Assembly (NCBI RefSeq): GCF_041381155.1
Contig: NC_091137.1
Span: 16,611,765 to 16,675,764 of the forward strand
Length of the DNA: 64,000 bases
From: Argopecten irradians
Taxonomy: Eukaryota > Mollusca > Bivalvia > Pectinida > Pectinidae
Reading direction: 5' to 3'
Shown here: one piece after another, positions 1 to 64,000 of the stretch
How the letters are laid out: the number at the start of each line of letters is the position of its first letter
Numbering within the stretch: the first letter of the stretch is position 1
Program-made: the position numbers and the translations under genes
The notes under the pieces: model-generated
What the model saw: only the letters and a program-made list of their open reading frames with translations
What the model was told of the DNA's origin: nothing
Database searches by the model: none

Positions 1-1013
1 TCAAATAAAGATAATTCTTAAAAGTTCACATTAAAATCTTAATTGTCAAAAAAAAAGTTTAATTCAGATTCTAGCAATGATGAAAACTCAGAACATATTA
101 AGGAAGGAAGTATGTATGTATCCAATGTGAATGTTGAGTATTAATCAACTTGAAAATCATTTCACTATACCAATGGCTATAGGAATTTCTATTAGCTTTA
201 GGAACTTGCTGAGCCTATTTGTACCTAACTGGTTCAAGTTGTATTCTGTGAGAAAATTAAATCCAAAATTAGCCTTACCTGGTATTGAATTAAACCCATA
301 TAAATCCAATCTTTAAATTTGTTTGTATAATCGAGGACCAACTGTTGAATAATCACACTTTTCTTCAGCCCCTATACACACAAAACACTGAATAATCACA
401 CCTAATATTACACCGAATCCTGCCATATTTCACGGAGATTTCTGCTCTTGTGCAGTTAACCTGTATAATTTTGGGATAATATTCCTTAACACTGTCAATG
501 TTACTGTGGCACTTGTACGCGGTTTTAAAATCCACACATGAAATTGACTTAAGTCATAGTCCGCTATGTTCCAATTTTGTATATAATACCTGCACACGTA
601 GATCTAACCAACAACATTTCAAAAAGTATTGTTAGCTTTCGAACCAAATACAAATGGAGTTTTCATGTACCAGTCTTTCAACATTTACTATTTCTGATAA
701 AAAATAACAATATATCAATATCAGTGGCATTTCTATTATCTTTAATACGAAAAAAATTATTTTGATATTTGAGAAGGAAATTCTTTGGAGGTTAGATGTT
801 TAGGGTATAAAGCTGATGGTTGGCACCAAGATAGGCCTGGTATTAAATACATAACCTGCTTTCTTACCTTGGTTCTGTATTGAAGGTGTACCTCAGGCTA
901 CCCACACAGTCGGCCTAAATAAGGCTAGTAGAACAAACAAATACACATCCTGCACTGACAGAATATATATTTATGGTCACCTTGTTGGAGTTTTATAAAC
1001 AAATATCGCCTGA
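1..1013. other. AT-rich non-coding DNA
   Basis: Short frames here (131-316, 577-765) have AT-driven composition with no domain, splice or start support. I see no gene. Confidence 0.55.
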
Positions 1014-1017
1014 AGAT

Positions 1018-1690
1018 AACATTCAAAGTCATCCTTTGGGGAAGAAGATTTCTACAAAGTCATCCATTTGGACTAGAAGATTTTTACAGTCATCAATTTT
1101 GACTAGCAGATTTTTGCAGTCATCCATTTAGACTACAATATTTTTACTAAGTCATCCATTTGGGCTAGAAGATTTTTACAAAGTCATCCATCTGGACTAG
1201 AAGATTTTTACAAAGTCATCCATTTGGGCTAGAAGATTTTTACAAAGTCATCCATTTGGACTAGAAATTTTTACAAAGTCATCCATTTGGGCCAGAAGAT
1301 TTTTACAAAGTCATCCATTTGGGCTAGAAGATTTTTACAAAGTCATCCATCTGGACTAGAAGATTTTTACAAAGTCATCCATTTGGGCTAGAAGATTTTT
1401 ACAAAGTCATCCATTTGGACTAGAAATTTTTACAAAGCCATCCATTTGGGCTAGAAGATTATTAAAAAGTCATCCATTTGGGCTAAAAGATTTTTACAAA
1501 GTCATCCATTTGGACTAGAAGACTTTTACAAAGTCATCCATTTGGGCCAGAAGATTTTTACAAAGTCATCCATTTGGGCTAGAAGATTTTTACAAAGTCA
1601 TCCATTTGGACTAGAAGACTTTTAAAAGTCATCCATTTGGGCCAGAAGATTTTTACAAAGTCATCAATTTCGGCAAGACAATTTTTACAG
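1018..1690 (+). repeat. 32 bp minisatellite, about 21 copies
   Basis: Unit core CAAAGTCATCCATTTGGGCT followed by AGAAGATTTTTA. Copies alternate between GGGCTAG and GGACTAG variants, and some are one base or a few bases short. It forms the first block of the composite repeat that runs to about 4220. Confidence 0.92.
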
Positions 1691-2500
1691 CCAGTTTTAG
1701 CCTATTTGTCCCCTTTGGCCCCAACCCTCTGCCCCATGGGGTTGACCAAGACCAATATAGATATAATATTAAAATGTTATCTCAGGTTAATAATTCTGAA
1801 CAAGTTTGACTCAATTCCTATGAAATTTGAGCAAAAAATGCTCATAAATGTGTTTTCCCTATACATGTATAAACTATAGTAAACTTGACCCCCTTCCCAG
1901 GGGGAAATGTGAGACCCCAGGGTCATATAATTCACAATTTTTGTAAAAGACCTCAAGACCTTTCCATCTATGAAGAGTATGTGATTCTACCATTTCCAGA
2001 ATTTCAGAAGCAGATTTTTGAAGTTATAGTCTATTTGACCTCTTTTGACCCAGCCCCTAAGGCCCCTGGGGGTCAGTCACGGATAATTGGTAATAGGATT
2101 CAATGACCATCTCATACTGATAATTCTGACAATTTTGACTTATTTCCTATTTCAAATGATCAAATAATATTCAAAAATGTGTTTTCCCTATATAAACTAT
2201 AGTAAACTTAACCCCCTCCCAAGGGGGAAACCTGAGACCCCAGGGTCATATAATTCACAATTTTTGTAAAGGACCTTAGGACCTTTCTATCTATGAAGAG
2301 TATTTAATTCAATCACATCTTAGAGTGGAGAAGAAGATTTTTGAAATTTTAGTCAATTTTACCCCTTTTGGCCCCTCCCATAGCTCTCTGGGGGTGGGGG
2401 GGGACCATATAATTCATAATTTTGATTGGCCTTATGCCTTAGAAGGTTTGTGCAAAATTTCATTGAAATTGCTTCAGCAGTTTTGGAGAAGAAGTCGAAA
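1690..2500 (+). repeat. Two ~345 bp tandem units of the composite repeat
   Basis: The block from about 1695 recurs from about 2038. Both copies share the landmarks TTTTCCCTATA, AAACTATAGTAAACTT, CCCAGGGTCATATAATTCAC and CTATGAAGAGTAT in the same order. The second copy runs into GGAGAAGAAG..., where the next array begins. Non-coding. Confidence 0.85.
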
Positions 2501-4135
2501 ATGTAAATTGTTTACGGACATACGACTCACGACGGACGACAAAGATTTTAGTCTATTTCACCCCTGTGACCTTGAGCAAAGGTCAAGGTCATTCATTTGA
2601 ACAAACTTGGTAGCCCTTCACCCCAGCATGCTGCAGGCCCAATATGAGTACCCTGGGCCTTTTGGTTCGTGAGAAGAAGTCATTTAAAGATTTTAGCATT
2701 TTGGACACCTGTGACATTGAATGAAGGTCAAGGGTCTTCATTTTAACAAACTTAATAACCCTTCATCCAAGCATGCCCCAGGCCAAATATCAGTACCCTG
2801 GGCCTTTTGGTTATGCAGAAGAAGTCATTTAAAGATTTTAGCCTTTTTGAAACTTGTGACATTGAATGAAGGTCAAGGTCCTTCATTTTAACAAACTTAA
2901 GAAATCTTTATCCCAGCATGCCCCAGGCCAAATATCAGTACCCTGGGCCTTTTGGTTATGGAGAAGAAGTCATTTAAAAGTTTTAGCCTTTTTGACCCAT
3001 GTGACCTTGAATGAAGGTCAAGGTCCTTCATTTTGACAAACTTGGTAATCCTTCATATCAGCATGCCACAGACCCAATATCAGGTCTCTAGGCCTTTCAG
3101 TTATTCACAAGAAATCTTTTAAAGATATTATTCTTTTTACCCCTGTGACCTTGAATGAAGGTCATGGTTACTCATTTGAACAAACTTGATATCCCTTTAC
3201 CCCAGCATGCCACAGGCCCAATATCATGTCTCTAGACCTCTTAGTTATTCCAAGATGTTGTTTAAAGATTTAAGCCTATTTGACTCCTGTGACTTTGATT
3301 GAAGATAAAGGTCCTTCATTTGAACAAACTTGGTAGCCCTTTATCCATGCACGTCACAGGCCCAAAATCAGGTCCCTAGGGGTAGGCCTTTCAGTCATTC
3401 ATCAGAAGTTGTTTAAAGATTTTAGCTTATTTGACCCCTATAACCTTGAAACAAGGTCAAGGTCTTTCATTTGAACATACTTGGTAGCCCTTCATCCCAG
3501 CATGCTGCAGTCCCAATATGAGTTCTCTTGGCCTTTTGGTTCTTGAGAAGAAGTCATTTAAAGATTTTCGCCTACTTGAGGCCTGTGACCTTGAATAAAT
3601 ATCAAGTTCATTTATTTGAACAAATTTATTAGCCCTTCATCCCAGCATGTCACAGGCTCATGATTATTCACAAGACGTTGTTTAAAGATAATAGTCTATT
3701 TGAGCTCTGTGACCTAAATGAAGGTCAAAGTAATTCATTTGAACAAACTTGGTAGCTCTTCATCCCAGCATGCCACAGGCCCAATATCAGGTCTCAAGGC
3801 CTCCTAGTTATTCACAAGAAGTCATTTAAAATTTTAATTAGTCTATTTGACCCCTGACACCTTAAATGAAGGTAAAGGTCATTCATTTGAACAAACATGG
3901 TAGCCCTTCATCACAGCATGCTACCGGCCCAATATGAGTACCCTTGGCCTTTTGGTTCTTGAGAAGAAGTTTTTACAATATTTTTTCCTATTTGACCCCT
4001 GTGACCTTGAATGAAGGTAAAGGTCATTCATTTGAACAAACTTGGTAGCCCTTCATGCCAGCATAATACAGGCCCAATATGAGTACCTAGGCCTTTAGGT
4101 TATTGAAAAGAAGTCGTTTGAATGAAAGTTTATGC
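2500..4135 (+). repeat. ~143 bp tandem array, about 11 units
   Basis: Each unit has TGTGACCTTGAATGAAGGTC, a CATTTGAACAAACTTGGTAG segment, CCAGCATGCCACAGGCCCAA and GAGAAGAAGTCATTTAAAG. Units start near 2571, 2711, 2846, 3002, 3146, 3290, 3440, 3588, 3708, 3855 and 4003. Divergence between units is moderate, so the array is old. Reverse-oriented relatives occur at 8700-8895. Confidence 0.9.
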
Positions 4136-4225
4136 ACGGATGAAGGCAAATGGTGGAGGGTGCACAACAATGGACAATGCATGATGACAATAGGTCATCC
4201 TGACGGGTCAGATGACCTAATAACC
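4135..4225 (+). mobile_element. 3' terminal region of the composite repeat, with hairpin
   Basis: After the last 143 bp unit come GAAAGTTTATGCACGGATGA and a stem-loop at 4192-4218 (AGGTCAT..CTGAC-GG-GTCAG-ATGACCT, one bulged C), then CTAATAAC. A subterminal 3' hairpin after tandem arrays resembles Helitron/Helentron-type non-autonomous elements, but the exact ends are not proven. Class assignment is inference. Confidence 0.45.
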
Positions 4226-7200
4226 TAACAAGCAGTAAGTTCCAGCTGCAAATTGAATTGACTGGAAAATGGAATTCCTGGTTTGTGATAATTTGTGCCT
4301 AAAATATACATCAAACTGGTACCAATGTACTTGTTAATGGACGGAGACATGGATTTAACAATTACTTATATTATATTGTTGTTATGGTGGATTTCAGACT
4401 TATGTGTATATAGTGCAATGTAACCCATAATTAAGCGTAAGACTTTACTATTTCTGATATACTTAATCCTTTGGTTGACCTCTTGTCAAATGTTTAATAT
4501 GCATGAGACAAGTGTTGAAACCAATCAATAAGTGATTGTGACGCCTGATTGATCAGAGTTTGGGTTGGACTATTAAATGATAGCTCTGTCCAGTTTATTC
4601 CCTCCTATAAAACCAAGGTGAACATAAGACTCAAGAACCAATTTATTCAGACAAAAAATTAGTATTTTCTATCGTCCTGTTTTAAAATTCAGAATAAATC
4701 TGTTATTCCTGCATTTAAATCTATATGTGTGAGATAGGTTATTTGATTGACTTTTGATGAGTGATCAAATATCAAGAGATTTAAACAAGATATTTTCATC
4801 TGTGGTAAAGATTTCAAAACACAAATACGTATATATTAGTGAGTAGGGCACTGTAATTATCTACTCCATGTATTGGACAATATTAATCCTATGGAATGTT
4901 CTGCAGTTATTCCCCTTCCTGAGTATGGCGGAATGCCAGTCACGTTTATATAGGGGCAATACACGGGGAACTCTCAGCTAATTGATATTAATATGATTCG
5001 AACATTGATCGGTATGTTGTTTTATGCTCGACAAAAAATCAATTCAGAATAATTGCTGGAACCTCTTTACTAGACTGTTATTATAATGTCAATAGTACAC
5101 ATATCAAACACAAATTCTGTTACTAGACTTGAAAGTGCCCTTTTGAATTTGTTATTAAACCTTGACAATAATTGTATATGATTTAAATACCTAGGGAGTA
5201 TGTTTAAAAGAATTTGTTAATTTATTTATATGTAATTTGCTTTTCTATCTTTGAACAACCAAACAAATTGTAATTACCACTGTAAACTTACAAACAGAAA
5301 GATTAAAAAAAATAATTATACACTCCCCAAAAGCAATAATTAAATCTGTCTTATGAATCCAATATGGGAACTTATATAGTTCCCAATCTTTATTGATAAG
5401 CTGTTTCATTTGATAGTCTTAAATGGAAATAAAAACAAATAAATTCTACCTGAATCCCACCTAATGGTAGAGACAAGGAGCCAGTTTTAGTATAGTGTTG
5501 TAGCTTTACGTTCAGACCGAAAGATTTTAAAAAGAAAGTTGTATAAGAATAATTCTTATCAGCATCCTTTTATATTATTTACAAAGTCCGACTTGCTAAC
5601 TTAATGTTAGTCAGACCACATACAAACTTAAACACTGAGTGACTAGTGAAAAACTCAGTTGTCGCTTACAGAAATAATTCATGTCAAACTACTGTACATC
5701 AACAAGGCCAGTCGCCAATAGTTTAATATGTTCGCTATATGATATACATGACATTTCTTAGATATTTTATATGCATGATACTATTGCCCTTATTGGTAAT
5801 ACATGTAGGTAAAATGATTGAATCAGAATTAATGAATTTGCTTTTGTGGTTTATAAGTTTAAGTAAAGGAACTTTTCAATATAATTATTATCTTTATGCA
5901 AATCAAGTTCATATACTTTCTGGAAATTTCATGTTGACATGTCTTTTTACCAATATATGTGTTACTATCATTTATTCCATTACCACTTATGTAACGAGAA
6001 AACCCAATGGCATATTAATCACTATTAAGTGCAGATTTTCAAAACTCAATCAATAGATATACATTTATTAGTACCGGGCAGATACATGGATGTTTATGTA
6101 TATATATAGATATGTAATCATGAAAGCTGAATACTGCATTATAATGGTACACTCCTCAAAAAGCAAGCATTAAACATGTGTAGGCGATAAATTTGTGAGA
6201 ACAAATGACAGATAACTCTGCATGTACCTGTATATATATAATATACCTTCTGATTCTTCATCCATTATAATTTTTTCCTTAAATATTTGGTATGCAAAAA
6301 TTATAACAACAGTATCAAATATTAGAGTAGTTTTCTCTGTGTTATTCATATGATAATGATGCCATTCTATAATTATCATAATTAATAATCAATATTTCAG
6401 CAGCTATTTTTAGTTTTGATAGCTTCACAGTATACATAAAACTTAAAATGCAGAGTTTAATTTATAATTAAATGATATGCAAGCCATAAGTCTCCAAAGT
6501 ATAATATTTGTGTATACAAATGTTACCTTATTTTCCTGTAAAGTTCAATTTATCAATAGTATGTAATACAAGACAAAATATTTCTGTGGAAATTCATGAA
6601 AAAAACTCACCAAGCCAGTGGTTCTGTGAGACTTGAAAGATTGGATAGACCAAAAGGTGGCACTATGTTGTCATTGACAACAAGGTATAACTACATCCTC
6701 ACTCTAACCATGAGAAAATAACGAGACCTGCCTAGGATTACGATCTTTATTTTATTGGAATAGTTTCTCCTGGGATCTTCCTACTTATGTTGTAAGTAAA
6801 GTAGATGTGAACGGCTGACTGAGGATCTAAATATCAGGAGGTAATAGACATCACCAGTCGTAGTCATTCACCATTCTTTTCTACGCGGACCATCAGTCTA
6901 GGTAACTATACAGTTACACTTCGGCAGCAAACTTCAAACTTAGTGACAAATATAAGATGGCGCTACTATCACTCCTGTTGTCAACGGTCCTTTTAGATGA
7001 TTAATGATGATTTTGTTTTGCGTACCACAGCAAAAGGTCATTCAAGGACATGCTAGGTATTGAAAGCTTGAATTCATTTGCCATCATAAATTATTCATAA
7101 TCGATGAAATTGTATCCATTATTTTTTTCAATATATGCAGAATATCAACACGTATACATAGCTTTGATAGGAAATACCGGTACTTGATTTTTTATATTTG

Positions 7201-8695
7201 AAACGTATCTTTCATATGTGGGTGCCATCATCTTGGAAATATTTTAACAAATTTTGATCACCATATGGCGATGAAAACCTTGTTTTTAAGTGACAAGTGA
7301 CCTTGATGTGTGACATATATACAGTACAGTGTCAAATGTGAATTTTTGCAAGGTATTCCAGCATCTAAATCATAAATGGTTTCAATTTTTAAACTGAAAT
7401 CCATATATCTGTCTGTATGTAATACTTAGCAATGTAAAGGTTTGCAACCCAAAATCACAAGAATGCAAATTATTGTAATTTATAATCTTAATAATCTTAT
7501 AAGTTTGATATTGTCTGAAATGTGCATTTAATATGTCATTCTTAACAGACGGTAAATAGTATTTCTTCAATATCAAAACAGGAGCAGAAGAATAAGTATT
7601 TTTCTTTAGTTACAAATATTACTTTCTTTATACCATCACCACCGTTGAAAATTTTGAGCTTCTTATTTTAATTTAAGATGAAAACATTAAAAAATAATTA
7701 TTTAATTTGCATGCCCCCAAAAAAATCCATGGCAATATGTCCTTTATGGAATAAAATACTGACTGCACATGCACCAAGACTCCAAGAGTAAAATAAATTA
7801 TAAATTATATCACATGTTTGTGTTAATTAGACTCATATGTACACGATTAAACATCAATTATAGTTCATATAATGAGTATCATTTATTCTTTGTTGGCGGT
7901 GGAACATTTTTAATTATAGCTACAACAGCTGGTACATCAGAAAGGACCATCCAGCTCATAACCGTCACAGTATCTTGTTAGGTTCAAGTGCCATGAACCC
8001 TTCAATATTTCAAGATATCTTCAAACAATATGCATGGTACAAGAATTGAGTATGTAATCAATCTCAAGAGAATGTTACAAATGAGAAAATAAGGATTTTC
8101 TTCATGATTATGGCACATGGTTTTCTTTGTGAAATACAGTATAAATCACATCATTACATAATCAAAAGTGTATATATCATTCCTGCAGTTAATGCATTGT
8201 AACCAGAAATTTATATTTTTCCCACCTGGCCTCCATAATCATGCACTAATAATGCTAAAGGGAGATAACTGCAATCATGCACATTCACAAACATTAAACT
8301 CGTTACTGGTTTTTATTAGGGCTTTTCACTTATGGGTGAAAAGACCTATTGTTTTATTCTGTTTTTTATTATTCTTCTGCACCGAAAGTTGTATACAAAT
8401 GATATCCGAAATGGTAAGAGATATGCCAATGAACATGTCACCATATTGTAGGGCATGATTTGAAGGTGTGACTGCAGCATTTTTATGTTGGTCAAAAATC
8501 AAATATGACCTCACTTCCGGTTTTAAAGTAAAACTCATGTTAATATCTGATAAACAGCTTGACAATTTTTTTTCTGTTTTGGATATGTTATATGAAATCA
8601 AAAATTGAGTATATAACTAAAGAACACTTTTCTGTAAAACGCCAACTTACGGTTGGAAATAAGTGTCAAAGTTCCAAGTGCAATTTTTCGAAAAA
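4226..8695. other. AT-rich non-coding DNA
   Basis: No frame here has splice, domain or codon support. The hydrophobic frame at 5739-6056 has the composition of AT-rich random sequence. A short palindrome (GGCTTTTCACTTATGGGTGAAAAG, about 8320-8343) and a downstream ATTATTCTTCTG tract look repeat-derived, but I cannot bound an element. Confidence 0.5.
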
Positions 8696-8699
8696 TAAT

Positions 8700-8895
8700 A
8701 AAATAATCTTCTTCTCAAGTTCTAGAAGGCCCAAAGACCAAATATTAGGTCTGTAGCATGCTGATATAAATGGCTACCTAGTTTGTTAATATGAATGACC
8801 TTGACCTATATTCAAAGTCACATATGGGCCAAAAATTATAAAATCTTCAAATGACTAATTGTGAAGTTCTAGAAGGCCTTATATTAGGTCTTTAT
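8700..8895 (-). repeat. Inverted fragment of the 143 bp repeat family
   Basis: On the minus strand it carries the same landmarks as 2500-4135 (AGGTCAAGGTCATTCATATT, TTGGTCTTTGGGCCTTCTAG, GAGAAGAAG). One full unit and part of a second are present, diverged. It shows the family is dispersed and not a single local satellite. Confidence 0.75.
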
Positions 8896-10620
8896 CTCAT
8901 CTCGGACAATACGATTGGCGGAGAGCCATCACATGGTGACCCCATAACACTTTATAGGGGTCAGTCAATTTTATGATGTTGCAAAATGGCGGCTCTCGCA
9001 CATCTTATTTTTGTATAATTTTGAAATATATTCAATTTCCATTTTCCCCACATAATGAAACATACTAAATCTCCGAAATTCTGGACAGTGATCAGTAGAC
9101 ACCTTAGAGTATGTCATATTTGACTCTTGGGTTTTAAGCACATGTCTATTTGTCATATGTTTTGACTCTTCAGTTTATGAATTCCTATAAAAAAACGGAC
9201 AGATATTCATAATTACTTAAACAATTATTTAGTGATAATTATAGGGGTTCCAGGGACTCATACAGTGTGTAGTGAGAATTTCCAAATGAAAAATAATTCT
9301 ACATAGTAGTAAAATAGAATTATTGTTTGCTAGTTTGATATGAACTAAAAACAAAATTATTTCAGATTGAAATCATTGTGTGGAAAAAATTAAATCTGTA
9401 GTATCCTTTATAAAAAATGAATTGAACCTCCCTTGATTTTTATAGTGTCAGACTAGTACTCCCAAACTTTGGACATTGGAGTTCCTTTGACCATTAAATT
9501 CATAATTGGATGGAAAATCCAGAACACATATACGGACATACGGTGGTACATTATTTTAGGCCAGGTGTTTATTTTTTTTTTTTTTTAAATATAGTTTTTA
9601 TAATACAACAGAACATCATTTATTTATACATATTCTGGTTTGAGTAGAACAAAACGTCGACCCAGCATCTAGCAAACAAGCGAGACATATCATAATTATA
9701 CCAGGTATCAATTCCTTCAGGGCAAAAAGCCTTCAGTGTCGACCGTTTCTGGTTCCGGACCGGAATACTTACTAAATTTAATTACTACTTGCGAACATGT
9801 TTATCAGTTTGATCCATTTTTTTAACAAATCGTTAAATGGGATGCCTTTTGTAGTTACATAAATTATGTTGTTTTTCGTTCTAAAAACATCAATTACACA
9901 ACCAACGCCAAATAGATGTGTTTTCAGTGTTTTCTTTCATATCAGCCAATCTGCCTTCTTCCGCCGTAACCAATGTAAATGATCGGGTACCTGCTCAAAT
10001 TGTTTATGCCGATTTACATCGTCCCAGCCCCCGACATACACCGTCTTTGAATAACCTAGACACAAATGAAGTACAAATTGACACAGACATCATAAATTAA
10101 CTTACCCTGTCGCCCATTATCCCTCGTGCTTCAGAAATTGACGTAAATATTCCTGTTACCAATCCATGCCGCCATATTGGATTATTTGTTTAGAGGCCCA
10201 AAAAGGGAAATCGACCAAGCATAACTTTTCCTTGTTTATTTTAGCAAATAGTCAAACCTACCATCCGATTCCATGCATTATAAATACATTTTGATGTACA
10301 TTCTTTTATTCTCCTTAAACTTTCTATTAATCTTAACTAATTGTGCTTTTAAACCGGGTTGTTGCATGAATTTGTCTTTATTTTTGAATGGTAAAAATTC
10401 GGACTTGAGCAAAACTATGTGTTTGTGCTGTAACGTTAGTTTTGCTCAAGCCCGCTCACATTTTTTTTGTAGCATAAGTTTTTTGGACCAACATCAATCA
10501 AAAATCTATTTTTGTAATGATATCAAAAATTTGAGCAACAGTATTCAGGTCCAATAATATATTCACTTCATAGAGTCATGATAATCTAGTTTAGTTTACG
10601 AATTTCATGTACATTTGTAT
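8896..10620. other. AT-rich non-coding DNA
   Basis: Contains a T15-18 tract near 9571-9587 and a small interrupted palindrome TGACCCC...GGGGTCA (8938-8963). The short frames at 9918-10100 and 10273-10557 have no support as genes. Confidence 0.5.
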
Positions 10621-10624
10621 ATTA

Positions 10625-10863
10625 TAAGGCAAAACAAAAAAATATATGTCTGTTCAGGGTTACCCGACCGACCCTAATTTTTTATCCCCACTTTCTACGA
10701 AAAAGAAGAAGAAAAAAAAAATAAAGTCGGGATTTCGATCTCAGACTCCGGTTCCGGCCATTGGGCTAGAGTAACAGACATAAAAAAAAAAAAATGCCGA
10801 CCTACCGACCCTATTTTTTATGCGCCAATGTTACCCTAAACAGACATATGTTTTTTTGGCCTA
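10625..10863. mobile_element. MITE with ~25 bp terminal inverted repeats
   Basis: The left end (AAATATATGTCTGTTCAGGG) and right end (CCCTAAACAGACATATGTTT) are inverted copies with a few mismatches. Inner arms GACCGACCCTAATTTTTTAT and the matching right-hand ACCGACCCTATTTTTTATGC run in the same direction. About 239 bp with no coding capacity. Superfamily unknown. Confidence 0.7.
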
Positions 10864-10927
10864 ATGTGTTGTGCTATTTTATAAAAATATACAAATGTAG
10901 AAAATAGAGAAATTAGATATAATCTAT

Positions 10928-10995
10928 TTTTGTAAATCTACATTAATAATGTACTAGATTTTTACCTAGTACATTATTAATGCAGATTTACAAAA
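10928..10995. repeat. Near-perfect hairpin, 30 bp stem and 8 nt loop
   Basis: Arms at 10928-10957 and 10966-10995 pair along 30 positions with a single mismatch; the loop is ATTTTTAC. It may be a small fold-back element, a microRNA-like precursor, or both. It sits between a MITE and a SINE. Confidence 0.8.
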
Positions 10996-11021
10996 TATAA
11001 GTAATATTTTAACTATATTTT

Positions 11022-11231
11022 CCGCGGTGGCCGAGTGGATAAGATGTCCCGACATATTACCACAAGCCCTCCACCTCTGGGAAGCTGGTTCGAATCCCAT
11101 GTGGGGCAGTTGCCAGGTACTGACCGCTGGTCGGTGGTTTTTCTCCGGGTACTCCGGCTTTCCTCCACCAACAAACCTGGCACGTCCTTACATGACCCTG
11201 GCTGTTAATAGGACGTAAAAATAAACAAACC
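11022..11231 (+). mobile_element. tRNA-derived SINE, well preserved
   Basis: The head is tRNA-like: box A TGGCCGAGTGG (11028-11038) and box B GGTTCGAATCC (11087-11097), with a long variable arm of Ser/Leu type. A central block follows (GCCAGGTACTGACCGCTGGT, then CTCCGGGTACTCCGGCTTTC) that I associate with bivalve SINEs, and the tail is TTAATAGGACGTAAAAATAA. Intact Pol III boxes suggest a fairly young copy. Copies on the other strand lie at 38455-38680 and 13735-13840. Confidence 0.88.
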
Positions 11232-11299
11232 AAATATTTTCCACAGATGAATGTTAGTGGTGTGTTACACAAATGCCATATAGTTTCACTAAGATTGCT

Positions 11300-11690
11300 G
11301 ATAGACGATATTTAACTTGGGGAATTCTATCGTGGCGGCTGTCGACCGTCTCCGAAACGACAATAAACAACAGTAAAATAAAAAGAACAAAAAGTGAAGA
11401 AACAACAGAAGACCTGAGAAAAGCAAAAGCATCAAGTAAAAATATAACAACAACAATCGCATCAACTGGAAAACAGAAATAAGAAGCATTGAAACAGCAA
11501 CAGTAAAAATCGTAAAAAAACAACAATAAAAAACCTTTCCTTTCCATAAGTGCATGAATACCATTGCCGGAAATGAAACAACAAACTGTAAAAGTAAAAA
11601 TCGAACAAAAGCAGCAGATGTACAGCAAATAACAACGAAACAACATTTAAGTATATATATAAGCAGCAATGCAGCAACAGAACAACAACA
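11300..11690. repeat. A/C-rich low-complexity tract
   Basis: Long runs of AACAA, ACAGA and AAAAG on the plus strand. They open long but meaningless frames on the minus strand (poly-Leu/Phe/Val), which I do not accept as genes. Confidence 0.7.
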
Positions 11691-11763
11691 ATCAGCAAGC
11701 ACCAAAAGTATCAACACACTACAGTGAATACCAACAAGCACCAAAAGTATCAACACACTACAG
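11690..11763 (+). repeat. 39 bp minisatellite, left part
   Basis: Two units of AGCACCAAAAGTATCAACAC then ACTACAGCGAATACCAACA. The array is interrupted at 11763 by an inserted element and resumes at 12845. Confidence 0.88.
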
Positions 11764-12844
11764 CAGGGGCGTAGGAAGCGGGGGGGGGGAGCAACTGCCC
11801 CCCCGTTCCCCAGGACGGGGGGGGCAAACATGTCTTTTTGCCCCCCCCCCCCCCCATTTTCGCCGACTGAAATGTTCTAAAAATGCATATTTGAAAGAAA
11901 AAAGAGTCCTCCTGCACAATTTTCGTACTTCATTCTAAAAAAATTTCCGCTGCGCGGCGCATTTCCTAAAACGTTCAAGCACATAATGTTCAAACCTTTA
12001 ATAGTAGTAATTCAATACACATGAACTACACTAAAAATGTCCATTAAGGGATTCTACGTTCTGCATTTGTATTTCAAAAATGTCTCTTAAAAGATTACTT
12101 TGTTTATATGTCTTAGCAAGACAATTAATTCATTATTATTTTGAGTTACAAAACAATGTGCCGATGGTGTGAAGCCGGTATGTTCAGATCGAGCAGGGCT
12201 GCACAATGATATGACGACACAATTATCACAATTATCATTTTTAAATGCAGGTTACTTTAAATCGAAAAATTACCATGGTAAGAACGCTTTAATATCATTA
12301 AAATACATCGTTAAACATTCTAAAATCATATTTTTTTCCCGGGGGAGACCCCCGGACCCCCCAAACTCCAAAATCTCGCGCCTCCGGACGCTCGCAAATT
12401 CATCAAAATGCATTGTAAAACTCATCTTAGCCATTCTAAATCGTAATATTTTTTCCCGGGAAAGACCCCCGAACCCCCATAACACCAAAATCTCGCGCTT
12501 TCGGGCGCTCGCAAAATCATCAAAATACACTGTAAAATTCATCTCAGCCATTCTAAATCGTAAATCGTAATATTTTTCCCGGGGTCGACCCCAGACCCCA
12601 AAATCTCGCGCCTTCGGCGCTCACACGCTAATTTGGCCAGTTTTCGTTAATTTCCTTTTAGCGACCCCACTGTCTATAAATGTGTACAAGGATTATATTT
12701 AATGATATATGAAAAAAGTATATAAAGTATATATGGTTGTGTGTTGAATTAATCTCCTCCTGTAGGTGCGGCGGGGGGGGGGGGGGGGGTTAAAAATATT
12801 GAGGACCTTTGCCCCCCATTACGTTTCATCTTCCTACGCCACTG
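11764..12844. mobile_element. DNA element with inverted ends inserted in the 39 bp minisatellite
   Basis: Ends CAGGGGCGTAGG and CCTACGCCACTG are inverted repeats (10 of 12 or better). The host sequence CTACAG is duplicated on both sides (11758-11763 and 12845-12850), a 6 bp target-site duplication. Long G tracts lie just inside both ends. The middle holds three ~115 bp units rich in TCTCGCGCCTTCGG. No transposase frame is visible, so it is non-autonomous. A 6-7 bp duplication fits few superfamilies (IS3EU or Dada type); the CAGGGG end is also hAT-like, but hAT would give 8 bp. Confidence 0.82.
12310..12625 (+). repeat. Three ~115 bp internal repeats of the inserted element
   Basis: Each unit has TTTTTTCCCGGG, GACCCC(C)..ACCCC, CCAAAATCTCGCGC..CGG.CGCTC and CATTGTAAAA..CTCAGCCATTCTAAATCG. 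GC-rich compared with the surroundings. Confidence 0.8.
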
Positions 12845-12985
12845 CTACAGCGAATACCAACAAGCACCAAAAGTATCAACACACTACAGCGAATACCAAC
12901 AAGCACCAAAAGTATCAACACACTACAGCGAATACCAACAGGTACCAAAAGTATCAACACACTACAGCGAATACCAACAAAAGCA
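12845..12985 (+). repeat. 39 bp minisatellite, right part
   Basis: About 3.6 units identical or nearly identical to those at 11690-11763, starting with the duplicated CTACAG. Confidence 0.88.
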
Positions 12986-13734
12986 GCGAATAATACAGAA
13001 GCAAAATGAATATTAAATAACAACAAACATTATCATTCAAAAGCAAACAACATCAATTTAACAAAAAATTGTAGTAAAACAGTAGTCAGGAACAAAAACA
13101 TCAATGTAAAAGTAGAAAACAGTCGCAAACCAACCGTAAATGTCAGGCATCTCACAAAAGTAAACAAACAACAGTGAACAGTCGTAAAAGTGAAGAGTAC
13201 ATGAATGAAAGGACGATATCAAAGCAATATCTTTTGCTTCTTTTCATATCTGCCCGTATGTATCAATGTGTACCTCCTCTCTCCCTCACTCCCCAATCTA
13301 TCTTTCTTTCTTTTACTGTCTCCCTTCCCAATCTCTCCTCTTTCTTTCCCCCCACAAACACACAAGTTGTTTTGCTAGTACATGCATGAATGTCAGCTTG
13401 TGTGTAAACTCTGATGAAATGTTAATTTGTATTTCGCGAGGGCTAAATAAGTTGGATTAATCTAAATTGTGCCCTATCCCCTTGTATAATTAAGCTTCAA
13501 ATAAATGTTTAAATTGAAGGAGTGAAAATATGAGAAGGTTAAAAAAAAAACAAAAAACAAAAAACAAAACAGGAAATAAAATGTTTATTTAAAACAGCAA
13601 ACAAAAAATCAAAATAATAGAAATATCAAAATCTCAGCATTATTGCAAGCATTAACATTGAATAAAAACTTGTAGTAAAAATTATATTTGTACTTGATTA
13701 CAGTTTTCCTAATACATTTCGGATCGTCCTAGAG
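12986..13734. other. Low-complexity A-rich and CT-rich DNA
   Basis: A-rich AACA/AAAG sequence, a pyrimidine-rich tract at about 13270-13355, and an (A/C)n tract near 13540-13570. No gene seen. Confidence 0.55.
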
Positions 13735-13840
13735 TTTAAATGTGGAGGACAGAGTATCCCGAAAAAACACCGACCTATGGTCAGTATCTGACAACTGCCA
13801 AACTTGAGATTTGAAATCGAAATCCAGAGGTGGTGGGTAA
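13735..13840 (-). mobile_element. Decayed SINE fragment (same family as 11022)
   Basis: The minus strand matches the central block: plus-strand GTGGAGGA.AG.GTA.CCCG, then ACACCGACC..GGTCAGTA and CAACTGCC, then CAGAGGTGG. Box B is degraded (ATTTGAAATC on the plus strand). Older than the 11022 copy. Confidence 0.7.
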
Positions 13841-15133
13841 GATGTAGTATTTGGAAACGCCCTAAAAACTTTAAGCTTGACCACGCTGTCTCATCTAATA
13901 CACCAAGAAGCAAACAGCAGCAACACAACAATGGATTAAACTGCAGCAACAGACACCATATCGAACTATGTATATAACAGATAAAACATCATTGGAGACA
14001 GCATACCAGGTGAACAGCAAACACATCACATGCTTGAATCTTCATTCTTAAAACAAAAACAAAACAAAAACAAAAAAAAGTTTATGAAAATATTGCATTT
14101 TTATTATGTCATTACACATTTCTATATTTGAACAGTCTCACCCTCCAGAGACACTTGTAATCGTCTTTCTTATAAATCGTACTGTATAAATAAATAATAA
14201 CGACAAATTATTATTGGATTACATATCTGCCGGTTTATGTTTGATACAATGTTTAGCTTTTGTTAAAAAAAAATGGTCATTTATCATTAATAAAACATTA
14301 TTTTTCACAGTAAATTATCATGTCATAGTAAAATTTCCGAGTGAATTTGCGACCAAATTTTGGTCCTACTCTTTTTATACTTTAAAGATATGCTTTATTG
14401 GAATAACAGATAATCAATCCATTATATACCCACATGTTGTACATGCCACAGGGGAGAGAACTCCAAAACGGAAAATGGATCACCACACTTATCTCACTGA
14501 AAATCCTAACCATTTAAGCATCTTGCTTTGGAACGGGTACATGATGCTTTGTAAAATAACGATTGATCAACATCAGAGTCAAGCTAACAATTTTAACAAC
14601 GGCATTTTGTGAGGCAAGAAGACCTAGGGGAATGGCATAGGAGCATTTGCTTATTGTATTAAAAAGGTTGTCAGGCCATTATTTTGTCTTATGGAATGTG
14701 GTGATATAAACAAGGAAATAACAAAATCTATTGTAATACATGTACAAGAGAGAAAGGCTTTGATCATAACAGATAACACAAATTATCAAACGAATTCATA
14801 CATATTTCAAAACGTTTGCACAATATTCAATATCATCATTAATTATATTTAAACTCACACAGTATCAAACTAAATGCCGACCAAAACAAACTGCGCGACG
14901 TTAACACCAAAATACCTACACACTTTCCTTCAAGTCTGTTACGACTTTCATTCATCCAAATTAAAAACTTTCAATAAATGTCATTTTTTTACAATCTAGC
15001 CTTCACTACAAAATATCCAAAACTTGCTTAACATGCAAATGTCAAGTAGTAGTTAAAGCGATTGCTTGTACTAAACAAGTAAACCATGATAATTACATCA
15101 CCACTTGTCTCCAAAATGTCTATACCATCCATC
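13841..15133. other. Non-coding, downstream of gene A
   Basis: AT-rich. The 132-residue frame at 14214-14612 has no family resemblance or splice support. The part next to 15134 should hold the gene A 3' UTR, but I cannot fix its end. Confidence 0.45.
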
Positions 15134-15584
15134 TCAACGAAACTGTGGTGTTTGATCGTAGTTTGATTCAGTTGCGATTGATTGATCACGTTGTTGAAAT
15201 CCGTCGTAATTGCCCTCCATGACGGAACATGACTGCGCAGTGGCATAGAACGAATCCCGTATCCCCATGGATACTCTTTTTGTCCCTGTCTGGAGTTCGT
15301 TGTAATCCCCCTCCGAGGGAATCTGCACACTGTGGTAAGTGTCAGATCCACTGGTATTCTGCTTCAAACCGGCCCTCTTGTCCATTATATCATAGTTTTG
15401 TTCATCCATATTTCGTATTCCATGTCCTCCACCCTCTGGGGTAGAAGGAAGTCTTGACACCATTGGTGAGCTGACTAGTCGGCTTTGGAGAGATATCCCA
15501 GACGTCTGGTCCTCCTCAACCTCCATATAGTCATAATGTGGACGACTTCGGACAGTAGCTCCTTTTGGCATGTGTACCTTCCTT
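15134..15584 (-). CDS. Gene A exon 11: cytoplasmic tail and stop
   Basis: Starts RKVHMPKGATV and ends TPQFR-TGA. Tyr motifs include HYDYMEV and NYDIMDK (two YxxM, the consensus for PI3-kinase p85 SH2 domains), TYHSVQI (YxxV) and DYNELQT (YxxL), plus FYAT, NYDGF and NYDQT. The tail is hydrophilic with no enzymatic domain, which suggests signalling by adaptor recruitment. Confidence 0.85.
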
Positions 15585-18500
15585 CTGAACAGAAAAGCAT
15601 TTTACAGATGCATAATTCACACGTATGCCTCAGACGTTTTTTTGGGATTAATGAAATACATCCATATTTCTATGATAAGAAATATGAAAAATAGAAAATG
15701 AACCATTAGAGAAATTGTTACACTTACCTCCTCTTTACCAGAACTAGGATTCCGATGATGACCCCACACAAAGCCAGTACTAGCACTACCACAAGCACAA
15801 GGTAGCCTTAAAATGACATGGAAATATGAATATAAGTAAATAAAATCCAAAATAAAAAACAAACACATAGTCACGTATTCTGTCTTCATGGAAGACAATG
15901 CCAGGCCGATATATACACGACTGATGTGATTGCTTTGCCATCCGTCTCACTGGATATGTACATGTACCTCATCGAGTACGTCTTGCATTAATTGGGCGAA
16001 AAATCAATTAAGTCGAATCTCTATGTCAACATCGCAATGAAATACGGACTGGACTTCTGCATAAATGGAGAATATTCCTCTCGAGAGTAAGCTAAGAAGA
16101 CTTGTCTAAATCATAAGACGTATTTTTGGAAGAGGAATATGTCAAACCAAGTTGGATATACAAATCATCGACGTCAATCCTTGTGAAATCGAAGATAAAA
16201 GTGTCCTTTAAGACAACGATCAATAATGATTGAATACAACCTTTCATTTGAGAGATGCACATTCAATTGAATAGATACGATTTTAGATTTTTTTTTCTAC
16301 TGGGACATCTGTCTTGTTTTTACACATGTAGTAAATCTTTATATGAGCGTTAAGAATACATGCGCTCAATTTTCATCTCTAGATTCAAACATATGAGTTC
16401 AGCATAAATGATCATAGTTTTTTTAAGTTTGTTAAAATAAAACTCACTATTTGGAAATAGAGGTGGAACTCACTTATCTTGTCCACTGATATACACTACT
16501 ACAGTATAGTTATGATATTCGGAATTGACAAATACACGGAATAGAGTGGGAACAGATCATACCGATAGAGAAACCTGTATTGGTGGGGTCCGATGATCTC
16601 CCCTCCACTGTTTGATGATCGTCACTGGTCTGGTTGGTATCCGCATCATTAGGAACAGTGTTAGTGATATTTACTGCAAGGAAGTCACCAACAAATCACT
16701 TCGGAATAAATTGATAGTTTTATCTGGACAAACATCACGAGGTTTTATTTGCATTAGATACAAATCAATGTGTTTGGCCCGCTCTGAGATTCCCATCGTC
16801 TGTTAATGGCTCCGTTTCAACATCGTCCGCCTAATTGTAAGATCCAATATGAAATTAATCTAGATTTATATGATAAAGGATGTCAATCAGAAGATGGTAG
16901 CCTCCATGTGATAGTACCTCTAAGGGGGAGCATTACAAATACCATTACCTTCATCGAGATACACGCACATTCTGTGTACGGGACTGCTATATTAGATTAT
17001 ATCACTGGCCCTATCAGACAGGAATAAGAAACATACAATATAAAAATTGTGGTAACAAAACGACCTTGTAATTAACATACGATTTGTGTCAACCGTAGCT
17101 TGGATACCGGGCGTATTGCTCTCCGGTCTAGTGTCATCGCCAGTGTTTTCCTGATCAGTTAGGACAGGGTTGGTGTTATTTGCTGCAAAAGTTTTGCAAA
17201 TAATATATGAATTATTAAAAATGAGACAAAGAAAATGAATTGGCTTCAGTATCAAATTGCTTTATCCTAGGACTTCTCTGGTGCATCATGACTGGACCTT
17301 TGTTTACAACAGCTAACGAAAGCAAATTAAGCTACAAATAGTGAGGAAAGGTACTACTACAAGTTACAAACATGAACTTGTATTGTTTTCGAAATGATAC
17401 TGCAAACACGCTAGTTATTTAGAAGATCAGTTTCAGTTCTACATTTTCAGCCCGGGGGTAAACTGGCTAGTTAACTTACTATCATTTCTGCAACAAGCAT
17501 AAGCCGTTTTGTTACAGTCCATGTATCTAACACCTTGTCCATCATTTGTGACGTAGAGACATTGTGAGGAGTTACTCAGTGGTGAAGTTCCTGGAAGTGA
17601 CCAACTATGTTAGGTAAGTTTGATATAGATAATCGGAGTCTAATTACAATACTGCATCAATGTAACTTAATGAAATGAAGGAATGTGCAGAGAAACGATA
17701 TACACTTCTAGTCAACTACAGAACTGAAAATGGACCAATTTTGGCATATTCCCATTTAAGCGCAAATCTGACATAAAGATATCATGGAAGCGTTAAAATG
17801 TGATAACCGATAAACAGAAGCCCATTTGCATTGGTGCATCTGTATATTTCGAAACAAGAGTCTTAGGGAAATTATACGATCACATTGATATTATCGACAA
17901 TAATTGTGTAATTGAAATAAGAAATCTTATAATGCAAACCTGTCAAATTCTTTGTAGGTGATTTCGCTCTATTAACTGCCACCCAGAAAGACGGTCTTTG
18001 GGGATCTGAAGTAATATTAGTATTTTTTACAATGCTTTTAAATAACGAAAGTCTGTTCGATACATCAGCAAGAACACCACCTTCTCTCCGGCAGAATGCA
18101 TTAGAGTCCTTCCATGACATTTTCTGAAATTCCGATATGTTCACAAATACGTGCAGTGGACCATCTGTCCCTGAACCTACAACAAGTTTACACAATCGGG
18201 GCAATGATTTGTTATATGTCTGATAAATTGCGTTTGCTAACTATTGCATTGTAGATATTATTAAGAGATTTCGTAAACGTTTGAAAACATATAATTACCA
18301 CAAGCCAGTACATCTTTAAACAAATATCACTGACCCTTATTCCGAATACATACTAAATCCCACATATCACAACCGATGGCATGTAATAGTTTTGGGATAC
18401 TTTTCATAGTATACTGCAAATCAACTTTCTGTCGCGTGCGATTTACTTTCTCGAATTTCGCGATCCAAGTACGTATATTAGCGATAATTACCACTTACAT

Positions 18501-21500
18501 TTCATTTTATATCATATTTATTGATAAGAATTTCCATTCGAATTTCCGAAGCGCTAATTTTGATCTTCGTGAATTTGTTTTGAAAAAAAAAGAAATTTAA
18601 TTGCCGCTAAATACAGTTGCTTTATAATATTCAAGTCAATTTTGATTCCGATTCATCATGGAGAGATTTGACATGCATTTCTGGCACCATTGTGCAAGCT
18701 TCTCTGAAGTTATATGAAGCACAATACACTGTGTATGGAAGAGAGGTATCGATACATTTGAAGTCAACGAAGAGGAAATATACTACATGTACATGTATTA
18801 CAGACATTTCGTACCTGTCACACAAACTGGGAAGTGTAGATCGCCACATAATGCTGCCTTCATCTGGCCCGCCATGTCCATGTATGCACAATTGCGCTCG
18901 ATGTGAAACTCCTTCAGACATTGAGCTTCATGACCTTAACCATAAAATTGTAAAAGTTATATGTGCCGTTACTGGGCGAAAAATTTGACATGTTATTTTT
19001 TCTTCATTAATCTATTGAAAAACAATAAATTTTGATGGCCATGAAAATCATTCAAATGGCTTCAAATGCCTTATAAACGTTAGTAACATCACAGAAATTA
19101 TGTAGCTGTAAAAATTGTTTTTTTTTTATTTATGTATGTTTAGATGGAAACATTCCTGCAAAATCACTTTGCAGTTACTAATAACACTGTAAAAATGTGA
19201 AATGAAATTGTAGATCACAACTTGACTTCATGGTCTAACCGTAGGTACTCATAATGATATTTGGCAGTACTGCTAAAAGTTATTTTCTGCTCTTAGTTGT
19301 ACTGGTAAAATTAAATCCAATGTATTGAACGAACTGTAATTTTCAAAATGTTAATAACTTTTGTTGATTAATAACATATTAAAAGTTTATCTTGATTCAT
19401 CAGTATGAAAAATAAGGCACATATAACTTTGATTGTTATTGCTGTAATCCTAAGAATGTAGATATAAAATAGAAGATAATGAACATATTACTATTGATCC
19501 TTACGTATACCACCATTCAATAACAAAGGATCACTTCTACTTACATGGGTTGTAGTGTGTATACAGTTTTGTCCCTCCGCACGGACCGCCATCGTCACAC
19601 ACGTTCCTACATAAAGCGTATGGTTCTACCTTTGTGTTGCTACTGCCACAAAAACACCTTTTTTGCTGGTAAGAACCAAATAAATTGTTACAAATTTTGC
19701 AAAGACATATTAAAAATATTAAGAAATACCTCATCATCACCCTCATAGGTATTTCCCCTTCAAGCAATTGAGATGTAGGTTGTTGAATAAATTATAAGAT
19801 CATAAACTTTTATTCATTGCTATGCCTTTGCAATCGGTATATTTGTATATAAACTGATGTGTTCGAGCACCACGGTTCTGTATGATGAAGACAATTGATA
19901 CAATTGAGATTTGCTGCATTCTAACACGAATTTCAACTTTTCACTTAATGTGATATCTTCCACATAGACATGTATAATTATGGTACACTTTCTTACGAAT
20001 CAAGGTTTTGTATCGACGTAGCGCGCGATATTGGTGATGTCTCAAAATAAACATATCCTTTACTTAAAGCGTTATGATAGAGAAAACAGAGTTGCGGGAG
20101 TTTTTGGGTATTTAACGGTCATCACGTAGACAATGATACCATCTAGTGTCATACTGGGAATTCTCTATGGTATGTTTCAATAGATAACAATGTAATGTAG
20201 ATAATAATTACACATCATCTCGTAGCTTTTACTGACTCAATTTTATAACACATGAATGTACTACTACATGTATATTGCACTAATGGATGTTTTAATGACC
20301 CTACATGATGATACAAGTAGTAAACTTCATCAACCAACTTATTACATTTTCGCTATGAAATATAAGTTTAATTGTGAAAATAAGTGTGATACTATTCATT
20401 CGTGTGATATATCACTTTTGATATTTTCACTCAGTTAAAGATATTTACCAATCTGATCATAGTATTTATATATAATGAAAATATCATTTTTACAGGAATA
20501 CATTTTTTTCAATATTAAAGCAAAAATATAATACAACGCGTATTTTTTCCAGTGAAATTTTCATTTCTAGTTGTTGGATCATCAATGTGTTGCATGATAT
20601 TGTTTTATATTAATTTTCTTCGAAGTCAGTCTGGGAAATAATAAAAGGTATCGCTGCATATCAAAATACATATACTCGTATCAGTAGGTTAAGTCTAGAC
20701 GTTGGACGGAGATATAAACAGGTAATAAATATATCATTCATGGTTTCTTGATGAATATTTAAGCATTATTCTCACTGTCTTTTGGGGTTATGAAGTCAAA
20801 GACAAAACACGAAAGGACTTTTTCTCTTTAATAAAAATTAACATGTGCTTCGCATTCGTGAAAAATATCACAGTTTCCATTCCGTTCGACGAAATATCAC
20901 TTAATTGTTATTCTGCAACATGCTAGAAATGGATAATAACACTACAGGCCATAAAGCAAAAGGAATCGTTACCTGAACAAGGACATTGTTAAAATCATGT
21001 TGGCCACAATGTTGCAGACAGAAAGATCCACTGATCTGCTTAAGCTCAGTGGTTGGTATTACTTCATCTACATTCCAACAACCTGCATACACATAAAATG
21101 AAGAAAAAATAATTTTAAAATATGAAATAATGGATTTATTTATAGAAACGATTAGAAATGTAAAGTAACCCAATGTTGTCATATGAATATCAGAAACCAG
21201 AAATTCAGAGCACATACTATCCTATTTTAGTATGTTCATGTGAATGTTAGATACGAAAACTTAATCATAAACATAAAATCAACATGGATCATCACATCTA
21301 TTTCATCACACACCTTTTTACAATTTATTTTTACTATTTGTCCTCGAATAAAACTTGCCTCTAGCATACACCCAGGGGGCGACAGCATCAACATACTCCC
21401 CCGTCCACAGGCTGACTTGCCCAGTCTCATTCAACACCTTGGCTAGTGCTTCCTCCTCATCTGTCCTCGGTAGAGCCAACGTACTACTTTTATTCACGCA

Positions 21501-22435
21501 TGCGTTATGCGCCTCTAATGCCGACATTGGCTTACGTATGACGAAGTAATTCGAGCCTGAATGTTAAAATAATATATCATTTAACCGATGAGAAATAGAT
21601 ATATTCCAGTTTGAAATATTAAATTTGTATGTAGCGTAATTTTCATTCTCACGAAGAGCTTTTGATGTTATTGGCCACACAAGTTATCAGTACTTTACAA
21701 TACTTACAATGCATAGGTTTAATTTTGATCAACTCAGATAAAAACTCATTGGGAATTTTGGCTGTACTGCCAAAAATCATGATATTTAGGTCTACAGTGA
21801 AGTGAAGTGAGGACACATACCAATAAACCAAGTTGTGGTCTACAATTTAATTTCACAATGTTACAATGGTATTAGTAAATTTAAAAAGTGACTACTTCAG
21901 ATATATTTCCATGTTGTTGAGTGATGATATAATTAAAAAACGTAAATGACCGTAAAATAAATTTATGACAAATTTTGCAGATGTAAAATGTCAAAATTTT
22001 GCTTGATCTTTGATTTTACACGAAGCATCCTTCAGTCGCTTTAGGCCTTGTTTTACCTATAATATCGTTCATATACACTAACTATCGCACTCTGTGTAAA
22101 GAACGACAACTGACTTTGGTGATTTGGTGTGTTGGCCTTAAATGTGTTATCTCCCTTTTAATGTGATATCTGTGACAAATTAAATCCTTGATATTATCCA
22201 CAATTTTCTGTCGGAGTTATAATTTGTATTTCAAGAAAACATTCGACAACCATTGTCAGAGAACATGATACAGCTTTGTTGGTAGATCGGTCGAAATGAA
22301 ACCATTGAATAGATAAAGGATAAAGAGTAACAATAAAGAACATAATTACATCCGGGTCATGAGAAGGTACATATGTAGGTGATATTTACCCGACACGTGC
22401 TGGAGGAGGAGGATGATATACAGAAGGGTCTCCAT
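15134..22435 (-). CDS. Gene A: WSC/C-type lectin type I membrane receptor (11 coding exons)
   Basis: Spliced model: 22435-22390, 21556-21359, 21082-20973, 19665-19545, 18934-18815, 18176-17940, 17590-17480, 17182-17081, 16673-16563, 15806-15728, 15584-15134. The sum is 1686 nt, so the frame closes exactly at 561 residues plus TGA. Domains in order: signal peptide (1-15), N-half of CTLD 1 (16-81), complete WSC domain (82-158), C-half of CTLD 1 (159-198), CTLD 2 (199-314), two Asn/Thr/Asp-rich stalk exons (315-385), one membrane helix (386-410), basic stop-transfer KRRRK, and a ~150-residue cytoplasmic tail with Tyr motifs. Introns are mostly phase 1, typical of shuffled extracellular modules. 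The model implies a cell-surface glycan or protein recognition receptor that signals through phosphotyrosine. Gene B is its tandem paralogue. The ligand is unknown and I know no established gene name. Confidence 0.85.
15728..15806 (-). CDS. Gene A exon 10: transmembrane helix
   Basis: 79 nt, phase 1 to 2. Encodes GYLVLVVVLVLALCG then VIIGILVLVKRR: one membrane helix with a basic cytoplasmic edge. The gene B membrane exon has exactly the same length and phases. Confidence 0.88.
16563..16673 (-). CDS. Gene A exon 9: stalk exon (copy 2)
   Basis: 37 codons, phase 1 to 1. Linker beginning NITNTVPNDADTNQTSDD, paralogous to exon 8, ending TGFSI|G just before the membrane helix. It is symmetric in phase, so it could be skipped without breaking the frame. 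Confidence 0.75.
17081..17182 (-). CDS. Gene A exon 8: stalk exon (copy 1)
   Basis: 34 codons, phase 1 to 1. Encodes an Asn/Thr/Asp-rich linker (NNTNPVLTDQENTGDDT and onward). It resembles the next exon (NxTNxVxxDxxxTxxxDD), so the two look like a duplicated stalk exon. Confidence 0.75.
17480..17590 (-). CDS. Gene A exon 7: C-terminal half of CTLD 2
   Basis: 37 codons, phase 1 to 1. Reads QCLYVTNDGQGVRYMDC then TAYACCRND: the conserved CL....g......DC.....f.C end of a CTLD. This pair of exons forms an uninterrupted CTLD, unlike CTLD 1. Confidence 0.85.
17940..18176 (-). CDS. Gene A exon 6: N-terminal half of CTLD 2
   Basis: 79 codons, phase 1 to 1. Shows MSWKDSNAFCRREGGVLADV (helix 1, first Cys, G-x-LA) and PSFWVAVNRAK (the WVG-like strand). 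Several N-glycosylation sequons (NIS, NIT, NLT) fit an extracellular location. Confidence 0.85.
18815..18934 (-). CDS. Gene A exon 5: C-terminal half of C-type lectin domain 1
   Basis: 40 codons, phase 1 to 1. Reads HEAQCLKEF near its start and ends ALCGDLHFPVCVTG, the CL...C....p.vC pattern of a CTLD C-terminus. It has no N-half of its own; that half lies two exons upstream, before the WSC exons. Its ends were chosen by ttaag acceptor, gtacg donor and frame. The gene B counterpart (31948-32064) ends SFLCAVG in the same way. Confidence 0.75.
19545..19665 (-). CDS. Gene A exon 4: second half of WSC domain
   Basis: Starts QKRCFCGSSNT, then LCRNVCDDGGPCGGTKLY: the CxCG, CxxxC and CGG..l.Y elements that close a WSC domain. 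Acceptor ttaccag, donor T|gtaagt, phase 0 to 1. Confidence 0.84.
20973..21082 (-). CDS. Gene A exon 3: first half of WSC domain
   Basis: Begins GCWNVDEV and contains SFCLQHCGQHDFNNVLVQ, matching the WSC pattern Gc(f/w)...C...C......v. Acceptor tgcag, donor CAG|gtaacg, ending in phase 0. WSC domains are Cys-rich putative carbohydrate-binding modules. Confidence 0.82.
21359..21556 (-). CDS. Gene A exon 2: N-terminal half of C-type lectin domain 1
   Basis: 66 codons, phase 1 to 1. CTLD hallmarks in order: the Ala-rich helix ALEAHNACV with the first conserved Cys, LALPRTDEEE (second helix), SLWTGEY (the WxG strand) and APWVYARG. The domain stops here and a WSC domain follows, so the rest of this CTLD lies in the exon at 18815-18934. 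The donor is GC (G|gcaagt) instead of GT. The homologous gene B exon ends at the same place with G|gtactt, which supports this boundary. Confidence 0.82.
22390..22435 (-). CDS. Gene A exon 1: start codon and signal peptide
   Basis: Encodes METLLYIILLLQHVSG, a short hydrophobic leader, then donor GG|gtaaat (phase 1). This ATG is chosen because it directly precedes the hydrophobic core and joins in phase to the next exon. An upstream in-frame ATG (to about 22558) would add a non-hydrophobic extension and is less likely. Confidence 0.75.
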
Positions 22436-23255
22436 GTCTTTGGTGTTAAGTATAACGGCTGTAATACCGTCAGTATTCACGTGTGGTAATCCAAACAACG
22501 CCATGTTCGTGTAGATACTGGGCGTGTGAAACAAAGTAGTAAAACAGGACACCAACACTTGTTTAAAAAGGAAGAGAAACCATTGATTTCCTCAAATGGG
22601 GGACGTAACATATAAGTACACTTAATATGTGTAAATGCATATTTATCAAGTAATACATTGATGGATTACTTTATCATTTCGAATCAAAACGACCAGTTTT
22701 CTTGAAAGGCTATTCGAGAGGCTTTAAAATAAAAAGATTGATGAATCGACCTTATTTAATTTTGTTGAAATTATTAAAGACTATTCTCCATTGGGTTCAA
22801 TTTGTTTATTTGAAAGTTTGAAGTTTGAAATCCACTTATCAGGGGGGATTAATCCAGATTAGAATGATATGTAGACATGTATTGAGATGTTCTATTGCCT
22901 GATATAATATTGAACAATTGTATCACTGCGACATAACTCGGATAGCTAGCGCCAATCATATCTATTTCATCTATTTATAAATATCAAGATTTTCAAAGAC
23001 CCTATCACCTATATGATGTCGTTGACATTAATATTTGAAATCGATAGTTTGTTTTCTTTTAAATGCCATTCTATAGCATGTACATGTCAGAACAGCAGTC
23101 CTTGATGTGGTAGATAATAAGATTGATATCAACCCATAAACGCTAGATTTTACACATCCATCGTCTATGTACATTTGTATTAAAACACAAAGTAAAAAAT
23201 ATCGCTAGGACTCAATTATAAGGTTTAGTAGTGTTTTCCTACAAACTCATCCCAA
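22436..23255. other. Region upstream of gene A
   Basis: AT-rich and non-coding. The gene A promoter should lie here, but I see no TATA box at a convincing distance. Confidence 0.4.
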
Positions 23256-23686
23256 TATTTCACAGGAATGTGTGACAATTATTGTTACATTTCACAGGAA
23301 TGTGTGACAGATATTGTTAAATTTCACAGGAATGTGTGACAGATATTGTTACATTTCACAGGAATGTGGAATGCGTGACAGATATTGTTACACTTCACAG
23401 GAATGCGTGACAGATATTGTTGCATTTCACAGGAATGCATGACAGATATTGTTAAATTTCACAGGAATGCGTGACAACTATTGTTAAATTTCACAGGAAT
23501 GTGTGACAGATATTGTTAAATTTCACAGGAATGCATGACAGATATTGTTACATTTCACAGGAATGCGTGACAGATATTGTTACATTTCACAGGAATGTGT
23601 GACAGATATTGTTAAATTTCACAAGAATGCGTGACAGATATTGTTACATTTCACAGGAATGCGTGACAACTATTGTTTAATTTCAT
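23256..23686. repeat. 32 bp minisatellite, about 13 copies
   Basis: Unit TTTCACAGGAATGTGTGACA then GATATTGTTACA. Variants at GTGTGAC/GCGTGAC/GCATGAC and TTACA/TTAAA, and one unit with a 7 bp duplication near 23365. It lies between the 5' end of gene A and the 3' end of gene B. Confidence 0.92.
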
Positions 23687-25041
23687 TTTTTCAGCCATAA
23701 AAGAAAGGAAAATAAAGGACGAGAAAGACACTCATTGTAATTTTATAGGAAGCTATCTTCACGCAGAACGAAGAAGTCCGGAGCCCAGTTGTCCATAGAC
23801 TTATCACATTGTATCGCCAATGTTCAAATCAAGTAAAACAATTTCTTGCAATACTAACTTAATAATATGTATAAGATTCGTAAAGCCATTCTTTACTTAC
23901 TTATTGTAATGAGGATATAGTCATATGCTTTGCATCTAGTGATAAATAATAATATTAAACATAACTAAACGTTTAAGGTAATAACCCTTGAACAACCGAG
24001 TGTAGACGTGGTCTGTTTGACGTATACTTCCCGTCTGATATATTTCGTTTGTTTATTGTCGGTTTGAGTCAGCATCTCCTTCAGGCCTTAAATGTGCTGT
24101 ATATTGTTTTGATGACTCTGTCTTGTTGTTAAAATGCGCACATATTCATCTATATGATTTTTGTTTTTCCTTGGCTGTAGTCTTTCTGGTAATTTTCTAA
24201 TCTGCAGTATATATTCTAGATCATTCTTACGATTAATCACTAGTACGCATTTGGTTCATTTCAAAATTTATTTGTCGTAAAAATACAATGTAGCATGAAC
24301 TAATATTTCTTTTGCAAGATATATATGACAGCTCTGTCCGAAAGTAATTCTAACTCTCACAATCCGCCTGAAGGTCACAAGCTGGAAACACAAGGGCACT
24401 TTGAACTGTTCATAGATGTTTTCCCGGTACTACGACTTCTTTCCACACAGAAAACGAACATGTATTTTATTGATCTTGACTTCATGATATGTCTCATATA
24501 GAATCTTACTGTTTGCCAAATAGTTTTAATATTGTTAAAGTTAATCTGCTTGTTAATCTCTTTACTTTCTTTCGAAATAACATATTTTTAATCTTTCAAT
24601 AGTGAGTTGAAGATCAATGTCCCACCTACCTTCCCTCGGTAGGAATCTAGGTTTTGACATTCTTTAGTACACAGTTAAAGTATAGGGTTGAGGGATATAG
24701 CAAGTTTCTGGTTTCCCGAGACTTGTCTATTTCTCGAGGCGGAGCCGGAGAAATACATTTTTAGTCTAAACATATCTTTTCTTTTGTATGTATTGGTATA
24801 TTAATATTGTTAAATCATAAGATAATGTTAATTGATAAGATTTAACATTTTCCACGCTATATGATTAACATCATCACAAGGGAATTATTTTACCTTCTCC
24901 ACAAAGTATATGATACTATGGTAATTTAATGATTATGTGTGTAGCTACGGCCCCCAAAAATATCTTACACAATTGTGCACAATTACGTATTTGGTATCTT
25001 TATATTATATTTATTGATATGTTTCTTACGTCACGACATGA
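23687..25041. other. Intergenic DNA between genes B and A
   Basis: No reading frame of note. The gene B 3' UTR should lie at its right end. Confidence 0.45.
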
Positions 25042-25720
25042 TCATGGTAGTGGGTCTGAATGTCTATCATCGACATAGGGATTGTAAGTGTCGTTTCCGT
25101 TGGCACTTGGTGGTGCATTAGTCAGGGTATTGTACACGCCTGAATCGAGTGTATTTTGAGTCGTATCATACACACTTATATCTACTTCCCTGTTTCTATA
25201 TCCTGGTTTTTGGATTTTGTGGTAGAGCTCCTCATCGGAACCGGAAACCGCTCCGATGTGATCATAAACATCATCACGCGCATTGTGGCGAGGAGGGTCT
25301 TCATGTAGATCGTTATATAGGTCACTGTCGGAAGCAACATGTCGGATAACGTTTTGATTTGCCTCATGCTCTAATAAGGACCCTTCATGTTTCGGTGATT
25401 GCTCATTCGGGGAATTATTTGCTAGATCATAAAGGTTATCACAGTTTTGTGCTAAATCATAAGGAGCGTCATCTCTAATGCTTCCACTCAAATCGAGACA
25501 GTGTGGATTGCTCTCATATTTTAGTAAATTGACGACTGTATTTCCTTTTTGTCCCGTGGTCTCTCCTTTACTGGCAGTATGGCTCCTCTCTGTGTCGCCC
25601 TCAGCAAGTCTGCGGGACTCGTGTTCCATCTCCCCCACCGTTATATCTAGATAATCGTAGTTATGTGTCTCTAAAGGGATCGTATCTCTATCAGTAGCTT
25701 CCTTAGTCCTATGGCGACGG
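25042..25720 (-). CDS. Gene B exon 10: long tyrosine-rich cytoplasmic tail and stop
   Basis: About 225 residues after the basic edge (RRRHRTKEATD), ending HSDPLP-TGA. Tyr motifs include NYDYLDI, PYDLAQN, LYDLANN, LYNDLHE, VYDHIGA, LYHKIQK, GYRNR, VYDTT, VYNTLTN and TYNPY. VYDHI and LYHKI are two YxxI units with 10 residues between them, an ITAM-like layout, but the spacing is wider than the classic 6-8. Acidic and Asn/Asp-rich with no enzymatic domain. It is unlike the gene A tail apart from the first NYDY/HYDY motif. Confidence 0.86.
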
Positions 25721-28700
25721 CTGTCGTAAATATAACAAAACAAAAATCACTTATATTAGATACTTCAATATCCGAGCTAGAAACGACAACAAAATATCAG
25801 TACACATTGAGACATTGAGTCATCTCAGAAAACATGACGTCATGCTAGCACATATTGCGTCATGAGATCACCACACATAGGTACTGACGTCAGTTATGTA
25901 CATGGCTAGGTATGCAATTTATTTGTTGACGAAATCCAAAAAATGTTGAGGAGATTTCAATAATATTTATTTAATTGTAAAACGAGCCATCTCAGTGATT
26001 TTAATTTTTACTTACCGCCGTACGCATACAATAATTCCCAATGCTGTAAGAACGGAGATGGTAGCACATCCAACAATGATATAGGGCCTTATGTCTGTAA
26101 AAGATGATCAAGTTGTGGTGATCAGTGGTTAGAGATAGCACTACCAGGTCAGTAAAATCCCCCTACAATTATAAATTGATGTTAACGAAACTCTGCATCC
26201 ACATTTTTATATATTCAATATTCTGTGAAGACCTTATGAATTAGTCACTAGTTCTAAATCATTATTTTAATGGGAAAAGAGTGATTCATTCGGGAATATC
26301 AAAGTTAAGATAGGACCAAATAACTAGTAACCATAACCATTATTATTCATTTTTTAAGCTGATAAATTATAATGATAAGGATTGCTTGTTTGATTAAATT
26401 AACGTCCTATTAACAGGTCATGTAAGGGACGGCCTCCCATGTATGCGTTGTGTAGTGTGTATGAATTGCGTGTTGCATGTTTTGAGAGACTGCGGTAACA
26501 TATATTTATTTTCACCATTCTCCATCACGCCTTTTGCGTGAAGAAACTTACAAGATAGTCGAAACCTATTCTTCATTTTGTGATATATGATTATTAGATG
26601 ATAAAGATCTCTTAACAATTTGAACTCAAGCAAACATTTTATTTCAACTGTAATACCACAAACATATGTAGGCGAAGTGCAATTCCAGAGCATATTTGTC
26701 TGCTTATTTAGTAAAATATTGTAATTCGAATAATTTTCAGCAAATATCAAATTTAATAGCCTCTTCTTTAAAAACAATTAAATAAAGAAAATCAAATAAA
26801 GACCAAACATGCAGAAGGAGCACAGAGAATAATTAAATACCGTGAGAATAATTAAATACCGTGTAGTAGGGAGGAACACAGAGAATAATTAAACTCCGTG
26901 TAGTAGGGAGGAACATAGAGAATAATTAAATACCGTATAGTCGGGAATTTTGTGGGATGATATTTTCGGGAAAATTTCAACTGTGAAATATTTAGAAATT
27001 ATTGAATAATAAATGTTTTAAAACCGAATCACGAAATCTTTGTTAACTAAAATTTGATTTTCTGTTTATGACCAAATCGCGAAAATAAACGACTTTACGG
27101 TAACATGTGAACTTAACGGTAAGTCAGAAACGTGTGAACTTTATGGTAAGCCAGTAACATGTGTACTTTACGGTAACACAGTAACATGTGAGCTTTACGG
27201 TAAATCAGTAACATGTGAATTAAACAATACCAGATTGTGTTACAGGCGGTTCTTTGTCGTTGATGTCAGTCGTGCTACTCGGAATGGCGGCCTTTGGTAC
27301 ATGTAGACATGTCTGATGTTATTGTTGTGACCTCAGGTCTGGTTATATCCGTTGATGTTGTGGCATCCGGTATCCCGGTGATCATGACCTCTCTGGTTAG
27401 ATCTGTTGATGTTATGGCATCCGGTATCCTGGTGACCGCTCTGGTTATATCTGTTGTAGTTGTGACATCTGATATTTCGGTAACCGCTGTGACACTGTAA
27501 TTTTGCTCTGTCGGTAATTAAGTGGAATAAAAAAATTTCAATTAGTAATATTACAAAATTGTTAACTAATTAGAAAATGCAAGATGAAGATTTCAATATA
27601 TATAATATGATACAATCCCACATACATTTTGTGGGCCTGTGCTGAAAAATATTTCGAACTTCGTCCTTGATCGCATTTTGATTTCGAACGTCTTTAAATT
27701 ACAGGGTGTCCCATAAATCAGGTTACGCTTTCAAAATGTTATTATTTTTGACATACATGAGCCACAAAAAAGATATTTTGCTATATGAAAATATGCAATC
27801 AAACGTTTTATTTTATGCATAATATAAAATAATAATTTGATTCTGCTGAAAACCATTGACGTCGTAGTGACATCACCACTTTTAAGATATTGGCAGGTCA
27901 AGAGAACATTATACAGGCACTGAAAAATGTTTTATTCTTTGTGAAACAGTGTTTTTGTTCATATAATGCCCCAGTTCTTAACAACTCAAATCCTTCCTGT
28001 GTGAGTATTACCAGAGGGGCAGAAAGTAATCACCAACACCAGAAAATATTGTCCAATGCATTAATTAGGTAGTATAAAATAAGAACAAATTTTTAATGCT
28101 ACTGCTCAAATGTTGCTCAAATATCACGGATAACGTCGTTTTTACAGTATGTTATTTTCAAAAATGTGTCTTTTGTGAAAATCGTTGCTAGGATTACATA
28201 GATTTGTTTGTTAAGCTGTTTGTTAATCAAAATATGAAATGTATGATTGCAGGCTTTTTGGAGATGAAATCCTGTTGCTTTACTTGTTGTAATAAAGATC
28301 ATTTTGAACTTTGAAAGTGCATCATAATTTATGGGACACCCTGTACTAATCAGGTGAAACAATCATATATCCTGGTCCAGATGCGATTGTATTTAAGCAA
28401 TATATCAAAAATTGAATGTCAGATAAAATATCCCTTGCGGATCACAAACGTTAAATTATATCCAATCAATGCCGGAACGTTGATAATTGATCTTGAAATG
28501 GCGGCCGTGTATTACCACAAACATCTCACAAATATGGGTAATAGAAAACCGTTTCAATCATGGAAAGACCATAGGAACCTCTGACAATCACAGGAAATCG
28601 GAGTGCTTTACAGATAACAATTCAAACCCGGGGTTAGGTTTTAAAATGGCCTTAGCAGTAAACACGATAGCTTGTATCTGCTATAAAGAAGTCTCTGTAA

Positions 28701-31700
28701 TCATATAATTACAAATAGTCTTTAAACCAATACATGTACACATACGCATGACTAAAGTGCCTATTTTGTGCCAAAAATGATTTTCTTATTTGTTTTTTTT
28801 GGGAGAGGGATGCTGCAATATCATTTTTTTTATTTGTTCAGAAAACTAAATATGAACATGTTTGATGTCATATATGCAAGCCAAGAAGTTACATTTTTAA
28901 ATATATTAAGAACAAGAGATAAAATATGACGGATTTTAAATATGCACGTTTAATATTACGCGATATATGCAAAAATTCATATTCACATTAAGAAATATTT
29001 GTTCATTGAACATATTCTTGAATTTTCACTCTACTTAAATGTCATAATAGCATTTAACAATTGTATTCTTTAGAATATTGTAAACCATCTTATATTCACG
29101 CATAAGATATTCCACCTCTTCGTTATTTTCATCATATTTTCTACCATATGGCTCTTACAGACATATCGTGTACCGATGTGGTACCATTTCTTTCCCCCTC
29201 TAATAGTTTCCCCGGGGAATGAATCGGCTAGGTGATTCTTTCCCCTCTCTTGAATAATTCTAGGGGGAACTATTGGCTAGCTGATTATTTCCCCCCTCTC
29301 GATTAATTTCCAAGGGGGGGGGAACTATTGACTAGCTGATTCTTTTCCCCTCTTGATTACATCTAGGGGGAAACTGTTGGCTAGCTGATTCTATCCCCCT
29401 CTCGAACTATTTCCAGGAGATGGGGAGACCATTGGCTAGCTGATTCTTTCCCTTTCTCGATATTTTTTAGGGGGGGGGGGTTGGCTTGCTGATACTTCCC
29501 CCCTTCTTTATATATTTTTAGGAGGGGAAAACTATTGTCTAGCTGATTATTTCCCCTTCTTGATTAATTCTAAGAGGGGAAACTATTGGCTTGCTGATTC
29601 TTTCCCCTCTCTTGTTTAGATCTGGGGGAAACTATTAGCTGGCTGATTCTTCCCCCCCTCTTGATTAATTCTAGGGGGGGACTATTTGCTAGCTGATCCC
29701 TCCTCTTGATTATATCTAAGGGGGGGGGGGGGGTTATTGGCTAGCTGATCCCCCCTCTTGATTAATTCAAGGGGGGAATTATTGGCTTGCTTATTCTCCC
29801 CCCCCTTTTGATTATATCTAGAGGGAAGGGGGGGGGGCAAATAAGCTAGTCAATAGTTTCCCCCTTATAGAATAAATAGACAGGGAAGGGAGGTAAGAAT
29901 CAGCTAGTTAAAAGTTCCCCCCTAGAAATAAATATAGAGGGAAGGGCGGGGGGGGGGAGAATCAGCCAGCCAATAATTACCCCCCTAGAAATAAATAGAC
30001 AGAGAATGGGGAAAGAATCAGCAAGCCAGTAGCCCCCATCCTCACCCTAGAAATAAATAGACAGGGAATGGGGAAAGAATCAGCTAGCCAATGGTTGCCC
30101 CCACCCCCTAGAAATAAAATCAGAGGGAAGGGGGGAAGAATAAGCAAGTCAAAAGTATTCCCCATAGAAAAAAGAGACAGGAAACGGGGAGGGGGGATCA
30201 GCTAGCCAATAGTTCCCCACATATAAATAAATAGACAGGGAAGGGGTAAAGAATGAGTTAGCCAATAGTCCCCCAAAGATATTAATAGATAGGGAAGGGG
30301 GAAGAATAAGCTAGTCAATTGTCCCCCTCCTAGATATAAAGAGACAGGAAAGTGGGGAAAGAATCAGATAGACAATAGTTCCCCCTAAAAATAACTTTCC
30401 CCGGAAAAAAAATCAGCAGGGGGGGGGGGAGAATTTGCTGTTGGTATTCAGTGTAAAGGTTTAGACAATGATTCGCGACACATTTGAATTCGCGTACAAT
30501 CTTTCGCGAAAATACGCGACAATGTGTATCTCTCTCAGATAAACTGTATCTCTCTCAGATAAAATGCCTTACAGTATTATCATATGCAATATTGTTGTGT
30601 ACGCATTGGTATAAGTATCACGTGTTTTAAAGCTTGTACTCTACGCCTACTTTGGTCTCCAAAGTTTTTATCCATTACTCGAAGGGATATTAATGAATAC
30701 GTAAATTTAATCAATAAATAAATGTTAATTATGATAACTTACGCTTCTGCCGACACAGAAATGATGATTTTTTGGTACAGTCATGCAATCTATCTTGGGA
30801 CACGCTCGGTGATCCTTTGACTATGTATAGGCACCATTGGTTGGTAACATTGGATGGGGGATCTGGAATTACAAATCAGAGACGCTTCTCAGGGTTTAGT
30901 TCGTCATTATAGGGATCGTTACTTCGTCAGAAGGAGATAAATCAACCGTGACATGTTTTTATGGTCCACGATATCACTGATATATATTTTTCCTTGTTGA
31001 TTTAGTCACGGGTTTAATATATAGATACATCGAAATATAAAACGTTGCATCAGTTAATATGATGAAGATATAATAATTGTTAACTAAACCAACTGAAACG
31101 GAATAAGTATACTGTTAATTTGTTGGGTAACTCGTCCTATTAAAAGTTAGGACCATTTAAGAACTTGCCAATTTTATATGATAGAGGAAAACTGAAGTAA
31201 CATGAAAAATCACCAACCAGAGATCAATAACTGGCAACCGCCAACATTGAATTAGAACTCACTGAAATGGTTATATGCATAATCTTTAAATAAACCTATA
31301 TTTCAGAAAATCATGAAATTAGATTTTTTTCAACTGATTGATCAACTTGTCAACTATGTTTTCTGGTTAATGTATAATGTCACCAGTTATTAAGTTAAAT
31401 TCAAATTATGACAGACCCTACCCTTCACAGACTCTACAAAGAGCTCTCTTCTGCGGACTCCAACCCAATACTGTGAAGGTTCGCTATATCTAAACTGGCT
31501 GACACTCAGTTTTGTCGGGTTGGCCAGGTAGCTCCCATTGGTAACACAATGCTTCAGTGCGTTTTTATAATTAAGAAAAAGAGCACTTCCGTTATTGTTC
31601 TGGGGTATATAAAACGGTCGGTCGCTGCTGTCATTTGAATCTATGAAAATATAAGGATGGCATAAGTTAGATAATATATCCATGGGCAAATTATCGAGAG

Positions 31701-33987
31701 AAAAAAAAAACCCAGAAATTAATAAATATTGCATTATTCCTCCTTTTCATGTCACTTTTCTGTTTATACAAGGTTTTTTGACACAATTTTAAATATTATT
31801 GACAAATAGTTTTTTTATATCTTCTTTTTCATTTCACGTTTTTGCAAATACTTTACAAAAATACGGGATGCCTTCACCAACACGAATCGCAAATTGACAT
31901 GACAATGAATTATAAGAATATGAAGATAAGATTTTCAGTTTACTTACCCACTGCACACAAAAAGGATTTCGGAATCAGACAGTGTCGCGCTTTTATCACA
32001 ATGGAGGAACCTTTCTCCGCCATTCCACAATGGGACCTACTGATACCTCCCTTGATATCAGTGTCTGTACCAAATAGCAGTATGCATAAGAAAATCATTC
32101 GAGATAAATTACCTTTATAACTTTATTACTTTTACATTTCAGTGAAATACAATGATATCATTAAGAATATGAAGATATTAAATATTAGTTTATATACTGT
32201 ATACCAACTTTCGCGACCAAATTAAATTTGCTAATATTTGTTGCTGTGAAATAGTATAAAAGTGTGGAGCATTATAAAGTGATTGCCGACTAGGATACAC
32301 CCTGAGTCATTGGAAATACATTTTAATTAAGATTTGATCAGTGAATCATTGTCCACAGGCATACTAGGACGGTATTTACATGTAACGTAGTGTTGATAGA
32401 CCTCGTGTCCTCCACAGTAGTCCTCCTTCTGGCCTGGACAGGTGATGTTACACAGCTTTAGGGGCTTCCGAGTAGATACATCCGGAGGTTCATCAACACA
32501 CACACAGTTATATATCTGTTAAAGGAAAACTTCTATTAAAACTATTTATCATACAGAAAAGAACTCGTATAAGGTTTATTCATGTTAATTGATTTTCATA
32601 CCCATAATGTACAACACAGTATTACGCTTTTAAATTATCCTTTTGCCTATAAAAGTTATCAATGCAAATATTGCATATCGAAAATTCCGATAGATAGAAA
32701 CGTTACAATTGATCCGACTACATCTATGAGTTCCGAAAACGACCAATTGCAAATACTGAATATGATAAAACAGTCCATTTTGACTTACGTTCACTAGGAT
32801 GTCAGAAGCACCACAAAAACGTCGACATTCAGAAATGTCATTTTGTTCGATTCTATGTATCTGTCGAGTTGAACTAAAACAACCTGAATCAGAACAAAGA
32901 AGTAAATACAATGGGCGGATTCGTTTACTAAAGAGAGTAATATAACAGAGAATCGTGTTGTTTAAATGTCTGTTTGATCTCCGGGCTTTAACCAGAAAAG
33001 GATAAAAGGCATGGATATCATCATATTTCGTACTAGCAATTATTTGTAGTAGAACTGGAAATATCCATCTTCTCCCAACGTAATATATATGAATCATGGA
33101 CCTTTTACGGACCTTTGTTGGGGTCCATTATGCTGTTATAACGACCGGTTAGAATACATTCGGTGTTTCTAAAAATGGAAACACCGAGACAATATGCTAG
33201 TGACAATGAAAATTGTGGAAAATAATATCATATCTAAAGTTTTGATATAAAGTACCAGTGGGATACATCCAGGGCGTGGTGTATGTGTATTGGCCGACCC
33301 AGACGGGGTCAGAGGTCGTTAGAAGTTGTCGAAGTTTCTCGACCTCCTCTGGCGTAGGTACGGCGAGGGTGGCGTATATGTCTCTACAGGTCTCGAAGGC
33401 CTCATCCCACGTTAACTTGATGTCGTAAAGCCACAAAGTATCTAAACACACAATGCCATCAAAATATCAATTTGATTGAAATAGTGATTACTGGTTTCTG
33501 TTGATTCTGCTGTTAAAAAAATGAAAGGATAGAAAAAGGATTTGGACACATGCAAAACGTCCACTCGATATTATGACGACCACAAAACTAAAAGCAAATG
33601 ATAAAAAACTGTTACTACTGAAGAGAATAGCTCAGGAAAAGTCTTCATACATTAAGTTAGGAAATTCTTCATGGGATGTTATGTTCAAAGAAAAACAATC
33701 TCAGAATTTTTTTTTATCTAGCTCACATATGAAGTTTTACATATTTTTTATAGATCATTTTCAGTCGAGGCCTAAACTATCAACTAGGAAGTTTATCATT
33801 CAACATCAAGTCTGTTCATTACAATACACGCCATCAATGAAATATAACACACAAACAAAAACTTCGTGTTTAGGTCATATACATAACGTTAACTATACAC
33901 ATTACCACTGATTTTCGTTCTATCCTCGGCGTTGACCCTCACTCCCTGTAGTGATACCACCAGGATAATGATCCAAGGATGACCCAT
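25042..33987 (-). CDS. Gene B: WSC/C-type lectin type I membrane receptor, paralogue of gene A (10 coding exons)
   Basis: Spliced model: 33987-33906, 33441-33256, 32883-32789, 32515-32380, 32064-31948, 31640-31422, 30862-30743, 27486-27231, 26094-26016, 25720-25042. Architecture matches gene A: signal peptide, CTLD 1 split by a WSC domain, CTLD 2, Thr-rich stalk, membrane helix, tyrosine-rich tail (~655 residues). Intron phases match gene A at every shared boundary and both membrane exons are 79 nt. The pair lie head to tail about 2.6 kb apart, so tandem duplication is the simple explanation. The extracellular sequences are strongly diverged while the Cys framework is kept. One defect: the stalk exon needs one base fewer for the frame to continue. 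The intron before the stalk exon carries a large inverted minisatellite and a mariner-like MITE. Confidence 0.83.
26016..26094 (-). CDS. Gene B exon 9: transmembrane helix
   Basis: 79 nt, phase 1 to 2. Encodes DIRPYIIVGCATISVLTALG then IIVCVRR: one helix with a basic cytoplasmic edge, same length and phases as gene A exon 10. Confidence 0.86.
26385..26530. mobile_element. Fragment of a second interspersed repeat sharing the SINE tail
   Basis: TTAACGTCCTATTAACAG then GTCATGTAAGG is the reverse complement of the 3' tail of the SINE at 11022. It is followed by a different body (GGCCTCCCATGTATGCGTTG, GTGCATGTTTTGAGAGACTG-like). In a gene B intron. Confidence 0.5.
26818..26944. repeat. 37 bp tandem repeat, about 3.5 copies
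   Basis: Unit GAGAATAATTAAATACCGTG then TAGTAGGGAGGAACACA; the first unit is truncated to about 19 bp. In a gene B intron. Confidence 0.85.
27095..27222. repeat. 27 bp tandem repeat abutting the gene B stalk exon
   Basis: About 4.5 imperfect copies of AGTAACATGTGAACTTTACG then GTAAGTC. Ends within 10 bp of the donor site of exon 27231-27486. Confidence 0.82.
27231..27486 (-). CDS. Gene B exon 8: Thr-rich repeated stalk, with an apparent one-base frame error
   Basis: Encodes a Thr/Ile-rich stalk of about three imperfect 23-25 residue repeats (ITSTDLTREV, TTSTDITRPEV, IPDAT...). The entry frame (acceptor cacag at 27487-27488) runs to a TAG near 27254, while the frame needed by the membrane exon is the +1 frame, reading AIPSSTTDINDKEPPVTQSG at the end. 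The exon is 256 nt; 255 would keep the phase 1 to 1 symmetry seen in the gene A stalk exons. The slip lies around 27290-27330. It may be an assembly error, an allele or real damage. A minisatellite abuts the donor side. Confidence 0.65.
27702..28343. mobile_element. Mariner-like non-autonomous element
   Basis: Ends CAGGGTGTCCCATAAAT and ATTTATGGGACACCCTG are perfect 17 bp inverted repeats flanked by TA on both sides, the Tc1/mariner target duplication. 642 bp; I see no transposase motif. It lies in the gene B intron between exons 7 and 8. Confidence 0.82.
28344..29180. other. Intron sequence of gene B, nothing recognised
   Basis: AT-rich; the two short frames (28354-28584, 28487-28708) have no support. 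Confidence 0.45.
29185..30430. repeat. Large inverted minisatellite (two opposed arrays)
   Basis: Left arm (to about 29825): about 12 units of ~50-55 bp with GCTAGCTGATTCTTTCCCCT, CTTGATTAATT and a G-run, then AACTATTG. Right arm (from about 29830): about 11 units in the opposite orientation (AATCAGCTAGCCAATAGTTC, C-run, TAGAAATAAATAGACAGGGA). The arms turn over near 29825 with no spacer of note. G and C runs vary from 4 to 12. It sits in the gene B intron between exons 7 and 8. Confidence 0.88.
30743..30862 (-). CDS. Gene B exon 7: C-terminal half of CTLD 2
   Basis: 40 codons, phase 1 to 1. NQWCLYIVKGSP then RLHDCTKKSSFLCRQK: CL....C.....flC end of the CTLD. Acceptor ttccag, donor C|gtaagt. 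Confidence 0.86.
31422..31640 (-). CDS. Gene B exon 6: N-terminal half of CTLD 2
   Basis: 73 codons, phase 1 to 1. Reads LNYKNALKHCVTNGSYLANP and SQYWVGVRRREL (WVG strand). Acceptor ttcatag, donor G|gtaggg. Confidence 0.83.
31948..32064 (-). CDS. Gene B exon 5: C-terminal half of CTLD 1
   Basis: 39 codons, phase 1 to 1. Contains SRSHCGMAEKGSS and ARHCLIPKSFLCAVG: the C...C....flC signature that ends a CTLD. As in gene A, its N-half lies upstream of the WSC exons, so this is an interrupted CTLD and not a tandem one. Confidence 0.82.
32380..32515 (-). CDS. Gene B exon 4: second half of WSC domain
   Basis: Begins IYNCVCVDEPPD, then LKLCNITCPGQKEDYCGGHE and VYQHY: the CxC, CxxxC and CGG..vY elements of a WSC C-terminus. 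Phase 0 to 1. Confidence 0.86.
32789..32883 (-). CDS. Gene B exon 3: first half of WSC domain
   Basis: Begins GCFSSTRQI and contains ISECRRFCGASDILVN, the WSC first-half Cys pattern. Acceptor attcag, donor AAC|gtaagt, phase 1 to 0. Confidence 0.85.
33256..33441 (-). CDS. Gene B exon 2: N-terminal half of CTLD 1
   Basis: 62 codons, phase 1 to 1. LTWDEAFETCRDIYATLAVP, then PEEVEKL, DPVWVGQYT and PWMYPTG: the same CTLD N-half as gene A exon 2, ending at the equivalent residue before the WSC domain. Canonical gt donor here. Confidence 0.85.
33906..33987 (-). CDS. Gene B exon 1: start codon and signal peptide
   Basis: Encodes MGHPWIIILVVSLQGVRVNA, a good signal peptide with a likely cleavage after VNA, then EDRTKIS. 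Donor G|gtaatg, phase 1. The 44 bp tandem array begins only about 140 bp upstream. Confidence 0.82.
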
Positions 33988-34129
33988 TCCTCAGTGGACA
34001 ATTACATAATGCTAATGATACATCTGCTTCATTTCCTTGTTTGCCTGACAAATGTTACGAATGTTGCTTAATGAAACGTGTTTTATCAGTGTTAGAGTTC
34101 CAGGCCCGCAAAATTTATTCACATTAAAG

Positions 34130-37100
34130 CTAACGTCAGTGTTCCACAATAGTTCCTCCTTTAATGTAATATTTTAAGGTCAGTGTCCCACAATATTTCC
34201 TCCTTTAATGTATTATTATAAGGTCAGTGTCCCACAATAGTTCCTCCATTAATGTGTTATTATAAGGTCAGTGTCCCACAATAGTTCCTCCTTTAATGTG
34301 TTATTATAAGGTCAGTGTCCCACAATAGTTCCTCCTTTAATGTGTTATTATAAGGTCAGTGTCCCACAATAGTTCCTCCTTTAATGTGTTATTATAAGGT
34401 CAGTGTCCCACAATAGTTCCTCCTTTAATGTGTTATTATAAGGTCAGTGTCCCACAATAGTTCCTCCTTTAATGTGTTATTATAAGGTCAGTGTCCCACA
34501 ATAGTTCCTCCTTTAATGTGTTATTATAAGGTCAGTGTCCCACAATAGTTCCTCCTTTAATGTGTTATTATAAGGTCAGTGTCCCACAATAGTTCCTCCT
34601 TTAATGTGTTATTATAAGGTCAGTGTCCCACAATAGTTCCTCCTTTAATGTGTTATTATAAGGTCAGTGTCCCACAATAGTTCCTCCTTTAATGTGTTAT
34701 TATAAGGTCAGTGTCCCACAATAGTTCCTCCTTTAATGTGTTATTATAAGGTCAGTGTCCCACAATAGTTCCTCCTTTAATGTGTTATTATAAGGTCAGT
34801 GTCCAAATAGTTCCTCCTTTAATGTGTTATTATAGGTCAGTGTCCACAATAGTTCCTCCTTTAATGTGTTATTATAAGGTCAGTGTCCACAATAGTTCCT
34901 CCTTTAATGTGTTATTATAAGGTCAGTGTCCACAATAGTTCCTCCTTTAATGTGTTATTTAAGGTATGTCCACAATAGTTCCTCCTTAATGTGTTATTAT
35001 AAGGTAGTGTCCACAATAGTTTCCTCCTTTAATGTGTTATTATAAGGTCAGTGTCCACAATAGTTCCTCCTTTAATGTGTTATTATAAGGTCAGTGTCCC
35101 ACAATAGTTCCTCCTTTAATGTGTTATTATAAGGTCAGTGTCCCACAATAGTTCCTCCTTTAATGTGTTATTATAAGGTCAGTGGTCAGTGTATCCCACA
35201 ATAGTTCCTCCTTTTAATGTTTATTATAAGGTCAGTGTCCCACAATAGTTCCTCCTTTAATGTGTTATTATAAGGTCAGTGTCCACAATAGTTCCTCCTT
35301 AATGTGTTATTATAAGGTCAGTGTCCCACAATAGTTCCTCCTTAAAGTGTATTATGGTAGTGTCCAAATAGTTCCTCCTTTAATGTGTTATTTAAGGTCA
35401 GTGTCCCACAATAGTTCCTCTTTAAATGTTATATAAGGTCAGTGTTCCTCCATAAATAGTTCCCTCCTTTAATGTTTATTATTATAAGGTCAGTGTCCCA
35501 CAATAGTTCCTCCTTTAATTGTATTATAAGGTAGTGTCCCACAATAGTTCCTCTTTAATGTGTTATTATAAGGTAGTGTCCCACAATAGTTCCTCCTTAA
35601 GTAGTGTCACATTGTTATTTTAAGGTCAGTGTCCCACAATAGTTCCTCCTTTAATGTGTTATTATAAGGTCAGTGTCCCACAATAGTTCCTCCTTTAATG
35701 TGTTATTTATAAGGTCAGTGTCCCACAATAGTTCCTCCTTTAATTGTTATTATAAGGTCAGTGTCCCACAATAGTTCCTCCTTTAATATGTTATTATAGG
35801 GTAAGTGTCCAACAATAGTTCCTCCTTAAATATGTTATTATAAGGTCAGTGTCCCACAATAGTTCCTCCTTTAATGTGATATTATAAGGTCAGTGTCCCA
35901 CAATAGTTCCTCCTTTAATGTGTTATTATAAGGTCAGTGTCCCACAATAGTTCCTCCTTTAATGTGTTATTATAAGGTCAGTGTCCCACAATAGTTCCTC
36001 CTTTAATGTGTTATTATAAGGTCAGTGTCCACAATAGTTCCTCCTTTAATGTGTTATTATAAGGTCAGTGTCCCACAATAGTTCCTCCTTTAATGTGTTA
36101 TTATAAGGTCAGTGTCCCACAATAGTTCCTCCTTTAATTGTTATTATAAGGTCAGTGTCCCACAATAGTTCCTCCTTTAATGTGTTATTATAAGGTCAGT
36201 GTCCCACAATAGTTCCTCCTTTAATGTGTTATTATAAGGTCAGTGTCCCACAATAGTTCCTCCTTTAATGTGTTATTATAAGGTCAGTGTCCCACAATAG
36301 TTCCTCCTTTAATGTGTTATTATAAGGTCAGTGTCCCACAATAGTTCCTCCTTTAATGTGTTATTATAAGGTCAGTGTCCCACAATAGTTCCTCCTTTAA
36401 TGTGTTATTTTAAGGTCAGTGTCCCACAATAGTTCCTCCTTTAATGTGTTATTATAAGGTCAGTGTCCCACAATAGTTTCTTCTTTAATGTGTTATTATA
36501 ATAGGTCAGTGTCCCACAATAGTTCCTCCTTTAATGTGTTATTATAAGGTCAGTGTCCCACAATAGTTCCTCCTTTAATGTGTTTTTAAGGTCAGTGTCC
36601 ACAATAGTTCCTCCTTTAATGTGTTATTATAAGGTCAGTGTCCCACAATAGTTCCTCCTTTCCAATAGTGTTATTATAAGGTCAGTGTCCCACAATAGTT
36701 CCTCCTTTAATGTGTTATTATAAGGTCAGTGTCCCAACAATAGTTCCTCCTTTAATGTGTTATTATAAGGTCAGTGTCCCACAATAGTTCCTCCTTTAAT
36801 GTGTTATTATAAGGTCAGTGTCCCACAATAGTTCCTCCTTTAATGTTATTATAAGATCAATGTCCCACAATAGTTCCTCCTTTAATGTTATTATAAGGTC
36901 AGTGTCCCACAATAGTTCCTAATGTTATTATAGGTAGTGTCCCACAATAGTTCCTCCTTAATGTGTTATTATAAGGTCAGTGTCCCCAATGTTCTCCTTA
37001 ATTATATAGGTCAGTGTCCACAATAGTTCCTCCTTTAATGTGTTATTATAAGGTCAGTGTCCCACAATAGTTCCTCCTTAATGTGTATTATAAGGTCAGT

Positions 37101-38178
37101 GTCCCACAATAGTTCTTAAGTTTATTATAAGGTCAGTGTCCCACAATAGTTCCTCCTTAAATGTTTATTATAAGGTCAGTGTCCCACAATAGTCCTCTTA
37201 TGTTTATAGTCAGTGTCCCACAATAGTTCCTCTTAATGTGTATTATAGGTAGTGTCCACAATAGTTCTCCTTTAATTATTATAAGGTCAGTGTCCCACAA
37301 TAGTTCCTCCTTAAATGTGTTATTATAGGTAAGTGTCCCACAATAGTTCCTCCTTTAATGTGTTATTATAAGGTCAGTGTCCACAATAGTTCCTCCTTAA
37401 ATGTATATTATAAGGTCAGTGTCCCCACAATAGTTCCTCCTTTAATGTGTTATTATAAGGTCAGTGTCCACAATAGTTCCTCCTTAATGTGTTATTATAG
37501 GTCAGTGTCCACAATAGTTCCCCTTAATGTGTATTATAGGTCAGTGTCCCACAATAGTTCCCTTAATGTTTATTAAGGTAGTTCCCACAATAGTTCCTCC
37601 TTTAATGTGTATTATAGGTATGTCCCACAATAGTTCCTCTTTAATGTGTTATTATAAGGTCAGTGTCCCACAATAGTTCCTCCTTAAATGTTATTATAAG
37701 GTTAGTGTCCCACAATAGTTCCTCCTTTAATGTGTTATTATAAGGTCAGTGTCCCACAATAGTTCCTCCTTTAATGTGTTATTATAAGGTCAGTGTCCCA
37801 CAATAGTTCCTCCTTTAATGTGTTATTATAAGGTTAAGTAGTGTCCCACAATAGTTCCTCCTTTAATGTGTTATTATATAGTATATAGTTCCCACAATAG
37901 TTCCTCCTTTAATGTGTATATTATAAGGTAGTAAGTGTCCCACAATAGTTCCTCCTTTAATTGTTATTATAAGGTCAGTGTCCCACAATATTCCTCCTTA
38001 ATGTGTTATTATTAAGATCAATGTCCCACAATAGTTCCTCCTTTAATGTGTTATTATAAGGTCAGTGTCCCACAATAGTTCCTCCTTTAATGTTATTATA
38101 AGATCAATGTCCCACAATAGTTCCTCCATTAAAGTGTTACTCTAAGTTCAGTGTTCCACAATAGTTCTTCCTTTAACG
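34130..38178. repeat. 44 bp satellite-like array, about 90 copies
   Basis: Unit AAGGTCAGTGTCCCACAATA then GTTCCTCCTTTAATGTGTTATTAT. Long stretches are identical copy to copy (34200-34800, 35880-36470), while others (34800-35600, 36880-38000) carry frequent one- or few-base gaps. The first and last units are the most diverged, as expected at array edges. It begins about 140 bp upstream of the gene B start codon. Confidence 0.96.
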
Positions 38179-38454
38179 ATATAAATATATAATCACGAAT
38201 TCCTCCAAATCACCTTCATTGATTTTCCTTCATTGTATAAAATGTAAATATATTTTTCATTATTTTTTGATAAAATAAGTTGCATGATCTATACTACCTT
38301 GTAAGCCTCATACGGCTGGCAGTTGATATTAGGTTCATGCTTTTGTATCTTACATGCTTGATTATGGTAATATTTTAAGCGTTATACACTACAGAACAAG
38401 GCAATCAATTTGCAAAGATAGGCCAGGAGTAAGTGTGATATCTTTGTGATGTTT

Positions 38455-38680
38455 CGGGTTGGTTTTATTAGTTTAGCGACATCTTTACAGCCAGGGTCAT
38501 GTAAGGACGTACAAAATGTACCAGGTTTCTTGGTGGAGGAAAGCCGGAGTACCCGGAGAAAAAAACATCGACCAGCGGTCAATACCTGGCAACTGCCCCA
38601 CATATAATTCGATTCCGCGTCCCAGAAGTGGAGAGCCTGTGGTAATATGTCGAGACATCTTAACCACTCGGCCACCGGGG
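38455..38680 (-). mobile_element. tRNA-derived SINE, second copy
   Basis: The minus strand has the same tRNA-like head (GGTGGCCGAGTGG), central block (TACCTGGCAACTG... complement) and 3' tail as the copy at 11022. Box B is mutated (GAATCGAATT), so it is older. It lies beside the 44 bp array. Confidence 0.85.
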
Positions 38681-41600
38681 CCTCTCTGTGTGTAATATTT
38701 GTATTCTATGTGTGTTACGTCAGGACATATGATTCACAGACTGTATGCATACAATAGAACGAGTATTGTCATTGGTTAAATCATTTTGTCTATCAAATCA
38801 TAGACCGATAAGTTACAACACACGTTCACATCATAAACAAATGAAATCATTACGCCATAGAAAACGTTATTCAAATTCCGTCGTTTTGGCTCTTTTTGAT
38901 TAAACTTTAAAAACTTCAAAATCTCCCGTGAGCTTGTGCTTTAATGTTGCCCTCTAAATGTGTAGACTGGACACTAGTGTTGCTCAAAAACTATATCTAA
39001 TTAATGTTCTATTTCGAAAAAAATCCAATAGATTCTCAAAAATATACTCTACTCAAACGAGCAAAGAAAACATCAGCCTCCTCCGCCCTAAAAATAACAA
39101 AGAATATATCAAATCCAAGGAAGTAATACCTAAAAGCGTTCAAGTTGTCATCTAAACATAAAAATGTAGTTTATAGAAAGAAAACCAAACACTAGAACAA
39201 CTTACGATAATATCTAATTACTTAGATATAGTTATTCTTATTCAAATATAATCATAAATGAGTTAGTCAAGTTTCATCTTAATTTCAAAACGTTTGTCAC
39301 AGTCAACTTCTTTTCGATAATATAACAATATTTAACTTTTGAAACCGATGCCCAGACTTTGCCAAGTCAGATTTCGTTATTTTTTTACATACAGAATATT
39401 TGACTTCGAATTTAAGACTGGGATTTTTCCTACCACAACGGAATATAAGCCGTTGCTTATTAATTAAATGTGAGGTTATGAGCTTTTATGTTAGAATCAA
39501 TATTTAAGCTAGAACAGCATCAACAGCAACAACAACAAAATACAAACATCTAAGAAGCAGTCATAATTCAGATGGTTTATTGCTCTTTATACCAACATAA
39601 AACTGGCAACATTAACACCGAGCAGATATGGAACAAACAATATAATACTGTAAATATCAATACAATCATGTATATATGTTTATATTGAAACAAACAACTA
39701 CAGTTTTCACGCATTAGTGCGCTAAAGTTATCTCCCTTATATACATTAACTTACATATGGATAGAGAGTACTTGATGCTATATATGTACATAAAGAAATA
39801 AGAAAAATATTTTTCTTCCATTAAATGTAAATATTCTCTTTTTGCACATTACAGAGTTAGCTCCCTTGCGGGTAGGTATCAATTGTTACGTCATTATTTT
39901 GTGATCGCAACGTTTTCGCCAAAACGTATGTCGTTCAGTTCGCAAACACATGACGCAAGGGCACATAACTTTGTATCCAAATACGGAATATTGTTGTTAG
40001 GACTTGGACGAAATGGATACTAAATACATTATTCTACTAGATAAATCAGGGCGCTGTACACACTCCAGCTTAATAAGCCACATGCAATAACAATTAGATT
40101 ATCAGCCGATTAAAAATTAAATGATTCAATACCGTGACACAAAAAGTTCTTCTGTTTAAAAATGCTTCAAAATGCAATCATGACGATAGTTCGAAAAATC
40201 AAACATTTTAAGAACATCGTATTTTATTGCCTTTATATTAAATTGAAAAAGGGATTTACCATAGAAACATCTATATACAGGTAGCTATATAACTTTCATT
40301 GCTTCGGAAATAATTTCTGCAACCGTTCTTACCTTGTAGAAATAAAATCTTAATTCCGTATTTTGAATATATAAATATAATTCAATTTTGCTTGTTACGA
40401 GCATTTTCATTGTCTTAAAAATTTACTTATCAGCCCATAAAGGAAAAAATGGCGTCGCCGTTTGTTAGTTGCTTCTGATTGGCTGAGATGACGGCGTAAT
40501 GATTTCATAGACAAAAAGGTCTCAAAATGTATTTTGAATATTGAAGAGATTATCTTTTGTAAATATGTTATATTTCCATAACATAAAAAATCTATTCAAG
40601 GTAATCCTTAAGTAAAATGCAGCTTGGAACAGAAAGAAAAAAGAAAACATCAATATTGTGAGTTTTAAAACTAAAAATAGCAAACGACCAATAAAGCAAC
40701 ATGAATATGCTGTATACAGTGTATATAATAACTATACAAATATTGATAAGACTATCAGTGTAATCGCGCGTGTAACAGTCTAAACACTTGTCGGTTTGTT
40801 ACTTAGGATCTTTGGTAAAGATGCTGAACCAATCAGAAATGTTCATAAAGTAATCTGATTACAGAAATTTTACTATTTCTTGATCACGATATCAGTAAAA
40901 CTATACCATTAATACACTGTTGATAATGTGCACAACTAAACTTAACAACATATATTTGGACTAAATCAGATCTAGTGAAGGACTAAAATTACAAAAAAGA
41001 AAAAAAAAGAAAAAAGAAAATGTGCAATGCTATCCGAAGGAAGTTGAATAATAGAATCTAATAATTTAAGAATCACAATAATTGTAAAACTTAATAACAT
41101 ACTACATGATAAACCCCAAACAGTATTGTAAACGATGTTTTACAAAGTGTATATTGTCTCTTTCCACCACACTGTATTGTAATATGTAATATATGTGTAA
41201 TAATACTATACCCCTAACACCAATAGCGAGTGTCTATGTAGTATACACCGAAACATTAATCAATTGACATGATCAAGGCACTAAAGTTCGAGATTAACGT
41301 CTATTTCAGTCAGTCAGAACAGCATCATACCTGCGTAGCTTTGTTAAGATAAGCAAGTCGATGTTTAGATGTTACATTTTGTAAGTTAATATTATTAGCT
41401 TATTCCAGTAGGATGAGTTGTGCTAGTGATCATTGAGAGTTTTTTTATCATTCAAAACAAATTTGAAATGTGTATACCAGTTTGAAAGGAACGTGCATCT
41501 AAAAATAACTACTTAGCTACCAATATATCATCTCTAATTAGAACGACCACATAACATGTCACCTTCAGCAGTATTTATAATCAAGACATCTAAAACCACT

Positions 41601-42435
41601 GAACACGTCGCCGCTATTTAATGAGGCTGTATCAAAATCCTAGAAAATACGTGCCCGGATAGAATAAAGCATTTCACACACACAAAATTATTGTAATGCT
41701 GATCAAGATACACATTTGATACTAAGAAAGGTCCCAGATTAAACTACCACCTACAGCGTAAACTTTTTGCATAGTAAGTATTCTTTACATATTTCTACAA
41801 AACAATGTATAGCTATACTGTTCTAAGATTATCTTACACAAATCGGTAGTATATTTATCATTCGATATCATACAGTACGTATAAGTCGGCTATTCGGTGA
41901 CTCTTGGTAGATCGCGTGTTACAGGTGAAGACTGCCACACGATATATCATCAAGAAGAACATAGGATTTATTTCATTTTGTGTTGACATATAAATCACCA
42001 TATTTATGAACTGACCAATTTGTGTTTCAAAAAATACTTTTGATTAGAATATTTACAAAAAGCATTTGCAAGATTTTGGCCTTCATTGACAAATAAGATT
42101 CTTATAAATGCGTAGATATCAAAGATGAAATATTCATCATTTATGAAATTCAAACATTACGATATAAGCAAACAATTTCGACTCATATTTACAAAAATGT
42201 CCCATAATCACGGAAAAGAAGAAATGTCCATCAACATAAAACATTTCTTTATAAATTAAATATAACTGTAAAGAATAACGATATATCAGTTTAAAAGAAA
42301 CAAAGGAAAATATAATGTATAATACATAACAACAAAAGGAACATGTTTGTCTGTATCAAAATATGATGGTTTCTTTGAAATGCTTTGCTCTGTGCTGCAC
42401 GTCAAGCCAGCCTAAAGAGTAATTCGTGTATGACG
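38681..42435. other. Intergenic DNA downstream of gene C
   Basis: AT-rich with short AAAGAAAAA runs (about 40990-41020). Part next to 42436 is probably gene C 3' UTR. No other gene seen. Confidence 0.45.
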
Positions 42436-42690
42436 TCACTTATTGTAGCAAGTAACGTTGAGGAGTCTTTTTACATCCGGTCGCTCGAAATAGCCTCTAC
42501 AGTTTTTATCCATGGCAGCGTCGTATTTTGGGATAATGTCCTTATATTTGGTTCTTAGCTTCTCTGTGATTATGGCATCGTTCAGGAATTCCTTTTCCCG
42601 TTCACGAATCCTTTCCACGGACGGCGACTCCTTGGCACGCCTTCTGAAACTCAGCTTGTTAATTTTCTGCATCCTCTTTGCTTCGGCATT
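42436..42690 (-). CDS. Gene C last coding exon with module copy 2
   Basis: 84 codons plus TGA, phase 0 start after ttatttcag. Begins NAEAKRMQKINKLSFRRRAK; contains REKEFLNDAIITEKL, DIIPKYDAAMDKNCRGYFER and PDVKRLLNV, paralogous to the module in the preceding exon. A basic charged helix precedes the module. Confidence 0.75.
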   Translation of the reverse strand, partial: NAEAKRMQKINKLSFRRRAKESPSVERIREREKEFLNDAIITEKLRTKYKDIIPKYDAAMDKNCRGYFERPDVKRLLNVTCYNK

Positions 42691-45600
42691 CTGAAATAAA
42701 CATAGGTAGATAGTGTTCAATCTTATGTGTGTCAATGGGTTCCATGATATCTAAAAGAGGAGAAGACTTATGACCAACGACAAAATAGCTGTATCATAAT
42801 TCAATCACACACTGGACTTTCAAATCAAGACAACCTGACGTGATATCTTAGCATTTTATGATAGCTGAAACAAAGACGGAAATCTGAGAAAGTAACGTAT
42901 TTGAAAACATTTTTAAATGGTTGTTTTTCTTAACATAGTTTATAGTATGATATTATATCATATATAATCATTCAGATTTGGTAAAATATAACCGTCCATT
43001 GTAAACTTACCAATTTTAAACAAAGATATATGAACAAAAACGAAACGAATACAGTATATTAGTGTTTATAAATGTGAATTAATAATAACTTTGCGTATAA
43101 AAAAATCCTTCTGCTTTCTGTGTACCTGGTTGAAATCATTTCAATCAGAATTAATTAATGGTCAGTACATTTCAGGGTAATTGGTTAATTAATGGCCGAG
43201 GAAAATTATAGGACCTGCATTCCTAGTTAGTTGTCGGTTATAGATCAACGATGTCAACAACAGGAGTAGAATGGTAGAAAAGAAACTCAGTTAAAGGTAG
43301 GCTCTTGCTTACATACGCTCAGTTTCTACTATGCGTCAATATGTGTCATTTTTGAGCTTTTCGTTAATAATACCACATTGATCAAGCATTATATTACCAT
43401 AACAATAAAATAGTTTTTAATGCTTAATTGTCTAATCAAAGTTCATAAATTAGGCAAAAATAACGAACATTAAGTAAAGTTACACAGGAACAAATCTTTA
43501 ATAAATGAGAGGAAATGGTAACGAACACTGACGTCAATATAAAAATGACAGAACCATTGCACATCCATGCTTACCTACCTAAACAAAAGAAAGAAGGTAA
43601 TAACATTAACAAGGGGACAATAGTGTATACATGTGCAACATGCGACAACAGGTATTGTGATGTGAAACAACACACGTGCATAAATGATACCTCGTTATTC
43701 CGGTTACATTCTCTTGACTGCATAAGAAAGGGTTTAATGATATATATTAATGTATATTATGATCTTATGTCGATAAAAAACCAAGAACTAACAAAAACCA
43801 ACAGAATAAAAACAACAAAAAAACATACATATATTCATCTATCTGAAATATAAAGGAAAAGAAAGAAAAAAGTTCACCGGGCTGTATTCATGCTAAATAT
43901 TAATGTTAGTACCAATATTTTGTGAGATTTAAGATAATTGTTTTATTGTTTGAAGTCATATTTGATCCATACACGTATGTATGTAGATTTTGACATCATA
44001 ATCTTTTAAGCATGAAATACATGACTGATAACAATGAGAACATAAACCCCGATTTAGATATGCTCTATATACTAAGCCTGTATCAAATATCCACATTACC
44101 GTTAATACACTAATTAGAACTGATATGACCCTATACTCCAGTAATACGACCCTGTTCTATACCCTCTATCAGATATACCCTCACGTATACACTACCCTAT
44201 ACCACTTTAGTGCCTCCTCCATCTGACCATTAAGCTTAACTCCATAGATTCTCTCCATCTCTTTGATGTTGCAGTCCTGATTGCAGGCAATATTTGGGTT
44301 GCTTTGCCATATCCGCAGCATGATGACTAACGGAGATGTAAGTTTCATGTATAAATATATAGTTATTAATGGTTACTTCAGACGTAGACCACACACTGAA
44401 AATTGCACCAGTATCTGTTCACCATTACACCAACCCAAGTATTGATTCTGATTTACATGTACACCTAGGATATCAAATATGATATATGTGTGTGACCAAT
44501 GAAAAGAGTCGTAACTGAGAACCAATCTAAATCAATTATAGTACAATAACAATCATTTACATCCTAGATACTTAAGTGGTAAGAAATATGCAGCTAACGA
44601 AAATAGCCTATTTAAAGGAACTAAGTGAAATTAAGAATTATTAATACAAGCTGCAATTGTGTATAGCTCTAAATTATTAGCAAACAATTATGTCGTCATC
44701 AGCGCTACAATTTTCGATTATTTGTGCTAATAAAGCGAAAAAAATCAAAATGGTGTTTTCACGTTTCTATGCATTTTATCGAACCAATTTTATAGTTCTT
44801 TTCTAAAAGGCAACGTAAATAATATTCAAACTCAACACCAGATATCATTTTTGTCACACAACATATAGCGATCTTTTCAAAGGAAAAACATACACTAATT
44901 TTACAGATTGCGAAAGTCTTTGGAGCGATAACGTAGATATAAAGAACGTTTATATTTGTTTTATGCAAATAATGATATATCAATTCACCTGTATGTATGA
45001 AATAATTGGAAACCTAAAACAAAAACCAACAGAAAAATGTGCCCGGCGAGTGATTTGAGACTCGATGGGATATTTTGTACTTGGCCGAAAAGTATAATAG
45101 GCCAGGTACGTCTATTTGTTCTCTATACACCAGCATGTACAGCATGTACATTTGAATGGAGTAAAACATATCTAATTCTGACATAATGTATTTAAGATTA
45201 CCTATCTAAATAAGGGAATGGAACACACGCAGTAGGCATAATGGGATAAAGGTGTCAGACGGATTAAAGGGGCTACGGGTGCTTAAATAGGAAGTGTACT
45301 ACAGAGATAGATTATCTTAGGAAACACGAGAGTTTTACTTACTCCATATCTTAATGGGAAATATCTGTAAATATTTGTAAATGAAGGGGGGCTATCTCTA
45401 AAGTTGAGTTGCCTGTACATCATTTGATGGGCCTTAACGTCAGTTTTTCTCCTATTTATCACACAGGAGGTCTACGAATATGTCCATATGACAACTTGTC
45501 GATGTAACAGGATTCCGTTAAGTCCGATGTTATGACAGTTTTCTTAACTAGATATTATTAAGTAGTATCCAACTGTTGGGGCTCAACTAGACAACAATAT

Positions 45601-48600
45601 AACCATTATTAAGTGACTCCTTAAGCATTCCTAAGAAATTTTTATCTGGTACATAACAAAGTTTAATATTCACCTTGAAGTTGGAAACACAAAAGTTACA
45701 TTAGGACTGATCTTGACAAACACGATGGTCTTGTTTTTCTACAGCTGATATCCCAGTATTAGAGATATATGACCTCGTGTTAATGGGTAGTCTTTTGAGA
45801 TACAGTAGTATCATCATACGTTTGTCTCCTTGTGATATAGATATAACTATTGGTTACCGTAAAATCAAACATCGTTACACCTCTACCATTAGCCTAAACA
45901 TAAATATAAAAAACAAAAAGTGCTGGCAGATTTTCAGCAATAGCCCTAAAACTTTATTTTCTTTGTAAAAAATAAGGTTTAAATTAAAACGCACTGTCAA
46001 AAGCTTGTACATCTTAGATCATATTTTGCGAAGGGGCTTGCTATACCCATTTGGTCTGAAACTGCTAAAAATGAAAGGTATTGTTATAGTAATTAAGATA
46101 GGTCTGTAGACTTGAACACAATTTCCTGTTTCGTTGATTGCCTACGAGTTGTAAAAACTATAATATACGTATGTCATGTATACTTGCCGTATTACCTGAA
46201 TGATAACGTGTTTCACAATACTGACCAAAAACGAAATTTTAATATCAAGACTCAAAACCAAAAATAGCTTCTTTGATTTCCCAGTCAAGGCAGAAGGCAG
46301 GTTCAGTGGTAAAATGATGACGAAAAAACGTTAAAGCCTTTTAAATAACTTACAAGTGCTGCTTTATCATATCAAACAGTCGGTAGATATACAAGGGATT
46401 ATCTCTTAAACTAACTATCAATTCCATGTGACATTAAATACTTTTGAAATCAAATAAACGTCGGTTTGATAGACATGTTTGGTTTGATAAAATAAAACTT
46501 GATTGAGTTAAGAAATTTATGAAAGACTTGAATGTGACAAAATTTGATTTTTCAGTCTTTCTTCCAGCTCCTGTTGGCACCAAACTAAACACTCCCAAAG
46601 GATACAATTGAAAACAATAAATACCATGTCAAATGTTTAAACGATAGTAATCCCCATTTCAGTTTGTCTCACTTTTTATCGCTCTGGTTGTCGCCATAAG
46701 AATTCAAGGTCCACTTTCTAAGATCATTGTGGTAAGCTATTTCTCCACATGTATCAATCTAGATGGGTGACATGGTAGAGCACCGTTGTCAACGCTCACT
46801 CCAATACTTTCCCCTCTACATTATGATACACAGAAAATCTCGTTAACTCGAAGTTGGCGAGACCATTGTATCTGAGCATTATAAATATATAACGCTGATT
46901 TCTTGAAACCAACAAAATCCGTTAACATGGTACATGTATTTACATTCCCCTAAGGGAGGTTTAATCGTACCAAGCTTATTTTCCAAGTGTTTTATTAATT
47001 ATAATTGTTGGCCTTTATGTCTGTATCAAAGTTGAAATATGCAAGCATGACGGTAAGAATTTTGTCGTTTCAGTAGAATGTATAAAATTATATATTGACA
47101 CGTTTACACGTATTTTCAGTAAGCGCTTTCGCCCTGAATTCATGATTTTACAGAATCAAATTACATTCAGATGCAATACCTATTTTCAGTGTGTCAGTTG
47201 TGGAAAGCTACATATCGTTAAAACTAACAATTCATGCAATCTCAAAGTTTACATTATTTTAACATTTGTTAAAGATAGGTAAAGCAGATGATAGGTAAAG
47301 TAGATACAGATACTGTCGACAAATTTATCAGTATGCATTAATGTTTATAGTACATTTACGATACTGAAAAAGAGGCCATACATATGCCAGCATGCTGTGA
47401 GCCGACACGGAATGACTTGGTCGATTTCAAAGGCCACTGACACGAAATCTATTGATTCGAACATAATAATTTATCAATAATATCTAACTTTTTTTTTCTA
47501 ACATTAATATCGTTAATACTGAATAGAAAACAATCAAAAGACAATCTATAGAGATTATCACCTTTGTTTGTACACAAATGTAAAAAATATTCAGGATAAT
47601 TTACCTTGACGACAAGGACGCGCTCCATTGACCTCTCAAGGACGGCTTTTGCGATCGGAGACTGGAAGTACGCCTGCGCGTACCTATCATGTTCGGCATT
47701 GTATGGAGGAATGATCGGGCGTCTCCGTGCTGAGTGGTACATAAAGGTACTCACAGCATCATTAACGAATCCCTTCTCAAGCTTCTTCTGGACATCGATA
47801 TCCGGAAGTGGTTTGATGGTGGTGGGAACCTTGTCCTTACGCCATAACGGACTTCCATACGTCACCCAAGACATCTTCTCTGTAAACACACAGGCACATT
47901 TTAAACATGGCTTATTGTACTTTTATGTACAATGATATTTGGTACTGATATGAAGCCCTTACCGTACATAATTATTCTATCAGCATCACGAAGAAACGTC
48001 TTTTATCAATTTGTAATAGCAATGTGGAAAAGTAATTTGTAATTAACAAACCATTAAAAATATCCATTACTACAAACCTTTTCATCATGAATAAGATGAT
48101 GTAACATATGGAAATATCAATAAATGAGAAGTATTTTGCCAGTTTAGTATGTACGTAGTTTTGGGATTCAGGTCAATGAACACAACGGGTGACGCACTAT
48201 AATGAAAAAGTGCGGTTGACGCTTTATAATGAAGTTCAAAGAAGCTGAGACGACATGAGCTATACACTAAATGTAATAGGTATCAACAATGAATAAATTC
48301 AGTAACACAATTTAGTTCAGTATCATATAATATTGAGTATATGATTTTAAATCCATGTAATGTCGCTACCACATTCCTCATGATCAGTAAAGTCAATTCA
48401 GTGTGTTTTAAATGCAACAGAGGTCTGAACTACAGAGCTAAGCAAATTCACTACAGAACCTAACTTACCTTGTTCTTTTGCCTTTTTCGTCATTATTGAC
48501 GTTACGATAAAACGTATGTAATAATGTGTATTCCTAATACAGCCGGGTAGGTAGAAGTGAGTGTTTATAGAGATAAACAGAAGGACCCAGGCACGTGTCG

Positions 48601-51600
48601 GGTGGGGGTACAGGCGCGTAAGTTTAAAGACTTGCCACTAATCCTACACTGTCGTCAACTTTTATATCATATACCCATTTCTGTCTTATCAGTACCATTG
48701 TTTGATTACAGGTAAACACATTAAGACTTCATATTCCAAATCCTCCCAAATAAAGAGCTCGGTTGGGATGGCTTTCTTTCTTGTGTCATAGAAGTGTTAA
48801 GTAGGATCTTATACCTGATATCGAATAATTTCCAGGTGTAAATGGTTAATATATATACAATATATATTTATTGGTAGGATGACACACACTGTCAGACATA
48901 ATACGCACACAATTGTTGTGTCGTCATATGTGTTAAATATTTAAATCTATATTAAATTAAGCATATATAAAATATATCACGAAAGTTCACCGGCGTTCCG
49001 TTGGTATCACGTTTGTTAATAGGTAGGGATGAATAATTGTAATATTCAGTTTATTCAAAATAATATTGCTGTTCTCTTTTATGATCAGGCCAGGGACGGT
49101 CGAGCGTTATAAGACTGAATAGGAAGAAGAAACATGCATATCCCATGATAAACTCATATGAAATGAGAGACAAGATTGAATGGTAGGATTTGTAATCGGA
49201 AAATTGATTTTGATTTCCATACTATTCGTGCGAATCAATTGAAGCCACTATTACATCAAATGACCAACTGCCATTGCATACAATCGGTCACAATTGTTCA
49301 TACTGTGACATCTAAAACAATGAATCATACTTTGCAAACGACACACACGCATTCATTTAATGTATCATTAGAACCATTATTTCTATCCAAAACCAAATAT
49401 AGATTAGGGAATTGCAAACTATCTAGACAAAAGACTACCGTTTAGACTACTTAAAACATATTTTAAAGCATATTCACAATTAACCTGTCTCCAAAACCAC
49501 ACATGGAACAAAGAGCAAATATTCTTTACATGCAAGTGGCCTTTATATACAGGTTAAAATGAGTGAAACATAGCCACTTTGTACATTTGTAAGTGGTCTA
49601 ATTGTGCAGGTGGTCATTGTATAAAAGTGGTTGCTAAGGCAGGTTTGACTGTATTTGAAATAAATACACAAAATTAATAATACACTGAGATCAAAGTCAA
49701 CACATTCAAAGGGCCAGACAGAACAGAAATAATCACTACGTTAGTGGAAATAGACAGGCCATCAACAAATATAAGAAGGACGAATAATTTACCTAAACAA
49801 TAGATCAATGTGAAATACAAAGGCATAGAATAGACTAACGGGTCATATGGAAAACTGAAAAAAAGTGCAAAAAAGAGATAGGGATTGAATGGTATCGGTG
49901 TGGAATGCGTATGATACCTGACGAAGGCGGTCAGAAGCATGAAGATCATACCAACAAAAGACAAAAACAACAATGTAAAAGGCAAAAAAAAACCGCTAAG
50001 ATACTCATAAGAGAACATTAAAAGGGAAGTGACACTGCGCCAATTAAAGGCAAACACAGGTATTTGAAGAGACGCCTGTGGTGGAATAGAAGTTGAGGGG
50101 ATCACAGTTACGACCGGACAACCAGAGAAAACAGTAAACAGCTTTAGTGGACTGACTACTGATCATCAAGTAAACATCGAAGTCGTGTGGACACACACAG
50201 GCAGGGTTCTCTCTTATCAGTCGATGGATGTTTAATTCAGACATTATCTTATAGCTAATTACGAACATCGGTGAAGCTTTCAGTATAATACCAACGTTTA
50301 GGTATTGTTGCTCTGTAGAATGGCTCTCTCTCTCTCTGGGTAATACTTATACTTATACAAGTTCGGTCAGGTACACATCACTTACCATTGCTTACACCTT
50401 ACCAAGATAAACAGATCACTTAATAGCTGTAACCATTGTTGATATATTTAATTTGTTTTATGGTCATTAATTTGTATTGTACGTCCATGTTTCCAATATT
50501 CTTTATCATAACATAAATTTGTGATGTTTGTATCGTTTTCTTTAAGAATTATATTTAACCCAAATATTGCAAACGCCAGAAATGTTACGTAAGTAATGAT
50601 TGGCTAAGTCTAAACTCGTGATCCTGGAGCCTGATTTCATGCACATATACTATATATGTAACTATATATAATGGCTTATACTAAATAGTCGATCAGTCTA
50701 TGAAAACTATCAACCACGAACGATGTTAGATCAAGTTTTATGGGGTTTTTCGTCGGGTTAACATAACTATCCATTGATCAAAATCAGAACACTACTAAGC
50801 ATTTGAAGTTTTATTTATGATAAATACACCTGGTATTAGTTTAGGGTGTGAGAGTTCGTTAAACTTTTTTAAAGTAATAACAGTTGACTGGTATAAAACA
50901 AGTAAATATATAAATAATGATATGTAAAGCAGAGTTCAAACAGTGGGTAATTGTTTATTACTATGTACAATATACACTAAACCTATAATAAGACGTTTTG
51001 TAAATTCACATATGGGCATACATTCTAGGCACAATTATCTTTTCAATTTATGCATTTTTCGAGTAATTATACTCCATTTATATATACAGTTACCATGATT
51101 TGACTGAATAGTATATACTTCCCTAGTGTATAAAATATCTGTATTTCTACCCTGATACGACTTAAAGTTACATCGGATATATACTATACTGATTTACAAG
51201 GGCCTCATATAAGCAACATATCACTTGATATATGCATTATGAGAATATGTAAATGTAGTAGGTCATTGAAATGAAACAAACTTTGAAGGAAGGAAAATAA
51301 AAGTTGAAACAAATCTGTTTTCCTGGACGCATTCGCTATTATTTGATAGTACACGTATATACTTACCTTACAATACGGTGAGTGATAAATAATTTTCAAG
51401 TAGCGAAATCACAATATGACGATGTTGCTGTCACTCTTTGTTCTTTTCGATTCGAATTTTTGCAATTTTACAACACACATGCACTAATGACATATCACAA
51501 CTGTACTATCGATAACGATATCGCCATAAAAATGTACATATATCATCAATCAACCAAGTTTATTCAAACACTGCAACTACGCTGAACCCAATTTCTTATG

Positions 51601-54600
51601 AATATGTATTTGCTTATTTATATATGTTACGATGCACTAAATGAATATACATAAGCCTACTAGTTCAGGCGAGTTTCGGTAAGCTTTGAATTTTCAGGAT
51701 AACATGCTGGGTTTAGTCTATGTGTCGTCCCTATTTCCAGACTATACATGACCGCGGAAGCATGGTGTCCGTATTACGCTTGTCCATTTATGCATGGGAA
51801 GGGTGACTTGTAGCGTAATCATGTTAAGACATTTCATTAGGACTGTCAAATCCTTCTATAGGGTATAAAAACGTTCTGATCAGGACACAAAAAGTCTGTA
51901 CAAATATGCAAAGCCTTTGCCATTAGTATGCGAGACTCATACATATGTGACGAAGTAATATGAATAATAACTATAAGTATGAATATTGCGCCATTCAAAC
52001 TAAAATATGATATTCGTTTGCATCTTAAATAAAAATCATTTAGGGGAAAAGTACTATAAATCTGAAGGGGTTTCCAATTCTAGCTGAATGATATGTCGAA
52101 TGATATGTAGCGAATGTAAATTCCAACTAGTTTAATCTATTTAGTGTAAGCTCGGGCTAAAACAAATTTAGGCATAATAAAAATGTATTCTATTAATTAC
52201 TACCACACATCTTAAAGATACTTATATAAGGAAAAGTCGTAATACCATACATGTTTTAGAGATTTACAGAAAAATCTAAAATTATATATACTTTAACGTA
52301 TATTTGCATGTAATATTTCAAATATAAATCGTGCAGTCAGTTTCAACTATCAGCTATTTGATTCATGTCTTGAGTTTGGTGAATGTTTACGAATTATGTT
52401 AACGATTTGGGTTACATACATCAGCTTTACAAAATGGGACAAATTTTAAAAGAGCGGATGCTTCCTGTGATCTATGTAAGTAAATGGTAAAGTAATGATA
52501 ACAAATTAGTCCACAACCGTTCCGAGAGACGATTATAAAGTATAAGAATTGTAAACAGGAAAGATTAATAAGGTAGGCATTTTAAAAAAGGTGTTTGTTA
52601 TATGTTTTCAAAGTTATTTTTTTTCACATACCAAATTTGTTAATATTACATATAGGTATTAATTTATTTAATTTGTGATGCATTTCACTTTTCTGACCTA
52701 TACTTACTAGTATCAGATGATTATAATATAACATAATTCTGAGGTTGTAATTTGTCAGTGAGCTATTCTAGATGTCTTATGTGCTTATATAGTACAAGCT
52801 GACTGCTGTTTTACTCTGTATTCATTGATAGTTTAAATATATGGTAGGCCCTTATTACGATACACCATAGACCTCGAGAAGGACGTCAAAACAAGAAAAT
52901 TAAAAATAGTATATAACAATATTTTCCTGTTTAACCTACCGTTTGATAAAGTGTCCATCAGTCCTGACTGTCTCGGATACCGGTTTGTGCTGTACTCTTA
53001 CTAGAACCTATTTCTTATCGTGGTGTTGATTAATGAGAAGAAAGCTTTTTTACACCCAAGTTTATTTACATATAGGTAACTGTGATCAACCCCATTCATC
53101 TGCTGACTTCTCAGGCTCACTGGAAACTCGCTGTGTTATAACGGGTTGTGGGTTTACACAAACATTCAAATTTGCAGAATTAACTCATGTTTAATCATTA
53201 CACATAATGATAACGTCAACAAAAGGTATATTACAATTATTTGACAGTGATTAATATCAATGTTCTATTTTATGTTCATTATTCCATAATTTGAACTTTT
53301 CAGAAAATTCAAATTCTGAACATTATCGTATTCTTATTCTGTTCTGACCGTAGACTTAACTTTTAGTACAAAATAAATATGATTCTGTTTTCGTTTTCCG
53401 TTTTCACACACGCTGGTTATATTTGAATAGAAATGGTTATTATTGAAAATGTAAATTTTACGTAAATGATATTTATCATCAATCTAACGTACAGTTGTAA
53501 CCCAATACTCTGTTTTAACTTTGGTATTTTTGTCTGGTTTATGACCATACGTGTTTCAGAATACCTTTATGAAGTTAACATTTATTTTCAATTGACACGT
53601 TTCACTAAATGGTACTTTTATAGTGAACATGATAAGAAAAGATTTTAAAATGAAAGGCTAATGTACATTTTTTTTTAATTTCAAATTGTCCTTAGAAGAT
53701 ATAAAAGTTGAGCAGGATTAACATTTAGTCGTAAAGTTTAGCTACAACACGATACGGCATAATTTATGTTCAATTCATCAAACATTTTAAAAGCCATGCC
53801 AATTAAGACGGTGTAAATTAAACTAAATGACCAAAGTCACTTAAGTCTACAATATAAGATATAATAACGGCGTACCTGATTCCTGTACCATCTTTTCATA
53901 ATCGCAGTCTTTACTTTTCCCATAATCCATTTTAAGTCGCATTTTTGTAGAGAGGTTTATAACTCAGCTCACGGAAATGGCCGACATTTTATATCTATCG
54001 CATTGCATTAGTTTGTTTTAGATTGAATGTTTGCACTCTGGTGAAGATAATTCCTCACAGCAAAGGTTGGTTATCTTCAGTTAAAAAGTTAGTAAACAAA
54101 ATATGTAGATAGTGTTATTGTTTTGTTATCACAAAGAACATACAAATATCTGTGATGGAATAATGAGACATGGAGCGTTGATTGAAATATATTGATATAC
54201 AAAGATATAAGAAAATAAGGATTCATTAAAGCTGTCGATGCTTTGACATTTTATAACAGTTCGGTCTATGTCAACGTAAAGGTACGAGGCCTACCCGGAG
54301 TTAGTTCTATCACCTATCACCTGTTCGAATTATTTCTATTGTCCTTCAATTATAATCCAAGTGATTAAAATTAAACATGGTAAATAGGTTCATTAACAAA
54401 GCCAATTAAAATTCTTGGTCCAGTGACTCTGATTAGTTCTATATAAATTGGCTTTTATCCATTTTATACAGAGTCTATCGCCGATAAGATAACATTTGTA
54501 TCGATCGTCAATTTTATAGACGATTAATGTGACTGGAATTCAATAAAATATCTTTACAATTCCGCTGTGATAAAACACATATACGGACATTTAAAGATAG

Positions 54601-57600
54601 TAAACATTTTATCGCTATCGACGCTAATCTGTAGATTTTATGAATGAAAAAGTGTGAGAACAATTATTGTGATAAAATCTGTGATTAACCAACAGATAAC
54701 CAGATTGGAATCCATTTAAGGAAAGTAAGTAAATCTTACATACCTTTCTTTGGTTTCGATTTCATGAAATATTGTAAATTGTTGTAGAACGCACATAGAA
54801 GGAACAGAATTTCGATCAGTAAACACTTGAAATGCACAGGTGTAACATGTAGAAATACTGATTACAGGTGTAAATGACTGACTTACCTGAGCTGGTGGCC
54901 GACCCGTCAGACCCGGGGCCGCGTTTTTGGCGAGGTTTTGACGCCTTAGATTGCTCACTACTACCCGTATCGTCAAACTGTTGAAAACAAAACAAAGAAC
55001 ATCATTGTTTAACAATTGTTTCAGTCAAGGGACATAACTTAATTTTGAAAATGTTTTTCACGATCGAATTGACGCACAAAATTGTCGTTGACACTATGGA
55101 TATTTGTGATTTTGAAATATTTATTAGAAATGGTACACTGAACGGGTCCAAACGAATCATTTAAAGTGACAAAACTCTATGTAACATTTATTTGTAATGC
55201 TATCATAGTATGACATGGCCGTTTTGTTTGAATCCCTCATCAAGTTTGAAGTCTCGTCCTCTTTACATACCAGAGAAAAGATTGTCTGTTTCTTGATGGT
55301 CAGATAATCACAGTATTCCATTTTGCGTCGAGGTGGGGAATATTTATAACATTCAATGTAAAAATATGATGTCACAAAGATAGACACATTTAAATCGTGC
55401 CAAACATACATGTGAAAGTGAATGTGAAAGACGATCCTGATGATCAGTGTAATTTTTCTTCACCAGTAATACAAATGAAAAACTACTGATACACAATGAT
55501 TATTTGTGTCGTCCAGTAAACGGAAAATCACAAATTTTAGAAATTTGTTATAATTGGCACTGATCTTATCTACGGGAGGGGTTTTATTTGCGGTAAAATG
55601 CGGTGTAATTCCTTGTCTATTTTCTTTCTTTCTTTTTTGAAAAAAAGCAACATTTAACATAAATGACCAAGCTATGTCTAAGGAGATTGATGAATAGTTT
55701 TATTTTGTGTTGCCAAGGAAACCCACCGAATAAAACGGAAATTATTATTCAATTTACAGAAACTGGAATTAAATGTATACACTGTGCCTGGTTACAAATG
55801 GTATCGTTTTGTTGACAGTATGTATTTCTAATATGAATTGTAATGAGTAGTATGTTTGGGTTGGCCATGGTTACAAACGGGGGCGAAGTCGATGAATTAT
55901 TCACACCAATACTTGGTATGTATTTCACAGATAAACCATTCACTGAAAACCAGTGGTGATAGGCTGAACATTAATTTTTTTTAAATTATTAATTTGGATG
56001 GTAAACTACATGAAGTAGAAAAAATGATCTAACAAGGTCGTCAGGATTAGATAACATATGATATTAGATATACATGATGTGTATTTGGGTTATAACCAGA
56101 ACTAACAGACCCGATCTGGAAACTACGGGGAAATATTATATATTACGGGAATATTTCCAACAGCTACATTCAATATCGGTCATACTGTAAAAATAGGGAT
56201 CAATGTTAAAGGAATGGGCGGTAAAGCAGCTAATAGGCAAGGTCGTATGTAGAATGTTACGGAATGTTCTCAATACATACATGTAGCATGCAGACAATAC
56301 ATTAGTATTTGATTATACCAAAATAAATGTTTTAACACATATAATTATTCCGCAATTACCAAGTTTACATCCGCAAATTTAACAAAACCACACATATGAT
56401 GTCTAAATGTAATTCATCTGTAAAACAATGGTATTGAAAAAACAGAAAACACAGGAAAAGACATTTAAATGGACTAAATTAGTAAGACCTGGGCCCGGCA
56501 CCATAAAACTTTCTCAGACAGATATTGTACTCAAGTATATGATTTTCCATAGGCTTGAGTAAAAAATTTGTCTGAGAAAGTTTTATGGTGCCGGGCCCTG
56601 GTAATTTTGCCGATTAGCAATAAACTTTATACTTGATAAGACTAAATTTTGCGTCTTACATTTTTATAACGTAGATAGCGTTGTTTATTTATTGTTTTAG
56701 TTTAAACATATTTCATTTCCATATTAGCAGCAGCATCAGGCACAAGATAATTCAAACTTACAAACGCCCTCTCTATTAAAATTTACATAACAAATATTAG
56801 TCAAATATTTTGTTTTTGATTAAAAATGCTTTTTCTAACTCAAATTAATCCAATGAAAATCATACTTACATTTACAAAATGTGTATCTACAATAATTCTC
56901 AGTGCCGTTGGTGAAACTGAATTAATCCAAGATGCTTTAACGCCGATAGAAATAGTTAAAACCTTATGATTTGTCACTAAAACTCAGAGTGCCTGTATTC
57001 AACGATTGTCTGTTCATATATATCAACATATGAATTATCTGGGGAAAATAAATTAAACGAAAATAAATCCCGGGTATGTGGTTGTGTTTTCCCTTTCTTT
57101 GTGAGTTGGGTGTCGTGTGTATTACTACGACCAGAGGATATATGTCCGTCTTAATTGGAAATTAATCCCTCTCCAATACATCCAGATATCATGGAGATTA
57201 ACTTCATTCATACTAGATATTCTTTTATCATGACAGTCAGATTAACGGAGATATTTTCACAGGATTAGAATTTAGCCATGAATATAATGACATAAGAATT
57301 GGATACCCAGAGTGTAGGCCATTTAAAGTTGTATCTGGATTATTGATAACATTATATATAATTAATATCATAAAAAGGAAATAACCCTTCTTTATTGTGT
57401 ATTCTTCATTTAAGACAGATTTGACTTAATGTTGGAGTTTTAGAACGTCTGAAAATCTTACTCTATCATCTCTTTCGCTGGTAAGCCACTGAAATCCATA
57501 AGGGAGGTACATGTAAGTCTTACAAAGGTGTGGGCTTCATTAAATACGTCATTTAGTTGATCATGTCGCAGGCATTATTCTATAGGTGTCAGCTGAAAGC

Positions 57601-60600
57601 AGCCAATGCATTGTTACACTGGAAATCTTCGCATATGTTTAGGTTAACGTCATTTTGCAGTTTAATGATTTAAACTTTACCTAGTTACATCCCAAAAAGA
57701 AAGAAAACGTGTTTAAGTAACAATAGGGAGAAGGCGTCTTGTAAGTTGTGCCCAATCTCATTCTATATAAAATATCACAATAAAATATGTTGAAATATTT
57801 CGCTTTTCATATGGGATATGTTTTATTATGTCAATTTGAAAGTTGAAATTGAATGGATATGTTTTATAAAAACTAAATTTAAATGCCACAATATGTATGG
57901 ATATGGTGACAGTGCTCATTCAAATCATTCATTACGTTTTCCGTGACAGGACTGAAGATGCATCAATTTTATTTGATATCAATATCAATTATTTCTTATA
58001 ATGAGCAGAGCATAATGCTTTACCGCAATGCTCCTCATAAAGCAACACTTAACAATATATTCCTAAATACGCTTTTTACATTACGGTTACATTAAACAGC
58101 GTTTAAGGTAGATATGCACGGTGTTGGTAGCCGACAGAAAGGTAAAAAGAAATGCAGAATAAATTACCTATTCATATCAGGACTTTTGAAGTTTTCCAAA
58201 GAATAGCTTAATATTTTAATGATGTATGAGTTTTCTTTATTTTACAAAAAATATCACATTTCGTTATTGATCAATTTAAAATTCAAATTTATGTTCTTTT
58301 TTTTTATTCTTGTTTGTACGTTTCTTTACCTTTCTTACATTTTGCTGTCCGGTGCTTTTCAATTAATTGAGATAATATTGACAAGTTCTATTACATCCTA
58401 ACTATGATCAAAAGCAAAAATATCAACCGATTTGGGATGAATAATGACGTGTCTCTTTTGAATGGACTTTCAATGTCGAATGATATCCAGGCCACACAAG
58501 ACAAGTGGTACATGATGATAAATTACACTGTGTATCAGGCCAGTCCATGGTGACAGAGGCATAAGTTCTAACCAATGTGTAGATATTTGAACATACATAA
58601 TATTTATTATATCATATTCTCTACAGTATAATATATAGATATTATAAGATAAGGAAACATTGCCCCACACCATGTCTCTGATGTTTTGGACAAATATGAC
58701 CACTGAAGACCTTGGCTAAATGGTCACTGCCTCATTAAGAAACAAACTCAAAGATATTAAAACTTATATCCATTATGTATGTTAATGCTGCATCAGGCAT
58801 TTGTAAACTGACGATCGCAAAGGCGAATATTTTGCATATCAAACATCGTGAAAATTGATTAACAGTTTGCACTGACACGACTCAATAACCATACTTTCTG
58901 GTATTATGATTATAAGTGAATAATAATATTACAACACGTGCGACAATTCTGTAACGAGAACAGCCGCTGTTATAACCTCACTTTTGGTGAAAACAGATGA
59001 ATGACACTATTAAATCAGCTGTTCAATCGAATTCGTTGACGATGACGAGAGACAAAAATATGAGTATTCAAAAGAAATATGCAACTGTCGAGAGAATAAA
59101 TAATACTCATTTACGCAAAAAACTGTAGATATGAGAAATACAATTTTATTTTGTTGAGGTTATGAGTGTATAATGATAATGGAGTCCGTGTAAATTTTAT
59201 GTATATGTGCTCCATGATGGGGTTACTTTATTTACACGGACTCCATTATCATTATACCCTCACAACCTCAACAAAATAAGAATATACTTCTTGAATAATC
59301 CAAAACACATTCTATGCGTGATGAGCCTTTAAACGTAGCCTAACCGGTCCCCGAATTAGAATGTTAAAATTGACTGTCATACATAATTATAAAGCATTTG
59401 AGTCTTATTGAATTCCAAATGTTATGTGTATATCAGTTTATACAGCACTGTGTAATGTCATATGACTGTGAGTTTTGCCGTTTTCTGATTGGTCTAGACC
59501 ACTCGCTCAGGTCTTGACAAAATGCAGAGGTTGACATTGCAAATCACGATAACCTGGCTATAAATAGACACAGGGAATTCCCTGTCTCTTCCACATTTTG
59601 ACCAATCAAAATAGAGCATTGCCGATCATCGGGAAATAGCCAAATTCAACATGGCAGACAACAGTGAGGTAGAATTAGGAAATATGTTTTAACACATTTT
59701 AAATGTAGCTACATGTATATGTTCGAAATCAGAGGTACTAAAAGTACCTACTGAGGATACGTGGATGAAGATTTTTTTTTTCATTTTTTGTTTTGTTTAA
59801 TTAGTCATTGCGCTGTCCTTGCTTCAAAATTGTTCCAAGTGACAAATTTTGTGTCATTGTATCGTTTCATATCATAAAACAAATATTGACTTATTGTAGG
59901 TTAATACGAAGAATTGCTAAACCTTTTAAAGGTGATATTTCCCTCGGCCTTTGGCCTCGGGGAATATCACCGTTCTCAGGTTTAACAATTCCTCGTATTA
60001 ACCTACAATAAGTCAATATTTGTATAAAACACCAGTTTAATCAATAATACGTTACCTATTACTTACATAGGACATAGTTTCTAAGAAAGACCGTTTATGA
60101 CAGCAAGGTTGTGAACTATTTAAGTGATATAACACTAACGGTACTTTTAACTAAATGAAAACAATACCATTATTATCAAATGGATCAATATTAACGTTAT
60201 ATAGATTGGTTGCAAGACAGCTCCTATTAGATGCATGATAGTCTTCCTGAGCGGATACTGACATCGATTGTTATTGAATGTAAGAACCACTATTTATAAC
60301 CCTACATGAAAATCATTACTCCCGTGATTCTAGTGATTTTAAGATTAATACCATCCAACAACAACCTCTTAAACTTCAGACTACAATCTCATCACCACAT
60401 GAACTTATTAAGGAAGTTTGGAAATCGTACCTTTACGGAACATTGTATAAATGTCGGATCCTTCGTGTTTCGTAGATGATATCAATATTTACTGAAGTGA
60501 GCGTTGCTGAATTATTATTTTTTTCTATTTACAAGTTTAGGGACTACTTTTTTCTAATCAATTATATTTAATGTATCGATAAATGATTGTAAAAACTGAA

Positions 60601-60922
60601 GAAATCTGATTCTGTCAAAAATGTAGACTAACTAAATGGAAACACACGTACATAGTATTAATTGATCCTTGAAATATTGGAAAAAAACATACATTAAATA
60701 AAGTTATACAATTTTTACCTGTACTTTCTTGCCATTTTTACTCAGCGTTCCATCAAACGTATAGACTTTATATCTCCTCGGACTGATGGGAGGTATGACC
60801 GTCCCTCCCCCTCCATTGTGGACAGATCCTCCATCCTCCGGAGTAGCAACCCTCTTTTTGTTTAATTTCCTCACATTCCTCTTTGTCAGTCGGTTATCGA
60901 AGTTTTCATGGACGGCCAGCAT
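42436..60922 (-). CDS. Gene C: small protein of unknown function with alternative 5' exons
   Basis: Longest form: 60922-60719, 54977-54887, 47879-47605, 42690-42436; 825 nt, 274 residues plus TGA. Shorter forms start at 53942-53876 (198 residues) or 48493-48469 (184 residues); both leaders end in the same phase and splice to 47879. A fourth possible start at 44321-44196 joins in phase 0 to the last exon (126 residues). The two constant exons carry a duplicated module: NDA(V/I)xT..., then IIPxYxAxxDxxxxxYFxxPxxKxxL. No signal peptide or membrane segment; basic and charged, so probably intracellular. I do not recognise the family. The large introns (7-12 kb) fit alternative promoters. Confidence 0.72.
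42691..44195. other. Intron sequence of gene C
   Basis: No recognisable element. The frame at 43515-43853 is AT-rich with no family resemblance. Confidence 0.4.
44196..44321 (-). CDS. Possible gene C short-form first exon
   Basis: 42 codons from ATG: MLRIWQSNPNIACNQDC, then IKEMERIYGVKLNGQMEEAL and KWYR|gtagtg. It ends in phase 0 and so fits the last exon, giving EEALKWYR-NAEAKRMQ. It cannot be an internal exon of the longer forms, because the frame entered from 47605 meets a stop. The weaker donor and lack of any homologue I know make this tentative. Confidence 0.4.
44322..47604. other. Intron sequence of gene C
   Basis: I see no repeat or coding signal beyond AT-rich unique-looking DNA. 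Confidence 0.4.
47605..47879 (-). CDS. Gene C constant exon with module copy 1
   Basis: 275 nt, phase 1 to 0. Begins EKMSWVTYGSPLWRKDKV; contains FVNDAVSTFM and RRPIIPPYNAEHDRYAQAYF then SPIAKAVLERS. Acceptor tttacag, donor AAG|gtaaat. It is the longest coherent reading frame of the gene and shows no membrane segment. Confidence 0.75.
48469..48493 (-). CDS. Gene C alternative first exon (proximal)
   Basis: Nine-residue leader MTKKAKEQ(E), donor G|gtaagt, phase 1. Joins to 47879 in frame to give EKMSWVTYGS. The A at -3 (aataATG) is a favourable start context. Confidence 0.55.
48494..53875. other. Large gene C intron
   Basis: AT-rich. Contains a short (CT)n run near 50322-50337 and a hydrophobic minus-strand frame at 49674-50105 that I could not place. 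No confident element. Confidence 0.4.
53876..53942 (-). CDS. Gene C alternative first exon (middle)
   Basis: Encodes MRLKMDYGKSKDCDYEKMVQ then ES, ending G|gtacgc in phase 1, the same phase as the linker exon and the proximal leader, so it can splice to 47879. I see no acceptor just upstream, which supports a 5' exon. The inner ATG (MDYGK) is a second possible start. Confidence 0.5.
53943..54886. other. Gene C intron upstream of the middle alternative exon
   Basis: If the 53942 exon is a real 5' exon, its promoter lies in this stretch. I see no clear core promoter motif. Confidence 0.35.
54887..54977 (-). CDS. Gene C exon: Ser/Lys-rich linker of the long form
   Basis: 91 nt, phase 0 to 1. 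Encodes FDDTGSSEQSKASKPRQKRG then PGSDGSATSS, likely disordered. Acceptor aacag, donor G|gtaagt. It is locally GC-rich compared with its surroundings. Confidence 0.62.
54978..56480. other. Gene C intron sequence
   Basis: AT-rich. Frames at 55157-55411, 55460-55660 and 55749-55943 have no support. Confidence 0.4.
56491..56598. mobile_element. Small fold-back element (108 bp)
   Basis: Arms at 56491-56520 and 56569-56598 are perfect 30 bp inverted repeats beginning GGGCCCGGCACCATAAAACT. Inside them CTCAAG and CTTGAG can also pair. In a gene C intron. Confidence 0.88.
56599..59145. other. Gene C intron sequence
   Basis: AT-rich with no element I can bound. Confidence 0.4.
59146..59279. mobile_element. 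Fold-back MITE (134 bp, ~50 bp arms)
   Basis: The left arm (TTATTTTGTTGAGGTTATGA...) and the right arm pair over about 50 bp, with only two or three mismatches, around a ~30 bp loop. Both arms contain ATAATGATAATGGAGTCCGT. High arm identity suggests a recent insertion. Confidence 0.88.
59559..59670 (+). promoter_or_regulatory. TATA box and ATG-containing exon-like segment, probably repeat-borne
   Basis: Plus strand: CCAAT-type motifs (GATTGGT about 59488, CCAATCA about 59602), TATAAATA at 59559-59566, ATG at 59651 reading MADNSE, then GAG|gtagaa at 59668-59669. No downstream plus-strand exon was found. Could be a decayed gene start or part of a transposon family; low certainty. Confidence 0.25.
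59879..60022. mobile_element. Fold-back MITE (144 bp) with GC-rich centre
   Basis: Arms beginning ACAAATATTGACTTATTGTA pair with the right side through GGTTAATACG and on to GGTGATATTT, about 60 bp. The centre is CTCGGCCTTTGGCCTCGG. Small mismatches near AGAATTGC/CAATTCCT. In a gene C intron. Confidence 0.85.
60719..60922 (-). CDS. Gene C distal first coding exon
   Basis: 68 codons from ATG, ending KNGKKVQ|gtaaaa in phase 0. Basic start MLAVHENFDNRLTKRNVRKL, a Gly run (NGGGG), then PPISPRRYKVYTFDGTLS. Splices in frame to 54977. Confidence 0.65.
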
Positions 60923-63222
60923 CTTGGTAACTTTTCTTTGAGATTTAAACTTAAATATATTATGTCAGTATCTTTCAGACGTTTAAATGTCTCGCTATAA
61001 GGTACTGTATACTAGTGTTACCTACAACATTAGGCCCGGGTCGGCATTAAATGTCATTTATTTGCTGTATCGATTTACAATCTGTTGTTTTAAGGTTTAA
61101 ATGATCAGTAAGTATGTATGTATTGGTACCAATATTCCATAGAGCCCTTTCGGGATTGGGTTACCTTCTCTAATCACCGCATGGTATAGTGTCAGTATAT
61201 TGTCCTCTCAAAGAGCATGATCAATCGAGTCTAAGAAGAAAATTATGACATCTGCAAACATACGATTAAAATCCGGTATCACAATACATTCTGTAAACTC
61301 TGTGTTTATATAGATAATCAGAATGGAAATTTATTGACTTTGACATCTACATAAATGTACCTATTTTTCCTTCTATTTTTTCGATTTTGAATTTCTTTTT
61401 GATACAATATTGGTTTGGTGCATCTTTATTACCCGTGTAAGATCTATTAATTCAAGATTTTTTTTCTTTGTCTCTAATGCTGTATGTCATCAGCATGGCG
61501 TTAATACCAACTAGTTACAACACTTTGTTAATTTGATGTACGTGCATCCACTGACGTTAAATCTATCCCTGGGTATCTCATATTGAAAGATAATTTTGCC
61601 CCTTGAAGCACATCAAGTGAATCGAATAACGGTACACCGTGGTTGACTGTGTGGCTTTGAAGTAGATCGTCGACCTCTCAGTAATCTTCAAACGAATTCT
61701 CTGCAAACCTGTGATTGGTCAGTTTTTGCCCCGAAGCTGCCTCCAGTTTTACTATGGGATAGTCCAGGGGTGGATATTATGGCAATGATAGTAACCTCTA
61801 GAATATCGAGGATGATGTACACGTAGAAGAAAACTACATTTTGAAATGGTTTAAACCGTTTTTATGAAAGAAATTTCATTTGAGCAATGTGAAAATAGTA
61901 AATGCTGTATCTAACCAGTTTGTTTCGTCATGACGTCATGCTAGTATCTATAACTATGACGTCATAATCCACTTATGACTTTTAACCAATAACAACCGTT
62001 CTAACTGATATCATACTTTTCTACGTGCTCTTTAAATATTTGTCAGCATATAAGAAATAATTAAAGAACCTGTATACTGTAGAGTGTCTAAATAAAACTC
62101 AAATGTCTATTTCTAAATTAATCTAGATCAACTTGTACACGGCGCTCACGATCTTGGTACAAGATACGTATACATGTATGTATATAATAAGCAATATTAA
62201 AAATGGCATCCGATATGGAGTGTACCGTTGTTACTAAGTACAACTACTGACGATCATACACAATAGCTGTGCGTATTAAGTGTTTGATATCAGGTCTTAT
62301 TAATTAACATGCTATCTACCCGATCCTTGGGGTCATCCGTCGTTTAGCCTCGGTGTCGGGTACAAAGATATGTTTGTAATGGAGCTGTGTATTGGGGTAA
62401 CTCGAGCCACCACCTGGGGACGCGATCTAGGTCAAAAGTCAACCTTTTTGGAAGAATTTCTTTTGTTACGTTACTGTAAACATGTATAGGTATATTAACA
62501 TGTTTAATTCATATTTATCTAACACATTTAATTGTTTTATAACATTGTTTGTGACTAAAAGTAAAAACCATCTTAAATTCCCCCTATGGCCTGTGTTCGA
62601 TAATACTATTCCACAGTACGTAAGAGACATGGAAATCGACTAAAGGACTAACACGAGTACATAGTATGGAGAGACACGATATGTTCAATAGTTACAGCTT
62701 AAACTAAAGGACTAACATGAGTACATAGTATGGAGAGACACGATATGTTCAATAGTTACAGCTTTAAAACAAGTTAACAAACATTCTCCGGAATTGTCTG
62801 TTTACTGCGTTCAGACTCGACAAACATATCCGATGATGCACTCCTAACACTGGTGTTTTCATAGAAACAACACTGGAATGGATCTAAGTTGTGGTTAATA
62901 AAGAAAACAATAGTAGTTTGAGAACAGAAAGCATTGTCTTTTGTAGTCTTTCCTTTTTGTCCACTTTGAATTCTCAAAATGTCACTCTTTCTCCTCTAAA
63001 CACTAGTCAAAGCTAGTCAATTGATGGAAGTTCGGAACAACTGGCTTTAATGTTGTCAAGTTCAGAGTAAATAGAGTACATATGCAATAATTGTATATAT
63101 TTTTCATCCCATACATACAATAGTTCTTAAGTATTACATTTCATGTTATATAATTTAAGATTTTCATTACATTCAAACTCATGCTATATAAGTTATGAAA
63201 ACGGAAAGCACACTATACTGGA
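60923..63222. other. Intergenic DNA between genes D and C
   Basis: Minus-strand genes lie on either side, so the gene C distal promoter should be near 60923. No core promoter motif is convincing. A two-copy repeat lies at 62641-62766. Confidence 0.4.
62641..62766. repeat. Two-copy ~64 bp direct repeat
   Basis: CTAAAGGACTAACACGAGTA...CAATAGTTACAGCTT is repeated next to itself with only one or two changes, a recent tandem duplication. Confidence 0.88.
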
Positions 63223-64000
63223 CTACAGTTGATTATGAGGGACGCCACACAGTGGATAAACATTGAACTTCCTCCGGACGCCATCTTCCCATGTGATAAC
63301 GGGACCAGGATCAGCCCCCGACTGGGTCTTCGGCTCACAAGCAAGATCGAGCCAAGTGCCGAACGGCCCAATGATCAAACAAATTTCAGGTCCATCATGA
63401 TCATTTGGCTGGCCATCATGTCATACCGTAAATTCACTCTTCTTGTTTCCCCAAAAAACTTCTTTTCCACTTGGATTTGTCCCATTCAACCAATGGGGAA
63501 CTGCGGTACGCCGGGTGATAGTCTTGGGAAGGTCGTTCTTCCATTTTTCATTAGGAAGAATAGCTAAATCTACTGCTTTGTTAATATTCTTGCACCTTTG
63601 TCTAGCAACATCCCTGCTGTCAAATATCCCGTATCGGGGATATAACACAGAACATTTCAGTGAAAACAAGCAATACCCGATGTGGAATGGTTCGAAATGA
63701 ACACACTCGTACTCTATATGTTTGAGAATTTGCTGGGAGGCCGGTGTCCGCGGACAATGGAGCGATGAATTTCCTGGCCCGGAGATATGTGCGACTGAGG
63801 GGTTGTTGAGAAGCAGTAAATCTTTCGAGTTATACTGATGGGTATAAATTAGATTCGAACCAAGAATCTTTGCTAATAACATGTCCGGGATCATTCGCGA
63901 CTCATCTTTAGATAAAATTATATCCTGGTCGCTTAAACGACGGACGTACTGTCCAGAGAGGCCATTTAGAGCGAGCATTATGGTGTCGTCATTTCGCGCG
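63223..64000 (-). pseudogene. Gene D: C-type lectin domain gene, 3' part, with an in-frame stop in the lectin fold
   Basis: Open from the window edge to a TGA at 63421-63423, then open in the same frame for 65 more codons to TAG at 63223-63225. The CTLD spans the stop. Before it come FDSRDVARQRC, LAILPNEKW and VPHWLNGTNP. After it come HDGQPNDHDGPEICLI, FGTWLDLACEP and VYPLCGV. In CTLDs the residue before xxGQPN is almost always Trp, so the TGA sits where TGG is expected. The 5' region (MLALNGLSGQYV...) is Cys-poor, then SSLHC...ECVHF...GYCLF, perhaps an N-terminal Cys-rich module I cannot name. It is a single exon as far as seen. It is either a recent pseudogene, a null allele or a base error. 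Confidence 0.7.

What the first reader, a model, noticed from the sequence alone, without database searches (positions are those of the whole stretch)
18815..21556. A WSC domain nested inside a C-type lectin domain (gene A)
Seen: exon 21359-21556 encodes only the N-half of a CTLD (…WTGEY…PWVYARG). The next two exons encode a complete WSC domain, and the exon after that encodes only a CTLD C-half (…CL…C…PVC). All boundaries keep frame. Known: CTLD and WSC normally occur as separate tandem modules. Inference: a WSC module bounded by phase-1 introns was inserted in the long loop region of a lectin fold, so two putative carbohydrate-binding domains form one nested unit. This is the strongest candidate for an undescribed architecture here.
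Basis: partly seen in the sequence, partly recalled or inferred. Interest (0 to 1): 0.82.

Follow-up and report, generated by a model that had tools for sequence, protein, structure and literature searches.

The report
WSC domain nested inside lectin domain
An animal cell-surface receptor gene carries one small domain inserted into the middle of a lectin-type domain, and the same nested design recurs in a neighbouring gene and in many intron-free relatives in the same genome, so it looks like a real receptor family rather than a gene-reading error.

Summary
Confirmed and extended. The exons at 21556-18815 encode CTLD N-half, WSC (two exons) and CTLD C-half with matching phases; gene A reads through 11 exons as a 561-aa receptor. 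It is not unique. Gene B in the same window, 28% identical, has the same exons and phases; there Pfam recognises the WSC, and the joined flanking halves score as Lectin_C. Seventeen loci elsewhere in the genome show the same order, 16 of 17 with the whole ectodomain in one uninterrupted reading frame, so splicing error cannot explain it. A 12-row profile with the WSC cut out hits 28 PDB sequences, all CTLD proteins by name or recall, 27 across the junction. The WSC starts 14-16 residues after the WIGL tryptophan in 16 of 19 rows, at the long loop; CTLD2 of both genes has an empty phase-1 intron there. Exon shuffling into that intron is the likely origin. Not shown: folded structure (the one prediction was useless), transcripts, ligand, signalling. 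Papers mention CTLD with WSC in bivalves; my searches found no nested form. New variant of a known kind.

The parts
22390..22435 (-). gene A exon 1, signal-peptide-like start (METLLYIILLLQHVSG)
   Evidence: signal peptide judged by eye
21359..21556 (-). gene A exon 2, CTLD1 N-half, phases 1/1, GC donor
   Evidence: Pfam
20973..21082 (-). gene A exon 3, WSC N-part, phases 1/0
   Evidence: alignment with gene B
19545..19665 (-). gene A exon 4, WSC C-part, phases 0/1
18815..18934 (-). gene A exon 5, CTLD1 C-half, phases 1/1
   Evidence: joined-half Pfam
17940..18176 (-). gene A exon 6, CTLD2 N-half
   Evidence: Pfam 25.6 bits with exon 7
17480..17590 (-). gene A exon 7, CTLD2 C-half; the phase-1 intron before it is the empty site
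17081..17182 (-). gene A exon 8, stalk
   Evidence: frame and splice sites only
16563..16673 (-). gene A exon 9, stalk
   Evidence: frame and splice sites only
15728..15806 (-). gene A exon 10, transmembrane helix, phases 1/2
   Evidence: hydrophobic run by eye
15134..15584 (-). gene A exon 11, cytoplasmic tail (8 Tyr in 150 aa) and stop
33906..33987 (-). gene B exon, signal-peptide-like start
33256..33441 (-). gene B CTLD1 N-half, phases 1/1, GT donor
32789..32883 (-). gene B WSC N-part, phases 1/0
32380..32515 (-). gene B WSC C-part, phases 0/1
31948..32064 (-). gene B CTLD1 C-half, phases 1/1
31422..31640 (-). gene B CTLD2 N-half
   Evidence: (18.9 bits with the next exon, below cut-off)
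30743..30862 (-). gene B CTLD2 C-half
26016..26094 (-). gene B transmembrane exon, 79 nt as in gene A (stalk exons between 30743 and 26094 not located)
25042..25720 (-). gene B cytoplasmic tail, Tyr-rich

Best explanation
Genes A and B belong to a family of type I cell-surface receptors whose first C-type-lectin-like domain has a complete WSC domain in place of most of its long loop, followed by an ordinary second CTLD, a stalk, one transmembrane helix and a tyrosine-rich tail. Origin (inferred): a phase-1/phase-1 two-exon WSC cassette was shuffled into the phase-1 intron that splits the CTLD just before its long loop. Later a spliced copy was probably retroposed and expanded into the intronless genes on C7 and C16. 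Working (inferred): the CTLD core closes around the insert and acts as a rigid stem that presents the WSC where ordinary CTLDs carry their ligand-binding loop. Ligand binding then leads to tyrosine phosphorylation of the tail and SH2-protein signalling, most likely in innate recognition. Shown here: order, frames, phases, domain identity by sequence, recurrence. Not shown: fold, ligand, expression, signalling.
For: Gene A CDS in frame over 11 exons. Gene B has the same exons and phases at 28% identity, and both WSC cassettes are 231 nt (110+121; 95+136). Gene B WSC 35.6 bits over a 27.8 cut-off and joined CTLD1 halves 27.7 over 22.6. Shuffled C-half control negative in 9 of 9. In 16 of 17 aligned loci on C7/C16 one ORF runs through N-half, WSC, C-half and CTLD2, and in 16 of 17 the ORF also holds a TM stretch. 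PDB profile with WSC removed: 28 hits at E<=10, best 2.7e-10, all CTLD proteins by name (one, yk1067a12, by recall), 27 of 28 stretches spanning profile position 69 where the cut lies. C-half-only profile: 6 of 6 hits are CTLD C-termini, weak (E 0.19-4). WSC profile: 4 of 4 hits Kremen-1, E 0.058-0.093. Cysteines: in gene B the N-half has 1, the WSC 8, the C-half 3, so the lone N-half cysteine needs a partner beyond the WSC. CTLD1 and CTLD2 profiles match each other (hhalign probability 92.7). Other WSC genes of this genome carry the same internal phase-0 intron (L009, L012). Gene B's tail is similar to the tail of L059 (47.4 bits; best of 50 shuffles 36.2). Purifying selection between the intact pair L040/L041: dN/dS 0.26 (N-half), 0.46 (WSC), 0.28 (C-half).
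Against: No structure: single-sequence prediction had mean pLDDT 28.1. No transcripts. N-half followed by WSC also passes the Lectin_C cut-off (23.9 bits), and joining the C-half lowers the score against the multi-CTLD protein LY75 (56.6 bits N-half only; 35.2 joined). Six of 19 rows (L057, L060, L061, L062, L066, L068) have only two cysteines in the C-half segment, so a C1-C4 bridge across the WSC is not universal. Pfam misses the CTLD in 4 of 4 full-length intronless proteins and scores WSC below cut-off in 2 of 4; at E<=1, 7 of 12 joined CTLD1s and 3 of 13 WSC segments match. dN/dS is high or noisy for some segments of other pairs (up to 1.74 and 2.87 on few changes). Gene A's tail has no similarity above shuffled level to the other tails (best 23.9 bits). 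The tree does not resolve whether A/B are basal, so retroposition is inference. ITIM-like motifs occur in 12 of 16 tails but no control for chance was run.
Confidence: 0.7

Rival explanations
1. The halves close, but between chains: CTLD1 N-half pairs with the C-half of a partner molecule (domain swap through the long loop), with the WSC as the swapped arm, giving an obligate dimer.
For: Some PDB hits of the CTLD1 profile are subunits of heteromeric snake-venom CTLD proteins (rhodocetin, mucrocetin, flavocetin), where swapping through this loop is known (recalled). Nothing in the sequence distinguishes cis from trans closure.
Against: The remaining linker from WSC to the second CTLD1 cysteine is short (11-15 residues in 18 of 19 rows), which fits a compact loop but does not exclude swapping.
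Confidence: 0.12
2. The CTLD1 halves are decaying flanks: only the WSC and CTLD2 fold and work, and the N-half is kept as a secretion/spacer segment.
For: Six of 19 rows have lost at least one C-half cysteine and L061 has lost the N-half cysteine too; L057 and L062 lack the WIGL tryptophan.
Against: In the 12 rows of A3 the five CTLD marks (C, W, C, C, C) are invariant; dN/dS for L040/L041 is 0.26 and 0.28 in the two halves, lower than in the WSC (0.46) or CTLD2 (0.63).
Confidence: 0.1
3. In genes A and B the WSC is an optional cassette: both WSC exons can be skipped in frame, giving a plain CTLD isoform and a nested isoform from one gene.
For: The cassette is 231 nt with phase-1 ends in both genes, and gene A's donor before it is a GC site, a class often linked with alternative splicing (recalled).
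Against: In the intronless relatives the WSC is fixed in the reading frame. No RNA was seen either way.
Confidence: 0.2
4. Gene-model artefact: unrelated exons of neighbouring genes were joined by eye.
For: Only genomic DNA is at hand for A and B; gene A's WSC exons are not recognised by Pfam.
Against: Same order and phases in gene B and the same order without introns in 16 of 17 aligned loci.
Confidence: 0.02

Closest known systems
Polycystin-1 (PKD1) and sea-urchin REJ proteins
   Same: Contain a WSC and a CTLD in one extracellular region (PMC9672506, passages seen; PMC1934368, listing only).
   Different: There WSC and CTLD are listed as separate domains of an 11-TM protein with LRR and PKD repeats; gene A has one transmembrane stretch and the WSC lies inside the CTLD.
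Bivalve CTLD-containing proteins with extra domains, including WSC (PMC10140915)
   Same: The Discussion names WSC among domains of bivalve-specific CTLD proteins, all uncharacterised (passages and section 2.4 seen).
   Different: No nesting is mentioned in the parts I saw; figures and supplements were not seen, so overlap with this family is possible.
PLA2 receptor / LY75 and NK-type CTLD receptors
   Same: Best PDB sequence matches of the CTLD1 profile; NK-type CTLDs likewise lack the sugar-binding loop motifs (recalled).
   Different: No inserted domain; NK receptors are type II, gene A is type I by its signal-peptide-like start and C-terminal tail (by eye).
Kremen-1/2
   Same: WSC domain; the only PDB match of the WSC profile; kremen-2 also has a phase-0 intron inside its WSC (PMC3927609, passages).
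   Different: Kringle-WSC-CUB in series (recalled), no CTLD.
Tandem CTLD and WSC exons at C4:40.58-40.60 Mb of the same genome
   Same: Both domain types in neighbouring exons (CTLDs by eye, no Pfam run).
   Different: WSC exons lie between complete-looking CTLD exons, not inside one.

Membership tests
C-type lectin-like domain (Lectin_C, PF00059) | Pfam cut-off 22.6 bits when the two CTLD1 halves are joined | tested here: met
   A 25.2, B 27.7; the full-length intronless proteins miss it in 4 of 4
C-type lectin-like domain (Lectin_C, PF00059) | Four core cysteines and the WIGL tryptophan | tested here: met
   Invariant in the 12 rows of A3; 7 of 19 rows were left out beforehand because truncated or lacking the last cysteine
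C-type lectin-like domain (Lectin_C, PF00059) | One compact fold closed by the two halves | tested here: inconclusive
   Single-sequence AlphaFold2, mean pLDDT 28.1
Sugar-binding (calcium-dependent) C-type lectin | EPN or QPD in the long loop and WND before the third cysteine | tested here: not met
   By eye on the CTLD1 segments; motifs recalled
WSC domain (PF01822) | Pfam cut-off 27.8 bits | tested here: met
   Gene B 35.6 alone, 32.6 in the whole protein; gene A no match; intronless 15.8 and 18.8 in 2 of 4, below cut-off
WSC domain (PF01822) | Eight-cysteine pattern with CxC and CG | tested here: met
   A4, 13 rows: C2, C20, C24, C36, C38, C54, G67 invariant, C58 and C66 at 90% or more; Kremen-1 only PDB hit
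Polycystin-1 / REJ | LRR and PKD repeats, many transmembrane helices | tested here: not met
   Gene A CDS is 561 aa with one hydrophobic stretch; Pfam on the first 314 aa gave Lectin_C only
ITIM/ITAM-type signalling receptor | Tail tyrosines phosphorylated and bound by SH2 proteins | not testable with these tools
   Motif presence only: ITIM-like in 12 of 16 tails, 0 in gene A, which has two YxxM

The most novel reading that the evidence does not exclude
A lineage-expanded innate receptor repertoire in which the variable ligand-binding loop of a C-type-lectin fold has been replaced by a whole second domain: a domain-in-domain recognition head on tyrosine-signalling receptors, made once by exon shuffling, then retroposed and expanded to dozens of intronless loci.
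Probability: 0.42. Interest if true: 0.75.

Novelty: new variant of a known kind. Interest (0 to 1): 0.6.

Why it matters
Nested domains are rare compared with tandem ones, and this case keeps its footprints: the empty intron in CTLD2, the cassette with its own internal intron, and intronless descendants in one genome. It shows how the CTLD long loop, the place where ordinary members bind ligands, can take a whole domain. It also exposes a receptor family that domain databases largely miss (0 of 4 full-length intronless proteins reach a Pfam cut-off), so surveys of lectin receptors built on Pfam would undercount it.

Tried and rejected
Structure: one AlphaFold2 job on L070 without an alignment gave mean pLDDT 28.1 and was not used further; no fold search was run. 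Rejected as relatives: the two-exon WSC genes at C4:14.18 and 16.86 Mb have no CTLD in the stretches read and Thr-rich regions instead; they served only as intron comparison. The six-frame WSC family search lists neither gene A nor gene B (13 matches). Gene A's protein found no other homologue than itself and one weak gene B exon (7 matches); gene B was the useful query. Species: not determined; a myosin route failed because the loci could not be cut out; 'bivalve' is my guess and untested. A tree (18 rows) joins A with B (100/99) but leaves the rest weak. dN/dS was computed for 8 pairs; only L040/L041 is long enough in all segments to lean on.

Rows dropped before counts: from the loci L040-L069 I aligned 17, leaving out short, truncated, interrupted or duplicate ones (L043, L045-L049, L053, L054, L058, L064, L065, L067, L069). 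A3 used 12 of 19 rows (without L042, L057, L060, L061, L062, L066, L068). A4 used 13 of 19 (without L042, L059, L060, L061, L062, L066). A5 used 12 of 19.

Literature: nine full-text searches over a held open-access library; none listed a nested CTLD/WSC. Subscription papers, preprints, supplements and InterPro architectures were not searched.
Full report
1. The observation. The window is G000:C4:16611765-16675764 of an unnamed 845.8-Mb genome. On the minus strand, exon 21556-21359 (phase 1/1) ends in ...WTGEYVDAVAPWVYARG; 21082-20973 (1/0) and 19665-19545 (0/1) carry GCW...C...C...CFC...C...C...CGG; 18934-18815 (1/1) carries the ...C...C...C...C end of a CTLD. With seven more exons the CDS is 1686 nt, in frame, 561 aa: signal-peptide-like start, CTLD1 N-half, WSC, CTLD1 C-half, CTLD2, two stalk exons, one transmembrane stretch, 150-aa tail. 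The splice sites are GT-AG except the donor after 21359, which is GC.

2. Is it a CTLD and a WSC? For gene A alone the evidence is thin: joined halves 25.2 bits against a Lectin_C cut-off of 22.6, and no Pfam match for the WSC. Gene B, in the same window at 33987-25042, settles it. It has the same exon order and phases at 28% identity; its WSC passes Pfam (35.6 bits alone) and its joined CTLD1 halves score 27.7. Swapping halves between A and B gives 24.5 and 28.8 bits; N-halves alone 18.6 and 22.3; C-halves alone nothing; B's N-half plus its WSC 23.9, which also passes but runs only to profile position 85. Nine shuffled C-halves behind B's N-half gave 21.1-22.4 bits and never ran past position 64.

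3. The family. Gene B's protein finds open reading frames without introns on contig C7, and one of these finds more on C7, C16 and C642 (33 matches at E<=0.1). Two further queries bring the merged total to 42 match clusters, counting partial matches and one 120-base fragment on C13; counts are lower bounds by the tool's own note. I aligned 17 of these loci with A and B. All 17 have the WSC-type block between the two CTLD-type halves; in 16 of 17 it lies in one ORF with both halves (L042's N-half is in another frame), and in 16 of 17 the ORF also holds a transmembrane stretch (not L050). Several other copies contain stops, so part of the family is decayed. The distance from the WIGL tryptophan to the junction is 14-16 residues in 16 of 19 rows; L042 is truncated and L057 and L062 lack the tryptophan.

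4. Fold evidence without a structure. A profile of 12 joined CTLD1s (WSC removed) hits 28 PDB sequences at E<=10, best PLA2 receptor 2.7e-10; all are CTLD proteins by name, one (yk1067a12) by recall, and 27 of 28 matched stretches include profile position 69, where the WSC was cut out. In the printed alignments the cut falls just after the strand that reads 'GWQWSDG' in the PLA2 receptor, at the start of the long loop. The C-half-only profile gives 6 hits, all CTLD C-termini but weak (E 0.19-4). The N-half-only profile gives 15 hits, 13 of them CTLDs, and scores higher than the joined profile against LY75 (56.6 against 35.2 bits), so most of the signal is in the N-half. The WSC profile hits only Kremen-1 (4 of 4, E 0.058-0.093). 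CTLD1 and CTLD2 profiles match each other (92.7%); the CTLD2 profile hits CTLD proteins only by name (42 at E<=1, best 7.2e-4). Cysteine counts fit nesting in gene B (1, 8, 3) and in most rows (1, 8-10, 3), but six rows have only two cysteines in the C-half. The one structure prediction, single sequence, failed (pLDDT 28.1).

5. Origin. CTLD2 of gene A and of gene B is split by a phase-1 intron 15 residues after its tryptophan (hand count), the same place as the WSC junction in CTLD1 (16 and 15). An intron 'downstream of the WIGL motif' is known in fish CTLD genes (PMC514892, passages). The WSC cassette is 231 nt in both genes with a phase-0 intron 3-4 residues before its CxC; the other two-exon WSC genes of this genome that I could check (L009, L012) have that same intron, and so does kremen-2 by report (phase 0, PMC3927609, passages). 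So a standard WSC cassette inside a standard CTLD intron is the simplest account. The intronless members then look like descendants of a reverse-transcribed mRNA (inference; the tree, does not resolve it).

6. How it probably works. Type I receptor; the CTLD1 core as stem, the WSC as head in the loop position, CTLD2 below, and a tail with repeated tyrosines (3.8-8.2% Tyr in 16 tails; ITIM-like motif in 12 of 16; gene A none, but two YxxM, no chance control). Gene B's tail resembles that of L059 (47.4 bits, shuffled maximum 36.2); gene A's does not resemble any above shuffled level. L040/L041 show dN/dS of 0.26, 0.46 and 0.28 in N-half, WSC and C-half, in line with selection on the nested unit; other pairs are noisier. 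Ligand binding, glycan specificity and immune role are inference from the domain types.

7. Known or new? Tandem CTLD plus WSC is known in polycystin-1 (PMC9672506, passages), and WSC is named among the extra domains of bivalve-specific CTLD proteins (PMC10140915, section 2.4 and passages). A 2025 review of bivalve C-type lectins has no occurrence of WSC, inserted or nested in its main text (PMC12842671). Nine searches found no nested form.

Noticed in passing
window 34131-36999: 44-bp tandem array, 65.7 copies, about 150 bases upstream (minus-strand sense) of gene B's first exon.
   Followed up: no
window 29226-30394: Arrays of roughly 50-60-bp units with C-runs and G-runs in the gene B intron; the unit core AACTATTGGCTAGCTGATT on one side of about 29840 is the reverse complement of the core on the other side, so the array is inverted at its middle.
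   Followed up: no
window 23257-23685: 32-bp tandem repeat, 13.2 copies, between genes B and A.
   Followed up: no
L009 3400-5600 and L011 2300-6950 (C4:16.86 and 14.18 Mb): In two-exon WSC genes the intron before the second WSC exon holds a long array whose unit resembles the exon's own start (...LLLQYRTQC...), so the acceptor region seems to have been copied many times (by eye).
   Followed up: no
C4:40.58-40.60 Mb (L016, L017): Cluster with WSC exons alternating with CTLD-like exons in series, an ordinary tandem arrangement in the same genome (by eye).
   Followed up: partly
C7:32.00-32.03 Mb (L033/L050, L038/L053, L042, L046, L049): Intronless family cluster with several interrupted copies; in L033 the transmembrane and tail part lies in a different frame from the ectodomain.
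   Followed up: no
L051 and L057 tails: Tails contain in-frame tandem repeats of tyrosine motifs (YDHTNNxYGxLHAGKR; VYNSLINIGRSQDDDYSQLNTEDQR), so the number of tail tyrosines may vary by repeat number.
   Followed up: no
L010 6400-9300 (C4:16.877-16.880 Mb): Overlapping ORFs that look like reverse-transcriptase and integrase parts of a retroelement beside a WSC gene (by eye).
   Followed up: no
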